Positions 1-32,780 of a stretch of DNA of 32,780 bases are shown one piece after another (positions within the stretch are counted from its first letter, which is position 1; every line of letters begins with the position of its first letter). The notes beneath the pieces were generated by a model that had not been told where the DNA came from, did no database searches, and saw only the letters and a program-made list of their open reading frames with translations. Location of the stretch: the NCBI GenBank assembly GCA_946623125.1, contig CAMOQR010000015.1, positions 1-32,780 of the forward strand, given 5' to 3'. The position numbers were made by a program, and so were the translations under genes. The stretch comes from an uncultured Caryophanales bacterium (GTDB lineage: Bacteria > Bacillota_I > Bacilli_A > RF39 > UBA660).

Positions 1-21
1 TTATAGTAGGGAAGTGATAAT

Positions 22-309
22 ATGAAGATATTTAAAAGACTTATCTATTTATTCTTTCTATTATTGTTTATTCCTGTCGTTTATGCAGAAGAACTTAATA
101 TTTCAAGTGTTTCTGTAAAAGATAAAAGTGGAACAATTACTTATGATGAAATCAAACAAGAAAATAATACTATTACTAGTAATATTACATTTCATCAATT
201 ACATGATTTCCTAAATTTAGATGTAGAAATAGATAATCAAGAGAATAACTCTTATATTCTTGATTCTATAACGTCAAGTAATTCTAATTATTTAGTAATG
301 GCGCCATGA
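22..309 (+). CDS. Short secreted protein, probably truncated by a frameshift
   Basis: The 95-residue product begins with a clear signal peptide (basic start, hydrophobic residues about 7-20, cleavage likely after VYA at residue 22). A polar, Asn/Ser-rich, beta-like segment follows. The start has a good RBS (GGGAAGTGATAAT just upstream of ATG). Translation stops abruptly at a TGA in the sequence for MAP, while the next frame continues with protein-like sequence to a stop at 390-392. This looks like the remains of a longer exported protein, or a sequencing/assembly frameshift. The family is not recognised. It is followed by a hairpin terminator, so it was expressed as a separate unit or as the end of an upstream operon outside the window. 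Confidence 0.5.
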   Translation: MKIFKRLIYLFFLLLFIPVVYAEELNISSVSVKDKSGTITYDEIKQENNTITSNITFHQLHDFLNLDVEIDNQENNSYILDSITSSNSNYLVMAP

Positions 310-392
310 AAGATTATGTTAATTCTAAAAATCAAGTTACGATAAAAGGAATTCGTACAATGTATGAAAAATCTGGTTTCAAATGTAAATAA
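306..392 (+). pseudogene. Out-of-frame 3' continuation of the secreted protein
   Basis: Reading from the ATG at 306, which overlaps the TGA of the upstream frame, gives 28 residues beginning MKDYVNSKNQ and ending SGFKCK before a TAA. Its strand-like polar composition resembles the upstream segment, and the terminator begins directly after its stop rather than after the stop at 309. I infer that both pieces were one reading frame before a single-base shift near 290-309. An independent 28-residue peptide is less likely because no RBS precedes this ATG. Confidence 0.35.
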
Positions 393-416
393 AGGGTATT
401 CTTATATCCTTTTTTT
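392..416 (+). terminator. Intrinsic terminator
   Basis: An 8-bp stem (AAGGGTAT at 392-399 with ATATCCTT at 404-411, one G-T pair) closes a TCTT loop and runs into a T-tract. Confidence 0.7.
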
Positions 417-421
417 CATTA

Positions 422-450
422 TTTACAATTAAAAAAAGAAATGATATGAT
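422..450 (+). promoter_or_regulatory. Promoter of the methyltransferase-fold gene
   Basis: A TTTACA -35 box (422-427) lies 17 bases from a TATGAT -10 box (445-450), which carries the extended TG at 442-443. Start codon and RBS follow within 25 bases. Confidence 0.65.
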
Positions 451-474
451 AAGTCACATATTGGGGGAATTTAC

Positions 475-1179
475 TTGACAAAAGAGATGAATAAAAGATT
501 ATGGTATATGACAAATGTAAAGAAACTCGTAATTGATAATCCATCTATCATAGATGAATTTGAATGGATGTTTCTTAAAAATTTAATAATGAAAGAACCA
601 ATTCCCAGATTATATCATATAGATTTAGTAAGAGAATTGTTAGATCATTTATCTCTTATACCGGATAAAGATAATATTTATATAAAGTTTTTAGAAGAAT
701 TAGAAAAAGAACATGAAATAAAAGATAAGAAAATCATAGAAGTTGGAGGAGGTACATTTCCAAATCTTGCAAAAAGAATTAGTAAAAAATTAAAAACAGG
801 AACAATTACAGTATATGATCCTAGACTTTCTAAAGCAGAAAAACAAACAGAAAAAATGATTTTAAAAAGAGAAATGTTTACAACTAAAACTCCTATAAAA
901 GATACAAATTTAATGATTGGATTAATGCCCTGCAAAGGAATAGAACCATTAATCAACCAAGCAATAAATAATAGAATAGATTTCATGATATGGTTATGTG
1001 AGGGAGGGCCTCATGGAGACTATATTGATTATTTTGAATATGAAGATGAATGGTTAGATAGTATCTTGTCATATGGAAAAAGAGGAGTAGAAAAAAACAA
1101 CATGGGTCAGATGAAAGTAAAACATTTTCCCAAATATTCGGAATATCCAATTATTTATAACACAAAAAAAGAAGAGTAA
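475..1179 (+). CDS. SAM-dependent methyltransferase-fold protein, substrate unknown
   Basis: The 234-residue protein has a helical N-terminal third, then a strand-loop-helix with the glycine-rich sequence IIEVGGGTFPNLAKRI (about residues 88-103). About 20 residues later comes a strand ending in acidic VYDPR. This matches motif I and the post-I acidic strand of class I Rossmann-fold methyltransferases. Later strands (LMIGLMP, FMIWLCEGG) fit the same fold. I cannot assign a substrate. The chosen start is TTG at 475, because GGGGG lies 7 bases upstream; an ATG at 487 lacks such a site. The gene has its own promoter and ends in a terminator shared with the convergent gene. It could also be a non-catalytic Rossmann protein. 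Confidence 0.6.
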   Translation: MTKEMNKRLWYMTNVKKLVIDNPSIIDEFEWMFLKNLIMKEPIPRLYHIDLVRELLDHLSLIPDKDNIYIKFLEELEKEHEIKDKKIIEVGGGTFPNLAKRISKKLKTGTITVYDPRLSKAEKQTEKMILKREMFTTKTPIKDTNLMIGLMPCKGIEPLINQAINNRIDFMIWLCEGGPHGDYIDYFEYEDEWLDSILSYGKRGVEKNNMGQMKVKHFPKYSEYPIIYNTKKEE

Positions 1180-1190
1180 TCTTCTTTTTA
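1168..1190. terminator. Bidirectional terminator between convergent genes
   Basis: AAAGAAGA (1168-1175) pairs with TCTTCTTT (1180-1187) around a GTAA loop that contains the upstream stop codon. T-runs occur on both strands, so it can end both the plus-strand methyltransferase-like gene and the minus-strand DUF192 gene. Confidence 0.75.
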
Positions 1191-1502
1191 TTTAACAGGT
1201 ATTTTTTTACCAACTTGTAATTGAGTCGATGTACCAAGTGGTAAATAATATAGGCCATATGCTTTAAAACAAAAAATTAGTTTTTCGCTACGTACATTAG
1301 AGTATAATGATAAAATAGTTCCATCACGATTTACAAAACAAAGATCTACTTTTTGACAGAAAAAATAAGTATTGGCAACTTTTTTATGAGGAAAAAAAAT
1401 TGCTTGTTCTAAAGGCTCCAGTACAAATTTTAAAGAACGAAATCTTTCGGATTTCTTTTCGTATTCGATAACAGGAATTTTAGAAGAAAGAATTAATTTC
1501 AT
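1188..1502 (-). CDS. DUF192 family protein
   Basis: The 104-residue product follows the DUF192 (COG1430) pattern. A strand region with a central 'NTYFF-x4-DLCFVNRDG' (the family has HTFFM-x-xPIDVVFLD) is followed by 'VRSEKLIFCFKAYGLYYLPLGTS', equivalent to the family's basic loop and the Leu-Pro-x-Gly-Thr motif. The molecular function of DUF192 is not settled. No signal peptide is visible, so it is probably cytoplasmic, unlike many exported homologues. The start is the ATG at 1502, which has GGTGAT four bases upstream; the in-frame TTG at 1517 would place that RBS inside the gene. It is divergent from yebC and convergent with the preceding gene. Confidence 0.7.
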   Translation of the reverse strand: MKLILSSKIPVIEYEKKSERFRSLKFVLEPLEQAIFFPHKKVANTYFFCQKVDLCFVNRDGTILSLYSNVRSEKLIFCFKAYGLYYLPLGTSTQLQVGKKIPVK

Positions 1503-1517
1503 AGTATCACCAAGCAA

Positions 1518-1526
1518 ATTATATCA
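1518..1526 (-). promoter_or_regulatory. Extended -10 element of the DUF192 gene
   Basis: On the minus strand the sequence reads TGATATAAT, a full extended -10, about 16 bases upstream of the ATG. The predicted leader is under 15 bases and no good -35 is seen. Confidence 0.5.
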
Positions 1527-1554
1527 TAAAAAACTTTTAAAGAAGAACAAAATA

Positions 1555-1563
1555 TGATATCAT
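1555..1563 (+). promoter_or_regulatory. Extended -10 element of yebC
   Basis: TGATATCAT (TG plus TATCAT) lies 24 bases upstream of the yebC start, and a weak TTTTAA (1535-1540) sits 17 bases further upstream. It is back-to-back with the DUF192 promoter. Confidence 0.5.
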
Positions 1564-1587
1564 AGAACTGGAAATGGAGGTATAAGT

Positions 1588-2313
1588 ATGAGTGGACATT
1601 CAAAATGGGCTACAATACATAGAAAAAAAGGTTTATTGGATGCTGCTAGAGGAAAAGTATTCCAAAAGTTAGCAAAAGAAATTATGGTAGCAGCAAAAGG
1701 AGGAAGTCCTGATCCGAGTCAAAATGCTGCACTAAGATTAGCAGTTGATAAGGCAAAAGCTCAAAACATGCCAAAAGATAATATCCAAAAGGCAATAGAA
1801 AAAGCAGCAGGTGGAAGTGACGGAGCAAATTTCGAATCTGTAAGATATGAAGGTTATGGCCATGGAGGTGTTGCCTTTATGGTAGACTGTCTAACAGATA
1901 ATAGAAATAGAACAGCATCACAGGTTAGAGCAGCATTCACAAAAGCAGGAGGAAATCTTGGCACCGATGGTTCTGTAAGTTATATGTTTGAAAGACGTGG
2001 ATCTATTGTTATACCTGGAGAATACGATGAAGATACTATGATGATGACAGCATTAGATGCTGGAGCATTAGATTTTGAAAAAATAGAAAATAATTATATG
2101 ATTACAACAGATTCTCAATCCTTTACGGCAGTAAAAGATGCATTAGAATCCGCAGACGTAAAAGAATTCTTAGAATGTGAATTAACCTATATTCCAAATA
2201 TGGAAGTAGAACTTGATGAAGAAGGACAAGAAAAAGTATTAAAACTAGTAGAGACATTAGAAGACTTAGATGATGTACAAGATGTATATTATAATTTAAA
2301 AGAAAAAGAATAG
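1588..2313 (+). CDS. yebC: YebC/PmpR family transcriptional/translation regulator
   Basis: The 241-residue protein is a full-length YebC/PmpR protein. It opens with the family signature MSGHSKWATIHRKKG, then the 'RGKVFQKLAKEI' helix, 'NAALRLAVDKAKAQNMPKDNI' and the 'YEGYGHGGVAFMVDCLTDNRNRT' core. The acidic C-terminal domain is also complete. YebC proteins are DNA-binding regulators in some bacteria, and certain members have been linked to relief of ribosome stalling; which role applies here cannot be read from sequence. GGAGG precedes the ATG. It sits just upstream of the ruvAB region, echoing the yebC-ruvC-ruvA-ruvB order of other bacteria, but ruvC is absent here (typical of Firmicutes). 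A strong terminator follows. Confidence 0.95.
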   Translation: MSGHSKWATIHRKKGLLDAARGKVFQKLAKEIMVAAKGGSPDPSQNAALRLAVDKAKAQNMPKDNIQKAIEKAAGGSDGANFESVRYEGYGHGGVAFMVDCLTDNRNRTASQVRAAFTKAGGNLGTDGSVSYMFERRGSIVIPGEYDEDTMMMTALDAGALDFEKIENNYMITTDSQSFTAVKDALESADVKEFLECELTYIPNMEVELDEEGQEKVLKLVETLEDLDDVQDVYYNLKEKE

Positions 2314-2335
2314 ACTGAAAATTCAGTCTTTTTTT
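2312..2335 (+). terminator. yebC terminator
   Basis: AGACTGAA (2312-2319) pairs with TTCAGTCT (2322-2329) and runs into seven T. The stem overlaps the TAG stop of yebC. Confidence 0.85.
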
Positions 2336-2336
2336 C

Positions 2337-2364
2337 TTGTATTCTAGAAAAAAAGAAATATAAT
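2337..2364 (+). promoter_or_regulatory. Promoter of the kinase-fold gene
   Basis: TTGTAT (2337-2342) grows out of the yebC terminator T-tract and lies 16 bases from a perfect TATAAT (2359-2364). The RBS CAGGTGATAAT and ATG follow within 20 bases. Confidence 0.55.
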
Positions 2365-2381
2365 AAACATCAGGTGATAAT

Positions 2382-3308
2382 ATGAAAACAATCTACTATG
2401 ATTTAAAACTAGAAGCAATCAATTTAAGAATGCATCAAATTCGCCACTTAAAAGAATTAAGACTTCCAAAAGGAACTTTTAACAACGAAGCATTAATGTT
2501 AATATTAAATAAAAAATATAGAACCTCAGATGGAAAAAGAATTTTGTTCAAGTATTTAGATGCTCAAGATGATGCTCGTCTAATGACAAGTAAAGAAAAA
2601 ACACTAGCATACTTAAATGGGTCAAGTTATAAGAAAATAAAACCATTAATTATTCCAGAATATATTGTAAAAGTAGATTCTAAACCAGCAGGATTTGCAA
2701 TGCCATTAGTTGAAAATCATAAAAATTTAGGAATATTACTAGAATCGCATAAGGTTTCCATGAAAAAAAAGAAAGAATATTTAATTATGCTTGGTAAATT
2801 AATTGATGAAGTGCAAAGAGTAGATGAAAAACACAATTTTTCTTTTTCTGACTTAAATGAATATAATTTTATCATTAATCAAGAAGGAAAAATGAACGCC
2901 ATAGACTTAGACAGTGCATATATTGATGGTATTGATGGAATAAATCCTCCAGAATTATCTCTTTATCTACATAAAAATAAAAATTTAAGAGGATTTAAGG
3001 ACAAATACCCACGAACCTCATCCGGAATTGTAATACCAAATCAAAATAGCGATCTATACTGTTATAATATGATTATTTTAAGCCTACTTGCAGAAGAATA
3101 TGTTCACAAAATAGATATGAATCTTTTTTATCAATATTTAGAATATTTAGAATTAGTTGGAGTACCAAAAGAGTTAATTGAGACTTGGTTTAATTTATAT
3201 TCGAAAAAGAAAAATGATAACCCAGAAAAATATATAGCAGAAATTCCAGATGATATTTTAAAATATTCTAGATTTGAAACATTTCAAAAAGTAAAAACAT
3301 CAAATTAA
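2382..3308 (+). CDS. Protein-kinase-fold protein of unknown substrate
   Basis: The 308-residue protein has the order of motifs of the protein kinase/aminoglycoside phosphotransferase fold. A beta-strand lysine (K57 in LFKYLD) is followed by a hinge-like strand 'AGFAMPLVEN'. The catalytic loop is 'FSDLNEYNFII', with D157 and N162 spaced as in HRDxxxxN. The metal-binding strand is 'AIDLDS' (D175, in the place of DFG). Helix-F-like 'NSDLYCYNMIILSLL' follows. The loop lacks the usual HR and the catalytic lysine (Asn instead), so it may be an atypical kinase, a small-molecule kinase or a pseudokinase. No membrane segment or sensor domain is present. It has its own promoter; RBS GGTGATAAT supports the ATG. 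Placement after yebC and before ruvA gives no firm clue to its role. Confidence 0.6.
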   Translation: MKTIYYDLKLEAINLRMHQIRHLKELRLPKGTFNNEALMLILNKKYRTSDGKRILFKYLDAQDDARLMTSKEKTLAYLNGSSYKKIKPLIIPEYIVKVDSKPAGFAMPLVENHKNLGILLESHKVSMKKKKEYLIMLGKLIDEVQRVDEKHNFSFSDLNEYNFIINQEGKMNAIDLDSAYIDGIDGINPPELSLYLHKNKNLRGFKDKYPRTSSGIVIPNQNSDLYCYNMIILSLLAEEYVHKIDMNLFYQYLEYLELVGVPKELIETWFNLYSKKKNDNPEKYIAEIPDDILKYSRFETFQKVKTSN

Positions 3309-3328
3309 AACGTTTGTTCAATTTTTAT

Positions 3329-3357
3329 TTGATAAAAATATCTTTTTAGTTTATAAT
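3329..3357 (+). promoter_or_regulatory. Promoter of the ruvA-ruvB operon
   Basis: TTGATA (3329-3334), a 17-base spacer and TATAAT (3352-3357) form a near-consensus promoter 20 bases before the ruvA ATG. The upstream gene has no convincing hairpin terminator, so some read-through is possible. Confidence 0.75.
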
Positions 3358-3376
3358 GAGATAGGAGAGTGATAAA

Positions 3377-3940
3377 ATGTATGATTATATAAAAGGTGTT
3401 ATTACATATATCAAAAATAATGCTGTTGTATTAGATAATAATGGGATAGGTTATTTAATATATGTATCAAACCCATATTCATATGAAATCAATAAAGATT
3501 ACAAGATTTATATCTATCAACATATAACAGAAGATGAAAATACTTTATATGGATTTAAAAGTATTCAAGAAAAAGAATTCTTTTTAAAATTAATTAGTGT
3601 TAAAGGCCTTGGCTGTAAAATGGCACTACCAATACTAGCCGTTGGATCATTAGATGGAATTCAAGATGCCATAGAAAGAGAAAATATATTATATCTTAAA
3701 AAATTCCCAAAAATTGGTGATAAATTAGCCAAACAAATAGTATTAGATTTGAAAGGTAAACTAGAATTTATTGGTGTAGGAATAAGTGATGATGAAATTA
3801 CAACAGAAAATGAATTAAAAGAGGTATTAATTGGATTAGGATATAAAGAAAAAGAAATTATACCTGTATTAGCCAAAGTAGATACATCCTTACCAATAGA
3901 AGGTCAAGTAAAAGACGCTTTAAAATTATTATTACGATGA
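3377..3940 (+). CDS. ruvA: Holliday junction branch migration protein RuvA
   Basis: The 187-residue product has the three RuvA parts. The N-terminal OB-fold (MYDYIKGVITYIKNNAVVLD, about 1-62) ends in the family-typical 'EDENTLYGFKSIQEKEFF'. The helix-hairpin-helix region (about 70-130) includes 'SVKGLGCKMA' and 'FPKIGDKLAKQIVLDLKGKL'. The small C-terminal helical domain (about 142-187) contacts RuvB. RuvA forms the tetrameric platform on four-way DNA junctions that loads RuvB. RBS AGGAGAG supports the ATG. The gene ends in TGA, the only intact gene in the window to do so, and overlaps the next gene by ATGA. Confidence 0.95.
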   Translation: MYDYIKGVITYIKNNAVVLDNNGIGYLIYVSNPYSYEINKDYKIYIYQHITEDENTLYGFKSIQEKEFFLKLISVKGLGCKMALPILAVGSLDGIQDAIERENILYLKKFPKIGDKLAKQIVLDLKGKLEFIGVGISDDEITTENELKEVLIGLGYKEKEIIPVLAKVDTSLPIEGQVKDALKLLLR

Positions 3941-4332
3941 ATGTTATTCCAATAAAAGATATAATTATTAAAAAAACATTCGAAGATGTATGGGACACTA
4001 TAGAATGTTTAGAAGAAGATTATGGCTTAGAAACAAAGATTAAAAAGGAAGAAATCAAAATAATACTTGAAAAATTCTATGAATACTATGAATCAAAAGA
4101 ACTAGTTTATGCATACCAAGAGCAAATGAAAAAAGATTTTGAAGATATTGCGTTCTATGCAGTAGAAGGATGCTGTCCGATTAACTTTGATAGTGTTTTA
4201 AATTTACTATACAATGAAGAATTACTTTGTTCTCATACAGAAATAGATCCAATAGAAGTAAAAAAAATGATTGGAGCAATCAGAAAAACAAAAAGAAGGG
4301 GAGTGATACGCATTGAAAGAAAACATCATTAA
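3937..4332 (+). CDS. Unknown 131-residue protein encoded between ruvA and ruvB
   Basis: I do not recognise this family. The start ATG overlaps the ruvA stop as ATGA, and the 3' end overlaps the ruvB TTG start by 20 bases, so its translation is coupled on both sides. The protein is soluble, mostly helical and acidic in the first two thirds ([18 protein letters not shown], then an EF/YEYYE-rich helix). A short Cys pair (EGCCPINFD) follows, and the tail is strongly basic ([15 protein letters not shown]) and could touch DNA or RNA. The codon usage matches its neighbours. The basic tail region also contains the ruvB RBS, so its composition may partly be imposed by that signal. A role with RuvAB is inference from position only. 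Confidence 0.75.
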
Positions 4333-5308
4333 AAACTATGACTTATTTGACGATAACACAATGGATAATACGATTCGTCCAGAAACGATGGAAGAATACA
4401 TTGGGCAACAGGATGTAAAAGAAAATATTAAAGTGTTTGTTAGTGCTGCCAAGAAAAGAAATGAAGCACTAGATCATGTATTATTATATGGACCACCAGG
4501 ACTTGGTAAAACGACTCTTGCTTTTATTATCGCGCATGAACTTGGGACAAATATTAAAACAGCAAGCGGACCAAGTATTGAAAAGAGTGGAGATTTAGCA
4601 GCAATTCTTTCATCTCTTGAACCTGGGGATGTATTATTTATAGATGAAATTCATAGAATGCCACGATATATAGAAGAAATCCTATATCCTGCTATGGAAG
4701 ATTTTTCATTAGATATTATTGTAGGAAGTGAAGGAAATAGTAGGAATATTAAAATTGATTTACCACCCTTTACTTTAGTAGGCGCAACAACACGTGCAGG
4801 AGACTTATCTTCTCCATTAAGAGACCGTTTTGGAATTGTTTCCAAACTGCAATTTTATACAATAGAAGAATTAACGGAGATTGTAAAAAGAACATCTAGA
4901 GTATTAGATATGCCAATAGATGATGATGCTGCAGTAGAACTTGCTAAAAGAAGTCGTGGAACCCCAAGAATTGCCAATCGTTTATTTAAAAGAGTAAGAG
5001 ACTTTGCCATGGTAAAAGATAGTGATAAAATCACCTTAGAAATAACGGAAGAAGCACTAGAACGATTAAAAGTAGATAAAATAGGACTAGATAATACTGA
5101 CAGAGATCTTCTTTTAGCAATCATTAATCGATTCAATGGAGGACCTGTTGGAATAGAAGCATTAAGTAGTTCGATTGGAGAAGAAGTAACAACCATTGAA
5201 GATGTATATGAACCATACTTATTACAAATTGGTTTACTAAAAAGAACGGCTAGAGGAAGAGTAGCAACCGATAAAGCGTATGAAGTACTTGGAATAGAAA
5301 AGAAATAA
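4313..5308 (+). CDS. ruvB: Holliday junction branch migration ATPase RuvB
   Basis: This 331-residue AAA+ motor drives branch migration with RuvA. Walker A is GPPGLGKT (60-67) and Walker B is LFIDEIH with D111 and E112. Sensor 1 is GATTRAG (157-163), the arginine finger is in LRDRFG (R172), and sensor 2 is in [10 protein letters not shown]. The C-terminal winged helix includes '[20 protein letters not shown]'. The start is TTG at 4313 with GGGGAG nine bases upstream; this gives the normal RuvB N-terminus (family 'LRPKTLDDYIGQ' matches [12 protein letters not shown]). It overlaps the preceding gene by 20 bases. A strong terminator surrounds the stop codon. Confidence 0.96.
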
Positions 5309-5326
5309 TACTTTTCTATTCTTTTT
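5292..5326 (+). terminator. ruvB terminator
   Basis: An 11-bp perfect stem (GAATAGAAAAG at 5292-5302, CTTTTCTATTC at 5311-5321) closes an 8-base loop holding the ruvB stop codon and is followed by T5. Confidence 0.9.
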
Positions 5327-5331
5327 ATTTG

Positions 5332-5340
5332 TGATATAAT
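5332..5340 (+). promoter_or_regulatory. Extended -10 element of queA
   Basis: TGATATAAT directly follows the ruvB terminator. The -35 position (5312-5317) falls in the terminator's 3' arm and is a poor match. An in-frame ATG at 5339 is part of this element, not a start codon. Confidence 0.6.
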
Positions 5341-5362
5341 GAACCATAAATGGAGGGATACC

Positions 5363-6397
5363 ATGAAAGTAGAAGAATTTGATTATGAATTACCAGAAGA
5401 GTTGATTGCGCAAACACCACTTGAAAAAAGAGATGAATCAAGATTAATGGTTTTAGATAAAAAAACAGGAGAAATAGAACATAAAAAATTCTATAATATA
5501 ATTGATTATTTAAATCCAGGAGATACCTTAGTATTAAATAATTCTAAAGTATTACCTGCCAGATTAATTGGAGTAAAAGAAGAGACAAATGCAGTAATAG
5601 AAATATTACTTTTAAAAAATATAGAAAAAGAAGTATGGGAATGTCTCGTAAAACCTGCAAGAAGAATTAAAGTAGGTACAGTGATTTCTTTTGGAAATGG
5701 TAAATTAAAGGCAAAATGTGTAAAAGAAGAAGAGGAAGGAATTAGACATTTAGAACTAATCTATGATGGAATTCTATTAGAAATATTAGAAGAATTAGGA
5801 ACAATGCCACTACCTCCTTATATTCATGAAAAATTAAAGGATCAATCAAGATATCAAACAGTATATGCAAAAGAAGTTGGAAGCGCCGCAGCCCCAACAG
5901 CAGGACTACATTTTACAAATGAATTACTTGAAAAAATTAAAAAGAAAGGTGTAAATATTGCCTATATTACATTACATGTAGGACTTGGAACATTCCGTCC
6001 AGTATCCGTTGAAAAAGTAGAAGATCATGAAATGCACAGTGAATACTATATGATGGACAAAGAAACAGCAAATCTTTTAACACAAACAAAAAAGAATCAT
6101 AAAAGAATCATTGCAGTAGGTACGACTAGTACAAGAACTCTTGAAACCATTATGAAAAAATATCATAAATTTCAAGAATGTAGTGGTTGGACCAATATCT
6201 TTATCTACCCAGGATATGAGTTTAGTGCAATTGATTGTTTAATTACAAACTTCCATCTACCAAAATCAACCTTAGTGATGTTAGTTTCTTCCTTAGCCGG
6301 AAAAGACAATATTTTAAATGCATACCAAGAAGCAATCAAAGAAAAATATAGATTCTTCTCTTTTGGAGATGCAATGTTTATTAAAGAAGAGAAATAA
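5363..6397 (+). CDS. queA: tRNA preQ1(34) S-adenosylmethionine ribosyltransferase-isomerase QueA
   Basis: QueA transfers and isomerises the ribosyl group of SAM onto preQ1 at position 34 of tRNA, making epoxyqueuosine. The 344 residues match the family throughout: '[27 protein letters not shown]', '[17 protein letters not shown]', '[13 protein letters not shown]', '[12 protein letters not shown]', 'EYYMMD', '[11 protein letters not shown]' and '[22 protein letters not shown]'. The start is ATG 5363, with GGAGG 6 bases upstream. The in-frame ATG at 5339 lies inside the promoter -10 and has no RBS. Its usual partner tgt is present but 6.7 kb downstream, beyond two inserted genes. Confidence 0.96.
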
Positions 6398-6421
6398 GAA
6401 TTGAATAATTCTTATTTTTTT
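6392..6421 (+). terminator. queA terminator
   Basis: AAATAAGAATT (6392-6402) pairs with AATTCTTATTT (6407-6417) around a GAAT loop and continues into T. The loop also supplies the next gene's -35 box. Confidence 0.85.
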
Positions 6422-6429
6422 GATATTAT
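6401..6429 (+). promoter_or_regulatory. Promoter of the giant surface-protein gene
   Basis: TTGAAT (6401-6406), a 17-base spacer and extended TGATATTAT (-10 hexamer 6424-6429). The -35 lies in the loop region of the queA terminator. Confidence 0.6.
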
Positions 6430-6465
6430 ACAGATAAGAATAGGAATGATAAAGAAGGAATAATA

Positions 6466-9400
6466 ATGATAAAAATAAGAAACAAAAAAAGTATTGTTTT
6501 AGCATTTATTTGTATATTGATTTTATTTTTATTTCTTTTTTTTCGTAATAGTTTTGCTATACCAATAGATGAAAATGATGTAGAAGTAAATCCTAAAACA
6601 ACTTTAAAATATTTTTTAACCGTATCTTATGATGGAATTGATTCTGCTGGTACAAATTCAGAAACAGCAGAAGTAACAGAAATAAAAAGTGGACTTTTAG
6701 AAGTAGAAGATAGAATACCAGAAGGATTAGAATTTTTGGATTTTGAAACAACATCAAATGGAAGAATTGGTGCAATAGAAGAAGATAGTGGAAACGCATG
6801 TATTGGTATGGTAGTAGATGATACAAAAGAAAGTTCCTATACAGAAGGAAAATGGAATGAGAATAATACCGAATATACATATCATGGACTTCACTATAAT
6901 GCAGAAACAAAAACAGTTCATTTTAAAGTAAAAAATCTAAGGGCAGGATGTAAATTAACAGTAGGAGTTGTAACCAAAACTCCTGAAATAGATGATCCAG
7001 AAACAGAAAGAGTAGAAACAAGAAGAGACTTTTATAACTTTGCTACCGGAAAAGAAAGAACGTTAACGAATCATTCCAATACTGTTCATGTATTTATGGG
7101 AAATGATGAAGAAACATTATATAATGTATCATACCAATATAGTGGAACAGTACCAAGAAATGCGCCACAACTTCCTCAAACAATTTCATATGCCAAAGAT
7201 GAAAAAGTAGGAATTATTCAAGATATGAATATTGAAGGATATGAATTTAGTGGTTGGACAACAAATGATGTAGCAATATCTAATAATTCTTTTAATATGC
7301 CAGAAAGAAATGTCGTTCTAACAGGTTCATTTACAGAAAAACCAAAAAAACAAGTAAACTACCAAATAGTAGGAGAACAACCAGAAAACTACGTAATCCC
7401 AAGACAAAAAGAATACTATGTTGGAGAAAATGTAGAAATAAAAGATTTAAAAAAAGATAGTAAATTAAGTGGATATAAGTTTTCAGGATGGGAATCAGAA
7501 GATGTAGAAATAACAGATGATTATGATTTTATAATGCCGGATTATAATGTTACATTAACTGGAAGATTTGAGAAAATAGAATATAAAGTATATTATACTT
7601 TTAATGAATCAATGTGGATTCCAGACCAAGAACTATACTTACCAGAAGCAAGAGTATATGAACCAGGAGAAATAGTACATCTAGAAACAATAGAAAATGA
7701 ACCAGAAGGATATAAATTTGTAGGATGGTTACATGAAGATAATTTTAGAATGCCGGAAGAAGATGTAACTATATATGGAGAATGGAAATACTATTATGGA
7801 GAATTTGAACCACAAATAGAAAAAGAAATACTAAATCCAAAAGAATACTATAATGTAGGAGATCAAGTAGAATTTAAAATAACAATAAGAAATCCTTCAG
7901 AATATAATTTATATGATGTAATAGTAGAAGAAGAAAGCAAAAATTCACTGCTAGAAGATCCACCAAATTCAGAAGCAGAACCATCTTTTTATGAAAAGCC
8001 ATCTGATCATATCGGATTAATCCATTATATAGAAAGTAATACCAGTAAAGAATTAAAAGCCTTTTATACCATAACGGAAGAAGATCCATCACTAATTGAA
8101 AGTGTATCAAGTATACAAGGAGCACAAGCAGATTATTATGGTGTAGATATGGTAGAAAAAGACTATAACGCAAAAGTTCAATTCAAAACTCAACCGAAAA
8201 TCATCATATGTAGTGAAAGTTCAAATACAGATAAAAAAGATATTTTTGAATATAACATAACTAATACGAGAACAAAAGAAAAAGATGTATTAGAAGTATT
8301 AGAATCAGAATGTAAACAAATAATACTAGAACCAGGAGAATATCAGTTAGAAGAAAAACTTCCAAACAAATTATATAATCTAGAAGATATAATAGGACCA
8401 ATTTCAATAGACAATAAAATAATAACAATAGATGCAGGAGAAGAATATAAAATAATATATAGACATCGATATAAGATTGCATCAATAGTAAACCCATTAA
8501 CAAAATTTAATATATTTCCAATTTTTATAACGGCAATTCTATTAGTATTATTAGAAGTAATAAATGTATATACATTTATAAGAAAGAAAGACACAAATCA
8601 ATTAAAAGAAAAAATGTTAAGTATCATAAAAACAAAAAAAGCCAAAAAAGTATTGACAATATTAGTAATAGTATTAACAGTTATATTAAGAATAACTATG
8701 ATGTATAAATATGAAAAATATACATCCAAAGAATCCATTAAAAGATTCTTAGAAGAAAATGGAATTTATTCAGAAGAAAAAAGAGAGGTAGAAATATCAT
8801 CAAATGACTATGATAACCCATCATCATGGAAAATAAAGAAAAAAGCAGAATGGATTTCAAAAGATAAAGTAAAAATAACATTTGATGTGAAATCAGTATT
8901 AAAAGAGAACGAAAACAAAAAAAAGAAAGATATTATCCTTGCAATAGATACATCAGGTTCTATGAATGGAAAAAAGTTAGAAAAAGCAATCAATGACTCC
9001 AAAGAATTAATTGAATTTTTATTAGATAATGATCCGGAAAATCGATTTGTGATTGTTACATTCAATGAATCTGCAACGAATTATCCACCATATTTCACAA
9101 GTAATAAAGAAGAGTTAATAGAGATATTAAGTTGTATAGATTATGGATATGGTAATACAAGTTATACGGATGCATTAGATAGTATTTATTCGTTATTAAG
9201 TGATGAAGAAAATCAAACTGAATACGGAGAAGATAGAGAATTAATAACGTTGTTTTTAACAGATGGATATCCAAATGAAAGAACCTCTTCTCAAGCAGGT
9301 AAATATAAATTATTAAAAGATAAATATCCATTTATGTCTATCAATGGAATTCAATATGAAATGGGAATTACTATTATAGAAGATTTAAAAAAGGTAACAG

Positions 9401-11997
9401 ATATACAATTTGTAGCCAATCAAAACAATTTAAAAAACGTATTAATAGAAGCAGCAGTAAACCCAATAAAATATGAAAGCTTTAAAATAACAGATTATAT
9501 TAATGATGAATATTTTAATATTACATCAGAAAATGATATTCGAGTAAGTAATTTAACAAGTTATCAATTAAAACAAGAAGGGAAAACCCCAATCATAGAA
9601 TGGACATTTGACGAGGACACATATGCAACAGGAGGAGAAAGAACATTATCCTTTATTTTAAAACTAGAAGACAAATATTCTCATAAAGATGGATTTGTCC
9701 CAACCAATAAAAAAGAGATAATAACATATAAATTACCAAGTGAAGAACAACAAACAATAGAAAGCAAACAAACACCAGTATTAAAAACAAGATATCACAT
9801 ACATTATCAATTAAATCTCCCTTCAAATTGTCAAATTGAAGCCATACCAAGCCAAAGTAGTTTTATTGGAAATATCGTAGATATGGGAGAAAAAGAACTA
9901 TATTGTGAAGGATACGTATTTAAAGGATGGGAAATAAATGATGATGATTATGTAGGACTTGAAATTGTAAACAAGGATATGTTTATAATGCCAGGAAAAG
10001 ATGTAAGAGTAACAGCAACCTGGGGCAAATATAAAATCAACAAGACAACGGATGGAAGGGTTGAAGGAGTAGAAACAAGATTATATGACGTATTAAAAAA
10101 TGAAGCATTATCCAATGGATTAGCCAAAGAATATGAAGACGAACATCAAGATAGTATAGATGAATCCAAATCAACAGAAAAAGTATATCATTGGTATGCC
10201 AAGAATTATGAGGATGGAAATGCGATACTTAACAAAAATAATGTTATTTTTGCAAATCGTTGTTGGCAAATGATAAGAACAACCGATACCGGTGGAGTAA
10301 AAATGATATATAATGGAGAACCAGAAAATGGAAAGTGTTTAAATACAAGAGGCAAACATGTAGAAAAAAGTGCTGAAACAATGGATTTAAATAACACAAA
10401 CTATTACTATTTTGACTCCTACAAATATGAAAATGATTTGTTAAAAATTGAAGGTGAACAAAAACAAATAAATTTTGATGAATCAACAAAAGATGAATTA
10501 ATAGGAAAATATACCTGTAAATATAATTCAACTACAACAAGCTGTGCTAATATTTATGAAATAAAATCATTTGATGGAACGATAGCAAGTATGGTTGAAT
10601 ATTCACTAATATATAACTATGCGGAAATAGGAAAATCATCATCAGAAATAGGATACATGAAAAATGATACAGTTTCTTATGAAATTGATAGAAAATATAC
10701 CAACTCCAAAACAAAATATAAAATATCTAAAGCCACACGTTTCAAAGAAAATCCGTGGGATGCAATGGATTTTTATTACTCTAATACTGTAACAGAAACA
10801 GAAAATGGAATGAAATTGGTAGACCCAATAAAATATGATGCAAGTACAACGAATTATTCCGATTTGATTGGAAAATATACAATACTCGAAGAGGATAATA
10901 GTTCAGAGAATAGTTTTGGTTCTGTATATTATGTTGCAAATGCTGAAAAAACGGAAATTGATTATATTTATATCAAAAAAACAGAGGATTTAACAAAAAA
11001 AATATATTATGGTTCAAGTATTACATATAATGATAATGGAACTTTTACAATAAATGATTCAAAAGAAATGAGTCTGATAGATTATTATAGTAACTATTCA
11101 AAATTAAATAAACAATATGTTTGCTTTAACGAGGAAGAAACAACTTGCCAAAATATAATATTTATTATATCAAGTAATAATTTAGAATATAAATATACAA
11201 CTCCAATTCTATTTTCAAATTCATTTACATATTCTGATGGAAAATATCACCTTAATAAAGAAACACTTAAATACTATGTAAATGCAGAAGGATTTACTTT
11301 AGGAAAATCACATTATACATGTATGAATTTATCGACAGAATGTGAAACAGTTAATTTTGCCACCCAATTAAACCGAGGAACACAATTTAGTTATATAACA
11401 ATGGAAAATGGTAATGGAATAAATGAATTTATTAATCAAACCTTAATCGATTATAAAAACACATCGGATTCATTGATTAAAAAAACAATTGAAGATTGGT
11501 TTGAAATAGAAATGAAAGATTATAAGAATTACTTAGAAGATGTAATTTATTGCAATGATAAAAGAGTAAAATCTCTAGGTGCTTTTTCAGAAAACTCATA
11601 TTTTTATTCTTCAGATGGATATTTTAAAGGAGAGATTGAATTTGACTTAGATAAAGATATAAAATGTAACCGAAGTGTTGATAGTTATAGTGTGAATAAT
11701 CCAGATGCCAAAATAAAATATCCGGTAGGACTAATGACATATCAAGAAGCCTTATTGATGAATAGTAGTCAGATAACCAGAACTGGTTCCGCCTATTGGT
11801 TTATGACAGCAAAAACAACGACATATCACCTTTTTTCAGGTTACGCAACAGGAAATAGTGGAAGTTATACTTATCCCGGAGCATCATATGGAGGAAATTT
11901 AGGTGTCCGTCCAGTCATCTCTCTAAAACCCGGAACTCTTTATATAGATGGTGATGGAAGTATGAAAAATCCATATGTAATAGAGATAAATGATTAA
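6466..11997 (+). CDS. Giant cell-surface protein with vWA domain, InlB-like repeats and mid-chain membrane hairpin
   Basis: The protein has 1843 residues. Residues 8-27 form a signal anchor or signal peptide ending in SFA. The first arm has a DUF11/pilin-like region (about 37-205), three InlB/Flg_new-like repeats with 'GYxFxGW...MPxxxVTxxG' (226-289, 296-370, 373-442), another DUF11-like segment (about 447-560) and a Cna-B-like segment (573-670). Two hydrophobic helices (683-705, 729-746) flank a short basic loop. The second arm has a vWA domain (about 820-1000; MIDAS DTSGS 828-832, T898, TDG with D933), a fourth InlB-like repeat (1109-1189), a 'CWQMIRTTDTGG' module and cysteine-pair repeats (1346-1640). 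It ends in a domain closing 'GVRPVISLKPG', seen in other Firmicutes surface proteins. No LPXTG motif or C-terminal anchor is present. Adhesion is the likely role, by inference. Confidence 0.8.
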   Translation: MIKIRNKKSIVLAFICILILFLFLFFRNSFAIPIDENDVEVNPKTTLKYFLTVSYDGIDSAGTNSETAEVTEIKSGLLEVEDRIPEGLEFLDFETTSNGRIGAIEEDSGNACIGMVVDDTKESSYTEGKWNENNTEYTYHGLHYNAETKTVHFKVKNLRAGCKLTVGVVTKTPEIDDPETERVETRRDFYNFATGKERTLTNHSNTVHVFMGNDEETLYNVSYQYSGTVPRNAPQLPQTISYAKDEKVGIIQDMNIEGYEFSGWTTNDVAISNNSFNMPERNVVLTGSFTEKPKKQVNYQIVGEQPENYVIPRQKEYYVGENVEIKDLKKDSKLSGYKFSGWESEDVEITDDYDFIMPDYNVTLTGRFEKIEYKVYYTFNESMWIPDQELYLPEARVYEPGEIVHLETIENEPEGYKFVGWLHEDNFRMPEEDVTIYGEWKYYYGEFEPQIEKEILNPKEYYNVGDQVEFKITIRNPSEYNLYDVIVEEESKNSLLEDPPNSEAEPSFYEKPSDHIGLIHYIESNTSKELKAFYTITEEDPSLIESVSSIQGAQADYYGVDMVEKDYNAKVQFKTQPKIIICSESSNTDKKDIFEYNITNTRTKEKDVLEVLESECKQIILEPGEYQLEEKLPNKLYNLEDIIGPISIDNKIITIDAGEEYKIIYRHRYKIASIVNPLTKFNIFPIFITAILLVLLEVINVYTFIRKKDTNQLKEKMLSIIKTKKAKKVLTILVIVLTVILRITMMYKYEKYTSKESIKRFLEENGIYSEEKREVEISSNDYDNPSSWKIKKKAEWISKDKVKITFDVKSVLKENENKKKKDIILAIDTSGSMNGKKLEKAINDSKELIEFLLDNDPENRFVIVTFNESATNYPPYFTSNKEELIEILSCIDYGYGNTSYTDALDSIYSLLSDEENQTEYGEDRELITLFLTDGYPNERTSSQAGKYKLLKDKYPFMSINGIQYEMGITIIEDLKKVTDIQFVANQNNLKNVLIEAAVNPIKYESFKITDYINDEYFNITSENDIRVSNLTSYQLKQEGKTPIIEWTFDEDTYATGGERTLSFILKLEDKYSHKDGFVPTNKKEIITYKLPSEEQQTIESKQTPVLKTRYHIHYQLNLPSNCQIEAIPSQSSFIGNIVDMGEKELYCEGYVFKGWEINDDDYVGLEIVNKDMFIMPGKDVRVTATWGKYKINKTTDGRVEGVETRLYDVLKNEALSNGLAKEYEDEHQDSIDESKSTEKVYHWYAKNYEDGNAILNKNNVIFANRCWQMIRTTDTGGVKMIYNGEPENGKCLNTRGKHVEKSAETMDLNNTNYYYFDSYKYENDLLKIEGEQKQINFDESTKDELIGKYTCKYNSTTTSCANIYEIKSFDGTIASMVEYSLIYNYAEIGKSSSEIGYMKNDTVSYEIDRKYTNSKTKYKISKATRFKENPWDAMDFYYSNTVTETENGMKLVDPIKYDASTTNYSDLIGKYTILEEDNSSENSFGSVYYVANAEKTEIDYIYIKKTEDLTKKIYYGSSITYNDNGTFTINDSKEMSLIDYYSNYSKLNKQYVCFNEEETTCQNIIFIISSNNLEYKYTTPILFSNSFTYSDGKYHLNKETLKYYVNAEGFTLGKSHYTCMNLSTECETVNFATQLNRGTQFSYITMENGNGINEFINQTLIDYKNTSDSLIKKTIEDWFEIEMKDYKNYLEDVIYCNDKRVKSLGAFSENSYFYSSDGYFKGEIEFDLDKDIKCNRSVDSYSVNNPDAKIKYPVGLMTYQEALLMNSSQITRTGSAYWFMTAKTTTYHLFSGYATGNSGSYTYPGASYGGNLGVRPVISLKPGTLYIDGDGSMKNPYVIEIND
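8512..8703 (+). other. Predicted membrane hairpin inside the giant surface protein
   Basis: Residues 683-705 (IFPIFITAILLVLLEVINVYTF) and 729-746 (VLTILVIVLTVILRITMM) are the only strong hydrophobic helices after the N-terminus. The 23 residues between them are Lys-rich, which by the positive-inside rule places the loop in the cytoplasm and both long arms outside. The second half from Met717 (8614) looks like the N-terminus of a separate anchored protein, suggesting an old gene fusion; only a weak RBS precedes that ATG. Confidence 0.6.
10501..11350 (+). repeat. Degenerate protein repeats with cysteine pairs
   Basis: Four related segments start near residues 1346, 1466, 1546 and 1612, with the pattern '(I/L)GKYTC-x8-C-x-NIYEI'. 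Cysteine pairs sit at 1351/1360, 1553/1561 and 1619/1626; the second copy (LIGKYTILEEDN) has lost both. The spacing of each pair suits a local disulfide outside the cell. The repeats are visible only at the protein level. Confidence 0.55.
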
Positions 11998-12000
11998 AGA

Positions 12001-12027
12001 AGATTAAATTGACTTTAATCTTTTTTT
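12001..12027 (+). terminator. Terminator of the giant surface-protein gene
   Basis: AGATTAAA (12001-12008) pairs with TTTAATCT (12014-12021) around TTGAC and ends in T7. The loop is also the start of the next promoter. Confidence 0.85.
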
Positions 12028-12037
12028 CTGTTATAAT
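12009..12037 (+). promoter_or_regulatory. Promoter of the Gre-like gene
   Basis: TTGACT (12009-12014), a 17-base spacer and TGTTATAAT (-10 at 12032-12037) form a near-perfect extended promoter. The -35 occupies the loop of the preceding terminator. RBS AAGGGG precedes the ATG. Confidence 0.75.
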
Positions 12038-12068
12038 AGAGAAACATTTTGCTTAAGGGGGATAAAAG

Positions 12069-13052
12069 ATGAAATTAGTTGCAGAGCAAATAAAAGTATT
12101 AAGAGAGAGAAAAAAAGAATTAGAAGAAAGCATTAAACATTATAGAGAGGGTGCTCAAGAAAGAGAAAAAACATCTATTGATGGAGTAGGATTACCATTC
12201 TTAGGAGATTTTCAAGAAGATATGGCATATGCTAATACTAGAAGAGAATATCATGAAATAGAAAAACAATTAGGGCAGGCAGAGTTTGTTACAGAAAGAA
12301 ATTATAATGCGGTTGATATTGGAACAGCATTCTACGTAAATTTTGGAGATGATGATAGAGAAAGACTAATGTTAATTGATGAAAATATCTCTAATGGTGG
12401 ATATAAATTAGTCTCAACAAAAAGTGATTTTGGTAAAGCCGTAATTGGTAAAAGAGAAGGGGAAACTGTCACTTATACGGTACAAGCAACAGGAAGAAAG
12501 CTTTCTTTAACAATAGATGAAATTGATACAATAAGAGAAAATTATGAACATTTTATTAGAGAGACAGAACAACATAATAGATTGTGTCATACAGCAAAAG
12601 AAGAATTAAGACAATTAAAGGAAAGTAATCCAGAAGAATATGCAAATCGTCACACAATATCAAAAAGTCAGTGGTATTTAGCAAATGAAGAATATGGAAA
12701 ATTTGGCAATCAAAGTAAATCTAGAGCAGATATAAAAAGAAAATCTTATTTAAGAGATATCCTTGCAAATGCAAAAATTGCTGAATTACCAAAAGATGAT
12801 ACAATTGGAATTGGTTCTAAAGTGGAAGTATTAATTACTGATGAAAATGGAAATACTAAAACAAAACAATTTGAATATATTAACCAAGCAATATCAACAG
12901 AATTAGAGTCACAATATGTAGAAAGAATAACAGCAGAAGGAAGATCATTATTTGGACTAAAAGCAAACGATACTTTTAAGATTAAACGTAAGAATAAACC
13001 AGCACTTATGGGAATAGTTTTATCAGTCAAAAATTATGATGTTGAATTAGGT

Positions 13053-13070
<18 letters not shown>
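12069..13070 (+). CDS. Tandem GreA/GreB-like protein (two Gre modules)
   Basis: The 333-residue protein appears to be two Gre-factor modules in tandem. Module 1 has an N-terminal coiled coil carrying 'GDFQEDMAY' (D47, E50), which aligns with the GDLSENAEY tip of GreA, where the acidic pair positions Mg2+ for RNA cleavage in stalled RNA polymerase. 'RREYHEIEKQLGQAEFV' and a GreA/B C-terminal FKBP-like domain (about 82-155; VDIGTAF ... SDFGKAVIGKREGETV) follow. Module 2 has a second charged helical pair (about 160-240) without the acidic tip, then another C-terminal-like domain (245-325; TIGIGSKVEV ... GRSLFGLKANDTF). The normal length for GreA is about 160. It may cleave nascent RNA, act as a scaffold, or compete with GreA in the RNAP secondary channel. 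It is monocistronic, between its own promoter and terminator. Confidence 0.65.
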
Positions 13071-14268
<1,198 letters not shown>

Positions 14269-14270
<2 letters not shown>

Positions 14271-14526
14271 ATACAAAAAATATTGGACTATTATGAGTGT
14301 TTGATGCATCAGGAATAGATTCCTCATTTGAATTTTTTAACGCATGAGAAATCTTAAAAACAGTTCCTACATTTTGAATAATAGGTTTTACTTGATAATA
14401 AACAGGAATTGCTTGATTAATAACTCCAAGTGTTTTACTAGTTCCATCTAAAACTTCAGCAAACGGAATACTTTTCAAAAAAGAAACACTACGTGACAAA
14501 AGATTACCATTAAGATTAGGATACAT
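14269..14526 (-). CDS. Small YqfQ/VrrA-like protein
   Basis: The 85-residue protein starts at an ATG with a strong RBS (AGAGGTGATACA). Its core 'VINQAIPVYYQVKPIIQNVGTVFKISHALK' (about residues 35-64) resembles the conserved part of the YqfQ/VrrA family of Bacilli (pattern Q..P....YGP...N....K), whose role is unknown. No membrane helix is convincing, the central part is amphipathic, and the C-terminus is polar. It lies convergent to tgt and shares its terminator. The family assignment is tentative, but the gene itself is well supported by RBS, promoter and terminator. Confidence 0.6.
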
Positions 14527-14543
14527 TGTATCACCTCTAAAGT

Positions 14544-14549
14544 ATTATA
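14544..14549 (-). promoter_or_regulatory. -10 element of the YqfQ-like gene
   Basis: The minus strand reads TTGACATATAATAC, so TATAAT sits 18 bases before the start codon. TTGACA is directly adjacent and cannot act with it; the correctly spaced -35 would be TTAAAC (14567-14572). Confidence 0.4.
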
Positions 14550-14579
14550 TGTCAATTCAAAAAAAAGTTTAAATTATTA

Positions 14580-14608
14580 TTTCAAAACAAAAAGAAATAT
14601 GATAATAT
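14580..14608 (+). promoter_or_regulatory. Probable promoter of the pilus operon
   Basis: TTTCAA (14580-14585), a 17-base spacer and TGATAATAT (hexamer 14603-14608). The match is moderate and an overlapping TATGAT (14598-14603) is an alternative. Confidence 0.35.
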
Positions 14609-14645
14609 AAAATAAGATAAAGAATAGAAAGGAAGGCTGTTAGAT

Positions 14646-16334
14646 ATGTTTGATAAATTAAAAAAAGTATTGACACAATCTATGAATAAACAAACAAATC
14701 AAGCAGCACCAACTCCAGAAGAGGAAGGACCAGATTCAATTCAAGGTTATGAAATATTTGATCCTGGTTCCAGTTTTAATGAGCAAACAGCCTTTATTCA
14801 AAAAGAAAAGAAAGAACAAAAGCCGAAGAAAACAGAAGTACCAGAAAATGTTCAGCAAGTAGTAATAAACCCTCAAGATGTACAAAGTTCTGTTGGAGCA
14901 ACAAAAGCATCACTATCAGCCCAACAACAGGGAGCATCTCCTAACGCTAATATGGCAGCACTAGCAAATAACCAACAACTTCAAGGTGGTGCCGCTCAAC
15001 CAGGTGTTGGAGCACAACCTGGAGCAAATGGTGCCGGAGGAATAGATCCAAATGCTGCTGGAACTGAAGAAGGACTTCCAGACGATGCGTTGAATCCAGT
15101 TGATCCAAATCAAAGAATAAGAAAGCCGTTAAAAAGATATCGATATATCATCGTTAATTCTATCGGAAAAAAAGAAAATGGAACATTTGATGCTGAAACA
15201 GAAAATGATGTAAGAAACTTCTTAATTTCACAGGATTATCAAGTACTGGAAGTAAAAGAACGTTCAAAATGGGATATTGATGTTGGTGGAAACGGAAAAA
15301 TGAAAGCAAGTGAGTTGTCATTCTCACTTACTCAATTATCTACTTATATCAAATCAGGTATTCCACTTTCTGATTCTGTTAAAATTCTTGCAAAACAAAC
15401 GAAAAAAGCAAGCCTAAAAAAAAGCTTCAACCAATTAGTATATGAATTACTAAAAGGAGAAACATTCTCATCTGCTCTAGAAATGCAAGATACAGTTTAT
15501 CCAAAACTACTAGTAAACATGGTAAAAACAGCCGAGATGACTGGTGATTTGCCATCTATTCTCGATGATATGGCTGAGTACTATACTTCAATGGATCAAA
15601 CAAGAAAGCAAATGAAATCTGCCATGACATACCCAATTGTCGTATTAACAATAGCAATTGGAGTATTAATCTTCATGTTAACATACTTGGTTCCACAGTT
15701 TACCCAAATGTTTGAAGATCAAGGAGCAGAACTTCCTGCCTTAACAAAAGCCATCGTAAATATTAGTACCTTTATCCGTGAAAAATGGTATGTAATTATC
15801 ATTGTAATTGCAATAGCAGTTTTCGCCTTTATATATACCTATCGTAAAGTACAGAAATTCAGGGAAACAGTACAGACGATTTTAATGCATACACCAGTTA
15901 TTGGAAATATCATTATTTATAATGAAACAGCAAACTTTACCAAAACATTTGCATCATTAATTAACCATGGAGTATTTATAACAGATTCCATGGAAATCTT
16001 ATCAAAAATAACAACCAACGAAATATTTAAACGTATTATTTCGAAAACATTGGAAAATCTTGCCAAAGGTGACACAATTTCTACAGCATTCCGTGGAGAA
16101 TGGGCAATTCCAATTGTTGCATATGAAATGATTGTAACAGGAGAATCTACTGGTCAATTAGGTACCATGATGGAAAAAGTTGCTGATCACTTTCAAATGT
16201 TACATAAAACAGTTATTGATCAGATGAAAAGTTTAGTAGAACCATTTATGATCTGCTTCCTAGCAGTAATCGTAGGTGTTATCTTAGTATCTATTATTCA
16301 ACCAATGTTCTCAATTTATAGTCAAATTAAATAA
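14646..16334 (+). CDS. GspF/PilC/ComGB-family pilus assembly platform protein
   Basis: This inner-membrane platform protein of type IV pilus, type II secretion and competence systems has 562 residues. From residue 159 it follows the family: 'YRYIIVNSIGKKENGTFDA' mini-domain, the first T2SS-F domain (about 222-350; LSFSLTQLSTYIKSGIPL ... AEMTGDLPSILDDMAEYY), TM helices near 329-350 and 382-400, the second T2SS-F domain (about 428-555; TANFTKTFASLINHGV ... TGESTGQLGTMMEKVADHF) and TM 533-553. The first 158 residues are an unusual polar, Gln/Ala/Pro/Gly-rich, probably disordered extension; homologues are usually about 350-410 residues. RBS GGAAGG. The next gene, 19 bases on, is the prepilin peptidase. 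The motor ATPase is not in the window. Confidence 0.9.
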   Translation: MFDKLKKVLTQSMNKQTNQAAPTPEEEGPDSIQGYEIFDPGSSFNEQTAFIQKEKKEQKPKKTEVPENVQQVVINPQDVQSSVGATKASLSAQQQGASPNANMAALANNQQLQGGAAQPGVGAQPGANGAGGIDPNAAGTEEGLPDDALNPVDPNQRIRKPLKRYRYIIVNSIGKKENGTFDAETENDVRNFLISQDYQVLEVKERSKWDIDVGGNGKMKASELSFSLTQLSTYIKSGIPLSDSVKILAKQTKKASLKKSFNQLVYELLKGETFSSALEMQDTVYPKLLVNMVKTAEMTGDLPSILDDMAEYYTSMDQTRKQMKSAMTYPIVVLTIAIGVLIFMLTYLVPQFTQMFEDQGAELPALTKAIVNISTFIREKWYVIIIVIAIAVFAFIYTYRKVQKFRETVQTILMHTPVIGNIIIYNETANFTKTFASLINHGVFITDSMEILSKITTNEIFKRIISKTLENLAKGDTISTAFRGEWAIPIVAYEMIVTGESTGQLGTMMEKVADHFQMLHKTVIDQMKSLVEPFMICFLAVIVGVILVSIIQPMFSIYSQIK

Positions 16335-16353
16335 TAAAGGAGGTAATTCGATA

Positions 16354-17121
16354 ATGACAATAACATACACAATTATCTTTTTTATTTTAGGAACAGCCTT
16401 CGGATCCTTCTTTACTGTTATTGGATTACGATTACCAAAAAAAGAAGATTTTATTAAAACCAGAAGTCACTGTGATAAATGCAAACATGAATTATCCATG
16501 TTAGATATGATACCTGTATTATCTTATCTTTTCTTAAAAGGAAGATGTCGTTATTGTAAAGCAAAAATAGATAACTTATCAACGTATATGGAACTATTTA
16601 CAGGTATTCTATTTGCATTATCCTATTATATATTTGGAATATCCTATGAACTAGGTATTGCTCTTGGAATTATATCATTGCTTATTATATTATCTGTATC
16701 AGATATAACATATTACATTATACCAGATGAAGTATTAATATTCTTTTCTGGATATTTCATAATTATAAATACATTATGGAAAGGTCTACCAAGTGCTCTA
16801 TTATATATAGGATCAGGAATTGCTTTATTTACATTTATGTATATGATTATGATGCTTGGAAATTTCTTATTTAAAAAAGAAAGTCTAGGTGGAGGAGATA
16901 TCAAATTAATGTTTGTAATAGGACAAATATTAAATCCCTTTCTAGGAATTGTATTAATCTTTATCGCAAGTTTTATAGCCTTACCAATATCTTTCTTAAT
17001 CTTATGGAAAAAGCATCAAAATTTAGTACCATTTGGACCTTTTTTACTAATAAGTTTTACATTCTTATTTTTTACCCAAATTAATATGAATATGATAATA
17101 GATTGGATTAAATCCATATAG
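16354..17121 (+). CDS. pilD: Prepilin leader peptidase / N-methyltransferase (PilD/ComC family)
   Basis: This 255-residue polytopic membrane protein cuts the leader of type IV prepilins and methylates the new N-terminus. The N-terminal cytoplasmic domain has the zinc-type CxxC pairs C40/C43 and C65/C68 and the family sequence 'GSFFTVIGLRLPKK'. The two catalytic aspartates of the TFPP family are D117 (SDITYYIIPD) and D182 (GGGDIKLM). About seven hydrophobic helices are seen. An ideal AAAGGAGGT RBS follows the platform gene after 19 bases, so the two are one operon. The pseudopilin at 22072 is a plausible substrate. Confidence 0.94.
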   Translation: MTITYTIIFFILGTAFGSFFTVIGLRLPKKEDFIKTRSHCDKCKHELSMLDMIPVLSYLFLKGRCRYCKAKIDNLSTYMELFTGILFALSYYIFGISYELGIALGIISLLIILSVSDITYYIIPDEVLIFFSGYFIIINTLWKGLPSALLYIGSGIALFTFMYMIMMLGNFLFKKESLGGGDIKLMFVIGQILNPFLGIVLIFIASFIALPISFLILWKKHQNLVPFGPFLLISFTFLFFTQINMNMIIDWIKSI

Positions 17122-17178
17122 GAAAATCCTTTCTTTTTTTTTTAGTTTATTGTACTATAAGAGTTAGGGGATGATTAG

Positions 17179-18486
17179 ATGAAATATAAACCAATATTGC
17201 CAGCAGATACCTATACGATTATTAATAGAAGTATCATAACAGAAAAAGATAAAGAAATAGTTGCTACTCTATACCAACCAATTATGGGTTATACGGCAAC
17301 ATCACTTTATTATACGTTATTATCCGATATGGAAGATCAAGATTTTATGAGCGAAGATAAAACCCATCATCATCTAATGACAAAAATGCAATTAAAATTA
17401 GAAGACATTGTAAAAGCAAGAGAAAAATTAGAAGCCATTGGATTATTAAAAACATATTTTAAAAAAGATAATATAAATCAGTATGTTTATTTAATCTATT
17501 CTCCATTAGAACCAAATGATTTTTTTAATCATCCTATTCTAAATATTGTTCTATATAATAATTTAGGAAAAAAAGAATATGAAACAATACGAAATCGTTT
17601 TAAAATACCACGTATTAATTTAAAGGATTATGAAGAAATTACTAGTACTTTTGATGAAGTATTTACTCCTGTAAAAGGAAGCATTATGGAAAAAGTAGAA
17701 AACTATCAAGAAAAACAAAAAAATAATATAGAACTAAATACAGATATTGATTTTGATTTATTAGAAACCAGTATTTCAACAAATAGTTCAAATGATAAAA
17801 TTTTTACCGAAAGTATTAAAGAATTAATTATAAGACTAAGTTATATCTATCAGTTAAATACCTTAGATATGCAAGGATTAATTAAAGAATCATTAAATGA
17901 AAAAGGATGTATTGATAAAACTACTCTTAGAAAAAATTGCCGTGATTATTATAAGTTTGAAAATGGAGGAAATCTACCAACTCTTATTTATAATAAACAA
18001 CCTGATTTCTTAAAAAAACCAGAAGGAGACAATTCTAAATGGGCAAAAATGGTATATGCTTTTGAAAATATGACCCCATATCAATTATTAAAGGCAAAAT
18101 ATAAAGGAGCAGAACCAACAGATCGAGATAAAAGATTAATAGAAAATTTAATGATAGAACAAAAATTAAATCCCGGAGTTGTAAATGTATTAATAAGTTA
18201 TGTATTAAAAACAAATAATGAACAATTAAAAAAAAGTTATGTAGAAACAATTGCCGGTCAATGGAAAAGATCAAATATTGAGACAGTAGAAGAGGCTATG
18301 AAAATAACAGAAAAAGAGCATAAAAAGTTAAAGAAAACACTGGCACCAAAAGAGAAAAAGACAGGGATGATAAGTAAAAATGTTTCATCAAATGAACCAG
18401 CCTGGATCAATCAAGAACAAGAAATAAAAGAAAACAGTAAAGAAGAAATAGAAGAACTAGATAAAATATTAAATGATTTAATTTAA
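17179..18486 (+). CDS. dnaB: Replication initiation and membrane attachment protein DnaB (DnaB/DnaD family)
   Basis: This is the Gram-positive DnaB helicase-loading protein, not the replicative helicase. The 435-residue product has the N-terminal winged-helix part ('KPILPADTYTIINRSII', 'LYQPIMGYTATSLYYTLLSD', 'EAIGLLKTYF'). A variable acidic linker follows, then a C-terminal DnaB_2/DnaD-like domain (about residues 285-385; 'WAKMVYAFENMTPYQLLKAKYKGAEPT', 'INVLISYVLKTNN'-like helix, 'YVETIAGQWKRSNIETVEEAM'). The tail is charged. In other Bacilli dnaI, encoding the helicase-loader ATPase, follows dnaB; here an unrelated HD-domain gene does. RBS AGGGGATGAT supports the ATG. The upstream region has a poor TACTAT/TATAAG -10 and only a weak hairpin, so the promoter is uncertain. 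Confidence 0.88.
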   Translation: MKYKPILPADTYTIINRSIITEKDKEIVATLYQPIMGYTATSLYYTLLSDMEDQDFMSEDKTHHHLMTKMQLKLEDIVKAREKLEAIGLLKTYFKKDNINQYVYLIYSPLEPNDFFNHPILNIVLYNNLGKKEYETIRNRFKIPRINLKDYEEITSTFDEVFTPVKGSIMEKVENYQEKQKNNIELNTDIDFDLLETSISTNSSNDKIFTESIKELIIRLSYIYQLNTLDMQGLIKESLNEKGCIDKTTLRKNCRDYYKFENGGNLPTLIYNKQPDFLKKPEGDNSKWAKMVYAFENMTPYQLLKAKYKGAEPTDRDKRLIENLMIEQKLNPGVVNVLISYVLKTNNEQLKKSYVETIAGQWKRSNIETVEEAMKITEKEHKKLKKTLAPKEKKTGMISKNVSSNEPAWINQEQEIKENSKEEIEELDKILNDLI

Positions 18487-18579
18487 ATGTAAAAAAATGT
18501 AAAAAATTTTTTAAAATGGTCATATTAATAAAGAAGAAACATGATCTATGGTAAGATTAGAAAGAAAGGAAAATGAAAT

Positions 18580-19074
18580 ATGGCCAAGACAGAAAAAGAT
18601 GATTTTTATAGCATAATAGAGGTTTATTTAAATCACCCTAAAGTATTAGAAATGATGAAGTATCCTCATCATGGTACCAATCGATATTATCACTCTCTGA
18701 GAGTTGCAAAATACACATATATAATAACAAAAGCACTCCATCTAAACTATAAATCCGCAACAAAATCAGCCATGTTACATGACTTTTACTTAGATGAAGT
18801 TGAGAAATTAAATGGAAACGAAAAACTAAAAAAACATCCAACCTATGCATCACAAAATGCTGAAAAATATTTTGGTTTAACAAAAAAAGAAAAAGATATG
18901 ATAGAAAAACATATGTTTCCTGTTACTAAAATTCCACCAAAATATATAGAAAGTTGGATTCTAGATATTGTAGATGATGCAGTTGCTATTTATGAAAGAG
19001 CAAATGCCATTAGGATAGATATAAAATCATATGCCCATGTCATAATTGTATTAATAATGACATTATTAAAATAA
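18580..19074 (+). CDS. HD-domain phosphohydrolase-like protein
   Basis: The 164-residue protein carries the HD superfamily metal-site pattern: H38 (YYHSLRVAKYTY), the H67-D68 pair (AMLHDFYLDE), and further His residues in 'HPTYASQNAEKYF' and 'MIEKHMFPV'. A late aspartate occurs in 'ILDIVDDAVAIYE'. Such proteins hydrolyse phosphoesters or nucleotides; the substrate cannot be inferred. It resembles small uncharacterised HD proteins of Firmicutes rather than RelA/SpoT or dGTPase. The RBS is AAAGGAA. The upstream 93 bases are A+T-rich with no clear promoter or terminator, so it may be co-transcribed with dnaB. Confidence 0.75.
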   Translation: MAKTEKDDFYSIIEVYLNHPKVLEMMKYPHHGTNRYYHSLRVAKYTYIITKALHLNYKSATKSAMLHDFYLDEVEKLNGNEKLKKHPTYASQNAEKYFGLTKKEKDMIEKHMFPVTKIPPKYIESWILDIVDDAVAIYERANAIRIDIKSYAHVIIVLIMTLLK

Positions 19075-19094
19075 AGAGGAAACTCTTTTTCTTT
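19073..19094 (+). terminator. Terminator of the HD-domain gene
   Basis: AAAGAG pairs with CTCTTT around a stable GAAA tetraloop and is followed by a T-rich run. Confidence 0.75.
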
Positions 19095-19105
19095 TTGTCA
19101 TTTTA

Positions 19106-19114
19106 TGATATAAT
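19106..19114 (+). promoter_or_regulatory. Extended -10 of the pyrophosphatase operon
   Basis: TGATATAAT lies 33 bases before the start. No good -35 at standard spacing, as in several promoters here. Confidence 0.6.
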
Positions 19115-19147
19115 TTACCAAGAGTTGAAAAAGAAAGCTGAGATATT

Positions 19148-20764
19148 ATGAAAAAAACATTTATATTTGGTCATAGAAAACCAGATACTGATTCAGTAAT
19201 GGCTGCCATTGCTCTTTCTTATTTAAAGAATCAAATAGGGAAAAATACAGAACCAAGAGTACTTGGAACGATTAATAAAGAATCACATTATGCCTTAAAA
19301 TACTTTCATATAAAAGAGCCAAAGTATTTAAATGACGTAAAATTACAATTAAAAGATATTAAGTATCATAAGGGATTTTATATAAAAGATACAAAAAGTG
19401 TATATGATGGATATCAAGCCATGTTAAAAGAAGAATTAACAGGAATACCAGTATGTAAAGAAGATGGAACATTATCTGGATTGGTAACATTAAAAGATTT
19501 ATCCCATAATTTAGTAAATGAAAATGTAGAAGATCTATATACATCTTATGATAATATTTTGCATGTATTAAAGGGAGAAGAAATTGTAAGATGTAACCAT
19601 GATATTATAGGGAAACTTTTAGTTGCTGCCTATCGTAGTACAACTTTTATGTCAACAGTAAAACTTGAAACAAATAATATATTAATTGTAGGAGATAGAC
19701 ATAGTGTAATTGAATATGCCATTGAATCAAAAGTAAAATTAATTATTTTATCAGGAGATTCTTATATTAAAGAAGAACATATTAAACTTGCCAAAGAAAA
19801 TGGAGTAAATATTATCAGAACTCCATATGGAACTTATCGAGTATCAAGATTAGTATCACTATCAAATTATATAAAAACCATGTTAAAAATTACAATGCCT
19901 ACAACATTTAAAGAAACAGATTATGTAAGTGATATTATTGATATTAACAATAAACAAAAACATACGAATTATCCTGTTGTAGATAAACATGGTAAATGTT
20001 TAGGCCTATTAAAAATAACAGATTTATCAGAAAAATCTCCTAAAAAAGTGATTCTAGTTGATCATAATGAAAAATTACAAAGTGCTGAAGGTTTAGAAGA
20101 GGCTGAAATATTAGAAATATTTGATCACCATGCTTTAGGAAGTATTACAACCAATAATCCAATTAATTATCGTAATATGGTAGTAGGATCAACCTGTACA
20201 ATCATATATGGATTATATAAAGATTTAAGAATAGAAATACCAAAAGATATTGCAGGTGCTTTATTATCAGGAATTACATCTGATACTCTAATATTAAAAA
20301 GCCCAACAGCAACTGAAAAAGATAGAGAAGCAATAGAAGATTTAGCAACTATTGCTGGAGTAGATTATAACGAATATGGAATGAATCTTCTAAAATCCGG
20401 AACATCATTAGAAGGAATGACAAAAGAAGATGTATTATATAATGATTATAAAATATTTACAGTTAATGAAAAAACATTCTCAATCGGTCAATTCTTTACA
20501 ATGAACTTTGAAACCATTCAAAATGAAATAGAAGAGTATATTGATGTACTTGACAAAGTAGCAGAAGCAAATAATCATACATTAGTTGCCTTATATGTAA
20601 CAGATATCATAAGAAATGGTAGTTATGTAATCTACAATAGAAAAGCCCAAAATATTATGAATCTTGCATATCATGATGGAATAGAGGAAGGATACTTCAT
20701 TGAAGGATGTGTATCTCGTAAAAAACATATAGTACCAATCATTATGCAAATAATAGAAAGTTAG
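19148..20764 (+). CDS. ppaC: Manganese-dependent (family II) inorganic pyrophosphatase with CBS and DRTGG domains
   Basis: The enzyme hydrolyses pyrophosphate to phosphate, pulling biosynthetic reactions forward. The 538 residues start with the DHH metal motif 'GHRKPDTDS' (H9, D13, D15). A regulatory insert follows: CBS motif 1 (about 65-125), DRTGG-like domain (about 150-235) and CBS motif 2 (about 245-300). The DHH core then resumes with D305-H306 (VDHNE) and D326-H327-H328 (DHHALG). The DHHA2 domain ends with the substrate loop SRKKH (523-527). CBS-type members are inhibited or activated by adenine nucleotides, and those with DRTGG also bind diadenosine polyphosphates; this is family knowledge. 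The RBS is weak (GAAAGCTGAG). It forms an operon with the next gene, nine bases on. Confidence 0.94.
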   Translation: MKKTFIFGHRKPDTDSVMAAIALSYLKNQIGKNTEPRVLGTINKESHYALKYFHIKEPKYLNDVKLQLKDIKYHKGFYIKDTKSVYDGYQAMLKEELTGIPVCKEDGTLSGLVTLKDLSHNLVNENVEDLYTSYDNILHVLKGEEIVRCNHDIIGKLLVAAYRSTTFMSTVKLETNNILIVGDRHSVIEYAIESKVKLIILSGDSYIKEEHIKLAKENGVNIIRTPYGTYRVSRLVSLSNYIKTMLKITMPTTFKETDYVSDIIDINNKQKHTNYPVVDKHGKCLGLLKITDLSEKSPKKVILVDHNEKLQSAEGLEEAEILEIFDHHALGSITTNNPINYRNMVVGSTCTIIYGLYKDLRIEIPKDIAGALLSGITSDTLILKSPTATEKDREAIEDLATIAGVDYNEYGMNLLKSGTSLEGMTKEDVLYNDYKIFTVNEKTFSIGQFFTMNFETIQNEIEEYIDVLDKVAEANNHTLVALYVTDIIRNGSYVIYNRKAQNIMNLAYHDGIEEGYFIEGCVSRKKHIVPIIMQIIES

Positions 20765-20773
20765 GAGTAAAAA

Positions 20774-21289
20774 ATGGTAGAAAAAATTGTTGGTTTTATA
20801 TTAAGTATATCAGGAGGAATTACAACTCTTCCATTTGGAAAAGAATTAGTAGTATTTTTAATATCCTTAATGCCAATTCTAGAATTAAGAGGTGGATTAA
20901 TTGCTGCAGCATTATTAAATCTAAATCCTATAACAAGTTACATCATTTCAATCATTGGAAATATCATCCCCGTACCATTCATCTTATGGTTTATTAATTC
21001 TATATTAAACTGGATGAGAGGAAGAAAAAAATTATCAAAAGTAGCAAAATGGCTAGATAAAAAAGTAGAAAAACATAAAGGTCAAATTGAAAAGTTTGGA
21101 TTCTGGGGACTTGTATTATTTGTAGGAATTCCACTACCAGGAACAGGTGCATGGACAGGATGTTTAATCGCTGCCGTATTAGAAATGGATCGAAAAAAAG
21201 CATTTCTTGCCGCAACAATAGGTATTTTTATGGCAAGTATTATTATGATGATACTATCTTTTGGTTTATTAAAAGGAATAATAGGATAA
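20774..21289 (+). CDS. COG2426 'small multidrug export' family membrane protein
   Basis: The 171-residue membrane protein matches the Sm_multidrug_ex/COG2426 family, with 'LISLMPILELRGGLIAA' and 'NIIPVPFILWF'. A basic loop 'RGRKKLSKVAKWLDKKVEKHK' and 'GLVLFVGIPLPGTGAWTGCLIA' follow, then a C-terminal helix. The two halves each hold a re-entrant-like 'P-E/G' motif, as in DedA-like proteins, suggesting a transporter or lipid-related role; the export name is historical and function is unproven. The RBS GGAG overlaps the stop of the pyrophosphatase gene, so translation is coupled. A strong terminator follows. Confidence 0.85.
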   Translation: MVEKIVGFILSISGGITTLPFGKELVVFLISLMPILELRGGLIAAALLNLNPITSYIISIIGNIIPVPFILWFINSILNWMRGRKKLSKVAKWLDKKVEKHKGQIEKFGFWGLVLFVGIPLPGTGAWTGCLIAAVLEMDRKKAFLAATIGIFMASIIMMILSFGLLKGIIG

Positions 21290-21312
21290 ATAGGAAGAAC
21301 TTCCTATTTTTC
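21288..21312 (+). terminator. Terminator after the COG2426 gene
   Basis: AAATAGGAA pairs with TTCCTATTT around GAAC and runs into T. It overlaps the TAA stop. Confidence 0.85.
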
Positions 21313-21330
21313 TTTCTTTTTAAAAAAAGT

Positions 21331-21341
21331 TATAATATAAT
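21331..21341 (+). promoter_or_regulatory. -10 region of the CmpB-pseudopilin operon
   Basis: Two overlapping TATAAT hexamers (21331-21336 and 21336-21341) lie 22-27 bases before the start. The -35 region is only T-rich. Confidence 0.5.
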
Positions 21342-21362
21342 TAAATATAGGGTAGTGATAAA

Positions 21363-22082
21363 ATGCTTTATAAGTTTTCTTATTATTTCTTAATATTTTT
21401 AATATATTCTTTTTTGGGATATATCTGTGAAATAATTAGTGTTGCGCGAGTCAGAAAAAAAATAATTTTAAGTAGAGGATATTTAATTGGACCATACTTA
21501 CCAATATTTGGTTTTGGTTCATTAATTATTACGCTATTTTTGATGGATTATTCAGAACAACCTTTGACATTATTTGTACTAGGTATGGTGTATTGTTGTA
21601 CTCTTGAATATTTAACAAGTCTACTACTTGAAAAAATATTTAAACTTAGATGGTGGGATTATAGTAGTAGAAAACTAAATATCAATGGAAGAGTATGTCT
21701 TGAAACGGGACTATTTTTTGGACTAGGAACTATCGTCATGGTAAGAGTCTTCAATAAAATACTATTTCATCTATTAGACAAGATTCCAAAAGATACATTA
21801 ATCATTTTAGCAGTAATTCTATTTTTAATAGTAATAATAGATTTTATCTTTTCAACATTAACAATTATTCGTCTAAAAATAGATACCACAAAATTTAATA
21901 AGAAAGATGCAACAGATGAAATAAAAAGAAAAGTCTATGAATCAATCAAAAAACATAGTTATTCCTATACTCGTTTCTTGAAGGCATTTCCACATATCAA
22001 TAATAGTAATAAAGCATTTGAAAAAGTATACATAACACTAAAAAATATAAAAAAGGATAGGGGAGAACAAAATGAAAAATAA
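21363..22082 (+). CDS. CmpB-like putative ABC-transporter type IV membrane protein
   Basis: The 239-residue protein matches the CmpB/COG4905 family: 'FLIYSFLGYICEIISVA', 'RGYLIGPYLPIFGFGSL', 'LEYLTSLLLEKIFKLRWWDYS' and 'NINGRVCLETGLFFGLG'. About five or six membrane helices fill the first 170 residues and a basic cytoplasmic tail follows. The biochemical role is not established despite the 'ABC transporter' family name. The RBS AGGGTAGTGAT supports the ATG. It overlaps the pseudopilin gene by 11 bases, so the two are translated together. Confidence 0.85.
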   Translation: MLYKFSYYFLIFLIYSFLGYICEIISVARVRKKIILSRGYLIGPYLPIFGFGSLIITLFLMDYSEQPLTLFVLGMVYCCTLEYLTSLLLEKIFKLRWWDYSSRKLNINGRVCLETGLFFGLGTIVMVRVFNKILFHLLDKIPKDTLIILAVILFLIVIIDFIFSTLTIIRLKIDTTKFNKKDATDEIKRKVYESIKKHSYSYTRFLKAFPHINNSNKAFEKVYITLKNIKKDRGEQNEK

Positions 22083-22629
22083 AAAAGGATTTACATTAGT
22101 AGAATTAATGGTAGCCATTGTAATATTAGGAGTAATCCTTGGAATGAGTTGGCCAGTTATTAGAAGACTTCAAGAAGATAATACATATAAAAAATATGAA
22201 AATTATGGAGAAGCACTTGTTACAGCTGCTAAATTATATGTTGATGCCTATGAAGAAGATTTATTTCTATATGAAGATGACTTAGAGAAAATGACAGAAG
22301 ATCAAAAGAATGCTTATTATGCAACAGGTCAATTAATGGCTGGCGATATTCAATGTGTTTTTATAACATTTCAGGATTTTAGAGTGCATTCTTTAGTAAA
22401 AGATATTAATATGGAAAATATTTCTTGCAATAGTCCCTATACATTTGTAAGAGTAATTAAAAATAAAAGAAAATACTCTTATAAATATTATTTAGGATGT
22501 GGTAGAAGAAAAAGAAGCAGTAATACAGACAATCCACTTACTCTAAATCAAATAGACTTTAGCCTACCAGATCAAGAAAATATCCTACCATTAGAAGGAA
22601 ATTACTTACAAAGATGTCAAGAAGAATAA
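22072..22629 (+). CDS. Type IV pseudopilin (prepilin-type leader)
   Basis: The 185-residue protein begins MKNKKG|FTLVELMVAIVILG, a short basic leader, the peptidase cut after G6, F7 as the mature first residue and the conserved glutamate E11. A hydrophobic helix to about residue 28 follows. The rest is a polar globular part with four cysteines (C109, C132, C156 and C183 approximately) that could form disulfides outside the cell. It should be processed by the PilD-like peptidase 5 kb upstream. Length and a single-copy context suggest a minor pilin rather than the major one. RBS GGGGAG lies inside the end of the CmpB-like gene. A terminator with a GAAA tetraloop follows. Confidence 0.88.
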   Translation: MKNKKGFTLVELMVAIVILGVILGMSWPVIRRLQEDNTYKKYENYGEALVTAAKLYVDAYEEDLFLYEDDLEKMTEDQKNAYYATGQLMAGDIQCVFITFQDFRVHSLVKDINMENISCNSPYTFVRVIKNKRKYSYKYYLGCGRRKRSSNTDNPLTLNQIDFSLPDQENILPLEGNYLQRCQEE

Positions 22630-22649
22630 GCGATGAAAATCGCTTTTTT
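22628..22649 (+). terminator. Pseudopilin operon terminator
   Basis: AAGCGAT pairs with ATCGCTT around a GAAA tetraloop and is followed by T6. Confidence 0.9.
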
Positions 22650-22676
22650 GATTCTCTTTAAAAAATATGATAAACT
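22648..22676 (+). promoter_or_regulatory. Promoter of the phosphohexomutase gene
   Basis: TTGATT (22648-22653), formed from the end of the terminator T-tract, lies 17 bases from TGATAAACT (hexamer 22671-22676). RBS AGGAGGAG follows. Confidence 0.5.
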
Positions 22677-22694
22677 AGGAATAGGAGGAGACTT

Positions 22695-24068
22695 ATGAAG
22701 TACAAAGAAAATATAAATAAGAATATATTTAGAGGGTATGATATTCGTGGAATTGTACCAGAAGAAATTGATGAGGATACAGCCTATACAATAGGAAGAG
22801 GATTTGGTAGTTATATTAAATCCATTGGAAAAACAGAGGCAGTCATTGGACATGACAATCGTCTAAGTAGTGATATGCTATATAATGCTTTAAAAACAGG
22901 TATTATGGAGTCTGGTATCAATATTATTAGTCTGGGATTAGTAACAACTCCAATGTATTATTATGCATGTATAAAATTACAAGTATATAGTGGAGTAATG
23001 GTAACTGCATCCCATAATCCAAAAGATGATAATGGCTTTAAATTTGCCTTTGATGAAAGTGGAAATTGTAAAGGACAAGAGATTCAAGATTTTCTAGCCT
23101 ATATCTTAAAAGGAGAATTTTCGAAAGGAGAAGCAACAGAAAGAGAATATGATATTACTCCAGAATATAAAGAACTATTCCGTACCAATCTTCACTTTGG
23201 TCCAAGAAGAATCAAGGCAGTAGTTGATCCTGGAAATGGAACAACTGCAATTATTGCAAAAGAATTATATGAAATGTATCCAATCGATTTAATTATGATT
23301 AATGAAGAAAGCGATGGACGTTTTCCAAATCACCATCCAGACCCATGCGTTGAGAAAAATCTAGAACAATTAAAAGCAAAAGTAAAAGAGACAAATGCAG
23401 ATATTGGACTTGCCTTTGATGGAGATGGAGACAGAATGGGATTAGTAACAGGAAACGGAGTATTTATCCCAACTGATGAATATATGATTATTGTCATAAG
23501 AGATATTATCAATAAAGTAGCAAAGAAAAAATTTTTATATGACGTGAAATGTTCAAAATCCCTAAGCGATGAAATTGAAAAATTAGGAGGAGAAGGATTA
23601 TGTTATCGAACAGGTAACTCTTACACAAAAGCAAAGGTTAGAGAAGAAGACCTTCCATTTGGAGGAGAATTATCAGGACATGTATACTTTAGAGACAGAT
23701 GGCCAGGTTTTGATTCTGGACTTTATGCAGGCCTTAGAATGTTAGAAATCTTATCAAAAACAGATAAAACAGTGGAAGAATTATTAGAAGGAATTAATAA
23801 GTATTACTCAACAGAAGAGTTGAAATTCACATCTCCTGATACAAAGAAATTTGAAGTCATAAAACAAATAGAAAACTATGCAAATGAGAAAAATTATAAA
23901 ACCTTAACGATAGATGGTGTAAAAGTATTATTTGAAGATGGATGGGCACTTGTTAGAGCAAGCAATACAGGACCGAATATAACAGCAAGATTTGAAGCAA
24001 GAACAAAAGAAAGACTAGATGAATTGCAAAAAGAGTTTATAACACAAATTGAAAAATTTAATATATAA
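22695..24068 (+). CDS. Phosphomannomutase/phosphoglucomutase
   Basis: This alpha-D-phosphohexomutase interconverts hexose 6- and 1-phosphates, supplying sugar nucleotides for cell-surface glycans. Its 457 residues hold all four active-site loops: the phosphoserine loop TASHNP (S106), the metal loop DGDGDR (242-247), the sugar loop GELSGH (324-329) and the phosphate loop RASNTGPN (from R421). The N-terminus 'FRGYDIRGIVPEEIDEDTAYTIGRGFG' is typical of the PMM/PGM (AlgC/ManB) subgroup rather than GlmM. The sugar specificity cannot be fixed from sequence. RBS AGGAGGAG. It is monocistronic, between its own promoter and terminator. Confidence 0.93.
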   Translation: MKYKENINKNIFRGYDIRGIVPEEIDEDTAYTIGRGFGSYIKSIGKTEAVIGHDNRLSSDMLYNALKTGIMESGINIISLGLVTTPMYYYACIKLQVYSGVMVTASHNPKDDNGFKFAFDESGNCKGQEIQDFLAYILKGEFSKGEATEREYDITPEYKELFRTNLHFGPRRIKAVVDPGNGTTAIIAKELYEMYPIDLIMINEESDGRFPNHHPDPCVEKNLEQLKAKVKETNADIGLAFDGDGDRMGLVTGNGVFIPTDEYMIIVIRDIINKVAKKKFLYDVKCSKSLSDEIEKLGGEGLCYRTGNSYTKAKVREEDLPFGGELSGHVYFRDRWPGFDSGLYAGLRMLEILSKTDKTVEELLEGINKYYSTEELKFTSPDTKKFEVIKQIENYANEKNYKTLTIDGVKVLFEDGWALVRASNTGPNITARFEARTKERLDELQKEFITQIEKFNI

Positions 24069-24081
24069 AGTAAAAAAGAGT

Positions 24082-24118
24082 AAAGAAAGGCAAGTAAGAA
24101 TACTTGTTCTTTCTTTTC
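24082..24118 (+). terminator. Phosphohexomutase terminator
   Basis: A two-part stem (AAAGAAAG with CTTTCTTT, inner CAAGTA with TACTTG, small internal loop) closes on AGAA and ends in a T-rich run. Confidence 0.75.
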
Positions 24119-24121
24119 TTA

Positions 24122-24130
24122 TGATATAAT
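24122..24130 (+). promoter_or_regulatory. Extended -10 of helD
   Basis: TGATATAAT lies 26 bases before the start, with an AGGAGG RBS in between. The -35 region falls inside the upstream terminator. Confidence 0.6.
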
Positions 24131-24155
24131 TTTTATAAAGATACAGGAGGATACT

Positions 24156-26186
24156 ATGGCAATTAGTGAAGAAGAAGTATTAAAAGAAAAGAAAATCTTA
24201 TCAAAAGTAGGAAAATTATTAGAAAATACCTTAAATGATTTAGGAGAAGGAGTTATTCAAGATGAGGATAACTTAAAAGAATTTAAGAAAATGATGTGGG
24301 AAAATGCCAATGACTTTGATGATATGGAAGCAGGACAAGTTATGGCAGAAACCGCAAGAGAGGCTGAAAAAGTATTCCAACGAAGAAGATATTTTAAGAA
24401 ATTATGTCAAATTAAAGATAAGCCTTACTTTGCAAGTATTGTTTTTAAGGATGAAGAAGGAGAAATATTTAATATATATATGGCTCTAACATACTTAAAA
24501 GATAATAATACGAATAATATTTTATATGATTGGAGAAGCCCTATTTGTAGTCTTTTTTATGATTATGAAACAGGTCCATGTGAATATCTTGCTCCAGGCG
24601 GAATCATAAAAGGAGAATTAAAAAGAAAAAGGCAATATAAAATTGAAAAGAAAAAACTAGTAGGGGTATTTGATAATTCTCTAAATATTGATGATGAAGT
24701 TTTACAAGAGGTTTTAGCAACGGAATCAAGTGAAAAAATGAAAAATGTTGTTAATACCATTCAACAAGAACAAAATAAAGTAATAAGGAACTTAGAAGAT
24801 AATAATATTATTGTTCAAGGAATTGCTGGAAGTGGTAAAACATCCGTTGCCCTACATAGAATTGCCTTTTTACTATATCGACTAAAAGATTTAAATAGTA
24901 ATAATATTTTAATATTTTCACCCAATAATATTTTTACAGAATATATATCAGATGTTTTGCCATCCCTAGGAGAAGAAAACACTCTTCAAACAACTTTTTC
25001 AGATTATTTATCTACATTTATTAGTGAATATAAAGAAATAGAAAACTATACAGATTTTGTCTCAAGATATTACTCTTACCAAGAGACAAATCCAGAATTA
25101 GTTGAATATAAACAAAGTGATAGAATCATGGAAGATATAGATGCCTTCCTAGAAAACTACATCGATAATTGTCTCTATATTGAAAACTTCAAAGAGGGAG
25201 ATAAAAATCTAATAAAAAAAGAAGATTTAAATGAAATGTTACATGATCGTTATCAAAAACTTCCATTATTTGAAAGAGTGCAGGAAATAGCAGAAAAATT
25301 AAGTTCAAACTATTACAAGGGAAGTAATAAGAAAGTAAAAACATTTCTAAAATTAATGGAAGAACATTCTAATTTTAAGAAAGATTATAAAGATATCCTA
25401 AAACAATTCTTTCAAAGTGAATATTCTAAAATAAAGATTGATGATAAAGAATTAAAAAAAATGTTAGATGGAAATACAATAAAGTATGAAGATGCTTTGT
25501 TATATGCATACATGAAAGGTTCTTTAGAAGGATATATTTATGAAGGAAGAATCAAACAAGTAATAATAGATGAAGCCCAAGACTATAATCGATTACAATA
25601 TGTAATTATCAATAATATCTTTAAAAAAGCAGAATTTACCATTTTAGGAGATATCAATCAAAATATTAATCCATATTATCACTATAAATCATTAGAGGAT
25701 TTGTGCCCATTATTTCGGGGAGATACGAGATACTTAGAATTATTAAAAACGTATCGTTCCTCTCCAGAAATAATAGATTATACTAATAAGATACTAAATC
25801 TAAAGCATGTAAATGCTATTAGAAAAGATAATCATAAACCAGTTATTATTCGTAAAGGAGTAGAAGATATTAAAGAAAGAATGATAGAAGATATCAAATA
25901 CTTACAAAAGGAATATAAATCAATGGCAATTATTACAAAAGATGAAAAAGAAGCAGAAGTATTATATGATTTATTAAAAGATGATATCAAAATATCTTTA
26001 GTAGGAGCAGACTCTAAAAGATTTACAAAAGAAAGTATTATAATACCTGCTTATGTTTCAAAAGGATTAGAGTTTGATAGTGTCATAATCTATAATAATC
26101 GGAATAATACATATCGAAAAAACGAAAAAAATCTTTTATATGTTGCGTGCACAAGATGTCAACATGAATTAATTATTTATAATTAA
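24156..26186 (+). CDS. helD: HelD-like RNA polymerase-associated helicase
   Basis: HelD is a UvrD-like superfamily 1 ATPase that removes stalled or resting RNA polymerase from DNA. The 676 residues begin with a coiled-coil N-terminal region (about 1-85), then the family signature 'YDWRSPICSLFYDYETGPCEY' and 'PGGIIKGELKRKRQYKI'. Walker A is GIAGSGKT (222-229) followed by SVALHRIAFLLYRL, Walker B is VIIDEAQDY (469-477), 'GDINQNI' is motif III-like, and the C-terminal 'SKGLEFDSVIIYN' plus 'LYVACTR' are motifs V and VI. The B. subtilis protein is about 100 residues longer; the difference appears to lie in the middle and C-terminal parts. It ends in a terminator shared with the convergent histidine kinase. 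Confidence 0.9.
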   Translation: MAISEEEVLKEKKILSKVGKLLENTLNDLGEGVIQDEDNLKEFKKMMWENANDFDDMEAGQVMAETAREAEKVFQRRRYFKKLCQIKDKPYFASIVFKDEEGEIFNIYMALTYLKDNNTNNILYDWRSPICSLFYDYETGPCEYLAPGGIIKGELKRKRQYKIEKKKLVGVFDNSLNIDDEVLQEVLATESSEKMKNVVNTIQQEQNKVIRNLEDNNIIVQGIAGSGKTSVALHRIAFLLYRLKDLNSNNILIFSPNNIFTEYISDVLPSLGEENTLQTTFSDYLSTFISEYKEIENYTDFVSRYYSYQETNPELVEYKQSDRIMEDIDAFLENYIDNCLYIENFKEGDKNLIKKEDLNEMLHDRYQKLPLFERVQEIAEKLSSNYYKGSNKKVKTFLKLMEEHSNFKKDYKDILKQFFQSEYSKIKIDDKELKKMLDGNTIKYEDALLYAYMKGSLEGYIYEGRIKQVIIDEAQDYNRLQYVIINNIFKKAEFTILGDINQNINPYYHYKSLEDLCPLFRGDTRYLELLKTYRSSPEIIDYTNKILNLKHVNAIRKDNHKPVIIRKGVEDIKERMIEDIKYLQKEYKSMAIITKDEKEAEVLYDLLKDDIKISLVGADSKRFTKESIIIPAYVSKGLEFDSVIIYNNRNNTYRKNEKNLLYVACTRCQHELIIYN

Positions 26187-26210
26187 AAAAAGAGGTTAAT
26201 CCTCTTTTTT
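26186..26210. terminator. Bidirectional terminator between helD and the histidine kinase
   Basis: AAAAAAGAGG (26186-26195) pairs with CCTCTTTTTT (26201-26210) around TTAAT. A/T runs on both sides allow both directions. Confidence 0.85.
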
Positions 26211-27593
26211 ATTTGGTATTTCAAAATAGAATGTCGTACCTTTATTGATTTTAGATTTTACTCCATATGGGAATTTATGAGATTCTAAAATACTTTTTAC
26301 AATACTTAAACCAAGACCAGTACCAACTAAATTTCTTTTATGTTTCTTCTTATTTTTATAATATCGATCCCAAATATAGGGAATATCTTCTTCTTTAATT
26401 CCTTTTCCAGTATCAGATATTTCTACAAGAATAGAATTTTCATTTTTAGAAATAGATATTTTAATATAATTATCATCCCCAGTATAGTTAATTGCATTAT
26501 TAATTAAATTATAAATTACTTGTTCTATCTTTTTCTTATCCGCATGAATCTGAATAGAATCCATATCATGAACAAAGTCTATCTTGTAATTTTCTGTTTC
26601 CTGATAAAATTGATATCTTTTTAATATTTCTTGGGTAAAAGGGATAAAATCAAAATCTTCATAATTTAAATCTTCAATATTAGACTGCATCTTAGAAAGA
26701 TTTAGAATATCTTCAACAAGTAAAGTAAGACGATCCACCTCAGATATAATAATATTCATATCCTCACGCCTTTTTGCAGCATTTTTTTCATGTAAATCCA
26801 TAGACATTTCTGCATAAGCCTTAATCATTGTTAAAGGAGTTTTTAAATCATGAGAAACATTTGCCATTAAATCTCTTCTTAACTCTTCTGTTTTACCAAG
26901 TTCTATACGAGTATAATTTAAAGTATCACTTAACTCATTTAATTCTGAGATATTACTGTGAGAATCAAACTTTTGAGAAAAGTCACCTTTTGCAATACTC
27001 TTTGTTTGATTATTTAAAGTAATAATAGGTAAAGAAAGATGCTTTGATATAAAGAAACTAATAACAAAAGATAATAAGAAAACAATAATGGTAACAATAA
27101 TTAATTGTTTTTGTAAAATTTTAGCAGTAGAGTCAATTGGTCGAATCGATGTATGAATAAAAGCATATTGATTATCATCCAGTTTTAAAGCATAAAACAT
27201 AACCTTATTATTCATAGGTTGATTTTCAATTTGAAACATCATATGATCTTGATTACTTTCAATAAATCGATCCATATAAATCTTTTTATCTCTTTCTTCT
27301 CTCATACAACCCTTACCAAAGAAATTAGATTCAAATAAAGAGGATGTTTGACTAGTAACCTCTACACAAACCTCGTTATCAAAAGCAAGATCTTCTAATA
27401 TAGAAGTAAAATCTTCTCTTTGATAATTATTTTTAATTTTATCTGCAACCTTTAAAATATCATTAGTTTTTTCATATTGATAAAAAACATCTAAAAATAA
27501 AACTTGAAACATCCATAAAAAAGATAAGATACAAAAAGAAAAAATTAAAAAATAAGAAAGAATTTTACCATTTAGACTATTCTTCTTCCACAT
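26196..27593 (-). CDS. Sensor histidine kinase of an OmpR-type two-component system
   Basis: The 465-residue membrane kinase has TM1 (about 10-30), an extracellular sensor region of about 130 residues with two cysteines, TM2 (about 158-180) and a HAMP linker ('LSLPIITLNNQTKSIAKGDF'). The HisKA box is 'NVSHDLKTPLTMI' with H248 as phosphoacceptor. The HATPase domain shows the N box ('YNLINNAINYT'), G1 ('SDTGKGI'), F box ('IWDRYYK') and G2 ('GTGLGLSI'). The start is ATG 27593, overlapping the regulator gene by 17 bases with GGAG 12 bases upstream. The in-frame TTG at 27605 directly abuts that GGAG and is unlikely. The signal is unknown; topology and partner fit the PhoR/VicK group. Confidence 0.9.
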   Translation of the reverse strand: MWKKNSLNGKILSYFLIFSFCILSFLWMFQVLFLDVFYQYEKTNDILKVADKIKNNYQREDFTSILEDLAFDNEVCVEVTSQTSSLFESNFFGKGCMREERDKKIYMDRFIESNQDHMMFQIENQPMNNKVMFYALKLDDNQYAFIHTSIRPIDSTAKILQKQLIIVTIIVFLLSFVISFFISKHLSLPIITLNNQTKSIAKGDFSQKFDSHSNISELNELSDTLNYTRIELGKTEELRRDLMANVSHDLKTPLTMIKAYAEMSMDLHEKNAAKRREDMNIIISEVDRLTLLVEDILNLSKMQSNIEDLNYEDFDFIPFTQEILKRYQFYQETENYKIDFVHDMDSIQIHADKKKIEQVIYNLINNAINYTGDDNYIKISISKNENSILVEISDTGKGIKEEDIPYIWDRYYKNKKKHKRNLVGTGLGLSIVKSILESHKFPYGVKSKINKGTTFYFEIPNKKED

Positions 27594-28242
27594 ACTTATA
27601 ACCAACTCCTCTTACCGTAATGATATGATCTCGATATGGACCTAAATTATTACGAAGCATCTTAATATGAGTATCAACCGTACGATCTTCTCCAAAAAAA
27701 TCATACCCCCAAATATTAGAAAGAAGTTGTTCTCTAGAAACAGCAATTCCTTTATTTCTAATAAAGAAACAAAGAATTTCATATTCTTTTGGTGTAAGAT
27801 TAACAATTTTACTATTGATTTTTAATGTATGAGCAGAGTAGTTAACTTCCATATTTTCAAAAGTATAAATATCACTTATTTTTTGACCTGAACGATTTAA
27901 AACCGCCTTAACCCTTGCAAGTAATTCTTTTGGAGAAAAAGGTTTCGTAACGTAATCATCTATTCCTAAATCAAATCCTGTTAGTTTATCATATTCTTCC
28001 CCACGAGCCGATAATACAATCGTTGGAATTCTCTTTTCTTTTGGTAATTCCTTAAGCATAGAAAAACCATCCATTTCAGGCATCATAATATCAAGTATCA
28101 GTAAATCAAAAGATAGATGTGTTAACTTATCTAATGCATCTTCTCCATTTGATGCCTCATCTGTCTCATAATGATCATTTTGTAAATATTCCCGAATAAC
28201 AGTACGAATTCTCTCCTCATCATCTACAATTAATATTTTCAT
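27577..28242 (-). CDS. OmpR/PhoB-family response regulator
   Basis: The 221-residue regulator has a receiver domain with acidic pair D7/D8, phosphoacceptor D51 (LILDIMMPEMDG), S78 and K100 (YVTKPFSPKELLARV). The C-terminal winged-helix domain (about 125-220) includes 'LTPKEYEILCFFIRNKG', 'SREQLLSNIWGYDFFGEDRTVDTHIKMLRNNLG' and 'IITVRGVGYKYV'. The start is ATG 28242, with GGAGG four bases upstream; the in-frame start at 28263 would lie before the RBS. It is co-transcribed with the kinase. A direct repeat of TTCAC(A/G) lies upstream and may be its own binding site. Confidence 0.93.
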   Translation of the reverse strand: MKILIVDDEERIRTVIREYLQNDHYETDEASNGEDALDKLTHLSFDLLILDIMMPEMDGFSMLKELPKEKRIPTIVLSARGEEYDKLTGFDLGIDDYVTKPFSPKELLARVKAVLNRSGQKISDIYTFENMEVNYSAHTLKINSKIVNLTPKEYEILCFFIRNKGIAVSREQLLSNIWGYDFFGEDRTVDTHIKMLRNNLGPYRDHIITVRGVGYKYVEEE

Positions 28243-28267
28243 AAAACCTCCACATATATACACATAT

Positions 28268-28297
28268 AGTATACAATAAATGTGAAAGTTACGTGAA
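28268..28297 (-). promoter_or_regulatory. Response-regulator promoter with Pho-box-like direct repeat
   Basis: On the minus strand two hexamers TTCACG (28297-28292) and TTCACA (28286-28281) are 11 bases apart start to start. A TATACT -10 (28273-28268) begins 7 bases after the second. This is the layout of PhoB/PhoP-type sites, which replace a -35 box. Autoregulation is inferred. Confidence 0.45.
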
Positions 28298-28298
28298 A

Positions 28299-29585
28299 TT
28301 ATAATGATAAATCATGATAAATTTTATAAAAGAAAAAGAAATCTGTGAATAAAATAACACAAACAAAAGAAAATAAATAAGCATAAATTCCAAAAGAAAA
28401 TAAAAGAAATAAAAGTAGAGAAATCATCTTTATAAGGAAAGAAAGAATAGATAAAACTAGCAAATAGGAAGTTTTTCCCATAGAATGAAGTAAAACATAA
28501 AAAGGTGCCTGTATATAATAGAATGGAAAAAAGAACGCTAAAAAAATAAGATAAGGATATCCTAAAGTAGTATGGTAAAAAAAGAGTAATAATTGTTTTC
28601 CAAAAAAGGACAATATAAAGTAATAAAAAATTCCAAAAAAGAAAAATAGAAAAGATATACCAAGTAATAGTTTTTTAATATTAGAATATTGATAGGAAGA
28701 ATAGTAACGAGTAAAAGAAGGAAGAATTGCTTGAGAAATAGAAGAAGTAAAAAAAGAAGGTAAAAAAAGAATAGGAAAAATATATCCATGGATAATCCCG
28801 TAATTTTTTAAAATAAAATCATGAGAAAAATCAAAAAGAAGAAAAAGGTTTGTAACAAAAATAGGTTCAATAAAATAAGTAATACTACTAAATAAATCAG
28901 AAGAAAGATTTGGTATGGCAACAGAAAAAACATCTTTAAAATCATTTTTTTGAATAGAAAGTCTATTTAGATGAAATCTCTTAGGAAGAAAGATAAATAA
29001 AAATAAGCAGGAACATCCTTCACTAATAACATTCATAATAACCAGAAAAAAAACAAGAATATCTAAAGAATAGGAAGAAAGTCTAGGAGCAAGAAAAAAG
29101 ATAAGACAAAGACGAATCAAATTTTCTAATATATTAGATAAAACATGAGGTACCATTTTCTCCTTCCCAAAAAAATAACTTCGAAAAACAGCAGATAAAC
29201 TAGTAAAAGGAATCACAAAGGCAATTGCCCGTATCGCAAGTACTGCACTTTCTTGGCGAAGAAAGACTACTCCTATGATAGGTGCCATAAGAAAAATGAA
29301 TAAAGAAAGAAAAAGATTAAATAAGAATAAAACTGGTAAGATAGAAAAATATAAACTTTGATTATTCTTAGTACGTAAGGCAACAAGTCGTGATAAAGCA
29401 ATAGGAAGACCTATTTGACCTAAAGTAATAAAAAGAGTAAAAGTAGGAAGAATTAAAGTGTAAAGACTAACACCATCAATCCCAACAGTACGATTCATAA
29501 GAATACGAATCCATAGACCTAAAACCTTCGTGATAAAACCACCAATTAATAATAAAAAAGTAGATTGTATTATTTTATTTTTCAT
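28299..29585 (-). CDS. SpoVB/MurJ-like polysaccharide or lipid-linked precursor flippase
   Basis: This polytopic protein of 428 residues (about 12-14 hydrophobic helices) belongs to the MOP/MATE-like polysaccharide export superfamily, SpoVB branch. The N-terminus 'STFLLLIGGFITKVLGLWIRILMNRTVGIDGVSLY' and 'LGQIGLPIALSRLVA' match SpoVB-type proteins, as does 'RSYFFGKEKMVPHVLSNILENLIRL'. Members move lipid-linked sugar precursors across the membrane. The start is ATG 29585, because it gives the family's usual N-terminus; an in-frame ATG at 29627 would add 14 residues. Neither has a recognisable RBS. The 3' end lies 56 bases before the regulator gene with no terminator, so read-through into the two-component genes is likely. 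A link between them is inference. Confidence 0.85.
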   Translation of the reverse strand: MKNKIIQSTFLLLIGGFITKVLGLWIRILMNRTVGIDGVSLYTLILPTFTLFITLGQIGLPIALSRLVALRTKNNQSLYFSILPVLFLFNLFLSLFIFLMAPIIGVVFLRQESAVLAIRAIAFVIPFTSLSAVFRSYFFGKEKMVPHVLSNILENLIRLCLIFFLAPRLSSYSLDILVFFLVIMNVISEGCSCLFLFIFLPKRFHLNRLSIQKNDFKDVFSVAIPNLSSDLFSSITYFIEPIFVTNLFLLFDFSHDFILKNYGIIHGYIFPILFLPSFFTSSISQAILPSFTRYYSSYQYSNIKKLLLGISFLFFFFGIFYYFILSFFGKQLLLFFYHTTLGYPYLIFLAFFFPFYYIQAPFYVLLHSMGKTSYLLVLSILSFLIKMISLLLFLLFSFGIYAYLFSFVCVILFTDFFFFYKIYHDLSL

Positions 29586-29733
29586 AGTAAAATATATGTT
29601 TTTTTTCAAAAAAATATATCTATTCATTGGAATATATGATATATTGAATAAGAAGAATTTAAAAATGCAATGTCAAAGAAATTGTAAAGAGAAAAAGAAA
29701 TAAATAAATCCTATTTTTAGAATAAAAATTTCA

Positions 29734-29742
29734 TGATAAAAT
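29734..29742 (+). promoter_or_regulatory. Extended -10 of the Glu-rich membrane protein gene
   Basis: TGATAAAAT lies 22 bases before the start, and TTTTTA (29714-29719) is at -35 spacing. The 127-170-base divergent gap to the flippase gene holds nothing else I recognise. Confidence 0.45.
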
Positions 29743-29763
29743 GAAATAGTAGAGGTGAACATA

Positions 29764-30819
29764 ATGAGTGATTTAATTCAATTTTTAACGTCAAAAGAAA
29801 TTATGATTGTATATATATTATCTGGTCTAGCATGCATAATATGTTTAATTGTATATATTGTTGAGAAAAACAATGAGCATTTTCGAAGAAAACAAAATAC
29901 AAAAGAATTGAATAAATTAGTGGAAAAAATAAAAGAAAAAGCACCTGAGAAAGTGCCAACAGAGAAAATAGAAGAATCACCTATAATTTTCCAAGAGATA
30001 AAGGCAGAGGAACAACCAAAAGAAGTAAAGTCAGTTGATGAAATGTTAGAAAGTAGTCAACAAATACAAGAAGTGATAAAGCCAGTAACCATAGAAAAAA
30101 TTCCAGAACAAAAGGAAGAACCAAAAGCACAAGAAGAAATTGAAATTTTAGAAGAACCAGAAGAACTAGAATATACATCCATTGAACCAGATCAAGAAAC
30201 AGCAAAATTAGAACTTAAAAAACTTGCAGAAGAATTAGAAAAACAAGAAGAGTTAGAAAGACAAAATCAAAATATAGAACTTACAAATTATGAAGAAGAA
30301 CAAGAAGCAACTGCTATCATCAGCATGGACGAATTAATAAAGAAAAGTAAAGAACTATATGAAGCAAATGAATTAACGCAATATAAAGATGAAGGAAATG
30401 AACCAATTAGTCTTCAAGATTTAGAAGAAAAAATGCAAAAAAATCAACCATCTTATGAAGAACCATTTATTATTGGAAATGTAGTTTCTACAACAAATGA
30501 TGATGTGAAAATAGAAGTAATTGATCAAAGAGTAAAAGACATCTTAGAAGATAAACAAATAATGAAAGAAAAAGAAGAAATAGAATCAGTAATACCACAA
30601 GAAATTAAAGAAGAAACAAAACATGAAGCCTATAGAGAAGAGAAAAAGTTTAAAAGTAGTCCAATCATATCTCCAATATTTGGAATTGAGAAGGAAGCCA
30701 ATGAAGATGTTAACCTAATGTTAGAAAACACTGCAAATTATGAAAAGTTAGATCAACAAATACAAAGATCAAATGACTTTATCATGTCATTAAAAGAGTT
30801 AAAAAATAACTCAGAATAA
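29764..30819 (+). CDS. Single-pass membrane protein with long acidic cytoplasmic tail
   Basis: I do not recognise a named family. The 351-residue protein has one N-terminal membrane helix (about 13-33), followed by RRKQ, which suggests the rest is in the cytoplasm. The tail is Glu/Lys-rich and probably disordered or coiled coil (about 40-290, repeated EEP/EEL stretches). A short hydrophobic island FKSSPIISPIFGI (296-308) precedes a final helix ending NDFIMSLKELKNN. This island looks like a docking motif. The layout resembles membrane tethers of cell-division or cell-wall complexes, but that is inference. The start is ATG 29764, with GAGGTG six bases upstream; the GTG at 29755 is part of that RBS. 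A terminator follows. Confidence 0.7.
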   Translation: MSDLIQFLTSKEIMIVYILSGLACIICLIVYIVEKNNEHFRRKQNTKELNKLVEKIKEKAPEKVPTEKIEESPIIFQEIKAEEQPKEVKSVDEMLESSQQIQEVIKPVTIEKIPEQKEEPKAQEEIEILEEPEELEYTSIEPDQETAKLELKKLAEELEKQEELERQNQNIELTNYEEEQEATAIISMDELIKKSKELYEANELTQYKDEGNEPISLQDLEEKMQKNQPSYEEPFIIGNVVSTTNDDVKIEVIDQRVKDILEDKQIMKEKEEIESVIPQEIKEETKHEAYREEKKFKSSPIISPIFGIEKEANEDVNLMLENTANYEKLDQQIQRSNDFIMSLKELKNNSE

Positions 30820-30840
30820 CTCGAGATTTCTCGAGTTTTC
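30818..30840 (+). terminator. Terminator with XhoI-like palindromic stem
   Basis: AACTCGAG (30818-30825) pairs with CTCGAGTT (30830-30837) around ATTT and is followed by a T-rich run. It overlaps the stop codon. Confidence 0.8.
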
Positions 30841-30860
30841 TTTTATTTATATGATATATA

Positions 30861-30869
30861 TGATATAAT
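30861..30869 (+). promoter_or_regulatory. Extended -10 of the 30895-mtaB operon
   Basis: TGATATAAT lies 26 bases before the start. A nearby ATGATATATATG is a partial repeat of it. Confidence 0.55.
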
Positions 30870-30894
30870 AGGACTGAAAAAAGGAGGGGTATTC

Positions 30895-31614
30895 ATGCAA
30901 AACAAAATAATAATTGTGCTATTAATCATAATTGCATTCTTATGTGGTATGAAGTATTCTGAATACCAAAAGCCAAAAGAAATTATCAATGAAAACAGCA
31001 AGACTCAAAAAATAATATATAAAGACAATATTGAGATAATGGAACCGTCTAATACAGCAGAGCAAGATTCAACTTCAATATTAGCTGATGACGAAGTAGT
31101 AGAATACGTAGAAAAACAAGATGAAGATATCAGTCAAATTATTGAGAAAGAGAAAGTTACAATAGAAGAAGAAAACAAATTAAAAAATACCTTTATAATG
31201 TTAACAGATTTTATCTTCTATAATGGTACAATAAAAGGAATAACATTTAATGAATTAAAAACAGAAACACAAAATAAAATATTAGATATCTATGAAAAAA
31301 TAGATCAAAAAATAGAAAAAAGATTCCCTAATTATAAAAATACAATAAAAGAAACCTCAACAAAGACCTATCACAATATAATAGAAAAAGTAGGGCAATT
31401 AAAAGACAAAGTAAAAGAAAAATATAAGGAAGAAGTAGGAATAGAAGGATACGAGCAAACAATTCAGACATATGAAGAAGATAAAAAAGAATTAAAAGAT
31501 ACACTAGATACCTATAAGCCTTATCTTGAAAAAGGAAAAGAAGAGGGAAAAAATATATGGGAAAAAGTGAAAGAAAAAGCCAGTACCTGGTATGAAAAAT
31601 ATAAAGAAAGTTAG
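30895..31614 (+). CDS. Membrane-anchored coiled-coil protein, function unknown
   Basis: The 239-residue protein starts with a short hydrophobic helix (about 4-19, IIIVLLIIIAFLCGMKY), probably a signal anchor. It continues with an acidic linker (about 30-90) and then a Lys/Glu-rich helical region with 'DKVKEKYKEEVG' and 'EKVKEKASTWYEKYKES'. Residues around 95-115 (LKNTFIMLTDFIFYNGTIKG) are the most hydrophobic part of the tail and may be a folded or membrane-touching segment. No catalytic motif is seen. The RBS GGAGGGG is strong. mtaB begins nine bases after its stop, so they form an operon; any functional link is unproven. Confidence 0.7.
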   Translation: MQNKIIIVLLIIIAFLCGMKYSEYQKPKEIINENSKTQKIIYKDNIEIMEPSNTAEQDSTSILADDEVVEYVEKQDEDISQIIEKEKVTIEEENKLKNTFIMLTDFIFYNGTIKGITFNELKTETQNKILDIYEKIDQKIEKRFPNYKNTIKETSTKTYHNIIEKVGQLKDKVKEKYKEEVGIEGYEQTIQTYEEDKKELKDTLDTYKPYLEKGKEEGKNIWEKVKEKASTWYEKYKES

Positions 31615-31623
31615 GAACAAAAT

Positions 31624-32780
31624 ATGAAAACAGTAGGAATTTATACACTTGGATGCAAAGTAAATACATATGAATCAGAATATGTGATGAATGAACTAAA
31701 AAAGAATGGTTATGAAATAAAATCATTTGATGATATCTGTGATGTTTATATCATTAATACTTGTACGGTAACAAATACAAGTGATAGTAAAAGTCGTAAA
31801 ATGATTCATCAGGCAATTCATAAAAATCCTCACGCTTGTGTAGTGGCAATGGGGTGTTTTATTGCAGCAAATCAAGATTATCACGAAAATGGATTAGATA
31901 TTGTAATAGGAAATAAAGATAAATCACAAATAGTACCTTTACTAGATGAATATTTTAAAACAAAAGAGATAATTAAGAGACAATACACTGGAAGAATCAA
32001 AGAGTTTGAAGATATGTATATCAATAACTTTCCAGGAAGAACCAGAGCATTTGTAAAAATACAAGATGGATGTGATAATTTCTGTAGTTATTGTATTATT
32101 CCATTTGTAAGAGGAAAATGTAGAAGTAAAAATGAAGATAAAGTGGTTCAAGAAATTGAAGATTTAGTAAAAAATGGATATAAAGAAGTTGTTCTAACAG
32201 GAATTCATACTGGAAGTTATGGGATTGACTTGGAAACAAACTTTGCCCATCTTCTAGATAGACTTGTAAAAATACCGAATTTAAAAAGATTAAGAATTTC
32301 ATCGATTGAAGCAACAGAATTAAAAGAAGATATCTTAGAATTACTAAAAAATGAGAAAATATTAGTAGATCATTTGCATATCCCAATTCAAGCAGGATCA
32401 GATGAAATCTTAAAAAGAATGAATCGAAAATATGACTTAGATTTTTTCAAAAATAAAATTAGTGAAATTAGAAAAATTAGACCTAATATTTCTATTACAA
32501 CAGATGTAATAGTTGGTTTTCCAGGAGAGAGTGAAGAATTATTTCAAAAAACAATCGAAACCTGTCGCGAAATCAAATTTGCAAAACTGCATGTATTTCC
32601 ATATAGTGAAAGAAAAAATACTGCCTCATCTAGAATGGATGGTAAATTAGATAATTCTATTAAAAAAGATAGAGCAAGAAGATTAATAGAAGTATCAAAA
32701 GAATTAGAAATAGATTATATGAAAAAATTTATTGGACAAGAAGTAGAAGTATTAATAGAAGAAGAAAAAAATGGATATAG
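31624..32780 (+). CDS. mtaB: tRNA t6A37 methylthiotransferase MtaB (3' end outside window)
   Basis: MtaB adds a methylthio group to t6A at position 37 of tRNAs, using two iron-sulfur clusters. The 385 codons visible run open to the window edge. The N-terminal UPF0004 domain has C11 (YTLGCKVN), C47 (INTCTVTN) and C78 (MGCF) for the auxiliary cluster. The radical SAM motif is C150-x3-C154-x2-C157 (GCDNFCSYC). 'IPIQAGSDEILKRMNRKY' and 'TTDVIVGFPGESEE' are typical of the MtaB/MiaB/RimO family. 'HVFPYSERKNTAS' (where the family reads 'HVFPYSxRxGTxA') and the lone-CxxxCxxC context favour MtaB over MiaB. The TRAM domain has just begun at the edge. RBS AGGAA. It is coupled to the upstream membrane-protein gene. 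Confidence 0.93.
   Translation, partial: MKTVGIYTLGCKVNTYESEYVMNELKKNGYEIKSFDDICDVYIINTCTVTNTSDSKSRKMIHQAIHKNPHACVVAMGCFIAANQDYHENGLDIVIGNKDKSQIVPLLDEYFKTKEIIKRQYTGRIKEFEDMYINNFPGRTRAFVKIQDGCDNFCSYCIIPFVRGKCRSKNEDKVVQEIEDLVKNGYKEVVLTGIHTGSYGIDLETNFAHLLDRLVKIPNLKRLRISSIEATELKEDILELLKNEKILVDHLHIPIQAGSDEILKRMNRKYDLDFFKNKISEIRKIRPNISITTDVIVGFPGESEELFQKTIETCREIKFAKLHVFPYSERKNTASSRMDGKLDNSIKKDRARRLIEVSKELEIDYMKKFIGQEVEVLIEEEKNGY

Follow-up and report, generated by a model that had tools for sequence, protein, structure and literature searches.

GreA and GreB consist of a coiled coil followed by an FKBP-like C-terminal domain. Gfh1 of Thermus, an anti-Gre factor, and Rv3788 of M. tuberculosis are non-cleaving paralogues found beside a working GreA; each has a single module, with acidic tip residues and without the full cleavage signature. 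To our knowledge, secondary-channel factors are single-headed, with one per polymerase. In MtbGre the tip Asp is essential and the S127E change abolishes RNA polymerase binding; Rv3788 does not support cleavage, and its missing Asn and Tyr were offered as the reason (PMC3132773). The coil of Rnk of E. coli does not extend as far as the active site, yet Rnk competes with Gre factors (PMC4598747).

We analysed a window of 32,780 nt from an uncultured Caryophanales bacterium (Table 1), in which an intact reading frame, with an ATG start and a ribosome-binding site just ahead, encodes two Gre-like modules in one chain. A sequence-only reading of this DNA had proposed a double Gre factor with one active and one blank tip, and called the tandem form unfamiliar; likewise, tandem Gre proteins were not described in any of the open-licence papers that our search covered.

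Table 1. Features of the double Gre locus and its surroundings in the window
Feature	Position	Strand	Basis
Double Gre-like protein, 333 aa (P0001)	12069..13070	+	ORF; PF01272 and TIGR01462 matches
Module 1 coiled-coil hairpin, residues 1-79, full GreA length	12069..12305	+	AF2 secondary structure; canonical GreA length comparison
Coil 1 tip region, residues 36-50 (D38, D47, E50)	12174..12218	+	
Module 1 Gre C-terminal domain, residues 81-153; docking serine S119 at 12423-12425	12309..12527	+	
Linker, conserved Y159, I163, R171	12528..12650	+	
Module 2 short hairpin, begins T-x-S-Q, no acidic tip	12651..12788	+	
Module 2 Gre C-terminal domain; docking position T288 at 12930-12932	12795..13034	+	
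Short basic C-terminal tail EKRVK	13053..13067	+	
tgt, tRNA-guanine transglycosylase	13134..14258	+	PF01702 E 8e-159; synteny
queA, upstream neighbour in the genus	5339..6397	+	
Promoter TTGACT-17 nt-TATAAT, extended -10 (11/12)	12009..12037	+	
Ribosome-binding site AAGGGGG	12055..12061	+	
Separate tgt promoter-like site TTGTGA-17-TATAAT, conserved intergenic stretch	13081..13109	+	

Both halves of the protein are Gre modules

The whole protein matched PF01272 (GreA_GreB C-terminal) with 40.4 bits against a cut-off of 26.9, the best stretch being residues 82-152, and NCBIfam greA (TIGR01462) matched both halves (E 9.4e-5 for the second). Module 2 alone gave a weak match to PF01272, below the cut-off (E 0.03-0.05). 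The same double form is present in 13 sister species; the 14 double-form orthologues were aligned and each half was searched as a profile. Against the PDB, the best match of module 1 was Gfh1 (E 4e-6) and the only credible matches of module 2 were Gfh1-type chains (E 0.0014). With hhalign, modules 1 and 2 reached 98.9% and 97.2% against canonical GreA, and 94% against each other. Taken one by one, 14/14 module-1 and 13/14 module-2 sequences matched PF01272. Profile matches of both halves were restricted to secondary-channel factors (GreA/Gfh1/GreB-type); the one to Rnk was weak (E 0.57) and concerned module 1 only, with none direct for module 2. The double architecture is thus borne out, and the profile matches of the second half dispose of the idea that it is not Gre-related. 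Chance fusion or an assembly artefact is ruled out by the 13 sister-species orthologues (26-48% identity) and by dN/dS values below 1.

The S-x-x-G docking loop is present in both modules, which follow the coil-then-C-terminal-domain order of GreA and GreB. Unlike these, the protein has two modules per chain, a cleavage signature that is not conserved (see below) and no match to PF03449 (GreA_GreB_N): none of the 14 module-1 sequences matched this model, nor did anything in the window's own genome, even at E<=1. It also differs from Gfh1 and Rv3788 in being double.

A single-sequence AF2 model of all 333 residues had a mean pLDDT of 46.8 and was usable for residues 1-75 only. It gave coil 1 as a hairpin (helix 2-35, loop 36-45, helix 46-79; pLDDT mostly 57-91 there and poor elsewhere). 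When module 2 was modelled with one GreA the pLDDT was 34, and C-terminal domains were poorly modelled. Judged from its length and from low-confidence secondary structure, the hairpin of coil 2 has about 42 residues, where GreA has about 70. It would, as in Rnk, be too short for the active site; unlike Rnk, module 2 follows a long-coil module in the same chain. The second coil, a short hairpin lacking an acidic tip, is in keeping with the blank tip proposed for it. Basic C-terminal ends similar to EKRVK are found in most relatives.

Docking positions are kept while the coils diverge

The equivalents of MtbGre S127 are S119, invariant in 14/14 orthologues, and position 288, which is S or T in 14/14. 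In the wider family the docking serine and the S-x-x-G loop are kept in the first and last modules; in the middle modules of three-module relatives the serine is present in 3/8.

The protein evolves fast. For the same species pairs, median identity was 40% for the double form, 75% for Tgt and 91% for canonical GreA. Its dN/dS was 0.32-0.51 versus 0.04-0.17 in tgt and queA (four pairs, with partial saturation at synonymous sites); it exceeded that of the flanking genes severalfold in the three closer pairs and was always below 1. In the closest pair (G028/G004), pN/pS was 0.14/0.52 and 0.18/0.44 for the two C-terminal domains, versus 0.33/0.33 and 0.40/0.59 for the two coils. Both C-terminal domains are therefore under purifying selection and change is mostly in the coils: the docks are conserved and the coils divergent.

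A family with one, two or three modules, mostly next to tgt

When 288 whole genomes of the order were searched by profile and the modules were then mapped, a fast-evolving bacterial family emerged that strings one, two or three Gre modules per protein; the E-values of the mapping come from a profile iterated on the same sequences, and an independent Pfam check was made on ten members. The order-level lineage has singles of 150-190 aa, doubles of about 330-350 aa and triples of 440-575 aa. Copies may also be grouped on one contig: four adjacent ORFs with eight modules in L126, two triples in L128, two doubles in L127 and two singles side by side in L125. In a tree of the modules (83 columns), canonical GreA was split from all other modules with support of 97/98; this tree does not resolve the number of doubling events. 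No spread beyond the order was seen: a phylum-wide sample of 392 genomes gave, outside the family, one 162-aa open frame and no double form. A related-locus search of genome contigs returned only a canonical GreA, and no relatives were matched in viral contigs.

Several loci carry altered copies. ORFs of 170 and 322 aa that overlap in L126 (6864-8293) may be a single three-module gene interrupted by a frameshift. In L050 (genome G008, 2679-3155), a 159-aa remnant has module 1 cut inside its C-terminal domain and fused to module 2, a double-to-single collapse. In L010 (genome G026), two in-frame TAA codons lie near the start of the double Gre gene and the rest of the orthologue is well kept, so that it may be either a decaying copy or a sequence error.

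Nearly all loci of the family lie directly upstream of tgt, in an order-wide search that made no use of tgt. Their other flank varies: it is occupied by ruvB-queA at most loci, by trmD/rimM at others and by murF at one. No tgt was found on the stretch retrieved for one murF-linked copy (L131), and a few paired or lone copies lie away from tgt (L122-L124). Those of two genus members, L122 (4914-6088) and L123 (2648-3807), are paired single Gre-like genes near genes resembling a guanylate kinase and a helix-turn-helix regulator. In many species of the same genus queA is followed directly by tgt, without a double Gre gene, which is therefore often gained or lost. In the window, a gene for an 1843-aa surface protein (VWA, InlB-type and Listeria-Bacteroides repeats; 6466-11997) is inserted between queA and the double Gre gene; it was not seen at this site in the sister loci examined.

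The promoter of the double Gre gene is near-consensus, lies 31 bases ahead of the start codon and is recognisable at 12/14 orthologues. An A+T-rich hairpin with a T-run behind it (12001-12028), which probably terminates the upstream gene, carries the -35 in its loop. The tgt promoter-like site lies just past the double Gre stop codon and is recognisable by eye in 12/14 aligned loci. Since promoter-like sites in the region were not more numerous than in shuffled sequence, the argument for these promoters is one of position and conservation. After the double Gre stop codon, most sister loci have a near-identical CTCTTTTTTTCTTGT (13071-13086 in the window), which overlaps the tgt promoter.

The persistent proximity of tgt, whichever gene lies upstream, raises the possibility of a repurposed Gre fold, in which the C-terminal domains would have targets other than RNA polymerase, such as each other, RNA or a tgt-linked partner, the protein being a modular scaffold. 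We consider this a minor possibility, though one of some weight. Very fast evolution, the accumulation of up to 8 modules per locus, the loss of the docking serine in middle modules and the basic C-terminal tails are all in its favour. It fits poorly with the retention of the serine and of the S-x-x-G loop in first and last modules, and with profile matches to secondary-channel factors only; moreover, a promoter-like site of its own precedes tgt in 12/14 aligned loci, so the two genes need not be functionally linked.

The cleavage signature is lost and GreA coexists

MAFFT pairs D47, E50 and Y54 with D41, E44 and Y48 of GreA, at the cost of a shift of about 8 residues; in an ungapped alignment D38 comes instead at the GreA D..E site, and position 38 is D or E in 13/14 orthologues. 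In the AF2 hairpin, D47 and E50 are at the start of helix 2. The acidic pair picked out by the sequence-only reading thus aligns with the GreA tip by MAFFT, but it does not do so without gaps, and it sits just after the tip of coil 1. The window protein itself has the D, E and Y of the D-x-x-E-N-x-x-Y signature. Among the 14 orthologues, D47 is retained in 11, E50 in 5, the RNA-contact Asn in none and the Tyr in 5; the full D, E, N, Y set occurs in 0/14, and the coil 1 tip is deleted in some. Other acidic residues near the tip (E33, D/E38) are conserved, so that with these and with D47, E50 and Y54 the window protein might still bind Mg2+.

Canonical GreA, with its GDLSENAEY tip, is encoded in 35/39 genomes of the genus, which rejects replacement of GreA as a general role, and in 11 of the 14 genomes with a double form. 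A survey for a separate normal greA therefore gave a positive answer in those 11 and a negative one in the assembly of the window itself (71% complete). In a relative, greA has a neighbour gene that is likewise missing from this assembly, so the missing greA fits its incompleteness. This coexistence, and the far faster evolution of the double form, argue indirectly that the protein is a regulator other than the usual cleavage factor, as had been suggested.

These data bear on whether the protein is a catalytically active Gre, with one working tip and a second head as anchor. The alignment of D47, E50 and Y54 with the GreA residues, the frequency of D47 and the missing greA in the window's own genome would agree with it. 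We nevertheless find it unlikely, given how rarely E50 and never the Asn are kept, the tip deletions, pN close to pS in coil 1, the presence of the usual GreA across the genus and the loss of the greA neighbour gene from the same assembly. The orthologues do not support the claim of one active tip: the signature is not conserved in them, and few parts of the protein change as fast as coil 1.

A proposed role as a non-cleaving, multi-headed secondary-channel factor

Because both modules are Gre, S119 and T288 are kept, the full signature is absent from all 14 orthologues and GreA coexists, we favour, with a probability of about 0.5, a non-cleaving, multi-headed Gre paralogue that works as a secondary-channel factor like Gfh1 and Rnk. 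A Gre fold, a docking C-terminal domain and a coexisting cleavage factor are found together in 11/14 genomes, the incomplete one of the window being outside this number. Module 1, with its long coil and C-terminal domain, would dock on the beta' rim helices of RNA polymerase; its coil would enter the secondary channel, compete with GreA and modulate or inhibit the active site. Module 2, a short Rnk-like hairpin with its own C-terminal domain, would be a second docking head that stops short of the active site and provides avidity or occupancy. RNA polymerase binding, its inhibition or modulation and avidity are thus what we infer from the conserved docks and altered coils. The lack of a PF03449 match, the loss of the serine in middle modules and the presence of D47, E50 and Y54 in the window protein, with further conserved acidic residues near the tip, count against this reading.

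Two further roles are very unlikely. A bridge between two RNA polymerases or clusters of them, for instance as a storage or stress form, would make use of two predicted docking-competent C-terminal domains in one chain and of the 4-8 modules per locus in some species, but single-module members exist and could bridge only by dimerisation. Hardly more probable is a diversifying decoy or guard against mobile elements that target the secondary channel: raised dN/dS relative to the flanking genes in the three closer pairs, coils near neutrality or diversifying and frequent gain, loss and module-number change are what it would produce, but no match was found in phages, plasmids, PHROGs or PADLOC, there are no defence neighbours and dN/dS stays below 1 throughout.

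Beyond the favoured non-cleaving paralogue, it is a doubtful idea that this one-, two- and three-headed family (up to 8 modules per locus) engages several polymerases simultaneously, or decorates the polymerase with rapidly diversifying secondary-channel inserts. If true, this would be a previously undescribed mode of polymerase control. The number of heads varies between sister species, the coils are diverse and the docks conserved: this would amount to a natural experiment on the capabilities of an isolated docking domain, and it would open a testable question of RNA polymerase stoichiometry in a large uncultured group of bacteria with small genomes.
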